Positions 1-34,953 of a DNA stretch of 34,953 bases are shown one piece after another. The translations under genes were made by a program, and so were the position numbers. Numbering within the stretch: position 1 is the first letter of the stretch; each line of letters starts with the position of its first letter. The stretch is from the IMG/VR virus record IMGVR_UViG_3300028837_001745, positions 1-34,953 of that record. One strand, written 5' to 3'. The notes under the pieces were generated by a model. The model made no database searches. It had not been told where the DNA came from and saw only the letters and a list, made by a program, of their open reading frames with translations. Source of the stretch: a virus.

Positions 1-1
1 G

Positions 2-85
2 ACAGGTGTTGCAATAGCTATAAAGCATGATGTGTATTGCGGTGGTGAAATTAGAACTATCAATATTGATGGGAGGAATTTATGA
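2..85 (+). CDS. 3' end of an unidentified gene (partial)
   Basis: An open frame enters from the left edge and stops at 83-85, giving a C-terminal tail of 27 residues that ends INIDGRNL. Its stop codon overlaps the ATG of the next gene (ATGA overlap at 82-85), and a GGGAGG ribosome binding site lies just before that ATG. The overlap suggests translational coupling in one operon. Too little is present to assign a family. Confidence 0.55.
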   Translation, partial: TGVAIAIKHDVYCGGEIRTINIDGRNL

Positions 86-444
86 AACGATTACCTAGCC
101 ACAAAAGGCCGGAATATGGCATTAAAAAAATATTCCCTGTTTTAACGTCTTATGAATGTGAAATTTGTGGCTATGAATGTAGATTTATGCGAATGTGGGA
201 CATAATTATTGGGTTTTGGAGAGGTATTCCAGTGCATAAATTAATTTGTTATAAATGTATGCCTAATAAAGCTGATGTAATTATTTGGGCTAATAAAGCT
301 CGAAGCGATACAAAGACAAAATATGATAAATGGAAGCTAAAACCACCACAAGGTGGCAGCGGCGTTCCTAATAAACAAAAATTACCAGAACTGGAGGTAA
401 ATATCCCAATGCCGAAAGATGTTAAATCCATGAGGAAAGATTGA
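82..444 (+). CDS. Small protein with zinc-binding-type cysteine pairs
   Basis: A 120-residue protein not recognised as a named family. It has cysteine pairs typical of a treble-clef or ribbon zinc site: CEIC near residues 26-29, a further Cys near 33, and CYKC near 56-59. A hydrophobic stretch lies between them and the tail is rich in Pro and Lys. The start is set by GGGAGG upstream and the ATGA overlap with the preceding frame; its own stop overlaps the next ATG. It lies in an early-type run of small coupled genes upstream of the terminase. A DNA-binding or protein-binding accessory role is possible but not shown. Confidence 0.6.
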   Translation: MKRLPSHKRPEYGIKKIFPVLTSYECEICGYECRFMRMWDIIIGFWRGIPVHKLICYKCMPNKADVIIWANKARSDTKTKYDKWKLKPPQGGSGVPNKQKLPELEVNIPMPKDVKSMRKD

Positions 445-680
445 TGAATAGATTTTTAAGAATAATAGGCTTAGCGTTATTAAAAACTTTTTTTGATATA
501 ATTTTTATAAGTCTTGCTGTTTTTATATTAACACCACTTGCAATATCTCTTGTACCTTCTTGTTCTTTTTGGCAAATGTTTCGAATAGGGTTTGGTGTGA
601 TAGTTGGATTGCGCATTGTCTGGGTCTTATTTGAAATTGATATTGATATAAGAAAATTATTTGACAAAGAGGTAAAATAA
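444..680 (+). CDS. Small membrane protein, probably two transmembrane segments
   Basis: A 78-residue protein starting at the ATG that overlaps the previous stop (TGATG), with GAGGAAAG upstream. A TTG three bases earlier is also in frame. Two long hydrophobic stretches, about residues 5-37 and 44-64, are separated by a short loop containing a Cys, and the tail is charged. It ends in TAATG, overlapping the next gene. Small phage membrane proteins of this type include holins and superinfection-exclusion proteins. Nothing diagnostic is seen, and the gene is not next to an endolysin. Confidence 0.55.
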   Translation: MNRFLRIIGLALLKTFFDIIFISLAVFILTPLAISLVPSCSFWQMFRIGFGVIVGLRIVWVLFEIDIDIRKLFDKEVK

Positions 681-1042
681 TGGCTAAAAACGAGATAGAA
701 CAGATTGCTGAAAAAAGGGAAAAAGGGAAAGAATACCACAGGATTTATAACAAAGAATATTATCAAAAGAATAAAATTTATCATAAAGCATATCTCTATA
801 AGAATAAGGAGCATATACAAATTTGTCACAAAGAATATTATCAAGAGAATAAGGAACACATACAAGTTTGTCACAAAGAATATTATCAAGAGAATAAAGA
901 ACGAATATTAGATCGTCATAAGGAATACAGTCAAAAAAATAAAAGGCAAATAGCAGCTTATAACAGAAAATATTATCAAAAGAAATTATTACAATCTAAA
1001 AATAATGAGGAAAGCAATGAAAAAACAAGCAAAAAAACTTAA
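680..1042 (+). CDS. Repeat protein built of about 15-residue Tyr/Lys units
   Basis: A 120-residue, very basic protein. Its middle is a tandem array of units of the form CHKEYYQENKEHIQV, with at least three clear copies and degenerate copies on both sides. Such KEYYxxNKE arrays occur in many phage proteins, often as N-terminal extensions of HNH endonucleases; here no HNH domain follows. It is probably helical and nucleic-acid associated, by inference from charge and repeat pattern. The start is the TAATG overlap with the upstream gene. Confidence 0.6.
   Translation: MAKNEIEQIAEKREKGKEYHRIYNKEYYQKNKIYHKAYLYKNKEHIQICHKEYYQENKEHIQVCHKEYYQENKERILDRHKEYSQKNKRQIAAYNRKYYQKKLLQSKNNEESNEKTSKKT
824..958 (+). 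repeat. Coding tandem repeat, 45-bp unit, three main copies
   Basis: Units begin at 824, 869 and 914, each encoding a HKEYxQxNK core. Copies 1 and 2 are nearly identical at DNA level and copy 3 is more diverged; weaker copies extend to both sides. The near identity of the first two copies suggests recent slippage or unequal recombination. Confidence 0.75.
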
Positions 1043-1301
1043 AAATCCGGTTGTTGTTAATGGCGGTGAAAAAGAAATAAAGGCAAATGTAAAGGCAAAA
1101 GCAAAGGCAAAAGAAAAGGCAAAGGCAAAAACGAATAAAAAAGATCTTGAGCAAATTGCTGGTGAATTAAGGAAATGGCTTGCGGATAATTATGCCCTTA
1201 CTTTTGGAGAGGCTGGACTGGTTATTTATCATTTGCAGGATAATCTTGAAATAGAGCGTATAATACATTTTGCAAAAAGATATGCGCTTGATAAGAAATG
1301 A
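1017..1301 (+). CDS. Lys/Ala-rich N-terminus with a small helical C-terminal domain
   Basis: Starts at ATG 1017, 5 nt after AGGA, overlapping the previous gene's 3' end; an in-frame ATG at 1005 has no ribosome binding site. 94 residues. Residues about 25-45 are a low-complexity run of Lys-Ala (KAKAKAKEKAKAK) encoded by aaggca/aaagca repeats. The remaining 50 residues (LRKWLADNYALTFGEAGLVIYHLQD) look like a compact helical domain. The basic tail may bind nucleic acid. Not recognised as a named family. Confidence 0.55.
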   Translation: MKKQAKKLKNPVVVNGGEKEIKANVKAKAKAKEKAKAKTNKKDLEQIAGELRKWLADNYALTFGEAGLVIYHLQDNLEIERIIHFAKRYALDKK

Positions 1302-1404
1302 ACATAATCTATAAAAATATTAATGCCGTTTGATCTTTTGCTAAAAATATGCTAAAAATAAGCTGTTTTTATAAAAATAGAGCGATAATAGAGCGATAAC
1401 AAAA

Positions 1405-1800
1405 ATGCCTAAACCTGAAAATGTAGAACCATATCAATTCGAAAAAGGACGTACAAAGACGGGCGGCCGTAAAAAAGGCAGTGTAAATGTTTCGAAAGCA
1501 TTAGAAAGAGCTTTGAAAGTTAAGCTTACACTTCCAAATAGAGACGGCGAAGATGAAACAAAAACAGGGCTGGAATGGATGATAACAGGATTTTTAGAGC
1601 GTGGAATCTTTAAGGGTGATCCAAAAGTAATGGCTTTGATTTTTGATAGATTAGAGGGCAAGGTCAGTCAGCCATTAGAGGTAGATAGCAATGTGTCAAT
1701 TGAAAGAGAAATACCAACGGATCAATTATTTGAAGAGCTCGATAAACTTGCTGAAGCCGTTAGAAAACGAGAAATTGCAGATACTAAGCAATCAGAGTAA
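1405..1800 (+). CDS. Small terminase subunit candidate (DUF5681-like)
   Basis: A 131-residue protein whose N-terminus (FEKGRTKTGGRKKGSVNVSK) matches the DUF5681 signature of a short basic segment followed by a helical domain. DUF5681 proteins commonly sit just before the large terminase in phages and prophages and are taken as DNA-recognition small-terminase equivalents. Here the ORF overlaps the large terminase. The ribosome binding site is weak. The leader contains two direct-repeat pairs, GCTAAAAAT near 1340-1360 and AGAGCGATAA near 1380-1400. Role inferred from motif and position. Confidence 0.7.
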   Translation: MPKPENVEPYQFEKGRTKTGGRKKGSVNVSKALERALKVKLTLPNRDGEDETKTGLEWMITGFLERGIFKGDPKVMALIFDRLEGKVSQPLEVDSNVSIEREIPTDQLFEELDKLAEAVRKREIADTKQSE

Positions 1801-2949
1801 ATATAAATGGAAATTTTATGGTAGAGAAAAACAATTACCACCTCCTGGAGATTGGAAAATTTGGGTAATATTAGCTGGTCGCGGATTTGGTAAAAGTCTA
1901 GCAGCAACACAATGGGCACGGTTTAAAGTTGAATCATCGGATAAGCCAACACATGGAGCTTTTGTAGGTAGAACGCCGGCAGATGTACGCGATATTTTAA
2001 TTGAAGGTGAAAGCGGTATTTTAAATATATCGCCACCTTGGAATAAACCTATCTATAAGCATTATAAACGTCAGTTAATATGGCCAAATGGAAGCATAGC
2101 ACATACCTATTCTTTTGAAAATCCAGATCAATTACGCGGCCCCCAGCATGAATGGGCTATTGTAGACGAATTGGCATCGGCATCTGATGAGAAATCTTGG
2201 GATAATCTTATGTTTGGGATGAGGTCAGGAAAAAATCCGCAAATCATGGTTACAACTACGCCTAGACCGATTAAAATTATTAAAGATTTACTGAATCTTT
2301 TATAAAAGCCATTGAAAAAAAATATCTTAATACACGAATTGGCCGTCAAGAAATTTTTGCTGAAATTTTAGATGATGTTGAAGGTGCGTTATGGAATTTT
2401 GAGATGATTGAGAAGAATAGAGTTAAAATTGCACCTGAGTTAAAACGAATTGTAGTAGCCATTGATCCTGCTGGGACGTCAAAACAATCTAGCGATGAAA
2501 CCGGCATTATTGTGGCCGGTTTAGGAATCGATGATCACGGATATGTGTTAGCTGATCAATCAATGCGTGCTTCGCCGTCTCAGTGGGCGTCAGAGGCTAT
2601 TAGACTCTACGAACATTGGAAGGCTGATATGATTATTGCCGAATCTAATTACGGCGGTGATATGGTGGCTTTAACACTTAAAACAGCTTCTAAAGATAAG
2701 ATTATACCTTTTAAGCTTGTTACAGCATCAAGAGGTAAAGATATACGCGCTCAGCCGATTGTCTCATTAGATGAGCAAGGGAGGATTCACCATGTTGGCA
2801 TATTCGAAAAATTAGAGGATCAAATGTGCTCATGGATTCCTAATGAGCCTCATTCAAAGAGTCCAGACAGAGTTGACGCACGAGTTTGGGCTTTGACTGA
2901 GCTAATGTTGAATCAATTGGCCGTTCCGCAGTTGACTAGGCTGGGTTGA
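1691..2949 (+). pseudogene. terL: Large terminase subunit, interrupted by a frame-disrupting internal deletion
   Basis: The packaging motor: ATPase plus nuclease. The ATPase half has a strong GTA/COG5323-type start (QLPPPGDWKIWVILAGRGFGKS), Walker A GRGFGKS at residues 63-69, and Walker B AIVDE at 156-160. It reaches the conserved TTPRPIKIIKDLL and then runs out of frame at 2303-2305. The nuclease half resumes in another frame at about 2284-2293 (TESFIKAIEKKY, RQEIFAEILDDVEGALW) and continues to 2949 with VVAIDPAG, IIAESNYGGD and SPDRVDARVWAL acidic motifs. Family members have about 20 residues between those points, here absent. So the gene is broken by a deletion, unless the assembly dropped a segment. 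The exact start is uncertain. Confidence 0.85.
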
Positions 2950-2995
2950 AATATTCGCAATTTGAAAGAACTTTGATTATTTATTAAAATACTGG

Positions 2996-3024
2996 TTGAC
3001 AAGTTCGTACGTACGAACTATAAT
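2996..3024 (+). promoter_or_regulatory. Consensus sigma-70 promoter with an operator palindrome in the spacer
   Basis: TTGACA at 2996-3001, a 17-bp spacer, and TATAAT at 3019-3024: both hexamers are perfect. The spacer holds a perfect 16-bp palindrome, GTTCGTACGTACGAAC, at 3003-3018. A dimeric repressor bound there would block RNA polymerase directly. The expected start is near 3031, about 50 nt before the first gene of the accessory run. The controlling repressor is not in this window. Confidence 0.85.
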
Positions 3025-3081
3025 GTACTCGTAATATAACGATATTACAGGGTTTTAATAGAAATTTAAAAGGAGAATGAA

Positions 3082-3255
3082 ATGAGTTACAAAATTATAA
3101 AAAAATCAAATTATTATATTGGTACAATCACAAATGATAAATATATCGGATTTTTAAAAGATGATGAAACTGGCGATATTTTAGAATTTGATACAAAAGA
3201 AGAGGCGCAAAATTTAATTACCGCAAGAGAATCTGAAGTTTATATTAAATATTAG
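3082..3255 (+). CDS. Small hypothetical phage protein (57 aa)
   Basis: First gene behind the promoter at 2996, with a strong AGGAG site. The 57-residue product has a beta-rich start (YYIGTITNDKYIGFLKDD) and an acidic middle followed by FDTKEEAQNLI, a pattern common in tiny phage early proteins. No family assigned. Its start lies inside the 15-bp start module. Confidence 0.65.
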   Translation: MSYKIIKKSNYYIGTITNDKYIGFLKDDETGDILEFDTKEEAQNLITARESEVYIKY

Positions 3256-3326
3256 AAAAAAAAGAGAGACCGAGAAAAAGGCACAATGTAAGGTTACAGA
3301 AGGTTGTGGTAAGGAGGTAAGTTATT

Positions 3327-3377
3327 ATGATTTACCTGATGTTTGTTATGAAGAGGAAGAATAAATCAGGAGAATGA
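3327..3377 (+). CDS. Possible micro-ORF (16 aa) with a strong ribosome binding site
   Basis: ATG 3327 sits 9 nt after a perfect AAGGAGG (3311-3317), and its stop overlaps the next 15-bp start module. The product is short and hydrophobic/basic (MIYLMFVMKRKNKSGE). The same stretch carries an overlapping frame with scattered Cys (CKVTEGCGKEV), ending at 3364, which has no good start. It may be a leader peptide or a remnant of a lost gene. Confidence 0.25.
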   Translation: MIYLMFVMKRKNKSGE

Positions 3378-3378
3378 A

Positions 3379-3501
3379 ATGAAAAAGAAAAATTATTATG
3401 CAAAAGCTTATTACGATTGTGGAAATTGTTGGGCAGTTATTGCAGATAATAATTATGAAACTTTTTTAAGAAACTTTAATAAAATTAGGAGAATGAAATG
3501 A
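3379..3501 (+). CDS. Small Tyr-rich protein (40 aa)
   Basis: Begins in the second 15-bp start module and ends inside the third. The 40-residue product has a central CGNC motif, possibly a metal or redox pair, and an aromatic N-terminal half. Its last four codons are encoded by the start module of the next gene. No family recognised. Confidence 0.55.
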   Translation: MKKKNYYAKAYYDCGNCWAVIADNNYETFLRNFNKIRRMK

Positions 3502-3671
3502 AAACTGAAAAAATTACTTTAGATACCGTTTCTAGGCACATTAAGAAGGAGATTGCTCGGATAGATGATAGTGAATGGACAGCTAAAATGCTACTTCAAA
3601 TTAACAATAAAATTAACACTACCGAAGGACATATGTATGTCAAAAAAATGAAAACAAGGAGAATGAAATGA
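3498..3671 (+). CDS. Small helical basic protein (57 aa)
   Basis: Begins at the ATGA overlap with the previous gene and ends in the fourth start module. The composition suggests two helices with a charged surface (SRHIKKEIARIDDSEWTAKM). It is part of the coupled early run. Function unknown. Confidence 0.6.
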   Translation: MKTEKITLDTVSRHIKKEIARIDDSEWTAKMLLQINNKINTTEGHMYVKKMKTRRMK

Positions 3672-4042
3672 AAACTTTACAAGAAAAATTAGATTTTTTA
3701 GATTCTATAGGTGGTTTTAGAATCACTTTATGGGAAGATTTTGATGTGGTCGGTGATGGTTTACATTTAAATACGTTTGATTTAGATTTTCTTTCAGAAA
3801 TGAACACAGACGAACGGGAGGGTGATTCAGTAGTTATTGAATTTGATTTTGACAATGATATAGATACGTCGTCTGTGAGTAATTTATGTTCGTTGACAGA
3901 TGAGCCGATTACCTCTAAAGAAGAATTTATTAAAATAATTGACATGTTAATTACTGGAAATATTGGTTATTCAGATTATATTGAACGAGAAGCTTTGGGG
4001 TATGTTGCAATTTCTTTATGTAAATCAGAAACAATAGCGTAA
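3668..4042 (+). CDS. Acidic hypothetical protein (124 aa)
   Basis: Fourth gene using the 15-bp start module. The product is strongly acidic, particularly residues about 45-70 (DEREGDSVVIEFDFDNDID), with no Cys pairs or membrane segments. Strong acidity in a small early phage protein is compatible with DNA mimicry, as in some anti-restriction or anti-repressor proteins, but no specific similarity was seen. Coupled by ATGA to the preceding gene. Confidence 0.6.
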   Translation: MKTLQEKLDFLDSIGGFRITLWEDFDVVGDGLHLNTFDLDFLSEMNTDEREGDSVVIEFDFDNDIDTSSVSNLCSLTDEPITSKEEFIKIIDMLITGNIGYSDYIEREALGYVAISLCKSETIA

Positions 4043-4063
4043 ACATTCAAAAGAGAAATTATT

Positions 4064-4207
4064 ATGAAAATGTATCAAATAAATGGATTCTTGAGCATTG
4101 AACAACAAACAATAATTGCTGTAAAATCATTAAAAATTGGTTATGATTGTAGTTTTGAAGAATATGGTTCTACTACATTTATTACATTTACTAAAATGGA
4201 CAATTAA
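4064..4207 (+). CDS. Small hypothetical protein (47 aa)
   Basis: ATG 4064 is preceded by AAGAGAAATTATT, a weak ribosome binding site. The 47-residue product has no recognisable motif (ends FITFTKMDN). It fits the run of tightly packed small genes. Moderate support only. Confidence 0.45.
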   Translation: MKMYQINGFLSIEQQTIIAVKSLKIGYDCSFEEYGSTTFITFTKMDN

Positions 4208-4219
4208 TAGGAAAAAGTC

Positions 4220-4441
4220 ATGAAAATAACTGACGAAAAATTAGAAAAAATCCTTAAATGGATGCTTAATCGAATGTGGCATCTTGAATTAAAATGTTTT
4301 GCCAATAAACAGAATATTAGCCCGGATACCTACGAAGTAATGCGTGAAAAGTGCAAAAAGTTGCAAGAATATTATGAAGATATTGAGAGGTCTTTTTTCG
4401 GAGAAGAAGGGAAAGAAGAAAATGAAAGATCTAACAACTAA
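4220..4441 (+). CDS. Small helical hypothetical protein (73 aa)
   Basis: ATG 4220 follows GGAAAAAG. The product is helical and charged with a Glu-rich tail (GEEGKEENERSNN). The tail region overlaps the start of the next gene by about 20 nt, which carries that gene's ribosome binding site. Function unknown. Confidence 0.55.
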   Translation: MKITDEKLEKILKWMLNRMWHLELKCFANKQNISPDTYEVMREKCKKLQEYYEDIERSFFGEEGKEENERSNN

Positions 4442-4688
4442 ACAAGCGGCAATCATTCTTGAAATTTCAGCAAGCATGGTAGGCCGGCTTTATCGTCAGG
4501 GAAAGCTTAATGGTTATAAAATTAATCCAAGCTGTTTGATGGTTAAGCAAGATGCTAAATTTAGGAAAATGGAGCGATATTATGGTATTTTGAAAGAGAA
4601 AATACGAAAATCAAAAGAGGTAAAGAATCATGAATCTTATAGAGGAAGAAAAAGAAAATTGCGCCTGGAAGGTTTTAGAGTTTTATGA
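4422..4688 (+). CDS. Excisionase-type helix-turn-helix DNA-binding protein (HTH_17)
   Basis: The start ATG 4422 follows GGGAAAGAAGAA. Residues 1-35 match the MerR/excisionase-like HTH_17 pattern: MKDLTTKQAAIILEIS, then SMVGRLYRQGKLNGYKI, the helix-turn-helix with the usual Gly-Lys wing. A second segment (AKFRKMERYYGIL) resembles the C-terminus of the ORF at 9217-9405, making them paralogues. Such proteins act as excisionases or small transcription regulators; which one is not decidable here. 88 residues; the 3' end overlaps the next gene. Confidence 0.7.
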   Translation: MKDLTTKQAAIILEISASMVGRLYRQGKLNGYKINPSCLMVKQDAKFRKMERYYGILKEKIRKSKEVKNHESYRGRKRKLRLEGFRVL

Positions 4689-4851
4689 AGATCAGGAAAA
4701 TTGGTTAAGTTTTTCGGATGGAATGCCTTCTGAGGTGGAAAAGGATCATGGTAAGTTAGCTGGTTTAGCTGTAAAAGTGATAGAGGAACGAGATAAAGAT
4801 GAGATTGAGCGTCTTTCATCGCTTATCAATATAGCAATAGGTTTTTATTAA
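4630..4851 (+). CDS. Acidic hypothetical protein (73 aa)
   Basis: Preceded by the sequence AAAGAGGTAAAGAATC and ATG, a leader repeated before the ankyrin gene at 4868. 73 residues, Glu-rich, with residues 30-60 likely helical (HGKLAGLAVKVIEERDKDEI). Overlaps the tail of the preceding gene by 59 nt. No family recognised. Confidence 0.55.
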   Translation: MNLIEEEKENCAWKVLEFYEDQENWLSFSDGMPSEVEKDHGKLAGLAVKVIEERDKDEIERLSSLINIAIGFY

Positions 4852-4867
4852 AAAGAGGTAAAAAATC

Positions 4868-5185
4868 ATGAATAAAACAGAAATAAATGAAAAATTAATA
4901 GGTGTAGTCAAATTAGGATTACCTGATGAAAACATATTATCTATATTAGAAAAAGGTGCGGATATTCATTATAGAACTTTTATCGGATGGACGCCTTTGA
5001 TGTTTGCTATTTATAACGGGCATTTGGAAACTGTACAGTTTTTATTAGATAAAGGAGCAAATGTACATGATGTATATGATGACATATCACTATTGCGATT
5101 TGCTGAAATTGCATTAGATCGTGCTGAACAAATCAGAGATATAATAAGCAAAAAAATTACTATAAGAAATAAAAATCATGACTAA
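4868..5185 (+). CDS. Ankyrin-repeat protein (105 aa)
   Basis: Contains recognisable ankyrin units: a diverged first unit ending ILEKGADIHYR, then a canonical one (GWTPLMFAIYNGHLETVQFLL, with residues Gly-Trp-Thr-Pro-Leu and the final DKGANVHD), and a third degraded unit. Ankyrin repeats bind proteins. In phages they are best known from Wolbachia phage WO and other phages of host-associated bacteria, but they also occur elsewhere. Two to three units without another domain is small for an ankyrin protein. It shares the AAAGAGGTAAAAAATC leader and overlaps the next gene by 8 nt. Confidence 0.75.
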   Translation: MNKTEINEKLIGVVKLGLPDENILSILEKGADIHYRTFIGWTPLMFAIYNGHLETVQFLLDKGANVHDVYDDISLLRFAEIALDRAEQIRDIISKKITIRNKNHD

Positions 5186-5563
5186 ATGCAATGAATTTTG
5201 GAAATTTTTAGAAGATAAGATTGAAAAAAAATATCCATTAACCAAATGGCTTATAAATCCATATTCAAGACCTGGGTTTATAACTATAGATCTTACATTA
5301 AATATTAATGGAATTGGTGTCTATTCTACAACGTTTCTAGATCTCAAAAAACTGAAGATAGAAAGCAATGGAATAATGTTGCAGATTCTTTTATAACAAA
5401 ATCATTCCAAGTTTGTTTAGATGCATTTTCTAAGGATCAAGTTAAGAATATAGTTAATCGGTATGGGAAAAAACGTCTATCTGAAATACAAGATGCACAG
5501 AACATTGGCGAAGTTTCTGCAATAATTCGGCGCATTACCGGAAAAGACCGTATAGTTGATTAA
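5178..5563 (+). pseudogene. Hypothetical gene in two frames joined at an A6 run
   Basis: The upstream frame (5178-5396) encodes MTKCNEFWKFLEDKIEKKYP and beyond. The -1 frame continues from the A6 run at 5346-5351 to a stop at 5561-5563 with a plausible protein (AFSKDQVKNIVNRYGKKRLS, then ITGKDRIVD). Joined, they give about 128 residues. A -1 slip of the Lys codon AAA on A6 would connect them, so this is either a natural frameshift, a one-base lesion in a homopolymer, or a sequencing error. It lies just before the portal gene. Family unknown. Confidence 0.5.
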
Positions 5564-5590
5564 AAACCTAAATTAAGCTACACTTTCGCT

Positions 5591-6911
5591 ATGAAATTAT
5601 TTAGGCGAAAACAGCAAGTTATTGAAAAAAAGGCACAACCGCCGTGTATGGAATCAATTATACGCCAGTCATTAGTTGAATCTTTATTAACTCAAAAACA
5701 ATATGATCTAGCAGCAGATATAGCTTTACAATACTATTCGATAATAGCTCCTATTGGAATTGGAATTAGGAAGATAGCTAAAGGGGGCGGCAGTATTAAT
5801 CCGTTGATATATGACGAAAACAAAGAGCAATATACTGAGTTTGAACCATTAGAGGATTTATTAGCTAATCCGAGTATGATAGACAAATCATGGAATGAGT
5901 TTGTACAAAAATATATTACATTTTTATTAGTTACTGGTAACAATTATATGGTAGCTAATTTCATTGATTTAAATCAAGAGCCTAAAACGTTGTCGATATT
6001 GCCACCTCAAATAGTTAAACCGATCATTAATGAAGGTGATATAAGCTATTATCAAGTAACTACAGCATCTGGTGTGCCGCTTGAATATCGCAAGCAAATT
6101 ATTAATAAACGAATATTATATGTCGCAACTTTATCTAATGGGACCGATTTATTATGAAATTGAGCAATATCTAGCATCAAGCATACATAATTTATCGATT
6201 TTAAAGCGCGGTGGTACATTGACTGGGACATTTAAAACTCCTGGTTTGTTAACTCAAGAACAACGTGATAGATTGAACCAGCAAATTGCTGATCAATATT
6301 CGGGAGAATTGAATAGCGGTAAATATTTCTTGGCTGAAGGCGGTTTAGATTATCAGCCATCGCAGCAGACTAACAAAGATATGGAATTTATACAGCTTAA
6401 GGCCAAAGATGAGGAAATGGTTTATAAGGCTTTAATGATTCCGCTAGCGCTGATGACAACGGCGGTTATGACGATGTCAAATTTAGAGACCGCAAAATTA
6501 GATTTATATGATGAGGCTATATTACCATTAGTTGATCGTATTTATGCGGATCTAACAAGCTTTTTAATGCCATTTTATGATAATTCTGAGAATTTAATTA
6601 TTTCTTATGACCAAAATAAGATATCTGCATTAGAGCCAAGGCGTATGCAGACGCTGAAAGATTTAGTAGGTTTGGGTGTTTTAACTATCAATGAATTACG
6701 GGCTAAATTGAATTACGAGGCATTAGATGAAGGCGGTGATGCTATCTATGCACCGGCTACCGATATTCCTATTGCGATTGATCAAAATACTACAAATCCA
6801 CAAAAAGCTATTTCACGACAGATCTTTACTAAAGTTTTACAAAAGAATTACGGATCATTATTTGACCAGGCAGAAATTGATAAGATAGCAGATCGGGCTT
6901 ATGGCTGCTAA
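5591..6911 (+). pseudogene. Phage portal protein (HK97 family), frame-disrupted
   Basis: The portal ring at the capsid vertex. The first frame (5591-6157) has the N-terminal portal region (IADIALQYYSIIAPIGIGIR, FVQKYITFLLVTGNNYM) to RILYVATLS. The rest continues in another frame from about 6129-6140 (LMGPIYYEIEQYLASSIHNL) to 6911, including KRGGTLTGTFKTPG, IPLALM and the C-terminal LGVLTINELRAKLNYEALD typical of HK97 portals. Members usually carry a short conserved stretch between these points (YYGLSP-like), which seems missing, so a small deletion is likelier than a single-base indel. Together about 430 residues, normal for the family. Overlaps the next gene by 11 nt. Confidence 0.85.
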
Positions 6912-7722
6912 TAAATACAATGAGACTGATAAGAAACAAAAGCAGGCGGCAGCCAAAGATTTAGCCTTAAAATTATCTTTGGAGGCTGGTTTATTAATTA
7001 GTCTTCGCGGCTTATTTGGTGAATTGTCAGGTGATTTTGTTAAGTCTGTAACGGCTACAGGCGCGATTCCTTCTGTCGATGATTTTAGACAAGAATTAAA
7101 TAGAACATTGAATGACCATTATATTAACGTTTCATCTAAGTTTGATCAACAGGTATTAGATGCAATAGGAACATCAGAACAATTAGCGCGCGTACAACAG
7201 CAAATAATACAAGGTAATGCTATCCATGCAGCAATTAAAGCACCAAAATCTGCGGCGCAAATCTCACAAACATCTTTAGGCAATATGCATGAGGCATTGC
7301 AAACTACGGCTATAGAAGCGGCTCAGCAAGGCGAAATATTGAATAATAAACAGTTGGCTGATAGATCTAAATTGAAGGTTGATCAATCATTCGATGCCAA
7401 AAGTCCAGTAATTGCTGCGACCGAAACTAACAATGCAGCCGAACAAGCAAAGCAGCATGAAATTAATACTATTGTAACAACAAGTGTGGTAGCGGCAGAA
7501 ATTTTACCAACACCTATAACAATTCCGAAAAAGAAATGGTCTGCAATATTAGATGAGCGCACAAGACTTTGGCACGCTGAAGCAGATGGTCAGGTGAGGG
7601 ATTTTGACGAACCTTATATTGTAAATGGAGAGCTTTTGATGCATCCTAGCGATGATTCATTAGGTGCATCACCAAATAATATAATTAATTGCCGATGTTC
7701 ATCTACGATTATTATAGGTTAA
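6901..7722 (+). CDS. Mu F-like head morphogenesis protein
   Basis: 273 residues. The C-terminus carries the signature of Mu gpF-like minor head proteins: WSAILDERTRLWHAEADGQ, then PYIVNGELLMHP and finally NNIINCRCSS. These proteins follow the portal and act in prohead assembly. The N-terminal half is long, Ala/Gln-rich and probably helical. The start overlaps the portal end by 11 nt. No frame break is seen, unlike its upstream neighbours. Confidence 0.85.
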   Translation: MAANKYNETDKKQKQAAAKDLALKLSLEAGLLISLRGLFGELSGDFVKSVTATGAIPSVDDFRQELNRTLNDHYINVSSKFDQQVLDAIGTSEQLARVQQQIIQGNAIHAAIKAPKSAAQISQTSLGNMHEALQTTAIEAAQQGEILNNKQLADRSKLKVDQSFDAKSPVIAATETNNAAEQAKQHEINTIVTTSVVAAEILPTPITIPKKKWSAILDERTRLWHAEADGQVRDFDEPYIVNGELLMHPSDDSLGASPNNIINCRCSSTIIIG

Positions 7723-7830
7723 TGTAATAAATATTTTACAGCAAAATGGCTTAAAATTACTGTTTTTACAAGCGAATAATCATTTTTATAAAAACAAATA
7801 TAATTCATTGGTAACGTCATTTTATGAATT

Positions 7831-7866
7831 ATGACGCTAGCAATGACGCTAGCAATGACGCTAGCA
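7831..7866 (+). repeat. Three perfect 12-bp tandem repeats (ATGACGCTAGCA)
   Basis: Copies at 7831, 7843 and 7855, each containing the 6-bp palindrome GCTAGC. An inverted match CGTCAT sits upstream near 7815, so CGTCAT and ATGACG flank an AT-rich spacer. The array ends about 45 bp before a strong promoter, so it looks like an operator or iteron array. The rest of 7723-7911 is AT-rich and has no gene. Confidence 0.8.
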
Positions 7867-7911
7867 ATGAAAATTTTCCATGTGGAATATAAAAAAATTT
7901 TATACTATACC

Positions 7912-7939
7912 TTGACATTTTGTGAAAATATGCTATAAT
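7912..7939 (+). promoter_or_regulatory. Strong extended -10 promoter upstream of the tRNAs
   Basis: TTGACA at 7912-7917, a 16-bp spacer, and TGCTATAAT with the TATAAT at 7934-7939, giving consensus -35, consensus -10 and the extended TGn element. A start near 7946 is expected. The next feature is a terminator-type hairpin about 45 nt downstream and then three tRNA-type genes. Confidence 0.85.
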
Positions 7940-7991
7940 ATATCTGTAAAATTTAATGTAAGTTTTCATGTGTTATTAATAAGGAAATTTG

Positions 7992-8026
7992 AAAAAACCG
8001 GTTATTACTCTAACCGGTTTTTTTAT
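7992..8026 (+). terminator. Intrinsic terminator hairpin just after the promoter
   Basis: A 13-bp perfect stem (AAAAAACCGGTTA with TAACCGGTTTTTT) and a 6-nt loop, ending in a T-run. As it lies only about 50 nt after the predicted start, the promoter would make an RNA of about 80 nt unless polymerase reads through into the tRNAs. Confidence 0.75.
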
Positions 8027-8029
8027 TAA

Positions 8030-8103
<74 letters not shown>

Positions 8104-8105
8104 TC

Positions 8106-8179
8106 TGCGTAGTATAGCTTAGTGGTAAAGTCCGGGCTATTTACCTGGAGATCAGAGGTTCGATTCCTCTTACTACGCA
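8106..8179 (+). tRNA. tRNA-like gene, degenerate; apparent anticodon ATT
   Basis: Has a clear T arm (AGAGG-TTCGATT-CCTCT), a D arm (GCTT-AGTGGTA-AAGT), an anticodon stem CCGGG/CCTGG with one G-T pair and a loop CTATTTA, and a long acceptor helix (TGCGTAGTA with TACTACGCA, 9 bp). Problems: base 26 is missing, the acceptor is too long for the T-arm register, and the anticodon would be ATT, which is not normal for Asn. It may be decaying or a tRNA mimic. Closely packed between two better tRNAs. Confidence 0.5.
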
Positions 8180-8184
8180 TCAAT

Positions 8185-8259
8185 TGGGATGTGGTCTAGT
8201 GGTAAGACACCGGATTTTGATTCCGAAAATCGTAGGTTCGAATCCTACCGTCCCAGCCA
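8185..8259 (+). tRNA. tRNA-Gln(TTG)
   Basis: Acceptor TGGGATG with CGTCCCA, D arm GTC-TAGTGGTAA-GAC, anticodon loop TTTTGAT (anticodon TTG), T arm GTAGG-TTCGAAT-CCTAC, discriminator G and an encoded CCA. The anticodon stem has one C-A mismatch at the outer pair. CAA is the expected favoured Gln codon in an AT-rich genome. Confidence 0.88.
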
Positions 8260-8271
8260 AGAGGATAAGAT

Positions 8272-8541
8272 ATGCAATTAAAATTAGAGCAATTTAAGAT
8301 AGATCAAGATATATTAAAAAATGATCCTTCGAAGGATTATATAAAAGAAATGGCAGAAAAAGCAGCAAAAAATATAGACGATGCAATTAGAAATTATATG
8401 AAAAAACATCATTTAGCTAAAGAAGATTTGAAAAATTTCCAAATAATATCAGCATATCCATGGCCATATATTAATCAAGAATTTTATGATAAAGATGGTA
8501 TAACAGGATATAAACAAGAATTTTCGATTGCCCCATGTTAA
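8272..8541 (+). CDS. Hypothetical protein (89 aa)
   Basis: ATG 8272 is preceded by AGAGGATAAGAT, 12 nt after the tRNA-Gln CCA. 89 residues; the N-terminal half is helical and Lys-rich, and the second half has an aromatic segment (SAYPWPYINQEFYDKDG). Not recognised. Confidence 0.6.
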   Translation: MQLKLEQFKIDQDILKNDPSKDYIKEMAEKAAKNIDDAIRNYMKKHHLAKEDLKNFQIISAYPWPYINQEFYDKDGITGYKQEFSIAPC

Positions 8542-8556
8542 AAGAGGACTAAGAAG

Positions 8557-8610
8557 ATGCACAAAATAAAAGTAGATGCTCAAGAAATAGCTGATTTTTT
8601 TATTAAATAA
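8557..8610 (+). CDS. Possible 17-residue ORF or gene remnant
   Basis: ATG 8557 lies after AAAGAGG, with a long gap of about 10 nt. It encodes MHKIKVDAQEIADFFIK and stops just before the promoter at 8623. It looks like the N-terminus of a truncated gene rather than a functional peptide. Low confidence. Confidence 0.25.
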   Translation: MHKIKVDAQEIADFFIK

Positions 8611-8622
8611 TTAATATTTCTC

Positions 8623-8651
8623 TTGACTTTTGGCAACGTTACTAGTATAAT
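8623..8651 (+). promoter_or_regulatory. Sigma-70 promoter for the 8661 gene run; likely leaderless
   Basis: TTGACT at 8623-8628, a 17-bp spacer containing AACGTT, and TATAAT at 8646-8651. The ATG of the next gene is at 8661, only 10 nt after the -10, so transcription should begin at or within a base or two of the start codon. No ribosome binding site is possible, implying a leaderless mRNA. Confidence 0.8.
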
Positions 8652-8660
8652 AGATTTATT

Positions 8661-8882
8661 ATGACTGATCTATTAAAAAAATTATCGGATAAAGTGTCTG
8701 TATTAGAAAAGCAAGTAGAGACTATTTCAAGCAATTTTTTATCATTACAAAGTTTAATACATGACACAAATTTGAATTTTGCTTCTCACTTTCGACAACA
8801 TGCTGATCGTGATCTTTTAATAAAAGAGGAATATGAGAAATTAGAGGAAAAATTAGAGGAAAAATTGGAATCTCAATTATGA
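8661..8882 (+). CDS. Coiled-coil protein (73 aa), probably from a leaderless mRNA
   Basis: A 73-residue protein with heptad patterns from residue 4 (LLKKLSDKVSVLEKQVETIS) and a Glu-rich second coil ending LEEKLEEKLESQL. No signal peptide or membrane segment. It is first in a run of overlapping genes: its stop TGA overlaps the next ATG (ATGA at 8879-8882). The promoter position argues for leaderless translation. Function unknown. Confidence 0.65.
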   Translation: MTDLLKKLSDKVSVLEKQVETISSNFLSLQSLIHDTNLNFASHFRQHADRDLLIKEEYEKLEEKLEEKLESQL

Positions 8883-9220
8883 AAATTATGAAATTTAATT
8901 GTTTTGTATGTAATGAGAAATGCAAATATTCTTCTATAACTTATGATCTAACTTTCGCCAAGGTATTAGAATGGCAAAAAGTTCTTCCAGTGGGTTGTTA
9001 TCTCTGTGAAAGATGTAGTGAAGCCTTTAGGCAGCTTGTTCAAAATTATATTTTTGTATTAAGCACAGCAATTCCACAACTAACTGAAACCAATTTAAAT
9101 AATTGGGGGAAACTTTTCGATATTAATCGAATTGAAGGCGAAACTTATAAAAAATTTTCTAAGCGTTTACAAGATCATTTATTGGAAAAAAATAAATTTC
9201 TGAAAAATAACAAACCATGA
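8879..9220 (+). CDS. Zinc-finger-like hypothetical protein (113 aa)
   Basis: Two Cys groups are spaced like a four-Cys zinc site: CFVCNEKC at residues about 8-15 and CYLCERC at about 40-46. A helical C-terminal half follows and ends in a Lys/Asn-rich tail. Start and stop overlap the neighbours (ATGA at both ends), so it is translated as part of the coupled run. A metal-binding accessory protein is likely; the partner is unknown. Confidence 0.6.
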   Translation: MKIMKFNCFVCNEKCKYSSITYDLTFAKVLEWQKVLPVGCYLCERCSEAFRQLVQNYIFVLSTAIPQLTETNLNNWGKLFDINRIEGETYKKFSKRLQDHLLEKNKFLKNNKP

Positions 9221-9405
9221 ATATGCTCTCAGTCAAAGATGTAGCAAAAGAATTCAATCTTTCGAAGTCAACTATTTCTAATTTATGTCGTTGTGGAAAA
9301 CTTACTGCGATTAAGCTTAATGCTGGAAAGGCTACTAGATTTACTATGATTCTAAAGGATGATAAATTTGAAGAAATGAGAGGATATTATGAGAATATTA
9401 GATAA
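9217..9405 (+). CDS. Excisionase-type HTH protein (HTH_17), paralogue of 4422-4688
   Basis: 62 residues: LSVKDVAKEFNLSKSTISNL, then CRCGKLTAIKL, the helix-turn-helix with a wing, and a C-terminal KFEEMRGYYENI that matches KFRKMERYYGIL in the 4422 ORF. The two accessory runs thus each carry one copy of this small DNA-binding protein. An internal ATG at 9223 is an alternative start. Probably a local transcription regulator or excisionase-like factor. Confidence 0.7.
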   Translation: MNMLSVKDVAKEFNLSKSTISNLCRCGKLTAIKLNAGKATRFTMILKDDKFEEMRGYYENIR

Positions 9406-9658
9406 ATTTTTTTTAAAAAGATTGTTTCATTCTTTAACAAGAAAAGCAAAAACTTATACAGATTATAAGATTCTTATGGTTTTTTATCATAAGATTAGTG
9501 ACATTGAAGCAGGCTTATGTGAACCTACAGAAATATTGCAACAGATTATAACACATGGACAGTATTTACTTGACCATATTGATGTTGATACATTTCTTGA
9601 ATGGGAAAATTTACAAAAGCATTTAATGAAAAAGTTTAATGAAAAAGATAAATCATGA
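9389..9658 (+). CDS. Helical hypothetical protein (89 aa)
   Basis: ATG 9389 follows AGAGGATATT, inside the end of the previous gene. A basic, hydrophobic N-terminus (MRILDKFFLKRLFHSLTRKA) is followed by helices rich in Glu and aromatic residues. Its end overlaps the next start (ATGA). No known family was recognised. Confidence 0.55.
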   Translation: MRILDKFFLKRLFHSLTRKAKTYTDYKILMVFYHKISDIEAGLCEPTEILQQIITHGQYLLDHIDVDTFLEWENLQKHLMKKFNEKDKS

Positions 9659-9939
9659 TTAAATGTAAAGATTGTAAATATTGGGAAGCAGAAAAATCAA
9701 AATCTTTTCAAGAGGACGGCATTTCTTATAAAAAACCAATAACTTTTTCAGGCTTTGGTTATTGTAAAAAAGTAACGGCTTTTTATTTCTCCGGTTTAAA
9801 TCAAATAACTGTAAGCACGGCCAACTATGATAGTACTTTTAAAAATACAGATAGTAACGTACATCCTTTCTTTTCTTCTAGAGAGTTCGGATGTATTGTT
9901 GGAGAACCCTTAGAAAATGGAGAAAAAACACATGATTAG
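9655..9939 (+). CDS. Cys-rich protein of a tandem family (copy 1)
   Basis: 94 residues opening with MIKCKDCKYWEAE, a CxxCxxW pattern, then FGYCKK near residue 37 and REFGCIVGE near 78. The four Cys could form one zinc site. The next gene has the same arrangement, so the pair arose by duplication. Small phage proteins opening with a CxxCxxW motif are common and uncharacterised. Start set by ATGA overlap with the upstream gene. Confidence 0.6.
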   Translation: MIKCKDCKYWEAEKSKSFQEDGISYKKPITFSGFGYCKKVTAFYFSGLNQITVSTANYDSTFKNTDSNVHPFFSSREFGCIVGEPLENGEKTHD

Positions 9940-10165
9940 ATGTAAAAAATGTAAGTATTGGGATGGAATTACTACTGGGTCAGATCAAGAACCTAAAGAT
10001 GCGTTATATGGATATTGTAAAATGCTTTTTGTACTTCAATCTTGTGTATCACAAACACATATATTATATATTAGAAGTAAGGAAGAACAGACTATTTCAC
10101 GAAATATGTCTAAATTTTCTACTGCTTTTGATTTTGGTTGTATTAATGGTAAAAAAGCAAAATGA
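9932..10165 (+). CDS. Cys-rich protein of a tandem family (copy 2)
   Basis: Start chosen at ATG 9932, with GGAGAAAA upstream, because it aligns MIRCKKCKYWDGI with the start of copy 1; an in-frame ATG at 9917 lies further upstream. The pattern is conserved: CxxCxxW, GYCKM and FDFGCINGK. About 77 residues; the middle differs from copy 1. Overlaps copy 1 by 8 nt. Confidence 0.6.
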   Translation: MIRCKKCKYWDGITTGSDQEPKDALYGYCKMLFVLQSCVSQTHILYIRSKEEQTISRNMSKFSTAFDFGCINGKKAK

Positions 10166-10187
10166 TTCTTATGAAAAGAGGTGAATT

Positions 10188-10430
10188 ATGACAAATATGA
10201 GAAAAAATGAAAATCCGTTTATTTATAATTATGTTTTTGTTGAAGACGATTTGAGGCGGTTGTCTATTAAATTGTCTGTTAAACTTACATTAATAGAACG
10301 ATTCTTTTTATTTTTTTGGCCGACTTATGTACAATTTTCGGATAACTATGTTTGGCATTATAAGCAGCGTAATAATAAATATTATTTGATGAAAGTTGAA
10401 AAAATACCTGAAATTCCTATGCCAAAGTGA
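10188..10430 (+). CDS. Hypothetical protein with a hydrophobic hairpin (80 aa)
   Basis: AAAAGAGGTGAATT precedes ATG 10188. Residues about 35-50 (LIERFFLFFWPTYVQFS) are strongly hydrophobic and aromatic and could insert in a membrane. The ends are charged. The C-terminus IPEIPMPK resembles IPMPK in the ORF at 82-444. Function unknown. Confidence 0.5.
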   Translation: MTNMRKNENPFIYNYVFVEDDLRRLSIKLSVKLTLIERFFLFFWPTYVQFSDNYVWHYKQRNNKYYLMKVEKIPEIPMPK

Positions 10431-10455
10431 TTAATTCCGATAAAGGTTCTTAACT

Positions 10456-10794
10456 ATGAAAAAAATATATTTAAAAGTTTTTTATGAGACTAATTTATTT
10501 GTAGGCGATTTTTCAAATGGTAGCTTTTATGATGGTTTCATAGAATTACCTGATAAAGAGGCTGACCAATTTATTGAAGATTTTTATGAGAAAGGAGTCG
10601 TCGCGATGTATCCACATAAAAAGGGTGCTTCATGGGATGAGCCTGTTTTTTCTGATAAAAAAGAAATTTTTGATTTTACTACATCAGATACTGAAAAAAT
10701 CCAAAGTATAATAGGAGGGGATATATATATCCAACATAAGCCGACCGATGGTGGTTATAAATATTATTATTATTTGGATATTGAAAACAGTTAA
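10456..10794 (+). CDS. Hypothetical protein (112 aa)
   Basis: Preceded by a partial leader repeat. A 112-residue soluble protein with a beta-rich N-terminus (IYLKVFYETNLFVGDF), acidic patches and a Tyr-rich end (YKYYYYLDI). No motif recognised. Next gene begins 45 nt later, after a full leader repeat. Confidence 0.55.
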   Translation: MKKIYLKVFYETNLFVGDFSNGSFYDGFIELPDKEADQFIEDFYEKGVVAMYPHKKGASWDEPVFSDKKEIFDFTTSDTEKIQSIIGGDIYIQHKPTDGGYKYYYYLDIENS

Positions 10795-10839
10795 CACTAA
10801 TTCCGATAAAGGTTATTATCGGAGATAGGAAGATAAAAT

Positions 10840-11175
10840 ATGAACAAATCACAAAAAATAACAGACTTAGAAGAATTTGCATTTAACCATATAATTAAAC
10901 CATATTATTTTGATTTGATTGGCAAAGACAAAGATCAAGTATCTAATAAAGTAATATTTAGTTTATTAAAAATAGCTGACATGCTCTCACAAGAAACAGA
11001 GTGGTCTCTGGAGGTGAAAAAGAGAATAAAGAGTATTGGGTTTTATTTTCCATTATATATTCATCATCCATTAGTAGATGCCTTAAAGGATGTTGTTGAA
11101 GTAAGATCTGACGGGGTCCTTAAGATAAAGGCCATTATCGGAGATAACGAATCTTGTTGGAGAAACAGTCCCTAA
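10840..11175 (+). CDS. Hypothetical helical protein, 3' end formed by the leader repeat
   Basis: ATG 10840 follows the fullest leader repeat with GGAGATAGGAAG. 111 residues, mostly helical (FAFNHIIKPYYFDLIGKD, SLLKIADMLSQETEW). The last 20 or so residues are encoded by another repeat copy (11124-11147) and by sequence of the non-coding block, so the original C-terminus was probably lost or replaced. Function unknown. Confidence 0.5.
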   Translation: MNKSQKITDLEEFAFNHIIKPYYFDLIGKDKDQVSNKVIFSLLKIADMLSQETEWSLEVKKRIKSIGFYFPLYIHHPLVDALKDVVEVRSDGVLKIKAIIGDNESCWRNSP

Positions 11176-11341
11176 GGGAAAGCTTGAGGGCATAACGGTC
11201 GCAAAGAGCTACACTTAGGAGGAAAAGGTAAGAATAGAGGTAATCGTTATTAAGTCCTCAAAGGTAACCTATAGACGATAATAGCAGATAAAATCCCATC
11301 TGCACACTGAGTATCAAGTGGTTTCTCATAGTGGTAGTACG
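11160..11341 (+). ncRNA. Gene-free block with several RNA hairpins
   Basis: No credible ORF lies between 11176 and 11499. Visible pairings include CCTAAG near 11171 with CTTAGG near 11214, and a 6-bp hairpin GCAGAT/ATCTGC with an 8-nt loop near 11285-11305. A TGAG/CTCA pairing lies near 11310-11330. The block leads directly into the tRNA-like element at 11342 and may be one RNA with it. I could not match it to tmRNA, RNase P or a group I intron core. Confidence 0.4.
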
Positions 11342-11445
11342 ACTCTTATAGCAGAATTGGTAAATGCTCACGTTACCCGCGTGTGTGATGTCAATAAGGT
11401 CGGTAACACTATATGATATTCGGGGTTCGAGTCCCCGTAAGAGTT
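11342..11445 (+). tRNA. 104-nt tRNA-like RNA with an expanded central domain
   Basis: The acceptor ACTCTTA pairs perfectly with TAAGAGT (11438-11444). A Leu-type D arm (GCA-GAATTGGTAAA-TGC) and a T arm (CGGGG-TTCGAGT-CCCCG) are both well formed. Between them are 53 nt where a class II tRNA has about 33. No standard anticodon loop is found: a CACG/CGTG hairpin would give ACC, and an alternative helix GTTACC/GGTAAC encloses 24 nt. It may be a tRNA with an insert, a decayed tRNA-Leu, or a tRNA mimic. Confidence 0.5.
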
Positions 11446-11499
11446 GTACTAAAATATGAATATAAAGATTATTATCGGAGATAAGAGAAGATTTAAATT

Positions 11500-11781
11500 A
11501 TGAGATTAGATAAAAAATATAATGCTATTATTGCTATCAATCCAGAAGGTAAAGGATTTTTAGTTAATTGGATATCGCCAGAAAATTGGATGCTTGAAGC
11601 TTATAAGGATTTTGATTGTTTAGAAGAATTAAGATTTGATCTTGACCCAGGTTTATATTATGCCTCCATGATAGGTTATTATTGTTGTGGTGATATTTGC
11701 AAATGTGAAGCGCATGATTGCTTTGAGACAGACTGGATATTAACAAAAAAGATTATAGATTTTACAAATGTGAAAAGATAA
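11500..11781 (+). CDS. Cys-containing hypothetical protein (93 aa)
   Basis: ATG 11500 is preceded by a leader repeat (GGAGATAAGAGAAG). Residues about 65-77 hold YYCCGDICKCEAHDC, a Cys cluster able to bind metal, and the N-terminal half looks like a beta/alpha domain (NAIIAINPEGKGFLVNWI). It resembles small phage proteins of unknown role. Ends inside the next leader repeat. Confidence 0.55.
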   Translation: MRLDKKYNAIIAINPEGKGFLVNWISPENWMLEAYKDFDCLEELRFDLDPGLYYASMIGYYCCGDICKCEAHDCFETDWILTKKIIDFTNVKR

Positions 11782-11827
11782 AGGTTATTACCGGAGATAA
11801 GTTTTATTAACTAAATTGGAGAAAATT

Positions 11828-11950
11828 ATGAATTCAAAAAAAACGTTTGACTTGCTAAAAAAGGAACTTCAAGATAAAGAGGTTTATCGAGGATGGCAAT
11901 CAAATATCGCAATGGCATTTCAAGATGAATACAATAGTCGAAAGAAATAA
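11828..11950 (+). CDS. Small basic protein (40 aa)
   Basis: ATG 11828 lies 8 nt after GGAG, after a leader repeat at 11777. The 40-residue product is charged and helical (TFDLLKKELQDKEVYRGWQ). Good ribosome binding site, but no family. Confidence 0.5.
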   Translation: MNSKKTFDLLKKELQDKEVYRGWQSNIAMAFQDEYNSRKK

Positions 11951-11955
11951 TTAAA

Positions 11956-12090
11956 ATGTTTCTATTGGTATCATTTGCACCGATATTGCTTGCATTGTTT
12001 CATAATTATGAGGAAATGGTCGGCGCAATAATATTGGGAATATTTGGTTTTACTTTATTTATCGCGTTGATATTTTTTTGTGAAGATTAA
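11956..12090 (+). CDS. Small membrane protein (44 aa), two hydrophobic helices
   Basis: Begins 5 nt after the previous stop. Almost entirely hydrophobic: residues 1-14 and 22-41 are likely membrane segments joined by HNYEEMVG, and the tail is CED. Holins and toxin-like peptides can look like this, but no lysis genes are nearby. The ribosome binding site is poor, so translation may depend on the upstream gene. Confidence 0.45.
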   Translation: MFLLVSFAPILLALFHNYEEMVGAIILGIFGFTLFIALIFFCED

Positions 12091-12123
12091 ATAAGGTTAT
12101 TATCGGAGATAGGAGGTAAAATT

Positions 12124-12459
12124 ATGAATAATGAAATAAGACAGCAGCAAGAAGAAGAAGCAAAGGCTTATTACAAGAGATGTTTATTAGAAATAATGTC
12201 AAAACGAGTTCCAAAAGGTCAAAAATATCCACCTGGAGCTAGGGTATTTATAAGCAATAAAATGCCTCCATGGATGAATCATTTTGATCGCGGAGTAATT
12301 GGAACGGTAGAATATACTTATACCCACATGTTTAGAAATCCAGAAAATCCTGACTATGATGATTTAAAAAACGAACATTCAAAGGAATATTCTATTAATA
12401 TTGATGGCCAGGGAAGTGTTGCATGGTATGGTGAAGATTTATTAACTAGAGTGAAATAA
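12124..12459 (+). CDS. Hypothetical protein with a possible SH3-like fold (111 aa)
   Basis: Preceded by a leader repeat with a perfect TAGGAGGTAAA site. A helical, Gln/Glu-rich start leads into a region of short beta strands (YPPGARVFISNKMPP, RGVIGTVEYTYTH, YSINIDGQGSVAWYGEDLL). This resembles the way KOW/SH3-like phage proteins end. The comparison is by eye only. Confidence 0.55.
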   Translation: MNNEIRQQQEEEAKAYYKRCLLEIMSKRVPKGQKYPPGARVFISNKMPPWMNHFDRGVIGTVEYTYTHMFRNPENPDYDDLKNEHSKEYSINIDGQGSVAWYGEDLLTRVK

Positions 12460-12497
12460 AGGTTATAACAGGAAGTAGGAAGCAGGAAGAACATATC

Positions 12498-12851
12498 ATG
12501 CAAACAACGAGTTTTGAATTAAGTAGAAAATTGAAAAAATTGGGTATTAAACAAGAAAGTTTTTTTTATTGGGTAAGATGCGCTATCGATTTGTCTAAAA
12601 AAATAGCTGAGGAACATTATTCCTTACAAGTTGTTATTCATAATTGTAATAACTTCGTTTATTATTTGAGTTTCGAGAAAATAATAGATGAAGAATATGA
12701 ATTTGGTTATTGGCAGCCGCTTAATGTAGATATACCATTTAAAGAAATAAAAAATATTTTTACAATAAAATATAAAAACCCAGTCGAAGCAGCCGGCCAA
12801 CTCTTAGTATGGTGTATCGAAAATGGGCATGTTAAACCGGAGGAATTGTAA
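12498..12851 (+). CDS. Conserved phage hypothetical protein (117 aa)
   Basis: N-terminus SFELSRKLKKLGIKQESFFY, followed by a Trp and an internal KNPVEAAGQLLVWCIENGHV. These two landmarks recur in a widespread, unnamed family of small phage proteins found in varied Gram-negative phages. 117 residues. It is the last full gene of the accessory run; its stop overlaps a short frame at 12851 (TAATG). Confidence 0.6.
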   Translation: MQTTSFELSRKLKKLGIKQESFFYWVRCAIDLSKKIAEEHYSLQVVIHNCNNFVYYLSFEKIIDEEYEFGYWQPLNVDIPFKEIKNIFTIKYKNPVEAAGQLLVWCIENGHVKPEEL

Positions 12852-12907
12852 TGCAAAATAACAAATCTTGTCTTAACTGTAAATATGCTATAATTACATT
12901 GCTTTGA
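12851..12907 (+). pseudogene. Truncated start of a Cys-pair protein (18 aa)
   Basis: The ATG overlaps the previous stop. The product opens SCLNCKYA and stops after 18 codons. The CxxCKY start resembles MIKCKDCKYW of the 9655/9932 family, so this may be the remnant of a third copy. The frame overlaps the -10 of the promoter at 12886. Confidence 0.35.
12868..12894 (+). promoter_or_regulatory. Extended -10 promoter for a short RNA
   Basis: TGCTATAAT with TATAAT at 12889-12894, the same extended -10 seen at 7931-7939. A TTGTCT about 15 nt upstream is a weak -35. Transcription would start near 12901 and run straight into the hairpins and terminator ending about 12998. Confidence 0.55.
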
Positions 12908-12998
12908 AAAAGTAAGCAAGCAATTCGCAGGCGATAAACGTATCGCCCTATAACGCTTATCAAGCCCTTAAATACACAAATATTTAAGGGCTTTTTTC
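12901..12998 (+). ncRNA. Candidate small RNA of about 100 nt
   Basis: The transcript from the extended -10 promoter would contain three stem-loops. They are TTGCTT/AAGCAA near 12900-12922, GGCGATA-AACG-TATCGCC at 12930-12947, and the terminator hairpin at 12962-12993 with its T-run. There is no ORF. Promoter, stable hairpin and intrinsic terminator are the usual signs of a bacterial sRNA. Targets unknown. Confidence 0.5.
12962..12998 (+). terminator. Strong intrinsic terminator closing the accessory island
   Basis: A 13-bp perfect stem (AAGCCCTTAAATA with TATTTAAGGGCTT), loop CACAAA, then a T-rich tail to about 12998. It insulates the accessory run from the minus-strand gene and late genes downstream. 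Confidence 0.88.
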
Positions 12999-13048
12999 TT
13001 TTTGGGGACGTTATTTTATTTGATGGCTATTTGACGGCTATTTGATAA

Positions 13049-13366
13049 TCAACTGTTCTCAAAATGAGATTTAACATTATTTAATGAATCTATTACAATC
13101 TCATAGCATTTAGACTTATCCGGTGGTTCTGATGCAGCCTCAAAGCTAGTATATTTTACATCATGATCTTTAAGCCATTTTTTAGCTTGAGCAGCCGTAA
13201 ATTTATTCTTATCGAACCTATAAGCTTGAGTAGTGGTAGTTGTTTCGCCTTTTAATCTACCGATTATAATATCTATACCTGGCGCGATATTCTTTCGTCT
13301 AAATGATTCTTTCTTAAAATCACCGGGATTTCGGACGCGGGCGGAATGATCTGATGGATACGGCAT
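13049..13366 (-). CDS. Head-protease-associated small protein (XkdF-like segment)
   Basis: 105 residues on the minus strand, with GAGGG upstream of the ATG. The stretch YRFDKNKFTAAQAKKWLKDH followed by a Phe-Glu-Ala-Ala segment recurs in phage proteins next to or fused with prohead proteases (XkdF-like or head maturation proteins). Here it stands alone and diverges from the protease gene. Its promoter shares the DnaA-box cluster at 13433-13464. Assignment rests on that motif and on context. Confidence 0.55.
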   Translation of the reverse strand: MPYPSDHSARVRNPGDFKKESFRRKNIAPGIDIIIGRLKGETTTTTQAYRFDKNKFTAAQAKKWLKDHDVKYTSFEAASEPPDKSKCYEIVIDSLNNVKSHFENS

Positions 13367-13432
13367 AATTAAACCCTCATAATTAAGATAATAAAGATAG
13401 CTTATCTTATATTTAAGTTAAAATCAAGAATC

Positions 13433-13496
13433 TGTGGATAAGTCTGTGGATAACCTGTGGATAAGTCTTGCATTTCCTAAAATTATCTTGTAAGCT
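13433..13496 (+). promoter_or_regulatory. DnaA-box late promoter module 1 (three boxes)
   Basis: Perfect DnaA-box 9-mers TGTGGATAA at 13433-13441, 13445-13453 and 13456-13464, then a 3-nt gap, TTGCAT at 13468-13473, 17 bp, and a weak -10 TAAGCT at 13491-13496. The same geometry occurs at 19567, 28777 and 31833. On the other strand a TTGATT (13427 to 13422), 5 nt from the first box, could serve the minus gene at 13366. A small palindrome AAGATA-GCT-TATCTT lies at 13394-13408 over that promoter. Confidence 0.8.
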
Positions 13497-13528
13497 TATG
13501 GCATATTATTAATTTGAGAGGATTTGAT

Positions 13529-14482
13529 ATGCCTTTACCGAAACCTAAAAGTGGCGATACTCGCAATAAATTTATATCTCGTTGTCTTAAAGATGACGTG
13601 ATAAACAGTGAATTTGGCAAAAATGCAGCTCAAAAAATGGCTGTATGTTCAAGCATTTGGGAACATCATGGCAAAAGCGATGAGGAAATTGAAAGCGAAC
13701 GAGAATATAAAAGCATTCCATTTGAGATGTTTGAGGTTAAAACTGAAACTAAAGATGATCAGGAAATAGGCGTATTTAGAGGTGCATTTGCTACCCAAGA
13801 TAAAGATTTAGGTGGTGACGTTCTTGCTTCCGAAGCATTTGATAATACTTTTAATGAATATAAAAAAGAAAAAGAGAATATTCAACTTTTTTATAATCAC
13901 AATATAAATGATTTTCCACTAGGCATTGTTCCTATTAATTCAGTTGAAAAACAAGGTAAGCGATGGCTGATTGATGGTGAATTAAATTTAGCTACACAAA
14001 GTGGAAGAGATACTCGCGCTTTAATGAAACAAGGCGCATTAACTAAATTATCATTCGGTTATTCTGTTAGAGATATGGATCTGAGAAAGGACGGAACTAG
14101 ATTTATTAAAGATGTGAAGTTATGGGAAATATCGATTGTTAATCAACCTATGAATCCTAAAGCTAAAATTAATGAGGTTAAAAATATACCGGTTGAAAAT
14201 GAAACAGTCGAAGAAGAAGCCATACCAGATACAAAATGTCCGGAATTTAAATTTGATATTAATGATGTCAAATCATTAACGAGTAGAAAAGATTTCAATG
14301 AACTCCTGAGCAAGTCAGGTGCATTTAGCAACGAGGCCTGTGAATTTCTTGCAAGTTTGCTTGCATCGACACAGAGGAAATCTGTGGAGAATCGTTATTT
14401 AGTTTTACAAAAAGTAAACAATATTAATCAACTTTTGAAGAGGAGTAAAAATTATGTCCGAGGAAATTATAGTAAAACTTGA
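13529..14482 (+). CDS. HK97-family prohead protease (peptidase S78)
   Basis: Cleaves capsid precursors during head maturation. Start chosen at ATG 13529 after GAGAGGATTTG. Residues 1-45 (MPLPKPKSGDTRNKFISRC and on) are the N-terminal module often found on phage head proteases. The S78 core follows: FRGAFATQDKDLGGDVL, the His motif LFYNHNINDFPLG, and the Ser motif ALTKLSFGYSV. It ends with a long tail after WEISIVNQPMNPKA that may act as a scaffold. The 3' end overlaps the capsid gene by 29 nt. Confidence 0.88.
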   Translation: MPLPKPKSGDTRNKFISRCLKDDVINSEFGKNAAQKMAVCSSIWEHHGKSDEEIESEREYKSIPFEMFEVKTETKDDQEIGVFRGAFATQDKDLGGDVLASEAFDNTFNEYKKEKENIQLFYNHNINDFPLGIVPINSVEKQGKRWLIDGELNLATQSGRDTRALMKQGALTKLSFGYSVRDMDLRKDGTRFIKDVKLWEISIVNQPMNPKAKINEVKNIPVENETVEEEAIPDTKCPEFKFDINDVKSLTSRKDFNELLSKSGAFSNEACEFLASLLASTQRKSVENRYLVLQKVNNINQLLKRSKNYVRGNYSKT

Positions 14483-15581
14483 TGAAGCTTTAAGCGGAAT
14501 CAAGCAAGCTCAGGATGTCGCTGAACGAAATACTGAGCGTCTAGATGCTTTAGACCAAGAACAAATCAAGAAAATCAGTACAGATAAATCTGTTAATTAT
14601 ACTATTGATTATATGGCAAGCAAATATTTTGCTGGCGCAGATGACATGGATGGAGTTAAAAAAGGATTGCGAAAAAATATGCCTACCAAAGATATGCAGG
14701 TAGGTGTTGATCCACGAGGTGGATATTGGGTTAGGCCTGAAATGTCGAATACTATCATTGATCGAGTATTCGAAACGTCGCCTGTTCGTCAATATGCTAC
14801 TGTAACTAATATAAATTCAGATGCTTTAGAGTTTCCAATTGACGATGAGGATTTAGATGCTGGCTGGGTTGGTGAAACCGATCTTAGACCAAAAACTGGC
14901 ACTCCAGATATTGGCCAGAAATTTATTTATGCAAAGGAAATTTATGCAAATCCTCGTGTGACTCAAAAAATGTTAGATGATGCTGGATTTAATATTGAAG
15001 CATGGTTACAACAGAAGATATCTAATAAATTTATTCGAAAAGAAAATACAGCATTTGTAACTGGTGACGGCAATAAAGTTCCTAGAGGATTTTTAACTTA
15101 TCCAGCTTGGACTACACCAAAAATTTATGAGAGAGGTAAAATTGAGCAAATAGAATCTTCTACAGTTGGTGTTTTAACAAATGGTGATGATGTTAAAAAA
15201 CTTAAAAATAGATTACTTGAAGATTATCAATCACGAGCTATTTTTATGATGAATCGTGAAACTTTTGAGGTCGTTACTACTTTAAAAACCGGTAATGGAG
15301 CATATTTACTTGATCCAAATAGCTTTAAAAATGGTGATACTCAAATATTGCTTGGCAAACCGGTTGTATTTATGAGTGATATGCCTGACATTGCAAGCAA
15401 TGCGTTAGCAATAGCTTATGGTGATTTAAGCACCGCATATACTATTGTTGATCGTATAGGTATCCGAGTTATCCGTGATGTTTATTCAGATAAACCGTGG
15501 ATTAGATATTATACTACCAAGGGTACTGGTGGTGATGTTACTAGTTATGATGCTTTAAAGATTATGAAAATTAAAGCGTAA
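14454..15581 (+). CDS. Major capsid protein, HK97 fold
   Basis: 375 residues with the family landmarks: an N-terminal helical delta-like domain (residues 1-45), DPRGGYWVRPEMSNTIIDRV, the SPVRQYATV segment, ELDAGWVGE-like DEDLDAGWVGETD, then VTGDGNKVPRGFLTY, IFMMNRETF, LLGKPVVFMSDMP and the C-terminal IGIRVIRDVYSDKPWIRYYT. The protease is immediately upstream and the start overlaps it, with GAGGAG before the ATG. No frame break. The delta domain is presumably removed by the protease, by family knowledge. Confidence 0.9.
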   Translation: MSEEIIVKLDEALSGIKQAQDVAERNTERLDALDQEQIKKISTDKSVNYTIDYMASKYFAGADDMDGVKKGLRKNMPTKDMQVGVDPRGGYWVRPEMSNTIIDRVFETSPVRQYATVTNINSDALEFPIDDEDLDAGWVGETDLRPKTGTPDIGQKFIYAKEIYANPRVTQKMLDDAGFNIEAWLQQKISNKFIRKENTAFVTGDGNKVPRGFLTYPAWTTPKIYERGKIEQIESSTVGVLTNGDDVKKLKNRLLEDYQSRAIFMMNRETFEVVTTLKTGNGAYLLDPNSFKNGDTQILLGKPVVFMSDMPDIASNALAIAYGDLSTAYTIVDRIGIRVIRDVYSDKPWIRYYTTKGTGGDVTSYDALKIMKIKA

Positions 15582-15610
15582 TTTTAATTATTTATTAGAG
15601 GAGATTTATT

Positions 15611-16036
15611 ATGCCTGAACGAGATTTACGATCTAATTTAGAAATGCAATTAGCATTTAATGCTAACATAACAACAGATACAACTACTGATGGTTTTATT
15701 ATTGATACAGCTAATTATGATAGTGGTGTTATGTTTGGTTTTATGTGTTCGTCTTATGTTGATGGTACTTATACTGTCAATTTACAAGATGGGGATGATT
15801 CTGGTTTAAGTGATGCTGCGGATATTCCTGCATCAAAGATAATTGGAGATAAAACTACAATTTCATTGACCGGCGGTACACCAGAGGGAGATTTATTAGC
15901 TACATTAGGTATTACTTGTACTAAAAGATATGTGATGGTACAGATTATATCTACTAGTACATCTAGTGGATCAATAATTAGTGCTATCTGCGTGAAGAAA
16001 GCAGAATTATTACCTGTAATCGATCCTGATGTTTAA
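15611..16036 (+). CDS. Virion-associated protein after capsid, possible head decoration
   Basis: 141 residues, Thr/Ser/Asp-rich and beta-predicted (GFIIDTANYDSGVMFGFM, DGTYTVNLQDGDDSGL). It directly follows the capsid gene with a good GAGGAG site and is closed by its own terminator at 16041. Genes in this slot are often head decoration or stabilising proteins. The family is not recognised with certainty. Confidence 0.6.
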   Translation: MPERDLRSNLEMQLAFNANITTDTTTDGFIIDTANYDSGVMFGFMCSSYVDGTYTVNLQDGDDSGLSDAADIPASKIIGDKTTISLTGGTPEGDLLATLGITCTKRYVMVQIISTSTSSGSIISAICVKKAELLPVIDPDV

Positions 16037-16040
16037 TGAA

Positions 16041-16071
16041 TTGGGAGCATTAATTTGCTCCCAAATTTTTT
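16041..16071 (+). terminator. Intrinsic terminator after the capsid genes
   Basis: A perfect 9-bp stem TTGGGAGCA / TGCTCCCAA, a 7-nt loop and a T-run. It sits between the capsid pair and the connector genes, so it may reduce expression of connectors relative to capsid. Confidence 0.85.
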
Positions 16072-16086
16072 AATTAGGAGATTGGT

Positions 16087-16332
16087 ATGTATAAAGTTTT
16101 AAAAACTTGTAGATTTGCATTTGAACCTTGGGAAAAACAACTGTCTTTAACTAAAGATGAGGTGATAGATTTACCTGAGACAAAAGCTGCGCTTTTACTT
16201 CAACATGGGGTTATTGAGATTATTAAAGAAGAAGTTATTGAAGCTGAAAACAAGATGTTAGAACCTGATGAGGATAAAAGTATTAAATTAACTTACAAAA
16301 AAAACAAAAAAAATAAGAGGATAAAAAAATGA
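16087..16332 (+). CDS. Small hypothetical head protein (81 aa)
   Basis: ATG 16087 follows TAGGAGATTGGT. An aromatic N-terminal half (YKVLKTCRFAFEPWEKQL, then LTKDEVIDLPETKAALLLQH) resembles small proteins encoded between capsid and connectors in many phages. The tail is very Lys-rich. Its stop overlaps the next ATG by 4 nt. Confidence 0.55.
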   Translation: MYKVLKTCRFAFEPWEKQLSLTKDEVIDLPETKAALLLQHGVIEIIKEEVIEAENKMLEPDEDKSIKLTYKKNKKNKRIKK

Positions 16333-16585
16333 CTGCAAATGTATTAAATTATGTCGATCAAACGGATGGTATTGGTGACAATAACCTGGTGTTTCTTGTA
16401 AAATTAAAATAAGAAGCATTACTAGTGGAGATGTTGTTGTAACTACTGATGCTGGTGTAACTTTTGATGGAACTAATAACACTGCTACGTTTAATGCTGA
16501 GGATGATGAGTTAGTTATGGGCTATGAATCGGCAATTAAATGGTCTATTTATACTAATAACAGTGTTGTTTTAAGTCCTGTATAA
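16329..16585 (+). pseudogene. Small virion protein gene broken by a frame change near 16380
   Basis: Frame 1 starts well (MTANVLNYVDQTDGIGDNN, after AGAGGAT) but stops after 27 codons. The -1 frame continues from about 16385 with PGVSCKIKIRSITSGDVVVT to a stop at 16583-16585. The second part is a typical beta-rich phage head or tail segment. A few residues appear to be missing at the join, so a small deletion is possible; a one-base error would look similar. Position between capsid and connectors suggests a minor head protein. Confidence 0.6.
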
Positions 16586-16594
16586 AAAAATGTT

Positions 16595-17218
16595 ATGTCC
16601 TATGCATATCCATATATTATTATTCTAGAACCAGTGAATTTGGCGGTATCGCTTGATACCGTCAAAGACCATTTAAAGATAGATGGCACAGAAAATGATG
16701 CAGAATTAACATTATTAATTAAGGCTGCGACAAGAATAGCTGAAAATTATACACGACGTACATTTATTAACACTGGATTTCGCACATATCGATGTTGCTT
16801 TCTTGATTGCTTTGAATTAAAAAGATCAAAATTTCAAGCATTAGAGAAATATGAATATTTAAAAGATGGTACTTTTACTATAGTTGATAGCTCTCTTTAC
16901 TACATTACTAGCGACACTGCTTATTCTAAAATACTTCTTAAGGATGGAAGTAGCTATCCGTCTGATATTGACATGAACGAACAAGCTATCATCATAGAAT
17001 TTGTAGCTGGATATGGGGTTGACGAAGAAGATATACCTTATGATTTACGTCTGGCATTATTAAATCATATTACTGCTTTGTTTGAAAATCGAGGCGATTG
17101 TGATTGTGTATCTGCCGTAACAACTGTGCCAAGCACTCAGAATTTACCAGCTACATCTAGGATTGTATATGATCAATATAGAATATTAGACATAGGTAAT
17201 AATTGTGGCTGTCTGTGA
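16595..17218 (+). CDS. Head-tail connector (gp6-like)
   Basis: 207 residues with the gp6-like connector signature near the N-terminus: VSLDTVKDHLKIDGTENDAE, then LLIKAATRIAENYTRRTF. The C-terminal PYDLRLALLNHITALFENRG is also typical. Forms part of the ring between portal and tail. Overlaps the adaptor gene by 14 nt. Confidence 0.85.
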   Translation: MSYAYPYIIILEPVNLAVSLDTVKDHLKIDGTENDAELTLLIKAATRIAENYTRRTFINTGFRTYRCCFLDCFELKRSKFQALEKYEYLKDGTFTIVDSSLYYITSDTAYSKILLKDGSSYPSDIDMNEQAIIIEFVAGYGVDEEDIPYDLRLALLNHITALFENRGDCDCVSAVTTVPSTQNLPATSRIVYDQYRILDIGNNCGCL

Positions 17219-17663
17219 CAAAATTAGACGAAAAAGTACTAGAGTTTGTATTGGTTCTTTAAATAGACGTGTGAAAATTTTTACCCGGTCATTGACGCCG
17301 CCAAGTGGTAGTGATGTTGATTTTTTAGAAGATTTTGTTGAAAACCGTGAAGTGTGGGGAATGATTGACACAGTAACTGGAGTCGCTGAATTTGATGAAA
17401 CAAATGTAGAAATGGTAGTTATTACTCATGATGTTTATATTCGCTACATTCCAAGCATTACCTTTGAAAAATGGCTAACCATTGAAATTGGCAGAAAACA
17501 AGAGAATGTTTTTCCTATGATTTGGCCATTTAAATTCGGATCAACACCTATAGATAAGCGGTTGCGTATAATCAGGGTACAAAATTATCAGGAAAATAAT
17601 AAATTTTATCGATTACGCTGTACTGTCCGTGGAATTGATACATTACCAGTTAACGAGGTTTGA
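17205..17663 (+). CDS. Head-tail adaptor (stopper) with an unusual inserted motif
   Basis: 152 residues starting at GTG inside the previous gene. GSLNRRVKIFTRSLTPPSG is the usual adaptor N-terminus, and the ending RLRIIRVQNYQENNKFYRLR is the usual C-terminus. Between them sits ENVFPMIWPFKFG, a motif otherwise seen in the gp48 gene at 28343. At DNA level the two copies share about 32 of 38 bases, with most changes silent. So the adaptor seems to contain an insert from, or shared with, the tail gene. Confidence 0.75.
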   Translation: MAVCDKIRRKSTRVCIGSLNRRVKIFTRSLTPPSGSDVDFLEDFVENREVWGMIDTVTGVAEFDETNVEMVVITHDVYIRYIPSITFEKWLTIEIGRKQENVFPMIWPFKFGSTPIDKRLRIIRVQNYQENNKFYRLRCTVRGIDTLPVNEV

Positions 17664-18151
17664 TGATGAAACTTACGCTTGATCCAAAAAGCAGGAGAGG
17701 ATTGATAGCAATTAAAGAGATGAACAAGAGAACTTTGCAGGGTATTCGTTCGGCTTTTTTTGATATAGGAAAGGATTTAACGAAAGATACACAGACATCA
17801 ATTATGGATAAGAATAAACATGGTCATTTGTATCGGGTGAAAGTTCGAGGAATAAGTAGATGGCATAGGGCATCTGCGCCAGGTGAAGCGCCGGCGAATT
17901 TAACAGGTAAATTGCGTAAATCAACAGGCTTTGAAGTAAGGGGTAGTGATCAAATGGAATTTGGTTATCGTGGCGGAAAGAAAGGTGTTGATTATGGCAT
18001 ATATTTAGAATTGGGAACTAAAAAGGGGGCTAAAGCTGGGAGAGAATGGCGAATGGCCCCTAGACCGGCATTAGAAATGGCTGTAATGAAAAATCAAGGA
18101 AATATGCAGTCAAAATTTGAAAATTTAATCAATAAGAGTTTAAGTAAATGA
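17663..18151 (+). CDS. HK97 gp10-like tail completion protein
   Basis: 162 residues. The ATG overlaps the previous stop (TGATG), and an ATG immediately after is an alternative. The core RASAPGEAPANLTGKLRKS and the later YGIYLELGTKKGAK match gp10-type neck/tail proteins. It lies in the expected place between adaptor and terminator. The end overlaps the next gene by 4 nt. Confidence 0.82.
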   Translation: MMKLTLDPKSRRGLIAIKEMNKRTLQGIRSAFFDIGKDLTKDTQTSIMDKNKHGHLYRVKVRGISRWHRASAPGEAPANLTGKLRKSTGFEVRGSDQMEFGYRGGKKGVDYGIYLELGTKKGAKAGREWRMAPRPALEMAVMKNQGNMQSKFENLINKSLSK

Positions 18152-19320
18152 AAGCACAGCATATTATAAATCAACTACAGGCACATTTGCCGCTTTATAC
18201 AAATCTGTTTAGTGATGAAATTGTTATAAGTTCATTAACTAAAAGCGGAACAACTGTGACGGCAGTAACTGCTATTCCACATGGATTAGCTACCGGAGAT
18301 TATGGCGTAATAGTTGATGCTTTAAGTCCTGTTGGCGTTATTAATCTAACTTATATCGATAATGGATATGATGAGGTTAAACATGGAATTGAAACAAATT
18401 CAGAATTGCGAGGTAAAACTACAACACAATTAGGGAAGCTGGTTGCATTTGCGGAAACTAATTTAGCTCATGATTTAACTGAAGATTGGCAAAACAAGAT
18501 AAATATAGTTGGCGCAGATCAATCTGAATATAACGGAGAACATTATCTGTTAACAGTTCCTAATCGTAAAAATTTTACTTATTTATTAGAAACCGAACCA
18601 TCTGCGACACCTGCAACTGGCACTATTAAATTAGTAGAAAATATTCCTTATAATTACAATGGATTTAAAGAATTTACTGTAGTCGATGCTACAACATTGA
18701 CTTATCAATTAACTAGAGATGTTGAAAGTCCAGCTTTAGGTAATCCAAAGCTTAGAATTAGGACGCGTATAAGCGGAGGCGTTGATATTGAACGTTGTAA
18801 TGATGCTTATACAGCTCACCCTAATAATAAATTATGGGGCTTTGTTGTTCTAGGTGACGCTATTGCGAATAAAGACCGCAATATTTATAACGATGCAATA
18901 GCTGCTTCTGGTCGAGGTGAGATTTTTAGGCAAATTAGAATATCACCTTTTAGTTTCTATGTTTTTAAATCATCTATAAATGAAAGAGCTGCCCGTGATG
19001 CTCGAGATGTCGCCGAAGGCCTTAATAAACAGATTTGCAAAAGTTTATTAAGAGTAAGATTTCCAAATATTTTTGAAGAAGAGCCATATAGTACAGTAAT
19101 TTATTCTGGAGATGGCTTTTTTAACTATGATGGAGCGGTTTATATCCATCGTTATGATTATCAGCAGGTTGCACATATAACCTATGGTGATACGGCGATT
19201 ATCGACCAAACTGTAGCATTTAGAGATCTATATCTTAATTATCAAACACCATTTGATCTATCTAATGATGATGTTTATTCGTCAGCGCATGTGGATTTAG
19301 ATGATGAACCATTGACTTGA
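18148..19320 (+). CDS. Tail terminator-like protein with an inserted beta domain
   Basis: 390 residues, much longer than usual tail terminators (about 150-200). The N-terminus (AQHIINQLQAHLPLYTNLF) and C-terminus fit a terminator of Mu gp37 type. From about residue 27 to 170 it carries a beta module: SSLTKSGTTVTAVTAIPHGL, then DQSEYNGEHYLLTVP and FTYLLETEPSATPATGT. The related pattern occurs in baseplate J (VATLTRAGSTVTVTMPADTP) and its secreted copy. The insert may face outward from the particle. Confidence 0.6.
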   Translation: MKAQHIINQLQAHLPLYTNLFSDEIVISSLTKSGTTVTAVTAIPHGLATGDYGVIVDALSPVGVINLTYIDNGYDEVKHGIETNSELRGKTTTQLGKLVAFAETNLAHDLTEDWQNKINIVGADQSEYNGEHYLLTVPNRKNFTYLLETEPSATPATGTIKLVENIPYNYNGFKEFTVVDATTLTYQLTRDVESPALGNPKLRIRTRISGGVDIERCNDAYTAHPNNKLWGFVVLGDAIANKDRNIYNDAIAASGRGEIFRQIRISPFSFYVFKSSINERAARDARDVAEGLNKQICKSLLRVRFPNIFEEEPYSTVIYSGDGFFNYDGAVYIHRYDYQQVAHITYGDTAIIDQTVAFRDLYLNYQTPFDLSNDDVYSSAHVDLDDEPLT

Positions 19321-19331
19321 GGAGGTTAATT

Positions 19332-19538
19332 ATGGCTATAAAAATAAAACTTAATGCTGATTTAAGAGGTTATAAAGCTGGAGCTATTTTAAATAGCAAT
19401 CCAGAAAATGATCTATATTGGCGTCGACGTATACGTGATGCTAAATATGATAATTGTCTGGAGATTTTGACTAAAAAGACAGAATTAAATGAACCAATTA
19501 AATTTACAGGTAAATCAGATAAAATTAAACAAAAATAG
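19332..19538 (+). CDS. DUF2635 protein (Mu gp38-like)
   Basis: Start chosen at ATG 19332, 5 nt after GGAGGTTAA. 68 residues; NDLYWRRRIRDAKYDN matches the DUF2635 core (YWRRRLRDG), the small protein always placed just before the Mu-like tail sheath. Basic tail. Closes the transcription unit that started at 13468. Confidence 0.75.
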   Translation: MAIKIKLNADLRGYKAGAILNSNPENDLYWRRRIRDAKYDNCLEILTKKTELNEPIKFTGKSDKIKQK

Positions 19539-19566
19539 GCTATAAAATAGATTCTGCGTATAGGCC

Positions 19567-19630
19567 TGTGGATAAATCTGTGGATAACCTGTGGATAAGT
19601 CTTGATTTTAATTTAAATATCTTATATCAT
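19567..19630 (+). promoter_or_regulatory. DnaA-box late promoter module 2 (three boxes)
   Basis: Boxes TGTGGATAA at 19567-19575, 19579-19587 and 19590-19598, a 3-nt gap, TTGATT at 19602-19607, 17 bp, and TATCAT at 19625-19630. The downstream sequence (CTTATATCATTGATCTATTA) is nearly identical to module 3. Drives the sheath-to-gp48 unit. Confidence 0.85.
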
Positions 19631-19661
19631 TGATCTATTAATTTAATATGAGGTATTTATT

Positions 19662-21185
19662 ATGAGCGGAATACTTAAACCTGTAGTAAAGGGCACAATA
19701 ATCCCAGATACCGAACTTGTCTTTGATGAAAGTCAAAAAATATTATGTGTTGGGCAAATGACTGCGGCCGGAACGGCTACGCCAGGTGAGCTTTATACAT
19801 TAATTGGAAATAATAATGAGCAAAATGCTTTATTTGGTAGCCATTCTCAGTTAGCAATGGTGATTAGGCAAGTAAAAAAATATAACAAAAAGAATAGAAT
19901 TGATGCAATTCCATTAGAAGATTCCGGTACTGGAACTGGGGCTAGCGGAACTATAGTTTTTGACGGAACATCTGCTGGCGCGAATAGTACGATTTATATT
20001 GGAGCTGGTGATTATTTTGATAATCGATATAAAATAGATGTTATAGCGGGAGAAGATCCAACGGCGATAGGAGATAAAGTTGCCGCAGCCGTTACTGCCA
20101 ATACCATATCTCCTGTAAGCGGGACAAATACGACAGGGTCAGTGGGATTCGTATCTATAAATGCAGGCACAATTGGAGATGCAATACCATTATGGGTAGA
20201 GGGATCAATTCCTGATATAACTATAACAATTACAGGTATGACCGGAGGAGCAACTGATCCAACTGTTACCGATATTTTTGATGTTGTCGCAAATATTCGT
20301 TATCAAACTATAGTCTGGCAATATGAGTATGGATTAACTGAATTAACAAGTTTTCTTGATCCGAGATGGAATCCGCCAAATAAAATTTTTGATGGATCTG
20401 GAATTACTACATTTGTCGACACATTATCTAATGTATTGGATGCATTAAATGCCGAAAACGATCAAAATATTGAATTATTTCCTTATCCAAATGTAGATAT
20501 TACAGCATATAAAGGTATTTGGATTCCAACAATGCCTTATGTAGTTTCTGCTCAATTTGCCGCTATCCGTGCTTTAAGATTAACCGAAGGTGCAGATATT
20601 AGTGAATATGTAATCGGGGGCGAAGGAATATTAGATAATTTCGGCGGCATGGCAATAGGTAGTTTACCTTATATGAATACTCCGTTTAAATATCTGCATG
20701 TTGGCGATATAAATCAATTTTGGACTGAAGAAGAGCGTGATGAAATAAAAGAGGCTGGCGGTAGTATTATTGGTAACAATGAGGCGAATGATAAAATAAT
20801 CGCAGATGAAATCGTAACTACCTACAAAAAAAATAATGCTGACGAACCTGATTTAACATTTAAATACTTAAATTATGTCGATACTGTATCTATTTGTCGT
20901 GAATATATGACGACTAATTCACGTGAACGGCATAAGCAATCGCGATTAACATTAGGTGATTTAATACCTAACCGCAATATGGCTAATGCATCTAGTATTT
21001 CTTCTTTCTTAGACGAGCTTTATGTAAATTTAGCAGATCAGGCTTTAGTTCCAAACAGTGAAGATGCAAGAAAATTCTTTAAAAACAACAAGACTGTAAC
21101 AATAAAGTTGAAATTGTTGTTACTGAAAATGTCGCCACCAAGATATCTGATGTTAAATTTTCAAGTGATACTACTGATTATATAG
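19662..21185 (+). CDS. Tail sheath protein, C-terminus lost at a junction
   Basis: The contractile sheath (Mu gpL-like). 507 residues as read, of which the first 480 or so look native. Landmarks include an N-terminal DNA-end segment, an inserted Gly/Thr-rich domain (residues 85-200), PNVDITAYKGIWIPTMPYVV, GGEGILDNFGGMAIGSLPYM, and the C-terminal VPNSEDARKFFKNNKTVTI. After that the frame gives nonsense (KLKLLLLKMSPPRY). Families continue about 20 residues more, so the end is missing and fused out of frame to the next gene. Confidence 0.8.
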   Translation: MSGILKPVVKGTIIPDTELVFDESQKILCVGQMTAAGTATPGELYTLIGNNNEQNALFGSHSQLAMVIRQVKKYNKKNRIDAIPLEDSGTGTGASGTIVFDGTSAGANSTIYIGAGDYFDNRYKIDVIAGEDPTAIGDKVAAAVTANTISPVSGTNTTGSVGFVSINAGTIGDAIPLWVEGSIPDITITITGMTGGATDPTVTDIFDVVANIRYQTIVWQYEYGLTELTSFLDPRWNPPNKIFDGSGITTFVDTLSNVLDALNAENDQNIELFPYPNVDITAYKGIWIPTMPYVVSAQFAAIRALRLTEGADISEYVIGGEGILDNFGGMAIGSLPYMNTPFKYLHVGDINQFWTEEERDEIKEAGGSIIGNNEANDKIIADEIVTTYKKNNADEPDLTFKYLNYVDTVSICREYMTTNSRERHKQSRLTLGDLIPNRNMANASSISSFLDELYVNLADQALVPNSEDARKFFKNNKTVTIKLKLLLLKMSPPRYLMLNFQVILLII

Positions 21186-21361
21186 TAGAAGTATCGCGAG
21201 GTTGGAAAGAATTGCGTAGTTTACATGCTATTCGAATATTTGATCCAGACGGCGAATTTAGTGCAGTCTTTATTGGCATGACGTTAGTTCCTGATCCTGA
21301 ATATAAGGTCTCACAGGATGGAACTGTAGATTTTGAATTTAAAGGTAATCCATCATATTAA
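21101..21361 (+). pseudogene. C-terminal fragment, probably of the tail tube protein
   Basis: A frame open from the sheath junction encodes VEIVVTENVATKISDVKFSS, then VSRGWKELRSLHAIRIFDPD and DPEYKVSQDGTVDFEFKGNP before stopping at 21361. It has no start codon or ribosome binding site of its own. By synteny the gene after a Mu-like sheath is the tail tube, so this is most likely the tube's last 80 or so residues, with its N-terminus deleted. The tube is essential for a contractile tail. Confidence 0.55.
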
Positions 21362-21371
21362 GAGGTGATTT

Positions 21372-21979
21372 ATGGCAATTTCTGAAGTTGAATTTTTATT
21401 ATCAGAACCTATTGAGTTTTCATATCAAGGGGACATAGAAACAACAAATAAATTAATGTTATATGCGCCTAATTATTCACAGCGTAAATATGCATTTTAT
21501 TTAGAAAAAGTTATTGCAAAGGCAAGTGTTGAGGGCATGAAATTATTTGCTGATTTTGCAAAACCTGATGATGATAAAGATAAAAAGAAAGAAGAAGCTA
21601 CAAAACCTGATGGAGCAGCAATGATTAAGGCAATAATGTTTTCATCTTATGATTTTTCTGATGTGATGGATGAATTTAATAAGCTTTTATTAAGTGGCGC
21701 ATGTAAATTAGACGGAAAAGAAACATTAAAGCAGCTTATATTAGAAAAAACACCACTTGCTGAACAGAAGAATATATTTGCAGCATATATAGAAAATTTT
21801 ATTATGCCCTCTCTATTCGAGTAAACGAGAGGGATTACGAATATACATTATCTGATTTAGCTGAGTTTTATAATGGAAGCATTTCACGAAAAGAATTAGA
21901 AGAAATGCCAATGCAAAAAGTATTAATGCTTCGTGATCATGCAGTTAAAATAGCTAAAGATCGACGGGGAGGGGAGTAA
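21372..21979 (+). CDS. Tail assembly chaperone with -1 frameshift product
   Basis: The short product (21372-21824, 150 aa) is the gpE-like chaperone. The second product slips -1 at AAATTTT (21794-21800, codons A-AAT-TTT), a canonical X-XXY-YYZ heptamer. It continues through YYALSIRVNERDYEYTLSDL to a stop at 21977-21979, about 202 aa. Two-frame chaperones directly before the tape measure are conserved in long-tailed phages and wrap the tape measure during tail assembly. Frame 2 has no usable start, supporting frameshifting. The stop overlaps the tape measure ATG. Confidence 0.85.
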
Positions 21980-23697
21980 TGGCTTTTGATGTAAGCTGGA
22001 CTTTTCAAGCTCAAGATGCATTTACACCTGTCGCTAAAAAGATACAGGGGTCAGTTAAGACTCTTGAAAAAAGCATGGAACAGCTTTCTAAAAAAACTAT
22101 CAAAATTGGTAAACAAACCTCAAGAGTTGGTAAAAGTATAAGTATGAAGGTTGGAGTGCCATTGACTGCTTTAGCCGGATTGTCTATCAGTACAGCAGCT
22201 AAATTTGGTCGGGCTATGGATACGATCGCAACTAAAACTAACGCTTCAGCTTCGCAAATGGCTAATCTTAAAAAGCAAGTTATGGATTTAGGTATTGCAC
22301 GCGGAATTACACCTTTAGATGTAATAAATTCTCAAATTGAACTTACAAAAGCCGGATTTAAAGATGTAAATCAAGTAATGGCGCTTACGCCACAACATTT
22401 AAAATTGATGCAAGCAACAGGAGATGATGCGGCAATAACAGCATCAACTATGTCTGCTGTTATGGTTGCGGCTCATGGAAACATTAAAGAGTTTAATAAA
22501 GATTTAGATATTATAAGCCAAGCATTTGAGCAAGGTGGTATTACTTCTGCGGATTTTAATAATGCTTTGCGACTTGTTGGTGGATCGGCGCAAGCTGTAG
22601 GTTGGGATATGAAGCAATTAGGGGGGGTATTAGTTACAACTTCAAAAATGGGGATGACTTCTTCTGAGTCAATGATGCAATTAAAAATGGCTGCACTGAA
22701 ATTAGCGCGTCCAACTAAACAAGTAAGTGCTATTTTAAAAAAAGCAGGTATTGAGTTTTATGATCCACATACAAAAAAATTAAAATCAGTAGTTGGTATT
22801 ACAAATGAATTAAGTAAGGCGCATAAACGATGGGGTGATAGACTGAATATGACAGCATTATTAGGATTGGTACTTGGTCGGTCAGCTACAGAATTATTTC
22901 AAAAATTAGCACAAAATAAAGATATGTTAGAAAGGAATACCAAGTCAATGCATAAAGCTGGCGGAGTGATGGATAAATTAGCTGATATTCAATTAAGAGG
23001 ATTAGCTGGTCAATTAGAAGTATTACATGCGGCATTTCAAGTATTACAATTGGCATTTATGGACCCACGTGCGACTATGGCGGTTGCAGGGTGGATTCGT
23101 TCATTTGCTGGACTTTTAGAAAAACTAAGTAAACTTAGTCCAGCGACTAGATATTTTATAGATAAGATGATTGCGCTAGGTATTATTTTGGGGCCGGTTA
23201 TTATTGGACTTGGAAAAATGATTATAATATTTGGTTTACTTATGAGATTTGGTAAATTAGGCGTGGTAATAAAAGGCATAGCTACTGCATTTGTATTTTT
23301 AACAAGAAGCATGTTTGGTTGGATTGGATTAGCTGTTACAGCCATTACAACAATTACTATTTTATACGAAAAATATGAGAAATTTAGAAATGTTTTAAAA
23401 GATATAGCTGAATTTATGAAAGTTGGTGTGTTTATGCCGTATTATGCTGGCCGAGCTGTATATCGTGGTGCTGCCGCAATGGGTAGAGGAATAGAACACA
23501 TGGCAGGAATGGGCGCGGCCCCTGCAAGAGGAATATCATTACATCCATTAACAATGCAGCAACAAGTCGCTCATGCTCTGCATATAAATATAAATGACAA
23601 AGGCAAAAATATAGAGTCAATTCATAGTACAGATAAAAATACAAAAGTAAGCATGAATAGTACCGGTCTTAACATGGCCTACTCGAGGATTTACTGA
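21979..23697 (+). CDS. Tail tape measure protein
   Basis: 572 residues. The N-terminal coil (residues 20-45) leads into the TMP core (FGRAMDTIATKTNASASQMA; ALRLVGGSAQAVGWDMKQLG; LARPTKQVSAILKKAGIEFY), and a hydrophobic region with three likely membrane helices lies at about residues 395-460. It sets tail length and probably helps DNA entry. Its length predicts a short contractile tail. The start overlaps the chaperone stop (TAATG). The C-terminus overlaps the next ATG by one base. Confidence 0.9.
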   Translation: MAFDVSWTFQAQDAFTPVAKKIQGSVKTLEKSMEQLSKKTIKIGKQTSRVGKSISMKVGVPLTALAGLSISTAAKFGRAMDTIATKTNASASQMANLKKQVMDLGIARGITPLDVINSQIELTKAGFKDVNQVMALTPQHLKLMQATGDDAAITASTMSAVMVAAHGNIKEFNKDLDIISQAFEQGGITSADFNNALRLVGGSAQAVGWDMKQLGGVLVTTSKMGMTSSESMMQLKMAALKLARPTKQVSAILKKAGIEFYDPHTKKLKSVVGITNELSKAHKRWGDRLNMTALLGLVLGRSATELFQKLAQNKDMLERNTKSMHKAGGVMDKLADIQLRGLAGQLEVLHAAFQVLQLAFMDPRATMAVAGWIRSFAGLLEKLSKLSPATRYFIDKMIALGIILGPVIIGLGKMIIIFGLLMRFGKLGVVIKGIATAFVFLTRSMFGWIGLAVTAITTITILYEKYEKFRNVLKDIAEFMKVGVFMPYYAGRAVYRGAAAMGRGIEHMAGMGAAPARGISLHPLTMQQQVAHALHININDKGKNIESIHSTDKNTKVSMNSTGLNMAYSRIY

Positions 23698-24917
23698 TGG
23701 CCTTTACATTCCTTGGATTAAATAAAGCCTCTTTTCGTAACGTAGAATTTCTATATGAATCTGGAACGACAACAGGAGGACGTAAAACTGTCGTACATGA
23801 ATTTGTTAATAAAGATACTAGATTTGTAGAAGATGTTGGTAAAAACTTAAGAACGTTTTCTATTATTGGTGTGATTCATGGTGCATTTTATCAGACAAGA
23901 AAAAAGGAACTTGAAGCTGCTTTAGCAGATAAAGCTACTATAGGAATATTGGTTCATCCTCTATTAACTGAAAATGTAAATTGTAAATGTACTGGTTATT
24001 CGCTTCCTGAGGACAATGCAGATCTAGGTATCGCGCGTTATGAAATGACATTTTTAGAAGCTCAGCCAAATATTCAACCATCCACAACCGGTCGTAATAA
24101 GGCGCTAATTAATCGCATATATGATGCGATTTATAAATTCGCAGAGGACTTTTTAAAGGCAGAAGCTATAATCGATTTTGTTAAAAACATTAATTATATA
24201 GCTCAGAGATTAGATTCTTTGATTGATGTTTTTAATGATATTGATAAGACAATAATTTCTGATGCTGATGATAAAGATACTTACCATGAATCTGCTACGA
24301 CTTTTAAACAAAATACTTATCGTATTGCTTCTGATCCGGATAGATTAGGTGCTGATACCACAGATTTGTTTAAAAAATTTGATACATTAGCACAAACTGG
24401 CGAAGTTGGATTTTATGCAAATAGCCAGTTATTTGATCCATTGATTGATAACGATACCATTAGCAATAAAACCATTGAATTGCAACAGCGAAATACAGAT
24501 CGCGGAGTATTAAATGGGGCGATTAATACGCTGGCTATAAATAATATGAGTCGGGCAGCTATCAATATTGAGTATAAAAATACATTACAATTAGATGATA
24601 TCATTGATAAATTAGATAAGGCCTATAACGACCTATTAAACAATCCAAATAATATTTTATCAGAAGAATTGAGCCAAATTCTTGAAACACAGCGCAATGA
24701 ATTGCGAAAATATTTTAATGTGTTGCGCATTATTATTCCAAAAGTTATAACTATTCAAACTGCTCCGATGCCAGTTACCATCTTAACTTATCAATATTAT
24801 GGAGCAACTGATAATTATGGTGACATAATAGATTTAAATCAAATTTATAACCCTTCGCTTATAGATGAAGTATTAGGATTGACTATTCTGCTAGTCCTGA
24901 CAGTCATACATTTATAG
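23697..24917 (+). CDS. DNA-circularisation (Mu gp43-like) protein, 3' end lost
   Basis: About 395 native residues. The N-terminal DNA_circ_N domain is clear: SFRNVEFLYESGTTTGGRKT, then HEFVNKDTRFVEDVGKNLRT and KATIGILVHPLL. The rest is helical up to the conserved YQYYGATDNYGDIIDLNQIY. The frame then enters foreign sequence (residues after about EVLG) and stops at 24915-24917. The final part, usually the end of the gp43 family, is missing, and the next gene's N-terminus is missing with it. These proteins sit at the tape-measure/baseplate junction. Confidence 0.8.
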   Translation: MAFTFLGLNKASFRNVEFLYESGTTTGGRKTVVHEFVNKDTRFVEDVGKNLRTFSIIGVIHGAFYQTRKKELEAALADKATIGILVHPLLTENVNCKCTGYSLPEDNADLGIARYEMTFLEAQPNIQPSTTGRNKALINRIYDAIYKFAEDFLKAEAIIDFVKNINYIAQRLDSLIDVFNDIDKTIISDADDKDTYHESATTFKQNTYRIASDPDRLGADTTDLFKKFDTLAQTGEVGFYANSQLFDPLIDNDTISNKTIELQQRNTDRGVLNGAINTLAINNMSRAAINIEYKNTLQLDDIIDKLDKAYNDLLNNPNNILSEELSQILETQRNELRKYFNVLRIIIPKVITIQTAPMPVTILTYQYYGATDNYGDIIDLNQIYNPSLIDEVLGLTILLVLTVIHL

Positions 24918-25807
24918 TTACAGGACGTGATAAGACTGCCGATATTATAGATAGCACTTGTGAGATATTTACCTTAACAGCCGGTAAATCTTTAAAAGAA
25001 GTAGCACAAAAAATTTTAGATCTTCTTGGAATAACCGATATAAAAATATCAATACAGAAAGGTTTAACTATTGATCCATTTACCCCAACTGATATAGTAA
25101 GTTTTCCGTATGGAACATCCTATTTTGACATTCTTGAAGAATATGCTAGAAAACGACAGGTATTGGTGACTACTGACGGAAATGGTAATATTTTATTTTC
25201 AAAAGGGACTACAACCAATAAGTTTAAGACTGTTTTATCAACTAATCCAAAAACAAAAAATACTATAAAAAAGGGATCGTTAGCTATTGATGCATCTAAA
25301 AAATTTCACAAATATATAGTTAAAAATATGGTTAATGATAGTTCTGGTTTAGGTATTTGGGTTACTCCAGATAGCGATAATGATGCAAATTTAACTGAAT
25401 ATATAATTGATGAAACAGTAAATAGAAAATCAAGAATTTATAATTTTATTTCTGAAGTTAGTTGCGACCGCCCTACCTTAAAAGAACGTGCTGCATGGGA
25501 GGCTAATTTTAGGCAAACGCAGGCTAAAAAATATTCATATACGGTAGGTTTACATACTCCGCCAGATGATCCTAAAGAGATTTGGAAACCAAATTATTTA
25601 GTAGATGTACAAGATATTTATGGAGATGGAGATAACGAATTATTGATAAGTAGTGTAACATATCGTTATAATTTATCGATTGGTAGTGAGGTTGACCTAG
25701 AATTAGTACAAAAAAATGCATTTTCTATAGAATTAGCTAAATTAGAAAAGCCTTTGGCAGGTGCTGATGCGGCAGATGATTTAGTACTTAGAGGGGATAT
25801 ATCATGA
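24872..25807 (+). pseudogene. Baseplate hub (Mu gp44/gpP-like), N-terminus lost
   Basis: The frame is open from about 24869 and reads RIDYSASPDSHTFIVTGRDK directly out of the previous gene, with no start codon. It then follows the gp44 pattern: TADIIDSTCE, YGTSYFDILEEYARKRQVLV, PNYLVDVQDIYGDGDNELLI, and ends at 25807. A normal hub has about 60-80 more residues at the N-terminus. An internal ATG at 25163 would lose half the protein. So a deletion of about 200 bp or more spans the gp43/gp44 junction. Confidence 0.75.
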
Positions 25808-26322
25808 TACGACGTATTTTTAATAAAGTTCATAATTTAATAAAATATGGTTATGTTTCTTTACCCGGCAATGATTTTTCAATAAATGGTAAACCTGTTA
25901 CAAAAGCACATGCACAAATTATATCTCTAGGATCACCTAGGGCAATAGCGGTAATTAGTCCATACGGATTAAATGCCAATTTACCACTTAAAACAAAAGT
26001 TTTGATATGGAATATTTTAGGACAAGAGGATAATCCTGTTTGCATTGGTTTTTCTCAAGAAGATAGATTTAAAGATTTAAAACCTGGTGAGGTTGTAGTT
26101 GGCAATCCAAAAAGCAGAGCATTTATTAAATTTGATAAAGATGGTAATATAGAGATTAATGCGCCAGGAGAATTAAACATAAAGGCGACCAAAGTTAATA
26201 TAGATGCTGATGAAACTAATTTAGGTGTAGGGGGCGCAAAAATAGCGCGATTAGGTGACGAGGTAACCGTCAATAGTGATATTGGCACAATTACCGGATC
26301 AGGTGATAATACTTCAATTTGA
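25804..26322 (+). CDS. Baseplate spike/assembly protein (Mu gp45-like, gpV type)
   Basis: 172 residues. The N-terminal OB-like part carries AHAQIISLGSPRAIAVISPY, then WNILGQEDNPVCIGFSQEDR. A beta-helical spike-like tail follows (VVVGNPKSRAFIKFDKDGNI; APGELNIKATKVNIDADETN). The start overlaps the hub's stop by 4 nt. Mu gp45 forms the membrane-piercing tip. Confidence 0.85.
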   Translation: MIRRIFNKVHNLIKYGYVSLPGNDFSINGKPVTKAHAQIISLGSPRAIAVISPYGLNANLPLKTKVLIWNILGQEDNPVCIGFSQEDRFKDLKPGEVVVGNPKSRAFIKFDKDGNIEINAPGELNIKATKVNIDADETNLGVGGAKIARLGDEVTVNSDIGTITGSGDNTSI

Positions 26323-26331
26323 GGATTATTT

Positions 26332-26541
26332 ATGAATTTTTTAGAAGCAGCTTATGCATTAAAAAATGATAAAAAAGTAAGACGTAAATGTTGGTCTAAA
26401 TCTGTATATTTAGAATCAGATCAAGAAAACATATATCATGTAGTTATTGAATGTAGCAAATTATCTAGTTATGAATGGATTACATGTGATTTGCTTGATT
26501 ATTTGGCTAAAGATTGGGAGATAATAAAAGAAAATGGGTGA
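26332..26541 (+). CDS. DUF2829/Tad2-like protein, anti-Thoeris candidate
   Basis: 69 residues with the full DUF2829 pattern: the start MNFLEAAYALKNDKKVRRKC followed by a Trp and a YLES segment, and the end YEWITCDLLDYLAKDWEII. This family includes Tad2, which captures the signalling nucleotide of Thoeris defence. It sits between spike and gp46, ends 8 nt inside the next gene, and has the RBS GAGGATTATTT. It is shorter than typical Tad2 proteins, and its binding residues cannot be checked here. Confidence 0.7.
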   Translation: MNFLEAAYALKNDKKVRRKCWSKSVYLESDQENIYHVVIECSKLSSYEWITCDLLDYLAKDWEIIKENG

Positions 26542-26995
26542 TCCAATTGATATAAAATTGAATAATAATAAGGGCTATTGGGATATAAGTTTTGATTCTC
26601 AGGGTGATTTTGTGCTTGAGGATGGCTTTGATAATGCTATTTTGATCTCTTTAATGTGCGAAAGGCGAGCTAATGAATCTGAGGTTGTAGCGCCACAATT
26701 TAGGCGCGGATGGTGGGGTAATGAAACAAGCGATTTTGATAATTTTGAAATAGGCTCTAAATTATGGTTATTAGCTCAAGCGCGAGCGACGCAAAATACT
26801 CTTAATCGCGCCATTAATTATACCCAAGATGCATTACAATGGATGATTGATGATGGTTATGCTGAACAAATAACTGTTGATGCATCATATAATAATTTAA
26901 CTAATCTTATATTATTAATAACATTTGTACGTTCTAATAACAAAACATTTACGAAAGGTTATGATGTATGGAATAATACATTTACAGAGGTTTAA
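26534..26995 (+). CDS. Mu gp46-like baseplate protein
   Basis: 153 residues; LEDGFDNAILISLMCERRAN, then RRGWWGNE with its Trp pair, GSKLWLLAQARATQNTLNRA, and an end WMIDDGYAEQITVDASYNNL. This matches the gp46 family, which lies beside baseplate J in Mu-like tails. The ATG overlaps the DUF2829 gene by 8 nt. Unbroken. Confidence 0.85.
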   Translation: MGDPIDIKLNNNKGYWDISFDSQGDFVLEDGFDNAILISLMCERRANESEVVAPQFRRGWWGNETSDFDNFEIGSKLWLLAQARATQNTLNRAINYTQDALQWMIDDGYAEQITVDASYNNLTNLILLITFVRSNNKTFTKGYDVWNNTFTEV

Positions 26996-26997
26996 TT

Positions 26998-28335
26998 ATG
27001 CCAATTACAGTATCAACAACTAGAAAAGAAATCGCAGATAGAATAAGGACAGATGTACAAAATGCATTACCACAGTCAAATCCTTTCTTAAAAGAGTCCT
27101 GGATAGATGAATTAATTAGTGGGCTAGCTGGTCGTGATTTTGACTTATATAAATTTCTTCAATTATCATTTAGACAATTATTTCCTGATACTGCAATTGG
27201 AGTATTTTTAGATAGGTGGGGTAATTTTAAAGGAATAAATAGAAATCCAGCAACAGCAGCCGCAGGTTTAATTACTGCTACAGGTATAGCCGGGTCACTT
27301 GTTCCTATAGCATCTCTCCTGTCAAATCAAGCTGATGTTGTTTACGAAACGCAGGAAAATAAAACGATCTCAAGTCAAACTACAGATGTTGCAACTTTGA
27401 CTAGAGCCGGTTCAACAGTAACAGTTACAATGCCAGCAGATACTCCGCACCATTATGTTGTAGGACTATCACAGACTATTAGCAATGCTGTAAATCCTGA
27501 ATATAATGTAACAGCTCCGGTAACTTCTATTATTTCTGAATTAATTTATACTTATGAAATCAGTACAACACCACCTACGCCTGATGGCGGTGCAAATATT
27601 AAAAGTACGGCTACTTTTGCTAGTATTAACGTAAGATCTCAAGTTTTTGGCGAAGATACAAATGCTGCAAATGGCGACATTTTAACTTTTGCAAGTGCTA
27701 TTTCTGGCGTAAATGCAACTGCTACTGTGCAATTTCCTGAAATATCTGGAGGGACTGATATAGAAAGCGATGACGATTTCTCAAAACGAATACAAGAAGC
27801 ATATCAAAATCCTAATGCTAATTTTAATATTGCTACTATTATAAGTGTAGCTAAAACTGTGCCAGGCGTAACAAGGGTATGGGTGCAACCAATTACGCCA
27901 GGAGTGGGCGATACTACTGTATATTTTGTTAGAGATGATGATGGTGCGGGTTTTGGTATAGACATCATTCCTGATGGTCAAGAAGTAGCTGATGTTAAAG
28001 CAATTCTTGATGAACTTGCTCCGCCTAATATGGATCTTACTAATGATTTTATTGTAGCTGCTCCAACACCTCTTACTGTTAATTTTGTATTTACAGCGAT
28101 TGATCCAGACACAAGCACTATGCGGGATGCTCTTTTTGAGAATTTGAAGCAGTTTTTTAAGGAAGGTGTTGATGTTGGATTTAATATTAAAGAGGATGGT
28201 TATCGAGCAATAATTTTTCAAACAGTTGATCCTAATTCAGGGCAACCATTAAAATCATTTATCTTAAGTTCGCCGGTGGGTGATATTGCAATCGATACCG
28301 ATGAATTAGGCATTTTAGGAACAGTAACTTTTTAG
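26998..28335 (+). CDS. Baseplate J protein (Mu gp47-like) with an extra beta domain
   Basis: 445 residues. N-terminal IDELISGLAGRDFDLYKFLQ, then FPDTAIGVFLDRWGNFKGI. The J core resumes with DIESDDDFSKRIQEAYQNPN and VPGVTRVWVQPITPGVGDTT, as in gp47. Residues 92-245 hold the usual gp47 beta region enlarged by an extra module (VATLTRAGSTVTVTMPADTP to PPTPDGGAN). That same segment is duplicated in the secreted minus-strand gene at 30692-31285. Confidence 0.88.
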   Translation: MPITVSTTRKEIADRIRTDVQNALPQSNPFLKESWIDELISGLAGRDFDLYKFLQLSFRQLFPDTAIGVFLDRWGNFKGINRNPATAAAGLITATGIAGSLVPIASLLSNQADVVYETQENKTISSQTTDVATLTRAGSTVTVTMPADTPHHYVVGLSQTISNAVNPEYNVTAPVTSIISELIYTYEISTTPPTPDGGANIKSTATFASINVRSQVFGEDTNAANGDILTFASAISGVNATATVQFPEISGGTDIESDDDFSKRIQEAYQNPNANFNIATIISVAKTVPGVTRVWVQPITPGVGDTTVYFVRDDDGAGFGIDIIPDGQEVADVKAILDELAPPNMDLTNDFIVAAPTPLTVNFVFTAIDPDTSTMRDALFENLKQFFKEGVDVGFNIKEDGYRAIIFQTVDPNSGQPLKSFILSSPVGDIAIDTDELGILGTVTF

Positions 28336-28342
28336 GTGTGAT

Positions 28343-28771
28343 TTGTCCAGAACTCATGAATTTATCACTGATTGGGAAAAGTCTTTAGGCATTCCTGATG
28401 AATGTTTTGACCCCCATAATAAAACGCTTGATGAACGTCGTCAATATGCTATAGCCAAGTTGGCACGAATGAATTTAACTAATAGACAGGATTTTATTGA
28501 TTTAGCTGCTTATTTTGATATTAATGTGACTATAGATAGTGGCAGTCAATATAAAAATGTATTTCCTTTGAAATTTCCAATAATTTTTGGTTCAAAAGCT
28601 GCTAAATTTACCATGATAGTAACATTTATTGACATAAATAAGCCGGAAAATGTATTTCCAATGACTTGGCCGTTTAAATTTGGCACAGCACAAACAGCCT
28701 TTATTCAATGTCTTTTTCTAAAACTTAGACCTGCGAATGTACAAATTATTTGGCGATATGCTGATACTTAA
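28343..28771 (+). CDS. Mu gp48-like tail protein (DUF2313)
   Basis: 142 residues starting at TTG (no ATG fits; AGGTG lies just before). GIPDECFDPHNKTLDERRQY and LARMNLTNRQDFIDLAAYFD are typical of DUF2313, which closes the baseplate after J. It contains two copies of the NVFPxxxPxxFG motif (YKNVFPLKFPIIFGS and ENVFPMTWPFKFG). The second is shared with the adaptor gene at 17205. Confidence 0.82.
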   Translation: MSRTHEFITDWEKSLGIPDECFDPHNKTLDERRQYAIAKLARMNLTNRQDFIDLAAYFDINVTIDSGSQYKNVFPLKFPIIFGSKAAKFTMIVTFIDINKPENVFPMTWPFKFGTAQTAFIQCLFLKLRPANVQIIWRYADT

Positions 28772-28776
28772 CTGCC

Positions 28777-28828
28777 TGTGGATAACCTGTGGATAACTCT
28801 TGATTTTTACCAGAATTTCTTATATCAT
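28777..28828 (+). promoter_or_regulatory. DnaA-box late promoter module 3 (two boxes)
   Basis: Boxes TGTGGATAA at 28777-28785 and 28788-28796, a 3-nt gap, TTGATT at 28800-28805, 17 bp, and TATCAT at 28823-28828. Starts just after the gp48 stop. Drives the fibre gene at 28860. Confidence 0.85.
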
Positions 28829-28859
28829 TGATCTATTAATCTAATAAGAGGTCTTAATA

Positions 28860-30074
28860 ATGAGAGATATCCCAAATAAAAGTAATGATGAGTTTTATAT
28901 TCCTGCCGAATTTAATTCTTTTAAAAATGCATCTCAAAATACTATTATCAGCAGCGACCAAACGTTAAGCGAAGCAGATGCATTTCAATTAGCTAAAGCA
29001 TTAAGTAATTATGCTGGAATTGGTAATTTTTATGTCCAAACAGGTTCGCCTAATACTTATACTTTATCGGCAATTTCGCCATTTAAAGCTCCAAGCAAGA
29101 TATTTGATGGATTAACGGTTAGAACGAGAATTGTTGATACTAACACCGGCGCATCTACATTAGATTGGAACGGAACTGGCGCAAAAGCAATCAAAAAAAA
29201 TCGTGGGGTAGATGATTTAGTAGCAGGTGACTTGGTAACTGATGATTATCCTATATTTGTATATGAATTAAGCAGCAATATTTGGAATTTAATTACAGAG
29301 CCCATTGAGAGCAGTTATCCTTTAGGTTATTTGAGTGGATTCAAAATTGAACAAGATAGCGGCGATACAGCTCATGATATTAAAATTTATGAAGGAGCTG
29401 CCAGAGGTCAAAAGGATTTAGTTGATCTAAAAATACCTGTTGGATCTACAATTATTAAACAAATTGATGTTGATTGGGTAGAAGGAACGAATCAAGGCGG
29501 ATTTCCAAGCGGATTAACGTTAACCGCTGACACATGGTATCATGTTTTTGTTATTACAAAGCCTAATGGTTTTACAGATGCAGGTGTTGATTCTGCGACT
29601 GATGCAACAAATTTATTAGCTGATGCTACAGATTATATAGATTATAAAAGGACTGGTTCTATTTTGGTCGATGGTAGCAGTAATATTATAGATTTTGTCC
29701 AAACACTTACTATAGGACAACGTTTGACTTACTGGAAAGTAGATCAACAAATTAGCAATTCTAACCCAGGAATATCAGCGGTAACTAGAGCAATTAGTAC
29801 GCCTTTAGGTATACAAGTTTTAGCTCATTTGGCTGTTTATCTTGATTCAGACGATTCTAGTGCAAATATAAATGGTCGTATATATGCGGTAGATGAACCG
29901 GTAGGTACTGACTTTAATCATAATATTCAGGCTGGTTATATAGCTACAACAGATGTGGCAGGTTCTTCAGATATAATGGTTAAAACAGATCTTTTAAGTC
30001 AAATAAAATATATAATAACCGCCACCAGTGCGGGCACGAGAATGCAAATAGAAACAAGAGGCTGGATTGAATAG
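28860..30074 (+). CDS. Tail fibre-type protein
   Basis: 404 residues, beta-rich with a fibre-like pattern: FQLAKALSNYAGIGNFYVQT, the TYTLSAISPFKAPSKIFDGL segment, then TRIVDTNTGASTLDWNGTGA, typical of fibre shaft proteins. It stands alone in its own unit with the DnaA-box promoter, after the baseplate genes. Host-receptor binding is likely. It is the last plus-strand gene before the two minus-strand morons. Confidence 0.75.
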   Translation: MRDIPNKSNDEFYIPAEFNSFKNASQNTIISSDQTLSEADAFQLAKALSNYAGIGNFYVQTGSPNTYTLSAISPFKAPSKIFDGLTVRTRIVDTNTGASTLDWNGTGAKAIKKNRGVDDLVAGDLVTDDYPIFVYELSSNIWNLITEPIESSYPLGYLSGFKIEQDSGDTAHDIKIYEGAARGQKDLVDLKIPVGSTIIKQIDVDWVEGTNQGGFPSGLTLTADTWYHVFVITKPNGFTDAGVDSATDATNLLADATDYIDYKRTGSILVDGSSNIIDFVQTLTIGQRLTYWKVDQQISNSNPGISAVTRAISTPLGIQVLAHLAVYLDSDDSSANINGRIYAVDEPVGTDFNHNIQAGYIATTDVAGSSDIMVKTDLLSQIKYIITATSAGTRMQIETRGWIE

Positions 30075-30091
30075 TAAATAAAAACTATTTT
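30069..30091. terminator. Weak hairpin between convergent genes
   Basis: AATAGT/ACTATT around an 8-nt A-rich loop at 30070-30089, overlapping the fibre stop and reaching the end of the minus-strand gene. The sequence is near symmetric, so it could end transcripts from both sides, though the stem is short. Confidence 0.3.
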
Positions 30092-30663
30092 ATCCGATAT
30101 TTCTCCTGATCATGAATATTAATTTCTATTGCAGAATTATTCTCACCATCTCCTTTTAGTTGTGATGGATGCGCTATTGAAAGGCCTGCATTAACAATAG
30201 TTCCGAATATATAAAAATCAGAAGTTGGCGAATAATTGCGATAACAATTAAGTATTGATTTTTTGGGGTCGACATCAGGTTGTCCTTCTGTATTCATAAA
30301 TGGAAGTTCTATTCTTTTATTAAAATTATACACTCCCTTATAATGTTTTTCTAAGAAAAGCTTCCTATCATAAACCCATATTGCTGCGATATTATATGAT
30401 GTATTTTTTTTTGCCCACCAATATATTAAACCAATATTCCATGTAACTGTAGTTCCATCATCAGCTAAACCATGAGAATCATCAAAGAAACAAATTGTAG
30501 CTTTTGGCTTTAATTTATAAGGTGTACCATCAAAATCTACTATAGGTACACCGTGCTTATTTCTTGCCAATGTATCTTTAGTTGATGCTATATATGGATT
30601 AGCATATATGCTTATACCAATGATAAATGTAGATATAAATAAAATTATCTGTAGTTTTTTCAC
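30085..30663 (-). CDS. Secreted protein of unknown function (moron)
   Basis: 192 residues; the start is GTG at 30663 with AAAGAGGAGAC upstream. Residues 1-21 form a signal peptide (MKKLQIILFISTFIIGISIY, then Ala), with cleavage likely after IYA. The mature part is soluble, has one Cys, aromatic segments (TVTWNIGLIYWWAKK) and no known motif. Its signal peptide resembles that of its operon partner (KLQ, IILFI, FII). The 28-nt gap suggests cotranscription with 30692-31285. It is oriented against the late genes, as expected of a lysogenic-conversion gene. Confidence 0.65.
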   Translation of the reverse strand: MKKLQIILFISTFIIGISIYANPYIASTKDTLARNKHGVPIVDFDGTPYKLKPKATICFFDDSHGLADDGTTVTWNIGLIYWWAKKNTSYNIAAIWVYDRKLFLEKHYKGVYNFNKRIELPFMNTEGQPDVDPKKSILNCYRNYSPTSDFYIFGTIVNAGLSIAHPSQLKGDGENNSAIEINIHDQEKYRIK

Positions 30664-30691
30664 AAAAGTCTCCTCTTTAAAGATTTAATCA

Positions 30692-31285
30692 TTATTGTAC
30701 AGTAGCAGTTGCCTCTACTCCTGCAATTGCTGATTCAAAAACCAATATTTCGCCAGTAACTAAATTTGGTACTTTATGAATATAATAAGAATTGTTGGAT
30801 GTATAAGTTTTTGTAGTTTTTGGTTTAACTGTAAGACTTGCAAATACAGCTGTACTTTTAATATTTGCACCACCATCAGGTGTCGGTGGCGTAGTATTAA
30901 TTTTATAAGTATAACTTAATTTTGATATAACAGAAGTCACCGGAGCAGTTACATTATATTCAGGATTTGTGGCATTACTAATGGTCTGTGATAGTCCTAC
31001 AACATAATGATGCGGAGTATCAGCTGGCATTGTAACTGTTACTGTTGATCCGGATCTTGTTAAAGTTGCAACATCTGTTATATGTTTTTCTATTGTTTTA
31101 TTTTCTAGCGTCTCATATACGGAGCCATCTTTACTTGATAAAAGATATGCTTTTGGTATAATTGCTCCGCTTATACCTGTTGTAGTCATAAACCTTACTC
31201 TCGTTGATTTTTCAATTGCGAAGACGTTTGCATTGATTATAAACATAAAAATGAATAGAATTATTTGTAATTGTAATTTTCTCAT
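30692..31285 (-). CDS. Secreted copy of the baseplate J beta domain (moron)
   Basis: 197 residues. Residues 1-23 are a Sec signal peptide (KLQLQIILFIFMFIINAN, then VFA as the cleavage site). From residue 35 to the end at 197 it aligns with residues about 92-245 of this phage's baseplate J (TTTGISG with TATGIAG, down to ATATVQ). The central 80 residues (DVATLT to KSTAVFAS) are about 90 percent identical. It thus looks like a domain taken from the tail and targeted for export. An AAAGGAG site precedes the ATG. Confidence 0.8.
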   Translation of the reverse strand: MRKLQLQIILFIFMFIINANVFAIEKSTRVRFMTTTGISGAIIPKAYLLSSKDGSVYETLENKTIEKHITDVATLTRSGSTVTVTMPADTPHHYVVGLSQTISNATNPEYNVTAPVTSVISKLSYTYKINTTPPTPDGGANIKSTAVFASLTVKPKTTKTYTSNNSYYIHKVPNLVTGEILVFESAIAGVEATATVQ

Positions 31286-31336
31286 AAAATTCTCCTTTAA
31301 TTGATTGATTAATTTATTAATATTTACACGAAATTA

Positions 31337-31369
31337 CTATAACATACAAACCTTAAGGAAACCTTAAAT
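31337..31369 (-). promoter_or_regulatory. OmpR/PmrA-type direct-repeat promoter for the secreted genes
   Basis: Read on the minus strand: TTTAAG (31369-31364), 5 nt, CTTAAG (31358-31353), 10 nt, then TATAGT (31342-31337). There is no -35 hexamer; the two half-sites sit in its place. This matches the PmrA box YTTAAK-N5-YTTAAK and the usual 10-bp distance of such boxes from the -10. Start expected near 31330, about 45 nt before the ATG. Confidence 0.65.
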
Positions 31370-31484
31370 GAGTTGAATAAATATTAATATATTAATAAAT
31401 ACTTTCAATTTGCGAATTTTATTTAAATAAAGTATTACTGTGACCTGTGGATTACATTAACAGAATGGTTTTCGCAGTAAGCCG

Positions 31485-31620
31485 CTTAGTGTAGAATTGA
31501 ACTAGTTAAGTGTTGTTTTTTGGGTAATTAAGTGTAGCGTTTTTATTAAGTGTAGCAATAAGCCTATTTAAGTGTAGCGTTTTTGGTTATTAAGTGTAGA
31601 AAAAATATAATTAAGTGTAG
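31485..31620 (+). repeat. Phased iterons (TTAAGTGTAG), seven copies
   Basis: Perfect copies at 31528, 31546, 31568, 31590 and 31611; degenerate copies near 31485 and 31506. Spacing is 18-22 bp, mostly 21-22, i.e. two helical turns, so the copies face the same side of the DNA. A DnaA-box-like TGTGGATTA lies at about 31445 and two perfect boxes at 31833-31852. The layout is that of an iteron replication origin or of a large regulatory array. Confidence 0.8.
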
Positions 31621-31641
31621 AAAATTTAGTTGGACTGTGAA

Positions 31642-31702
31642 TACGCAAATTGCGCACTTAAACTACGCAGGCTACGCAAATTGCGCACTTGAACTACGCA
31701 AA
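31642..31702 (+). repeat. Two 31-bp direct repeats (TACGCAAATTGCGCACTT...)
   Basis: TACGCAAATTGCGCACTT begins at 31642 and again at 31673. Each is followed by AACTACGCA after one variable base. The copies share the centre GCAAATTGC, itself near-palindromic. They lie between the iterons and the hairpins at 31725 and 31772. Confidence 0.75.
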
Positions 31703-31724
31703 CCGTTCATAGATTATTCTTAGC

Positions 31725-31807
31725 GAGTAAAAAGGTACAATGCATGTACTTTTTTACTCTCTAAATTTTATGGTGTTTTAGGGGTTAAATTTTTGACCTA
31801 AAACACC
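31725..31807 (+). terminator. Two strong hairpins in the non-coding region
   Basis: The first, 31725-31759, is a 15-bp stem with one G-T pair and loop ATGCA. The second, 31772-31807, is an 11-bp perfect stem GGTGTTTTAGG / CCTAAAACACC with a 14-nt loop, followed by TTTAAATTT. Either could end transcription or be part of an origin structure. They separate the iterons from module 4. Confidence 0.55.
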
Positions 31808-31832
31808 TTTAAATTTATAAAAATATTTTGCC

Positions 31833-31884
31833 TGTGGATAACCTGTGGATAACTCTTGAGTTTAAGCAAAATAATCGATATACT
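31833..31884 (+). promoter_or_regulatory. DnaA-box late promoter module 4 (two boxes)
   Basis: Boxes TGTGGATAA at 31833-31841 and 31844-31852, a 3-nt gap, TTGAGT at 31856-31861, 17 bp, and TATACT at 31879-31884, the best -10 of the four modules. Drives 31919-34953 and is close to the iteron array. Confidence 0.85.
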
Positions 31885-31918
31885 ATAAGCATCTGTTCAA
31901 GCAAAATAGGACAAAATT

Positions 31919-32215
31919 ATGGCAAAATTATTAGATAATGTTTCTGTTGATACTGACGGTACACCGGATCTGGGAGATGGCGCAGGCAGAGGTTTGGCAA
32001 TTTGGGCAACTACATGGGGTAGCGGAACAGTTACTATTCAGATTTCACCTGATAATAAAGTTACTTGGGTTACGGCTACTATAGGTGGCAATCCAGCAGC
32101 ATTTACGGCTAATGCTGTTAGATATATTATAAAAATCGGCCAAGGGCAATGGATTAGAGCCACATTAACTGGCTCAAGCGGGGCGGTTGATGTTAATGCT
32201 GAGACATTTCAGTAA
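31919..32215 (+). CDS. Small virion-type beta protein (98 aa)
   Basis: 98 residues, Gly/Thr-rich, with GRGLAIWATTWGSGTVTIQI then VRYIIKIGQGQWIRATL. Single-domain beta proteins of this type occur before phage tail fibres and may be decoration or fibre-base proteins. No family assigned. Its stop overlaps the next ATG (TAATG). Confidence 0.55.
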   Translation: MAKLLDNVSVDTDGTPDLGDGAGRGLAIWATTWGSGTVTIQISPDNKVTWVTATIGGNPAAFTANAVRYIIKIGQGQWIRATLTGSSGAVDVNAETFQ

Positions 32216-32367
32216 TGGAACTAGATAATTTAATAACCGATATCATGGCTGAAGATTTAATTATTGATCTTCTAGGCGGCGGTGGCGATGAAGATGTATT
32301 CAATATGGAGCTTGAAAATGGTAATGATATGCTTAAAGAAGATTATGGCTTTATGTTATTAGGTTAA
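32215..32367 (+). CDS. Small acidic protein (50 aa)
   Basis: The ATG overlaps the previous stop. Very acidic, 50 residues, with a GGGGDED stretch and many Met and Leu. It lacks a strong ribosome binding site, so coupling to the upstream gene is likely. Unknown function. Confidence 0.5.
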   Translation: MELDNLITDIMAEDLIIDLLGGGGDEDVFNMELENGNDMLKEDYGFMLLG

Positions 32368-32390
32368 AAAAAAATAGTGAGGATAATAAG

Positions 32391-34953
32391 ATGGCAGATA
32401 AGAAATGGTCAGAATTTCCAGCAGTAACTACGTTTAACGACACTGATTTATGTTCGGTAGTTAGGCCTGGCGATCCGTCTTCGACAGCTAATAAAAAAAT
32501 TACAGGCTTAAATTTCAGAAATACTGTAGCTGGTGAACTTTATGTCAGCAATAATTTTTACAATGGCATAGTGATTGAAACGATTGAAACTACTGTAATC
32601 GAAAGCGGCGGAAATGTTTATCTAACTTTGCAGAAGGCTGGCACTGGTGATCTAACTATACAATTTGGTAATAAACGATATATTTTTGATTGTACGCCAG
32701 CAGCGCAAATTCAATTAACCGCTGGTTCTGATACTGCGCCAACTACTAATTATACCTATATCATCGAAAATGGGGGCAGTCCTATTTTGCAAGTAAGCAC
32801 TACTGGTTGGCCGGCAATCGAATATGCTGCTATTGCGATTAGTGTTGTACAAACTGCCGCTAGTGTTGCTTTAGATAAAGTATATATGCATTGGGACTGG
32901 ACAGACCATATTTATGATGTTAATGATCAGGGTGGCTTAACACATCTTCAAAAGAAATTCAGACAGCAAAATGCAGACTGGAGAAGCGGAGTAGCACCAA
33001 CATTGACGATTACGCCACAAGGGGCTGCGCCAGATGATCTAATATTTACCTCTACTAGCGGAATAGTTTATCGGCTACATGAGGATAATTTTCCGGCTTT
33101 TACGGGTACGCCAGATCTATTTGTTACTAATGATAGCACTACACCATACAATAAAATCGATGATCTAAATGTTTTACTGACAGATAGCGAAGGAAATAGC
33201 ATGACTGATAAACGATTTAGTCTTGTTATTTGGGGTGCGATTAGTGAAAATACCGGAGATTGTAAGTTATTTGTTAATCTGCCATCAAGCACATATACAA
33301 AAAATGATGAGGCTATCGCTGATATTTTCAAATATTCTAATTACAATATTCCGGCTGACTTTAAGGGTGTAGGATTTCTTATAGCTAGATATACTTTGCG
33401 TCATCAATCATTGGCAAGCGGCACTTGGACATTATTAGATACAGATGATTTAAGAGGTCAGTACCCAGCTAATATTGCTGGCGGTGGAGGAATAAGTACA
33501 ACGACAGAATTTTCAGACAATCAGTTTAAAATATATAATGTTACTGATAGCACGAAAGAGCTTGTATTTGATCTAAGCGGAATGCCTACAGCTACTGCGA
33601 GGACGCTTACAATAAAGGCAAATGCTACTATTGATCAAGATTTAGCGACCACTTTTGCACCTACTTTTGCTGGTTTAACATTGTCAAATTTAACTGTTGC
33701 CGGCGGAATTGTCCAGACTGATGGTAGCGGGGTTTTTTCATCTAGCGTAACATTGCCAGATGGCACATTAGCTACAACACAAACTCCTGGAGATGATACG
33801 ACAAAAGTAGCTACAACGGCTTTTGTAGCCGCAGCTGTTGGGGTTGAAAATTTATGGGACAGAGTGACGGGAACACCGAATTATGTAATTCCACATACTA
33901 TTACTGATGATGTTGGTGCTACAGCTGTTAGAATTGTTAAAGAATGGGTAACGGATATCGAATCAACAAACATGCCTACTGTTGGTGGTACATCGATTAA
34001 TGCTAATAGCGTACTAGATTTAACAAGTGGAGAGGTTAGTCAATTAGCAAATATAGATACAACGACAATTTCTGCAAATCAGTGGCAATATGTAGGAGCA
34101 CTTAATCAGAATTTAACAACAACTAGTAACGTCGTTTTTGCTCAAGCAAAATTAAACAATCTTACAGCAGGACAACGTCTATGTGCACATAGTTCAGCTA
34201 AAGTTATCAGTAGTGTTGCAACACTATCTTCTTTTATAGGCGGTACGGCAAATCAAATAATTGTTGCTGATACGACCGGAGGAGTTACATTATCAACACC
34301 TCAAGATATTCACACAGGAGCACAACCAACATTTACTCAAGTTACATTAAGCACTGAGCCTGATGTAGATACAGAGGCTGCAACTAAAAAATATGTAGAC
34401 GATCATCCTGTAGCAAATTTATTAGAACAATCTAATGTTTTTTATGCTGCTACGGCAGGGAATGATGGAAATACGGGTAAAAACGTAGCATATCCATTTT
34501 TAACTGATACAGCAGCAATTACGGCTGCTGATGCATTATCACCTACAGAAACAACTCAAATTAAAGTTGAATTATTAAATGATGGAGTATTTGATGTTTT
34601 TAATTTAAATGTCAAACCATGGATTAATATTGATGCGCCAACCAGTTTTATTTATGGTCTTAATGGAAGTGTTATTGGTGATAATAATATTATAAATATT
34701 GGCACAGCTAGACTGTCTGGTGGCACTGGGACAACGATTGGTAAATTAGGCGTTGGTCAATCTTTTTTTAGTGCTAATAAACTTTATCATACTACAGGAG
34801 GCCTAACTCCTCTTTTATTGCAAGTAAGTGGCGGAGTTTTATTTTCAAAGGTTGATTATTTTAAACCGCAGGTAATTACTGATGAAGCGATTAAAGTAAA
34901 CGGTGGTTATATCTTCAATTATAGCCAATGGATTGCTGGCAAAATAAATATTG
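32391..34953 (+). CDS. Long tail fibre or spike protein (partial, runs off the window)
   Basis: ATG 32391 follows GAGGATAATAAG; open to the window end, at least 854 residues. The N-terminal half is a beta region that may attach to the baseplate. The middle has fibre landmarks: TPGDDTTKVATTAFVAAAVG and later EPDVDTEAATKKYVDDH, modules seen in phage tail fibres. From about residue 680 (AATAGNDGNTGKNVAYPFLT, then INIDAPTSFIYGLNGSVIGD) it takes on a parallel beta-helix pattern typical of tailspike or pectate-lyase-like receptor-binding domains. The C-terminus lies outside the window. Confidence 0.82.
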   Translation, partial: MADKKWSEFPAVTTFNDTDLCSVVRPGDPSSTANKKITGLNFRNTVAGELYVSNNFYNGIVIETIETTVIESGGNVYLTLQKAGTGDLTIQFGNKRYIFDCTPAAQIQLTAGSDTAPTTNYTYIIENGGSPILQVSTTGWPAIEYAAIAISVVQTAASVALDKVYMHWDWTDHIYDVNDQGGLTHLQKKFRQQNADWRSGVAPTLTITPQGAAPDDLIFTSTSGIVYRLHEDNFPAFTGTPDLFVTNDSTTPYNKIDDLNVLLTDSEGNSMTDKRFSLVIWGAISENTGDCKLFVNLPSSTYTKNDEAIADIFKYSNYNIPADFKGVGFLIARYTLRHQSLASGTWTLLDTDDLRGQYPANIAGGGGISTTTEFSDNQFKIYNVTDSTKELVFDLSGMPTATARTLTIKANATIDQDLATTFAPTFAGLTLSNLTVAGGIVQTDGSGVFSSSVTLPDGTLATTQTPGDDTTKVATTAFVAAAVGVENLWDRVTGTPNYVIPHTITDDVGATAVRIVKEWVTDIESTNMPTVGGTSINANSVLDLTSGEVSQLANIDTTTISANQWQYVGALNQNLTTTSNVVFAQAKLNNLTAGQRLCAHSSAKVISSVATLSSFIGGTANQIIVADTTGGVTLSTPQDIHTGAQPTFTQVTLSTEPDVDTEAATKKYVDDHPVANLLEQSNVFYAATAGNDGNTGKNVAYPFLTDTAAITAADALSPTETTQIKVELLNDGVFDVFNLNVKPWINIDAPTSFIYGLNGSVIGDNNIINIGTARLSGGTGTTIGKLGVGQSFFSANKLYHTTGGLTPLLLQVSGGVLFSKVDYFKPQVITDEAIKVNGGYIFNYSQWIAGKINI

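What the first reader, a model, noticed from the sequence alone, without database searches (positions are those of the whole stretch)
30692..31285. Secreted protein made from the phage's own baseplate J domain
The minus-strand ORF is a Sec signal peptide plus a domain matching residues about 92-245 of the baseplate J protein (26998-28335), with about 72 of 80 identical residues in the core. It begins and ends at natural domain limits (TTTGISG to ATATVQ). A tail domain exported by the lysogen is unusual. It could occupy a receptor used by the same tail (superinfection exclusion), act as a decoy, or act outside the cell.
Basis: partly seen in the sequence, partly recalled or inferred. Interest (0 to 1): 0.9.

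Follow-up and report, generated by a model that had tools for sequence, protein, structure and literature searches.

The report
Exported copy of phage baseplate domain
An uncultured contractile-tail phage carries a separate gene that puts an export signal on a copy of one domain of its own baseplate protein J; no counterpart was found in any collection searched, and it may act on the tails of related phages, although its function is not shown.

Summary
ORF 30692-31285 (minus, 197 aa, good RBS) is a Sec-type signal peptide (res. 1-23, ...ANVFA|IE) fused to residues 91-245 of the window's baseplate J (110/166 identical, E=2e-70). The segment is the beta "wing/pin" region between J's N-terminal helices and its trifurcation region, including an extra ~75-residue module that splits the Pfam Baseplate_J match and is absent from Mu gp47. 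That module occurs in other virion proteins (PHROG families; window 18148-19320), so it is a promiscuous tail module. It is 88-90% identical between ORF and J; the surrounding barrel parts only 57%, with silent sites showing the same split (p about 0.015): a mosaic, suggesting recent exchange of the module. In solved baseplates the wing/pin faces the hub or tail tip, so receptor blocking is not supported. No secreted counterpart was found in viral contigs, phages, plasmids or genomes. Best guess: a moron whose envelope-located self-mimic interferes with related tails (superinfection exclusion); inferred only. Rivals: binding protein or adhesin, inert by-product, module reservoir, assembly chimera. 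The contig shows five 165-266 bp losses against relatives, probably assembly gaps, so the locus needs independent confirmation. Both structure predictions failed.

The parts
30692..31285 (-). Exported J-domain gene (197 aa plus stop)
31292..31298 (-). Shine-Dalgarno AAAGGAG, 6 nt before ATG
   Evidence: Sequence
31217..31285 (-). Signal peptide, residues 1-23 (cleavage predicted after ANVFA)
   Evidence: Hydropathy rank 2 of 44 ORFs; motif read by eye; SignalP not available
31085..31192 (-). N-terminal half of the J wing barrel (residues 32-67), 53% aa identity to J
30836..31084 (-). Inserted virion module with short edges (residues 68-150), 88-90% aa identity to J
30695..30835 (-). C-terminal part of the wing barrel (residues 151-197) with an 11-residue insertion relative to J
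26998..28335 (+). Baseplate J (BW2-type wedge protein, 445 aa)
   Evidence: PF04865 E=5.5e-41; Mu gp47 9ki1_H E=1.2e-18
27268..27732 (+). Source-type segment in J (residues 91-245)
27376..27624 (+). Module in J (residues 127-209) that splits the Pfam match and is absent from Mu gp47
18442..18630 (+). Part of a further module copy in structural protein 18148-19320 (residues 99-161)
   Evidence: phrog_9998 E=2.6e-7 at the same profile positions; direct comparison inconclusive
30085..30663 (-). Neighbouring gene with a signal peptide (192 aa, GTG start), no relative found; its signal-peptide DNA resembles that of the finding
31286..31440 (-). Presumed promoter region of the minus-strand pair; weak sigma-70-like match TTGAAA-16-TAATAT at 31408-31381
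   Evidence: not above chance

Best explanation
The gene is a moron-like accessory gene, one of two adjacent minus-strand genes with signal peptides set into the late tail region. Shown by sequence: a signal peptide is fused to the complete wing/pin-type beta region of the phage's own baseplate wedge protein J, including a promiscuous virion module that sits in J at the same place. Inferred: the product is exported by Sec to the periplasm or envelope. There it imitates part of the wedge and binds whatever the same part of J binds, either the hub or tail tip of an incoming related phage or an envelope ligand of the module, and so lowers superinfection by phages with the same baseplate. The module is kept matched to J by occasional recombination with the J gene.
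For: Fusion with exact domain limits. RBS, signal peptide and an open 197-codon frame with an in-frame 33-nt insertion. Fewer amino-acid changes than neutral. Mosaic: core close to both J proteins (78-97% nt), flanks 60-75%; ORF-specific silent changes 4/73 codons in core against 8/35 in flanks (p=0.013-0.018), as expected if the module is exchanged with J-type genes. Wing/pin regions of solved baseplates contact hub or tail tip (PMC10329688, PMC11915804, PMC10996793). Phage-encoded exported proteins that act on tail components are known: Ltp of TP-J34, whose target is the tape measure protein (PMC3952083 and the structure paper it cites).
Against: No functional data and no host. Lysogeny is not shown beyond a weak excisionase-like hit. 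No second genome carries the gene, so its conservation as a separate gene cannot be tested. Constraint on the ORF branch itself is weak. The mosaic test is small. The barrel part that would contact the hub has diverged most (57% identity). The promoter match is at chance level.
Confidence: 0.33

Rival explanations
1. Exported binding protein or adhesin: the virion module is a ligand-binding unit (sugar or surface protein) and the exported copy serves the bacterium outside the tail, for example in attachment or as a lysogenic-conversion factor.
For: The module recurs in fibres, neck and other structural proteins of many phages and is the best kept part of the ORF. Phage tail proteins serving as surface adhesins are known (PblB, PMC4508584).
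Against: No anchor, lipobox, sorting motif or second export signal; no evidence that the module binds anything.
Confidence: 0.24
2. Evolutionary by-product: a recombination put a J fragment behind a signal peptide; the gene is expressed little or not at all and has no selected role.
For: No relative with this architecture. The ORF branch shows only weak constraint. The phage family shows another internal copy of a baseplate-gene stretch inside an unrelated gene (17502-17544, about 93% to gp48 of L003).
Against: RBS, start, signal peptide, domain-exact ends and an intact frame after large divergence; P(no stop) under neutrality 0.07.
Confidence: 0.22
3. Module reservoir: the gene is mainly a donor or recipient for gene conversion that varies the J module, like a silent cassette.
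For: Mosaic identity confined to the module; J-J3 silent divergence also varies along the gene.
Against: A cassette needs no RBS, signal peptide or stop. The module is nearly invariant in amino acids, not variable. Inversion between the inverted copies would break J.
Confidence: 0.08
4. Assembly chimera: the minus-strand piece was joined wrongly, or the signal peptide and J parts come from different molecules.
For: The window lacks 165-266 bp at five places relative to L003, L004 and L007 with near-identical flanks, which looks like removed scaffold gaps. No independent contig covers 29320-31900.
Against: The ORF differs from J by 20% in DNA, so it is not a misplaced J read. Two joins would have to fall exactly in frame and at domain limits, next to a matching RBS.
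Confidence: 0.08
5. Virion or lysis role during the lytic cycle: the exported piece helps assembly or release, or sequesters its own tails.
For: It lies within the late tail region.
Against: It is on the opposite strand to the late operons and does not follow the shared late-promoter motif; assembly occurs in the cytoplasm.
Confidence: 0.05

Closest known systems
Baseplate J / BW2 wedge proteins (Mu gp47, E217 gp44, diffocin Tri2; Pfam PF04865)
   Same: Direct homologue of the beta wing/pin region, residues 91-245 of the window's J
   Different: No N-terminal helical bundle, trifurcation or dimerisation parts; carries a signal peptide; cannot build a wedge
Ltp-type superinfection exclusion lipoproteins (phage TP-J34)
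   Same: Phage-encoded exported protein proposed to act on incoming tails
   Different: Here no lipobox cysteine and derivation from a tail protein; Ltp has a Gram-positive host and a proven function
PblA/PblB phage tail proteins as bacterial surface adhesins
   Same: A tail component located outside the cell for a non-virion role
   Different: Those are the virion proteins themselves; here a dedicated gene with its own signal peptide carries only one domain
Promiscuous virion module of phrog_9998, phrog_5838 and phrog_529
   Same: Same module, also in J and in window 18148-19320
   Different: In those families it is part of structural proteins, not of an exported one

Membership tests
Baseplate_J (PF04865) wedge protein | Significant match to the Pfam model | tested here: not met
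   ORF: no PF04865 match at E<=1; homology only through the window's own J
Baseplate_J (PF04865) wedge protein | Complete chain with helical bundle, trifurcation and C-terminal domain | tested here: not met
   ORF covers only J 91-245
Sec-exported protein | N-terminal signal peptide with cleavage site | tested here: met
   Sequence motif and hydropathy; export itself not tested
Ltp-type or other superinfection-exclusion lipoprotein | Lipobox cysteine | tested here: not met
   No cysteine in the mature part
Superinfection exclusion protein | Blocks infection by related phages | not testable with these tools
   Needs phage and host
Known anti-phage defence proteins | Match to a PADLOC-DB model | tested here: not met
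   None at E<=1
Moron / lysogenic conversion gene | Accessory gene with its own promoter, against the late operon, in a temperate phage | tested here: inconclusive
   Opposite strand and intergenic upstream region; promoter match at chance level; temperate state only by a weak excisionase-like hit
Promiscuous virion module (phrog_9998 type) | Profile match | tested here: met
   ORF E=3.9e-6, J E=0.003; module alone 4.7e-6 and 9.4e-5, 18148-19320 2.6e-7

The most novel reading that the evidence does not exclude
A phage exports an exact self-mimic of its baseplate trigger domain to jam incoming tails that carry the same domain, and keeps the mimic's module matched to J by gene conversion: a self-recognition form of superinfection exclusion built from a virion part.
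Probability: 0.13. Interest if true: 0.85.

Novelty: new variant of a known kind. Interest (0 to 1): 0.52.

Why it matters
If the exported domain blocks tails, it would show a simple way to make superinfection exclusion: copy a baseplate part and add a signal peptide. It would also give a soluble probe for the contacts that hold a contractile tail in its loaded state. Even if not, it is a clear case of a virion module moving between J, another structural protein and an exported protein within one genome.

Tried and rejected
Structure: AlphaFold2 on J (2 sequences) and on the mature ORF (3 sequences) gave mean pLDDT 30 and 38, so no fold search was run. Search for secreted relatives: viral contigs, phages and plasmids, genome contigs and named records gave only the J gene of L003. 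Host: a genome scan with the capsid alignment found nothing; the nearest capsid is that of Azospirillum phage Cd, the nearest sheaths those of Bordetella phages at about 26%, so the host is unknown. Phase inversion between the two inverted J copies (longest exact match 26 bp): rejected, since inversion would truncate J and break gp48 and the tail genes. Decaying prophage: considered for the truncated genes, but the losses are sharp, 165-266 bp, with 98.5-99.6% identical flanks in L007, so removed assembly gaps are likelier. First estimate that the ORF core is held by strong selection on its own branch: withdrawn, because silent changes are also few there. Common origin of the two signal peptides: strong against dinucleotide shuffles (0/2000), but only p about 0.006-0.02 when codons are permuted, so only suggestive.

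Full report
What is there. ORF 30692-31285 on the minus strand encodes 197 aa with ATG start and AAAGGAG six bases upstream. Residues 1-23 form a Sec-type signal peptide by composition and motif; among 44 ORFs of 90 aa or more its start is the second most hydrophobic, and the mature part has neither cysteine nor another hydrophobic stretch. Residues 32-197 align with residues 91-245 of the window's baseplate J, 26998-28335 (110/166 identical, E=2e-70). The two copies are inverted relative to each other and about 3 kb apart.

What part of J it is. J matches Pfam Baseplate_J in two pieces, profile 4-69 and 57-240, with J residues from about 135 to 199 unmatched between them, and it matches Mu gp47 (9ki1_H) at J 14-135 and 208-390, with nothing between. 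So J has an insertion of roughly 75 residues in its beta region compared with Mu. The ORF contains the whole beta region with this insertion and stops just before the conserved GGxDIESDDDF segment. [quoted passage not shown] in E217 the pin domain of the same protein touches the tail tip and lets go on contraction (PMC10329688); in Mu the pin domain is close to the hub (PMC11915804). I equate the ORF segment with this wing/pin by order along the chain; no structure confirms it.

The module. The insertion alone matches phrog_9998, phrog_5838 (virion structural protein) and phrog_529 (tail fiber protein); the structural protein 18148-19320 matches the same profile positions, although a direct profile comparison of the two is inconclusive. 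Weak matches of the same kind lie in tail fibre and neck proteins of cyanophages and in hypothetical proteins of Rhizobium phages. It is thus a module that moves between virion proteins. In this window it is found in J, in 18148-19320 and in the exported ORF.

Mosaic history. Against J and the J of L003 (88% identical to the window's J), the ORF core 68-150 has 10 or 8 differences in 83 residues, but the flanks have 27 in 63 (p=4e-5 and 4e-6); J and L003-J show no such contrast. Silent changes special to the ORF are also rarer in the core (4 of 73 codons) than in the flanks (8 of 35; p=0.013-0.018). So the pattern is not only selection: the core looks more recently shared, by exchange between J-type genes and the exported gene. 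The numbers are small. Across the whole alignment amino-acid changes are fewer than neutral simulation gives (37 against 60.6), but part of this constraint belongs to J.

Neighbours and control. The next gene, 30085-30663, on the same strand, also begins with a signal peptide and has no relatives. The 5' parts of both genes resemble each other in DNA, weakly significant once codon content is controlled. Late operons on the plus strand are preceded by a shared motif with tandem TGTGGATAA sites; the minus-strand pair is not, and so is probably controlled otherwise. An excisionase-like HTH protein (4344-4688, E=8.7e-7) is the only hint of lysogeny.

Distribution. No other contig with the signal peptide-J architecture was found in viral contigs, phages, plasmids, genome contigs or the related records. 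The pattern-based scans reach only close relatives. Near relatives exist for other parts only: L003 (J region), L004 and L005 (head), L007 (head to tail, 98.5-99.6% identical over most of its length). None covers 29320-31900, so presence or absence in sister phages is unknown.

Quality of the contig. At about 14585, 16384, 21106, 24870 and 28335 the window lacks 165-266 bp that relatives have, with high identity up to the joins. This truncates capsid, tube, hub and gp48 genes and most probably reflects removed scaffold gaps. The ORF itself cannot be explained by a misplaced J read, because it is 20% different, but independent reads should confirm the locus.

Judgement. The architecture is established at the sequence level, provided the contig is right. 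Export is likely. Function is inference: I put interference with related tails first (0.33), then a binding or adhesin role (0.24) and an inert by-product (0.22). Structure prediction gave no usable model.

Noticed in passing
window 13433-13464, 19567-19598, 28777-28796, 31833-31852: Tandem TGTGGATAA sites (DnaA-box-like, 11-12 bp apart), followed by TCTTGA and in several cases a TATA-like box, 60-85 bp before four plus-strand late operons: looks like a shared late promoter with activator sites. The pattern also occurs in L007 (same phage group) and four other viral contigs of about 38 kb with no match to J.
   Followed up: partly
window 31506-31700: Five exact and one near copy of TTAAGTGTAG, and two 28-nt copies of TACGCAAATTGCGCACTTnAACTACGCA: iteron-like array in the region upstream of the exported gene.
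   Followed up: partly
window about 14585, 16384, 21106, 24870, 28335: Sharp 165-266 bp losses relative to L003, L004 and L007 that truncate several genes; probably removed assembly gaps. The split terminase (1691-2305/2404-2949) and portal (5591-6157/6072-6911) may have the same cause.
   Followed up: partly
window 17502-17544 and 28646-28691: A stretch encoding ENVFPMxWPFKFG is shared between a head-tail gene (17205-17663) and baseplate gene gp48 (43 bp at 93% to gp48 of L003); the head-tail homologue in L005 lacks it: another apparent internal copy of a baseplate-gene piece.
   Followed up: partly
window 30085-30663: Second minus-strand gene with a signal peptide, two cysteines in the mature part, no relative in any library searched.
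   Followed up: partly
window 8030-8259: Cluster of three tRNA genes (Met, Asn, Gln).
   Followed up: no
window 4868-5185: Small ankyrin-repeat protein (Ank_4 E=3.9e-14) in a phage contig.
   Followed up: no

Follow-up and report, generated by a model that had tools for sequence, protein, structure and literature searches.

The window analysed here, 34,953 bases long, is a linear viral contig that holds part of a myophage genome. It reads in the order terminase, portal, Mu-F-like protein, three tRNAs, head protease, capsid, sheath, tape measure, baseplate and tail fibres. Apart from small excisionase-like or HTH_17 ORFs, nothing in the contig was recognisable as a gene for replication, integration or lysogeny, indicating that the early region is probably missing, and every statement made below about an absent initiator is limited accordingly. 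Three structural genes contain an apparent frameshift (terminase, 1691-2949; portal, 5591-6911; sheath, 19662-21361), which may reflect consensus or assembly errors or a decaying prophage and calls for caution in over-reading single bases of the contig. At 14581-14585 the capsid gene is ~56 codons short of that of two related contigs, L003 and L004 (375 vs 431 amino acids). The Pfam matches of small ORFs between 3000 and 13000 include ankyrin repeats, an HTH_17 domain and a protein resembling Tad2 (Thoeris anti-defence), two ORFs match a PHROG excisionase family, and a tRNA-like sequence with an unusual insert, called by neither ARAGORN nor Rfam, occupies 11330-11450. Protein-based searches yielded as relatives only the short contigs L003, L004 and L183, none of which reach the locus described below. 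A host search using the capsid and baseplate J proteins recovered distant prophages at 37-46% identity (baseplate J 37%, capsid 46%) from a single small-genome order of the phylum sampled. Neither the repeat array nor the promoter motif described below was found in the prophage-matched genomes, and these protein similarities provide only a hint of a link to prophages of that order.

The locus under study is a gap between divergent transcription units, flanked by secreted-protein genes on the left and a small tail-region gene on the right. The adjoining leftward gene (30692-31285, minus strand) starts like a signal peptide and continues as a copy of the baseplate J internal domain, its product being 66% identical over 166 amino acids to residues 91-245 of the protein encoded at 26998-28335; it may be a moron that blocks a receptor, or else a secreted decoy that mimics the baseplate domain of the phage itself. 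The following features were delineated in and around the gap:

31286-31918 (no strand): divergent, gene-free intergenic region of 633 bp with 28.8% GC, from ORF lists and base composition
31255-31436 (no strand): the most AT-rich stretch of the contig, a DUE-like candidate, from a GC ranking over the contig
31446-31454 (plus strand): single imperfect DnaA box, TGTGGATTA
31470-31495 (plus strand): 26-bp TTTCGCAGTAAGCCGCTTAGTGTAGA (quasi-palindrome CAGTAAGCCGCTTAGTG) at the left end of the array, from alignment, window search and viral scan
31485-31620 (plus strand): array of seven 10-bp repeats (five exact TTAAGTGTAG, one TTAAGTGTTG and one CTTAGTGTAG) at spacings of 21, 22, 18, 22, 22 and 21 bp
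31642-31700 (no strand): two 28-bp direct repeats, TACGCAAATTGCGCACTTRAACTACGCA, starting 31 bp apart at 31642 and 31673, 96% identical
31720-31764 (no strand): strong hairpin with a 15-bp core stem, terminator-like on the plus strand, DNA-fold z of -7.5
31762-31817 (no strand): second strong hairpin with 21-nt arms, DNA-fold z of -5.1
31833-31884 (plus strand): DnaA-box pair (31833 and 31844), then 3 bp and TTGAGT-17-TATACT, upstream of the gene at 31919

The preliminary description had reported a gene-free, AT-rich stretch of ~630 bp holding seven repeats mostly 21-22 bp apart, followed by direct repeats, two hairpins and two DnaA boxes, and all of these elements were recovered at the expected positions and spacings. 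It had overlooked a palindromic site bordering the array on the left and eight further DnaA boxes in the contig. The GC content of the gap compares with about 34% contig-wide, and the sole ORF within it is an unconvincing one of 46 amino acids starting with TTG. The AT-rich stretch, which overlaps the 5' end of the leftward gene, contains the 70-bp windows starting at 31367 and 31255, with GC falling to 12.9%.

The exact copies of the repeat start at 31528, 31546, 31568, 31590 and 31611, preceded by the variants at 31506 (one mismatch) and 31485 (two mismatches). Only 10 of the about 21 bp in each repeat unit are conserved. Spacings of about two helical turns place the repeats on a shared helix face (R=0.87 for a 10.5-bp period; compared with random spacings of 15-27, p=0.0004). 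A single 10-mer occurs five times within 120 bp, whereas no 10-mer exceeded two such copies in simulated contigs (n=60), and the contig has nine matches with up to one mismatch where 3.15 (sd 1.71) would be expected, a count of nine being reached in none of 100 shuffles. Elsewhere in the contig, matches to a weight matrix of the repeat hardly exceed background, so the isolated copies at 5578, 11209, 26221 and 27841 look like noise; on the same grounds a dispersed regulon of the repeat was rejected. Apart from one mismatched pair the 26-mer would be a palindrome, its right half being the first, variant repeat and resembling the repeat itself. The 28-bp direct repeats hold CACTTAA or CACTTGA, which may be a degenerate inverted half-site.

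The strongest new evidence came from a pattern scan of IMG/VR, which identified a second contig with the same combination of elements. This contig, L001, is 6.5 kb long, encodes a P22-like portal and is of podovirus type; a tblastx comparison with the window gave nothing at E 1e-3. An intergenic region of L001 contains TTTCGCAGTAAGCCGCTTAGTGTAGA, whose 26 bp all agree with the left end of the array in the window, followed by five TAAGTGTAG sites (three inverted, two direct); CTTAGTGTAG is present as well. The module also holds 77 bp with a GC content of 19% and, 77 bp away, two DnaA boxes in tandem. In both contigs the most AT-rich 70-bp stretch adjoins the array, on opposite sides in the two. 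The flanking genes in L001 are a small Lys-rich gene and one resembling a scaffold gene, and are unrelated to those flanking the module in the window, which makes a genome-level cis function the simplest inference; the module thus probably serves the genome as a whole and not one neighbouring gene.

These two are the only contigs found to carry the module. Among viral contigs the exact 22-mer core was detected in L001 only, in a scan that may omit records very near the window, and an exact 18-mer of the 26-mer core is absent from GTDB species genomes. The TAAGTGTAG pair pattern likewise had L001 as its sole true match among viral contigs, the remainder being isolated pairs or unrelated tandem repeats; the GTDB matches were also isolated pairs and unrelated tandem repeats (e.g. 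L161, L181), mostly in Bacteroidota. A protein-based search with the L001 portal returned no close relatives. Nucleotide searches of plasmids and phages for relatives of the array yielded low-complexity or chance DnaA-box matches only, and neither the named plasmids, the named phages nor the GTDB genomes showed a related array or a homologous one beside a rep gene.

The boxes at 31833 and 31844 are exact copies of TGTGGATAA and precede a rightward promoter at 31856. The preliminary description had counted them as parts of an origin, but the same geometry recurs at three other promoter clusters away from any array:

13433-13500 (plus strand): three boxes, then TCTTGC, upstream of the head protease gene at 13514; place conserved in L003 and L004
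19567-19630 (plus strand): three boxes, then TCTTGATT-TATATCAT, upstream of the tail sheath gene at 19662
28777-28835 (plus strand): two boxes, upstream of the tail gene at 28860; three boxes at the homologous place in L183

Exact TGTGGATAA occurs ten times in the contig against 0.41 expected, always on the plus strand and always intergenic, even though intergenic DNA makes up only ~10% of the contig. The ten copies form four head-to-tail clusters of two or three at 11-12 bp, upstream of the genes at 13514, 19662, 28860 and 31919, all structural or late-region genes. In every cluster (4/4) the last box lies 3 bp before a TTG that starts a sigma70-like -35 hexamer, and in three of the four a -10 like TATATCAT or TATACT follows, the 13433 cluster being weaker. 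The sequence agrees with the DnaA consensus TTATnCACA, and the 2-3 bp between boxes resembles oriC arrays (PMC5742627). The box-to-promoter geometry is retained in the relatives, with three boxes in L183 at the 28777 place and four in L003 and three in L004 at the 13433 place. The variant boxes of L003 and L004 (TGTGTATAA, TGTGAATAA and, three times in L004, TGTGCATAA) differ in all five cases at the degenerate position of TTATnCACA, for which p~2e-5 by a simple, hand-calculated one-in-nine argument, or ~1e-3 if the three L004 changes are counted as one event. We consider it very likely that the boxes at 31833 and 31844 belong to a promoter family of this phage and therefore provide no independent support for an origin. 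The restriction of variation to the degenerate position points to DnaA-type regulation of late promoters, and DnaA itself is the probable, if putative, ligand of these boxes.

Viral contigs commonly carry DnaA-box pairs in tandem (at least 120 stretches, L022-L141), usually without a promoter at the offset seen in the window. Most of the ~149 tandem box clusters among viral contigs lack a promoter at 3 bp, that offset being essentially confined to the window phage and its relatives, and box pairs abutting a -35 were accordingly rejected as a general phage feature. Stimulation of lambda pR by DnaA offers a precedent for its action on a phage promoter (PMC7466680). Known DnaA-regulated promoters (lambda pR, and E. 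coli and Borrelia genes with DnaA boxes) share with the present ones TTATnCACA boxes at sigma70-type promoters; unlike them, two to four head-to-tail boxes here abut the -35 of no fewer than four late or structural promoters in one phage. L001 departs from the known cases differently, its two box pairs being reversed and placed just downstream of a TATACT -10, as would befit repression. These pairs occur at two promoters (2135-2163 and 5104-5132) that share TATACTCGAAG followed by two reverse DnaA boxes, one of them in the portal gene's 5' leader, the other upstream of the gene at 2008. In the open-access papers covered, no account came up of phage structural promoters that carry tandem boxes.

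As a single explanation, the array is best, though tentatively, read as an iteron-type origin of a phage, with its initiator gene somewhere beyond the contig. This reading rests on the phased half-sites, the inverted-repeat site, the adjoining AT-rich stretch and the presence of the same combination in an unrelated phage. Known iteron origins comprise 2-7 iterons, mostly of 17-22 bp, a DNA unwinding element and often DnaA boxes, and cooperativity between iterons depends on helical phasing (PMC4980987). The window array falls within this range: iteron plasmid origins (R6K, F, P1 oriR, RK2 and pPS10, with Rep_3-type or TrfA initiators) likewise have 2-7 phased repeats, with a period of 21-22 bp in R6K and pPS10, an adjoining AT-rich stretch, nearby DnaA boxes and an inverted-repeat site related to the direct repeats. 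It differs from them in the conservation of only part of each repeat, in lying on a contig without a recognised rep gene and in having boxes that belong to a promoter family recurring in the genome, and L001 differs in the mixed orientation of its sites. Lambda-type origins consist of iterons and an AT-rich tract, helped by the DnaA-stimulated pR (PMC7466680). In the window, as in these O-protein iteron origins, the repeats lie beside an AT-rich tract with a DnaA-box promoter close by; in contrast, they are intergenic in the late region and not inside an initiator gene, and the contig encodes no O-like or P-like protein.

Under the origin reading, a phage-encoded candidate initiator, its gene situated outside the partial contig, would bind the seven same-face half-sites and the palindromic end site and so help to open the adjoining AT-rich DNA, the candidate unwinding element, where the replication helicase would then load. 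The box pair at 31833 is read primarily as an element of the promoter serving the gene at 31919. At this promoter and the three others of its kind, transcription is probably controlled by host DnaA, or by another protein with its specificity, that binds head-to-tail next to the -35, conceivably as an activator and not a repressor. DnaA held beside the array could also aid the origin, directly or through transcriptional activation in the manner of pR at ori-lambda. DnaA boxes are common but not obligatory in iteron-type origins, and promoter-type boxes therefore do not exclude membership of an origin.

Several observations count against an origin. The array lies among tail and late genes in the window and between portal-side genes and a scaffold-like gene in L001, no replication genes stand beside it in either, the AT-rich stretch changes sides between the two phages, and intergenic DNA is AT-rich anyway. 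The box pair recurs where there is no array, and the module is known from just two contigs. The preliminary description had suggested looking for an initiator gene and for a change of GC skew. The contig encodes no recognisable Rep protein, initiator, helicase and primase families being absent among the 53 ORFs scanned; a second comparison of the contig ORFs likewise gave none among the best 25 of 68 protein families. The skew is positive in nearly all of the contig and does not switch at the array, a weak test as skew tracks gene strand. A GC-skew change is not a strict defining feature of an origin, and phage genomes need not show one. The layout had been called that of a plasmid-type origin: the phased repeats and AT-rich neighbour support this in part, but the boxes are a recurrent promoter element and no similar plasmid array was found. 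With no initiator gene found and no skew switch either, the label is unproven, and the data reach as far as a phage origin or another cis-acting module.

The main rival, somewhat unlikely in our estimation, is that the array is an operator or enhancer at which a phage regulator binds the repeats cooperatively to control adjoining promoters, namely the rightward DnaA-box promoter and, in the window, also the leftward secreted-protein genes. The position of the array upstream of a DnaA-box promoter in both phages and between divergent transcription units in the window accords with such a function, as a palindromic site and the mixed orientation in L001 would with a repressor or activator. The genes so controlled would, however, be unrelated in the two phages, the distance from array to -35 differs (about 40 bp in L001 and about 235 bp in the window), the other DnaA-box promoters of both contigs lack an array, and no dispersed sites occur elsewhere in the contig.

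Less probable still is a phage-plasmid partition or copy-control locus, that is, a centromere-like or incompatibility-type array binding a segregation or Rep protein without firing replication. Iteron arrays without a rep gene do exist, P1 incA being an example, and the repeats here both lack an adjoining rep gene and belong to a module independent of its neighbour genes. Against this, no ParA, ParB or ParM-type gene is present among the Pfam matches, the sheath has no match in plasmids, and neither phage shows evidence of a plasmid-like nature. A recombination or transposition site, either an attP with arm-type sites or a transposase-bound end reflecting a shared recombinase or integration target, is very unlikely: the 26-bp quasi-palindrome with 10-bp repeats in both orientations does resemble a core with arm sites, and the conserved sequence crosses phage types, but the repeats all fall to one side of the 'core', no integrase or recombinase is nearby, and integration would split late gene blocks. 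Moreover, GTDB species genomes lack the exact 18-mer, and the one match with one mismatch among 344 genomes of one order is without an array and equals chance. A packaging (cos or pac) site is not favoured, the array not being near the terminase in the window. An RNA element was rejected, no Rfam family reaching its gathering score in the region and the mixed orientation of sites in L001 indicating double-stranded DNA sites. Short-spaced TAAGTGTAG pairs do arise by chance or in unrelated tandem repeats elsewhere, but a chance or functionless simple tandem repeat is extremely improbable here given a copy number and phasing beyond chance and, in effect refuting it, the 26 identical bp in the unrelated L001.

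If the array is an origin, it would represent a transferable phage replication module seen without its initiator, and would provide a handle for finding that initiator. On a broader and distinctly more doubtful view, a mobile, initiator-less origin or control module, comprising the palindromic site, the phased TAAGTGTAG array, the AT-rich tract and a DnaA-box promoter, would have been exchanged between unrelated phages, in a lineage that controls its structural-gene promoters by tandem DnaA boxes fused to the -35, with replication and late transcription linked through the supply of host DnaA. The promoter finding, of head-to-tail boxes fixed before the -35 and conserved as expected of DnaA binding, may outweigh the array in importance. 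If it is true, host DnaA would act, in a capacity that we did not find described in the open-access literature, as a broad late-gene regulator for a phage.
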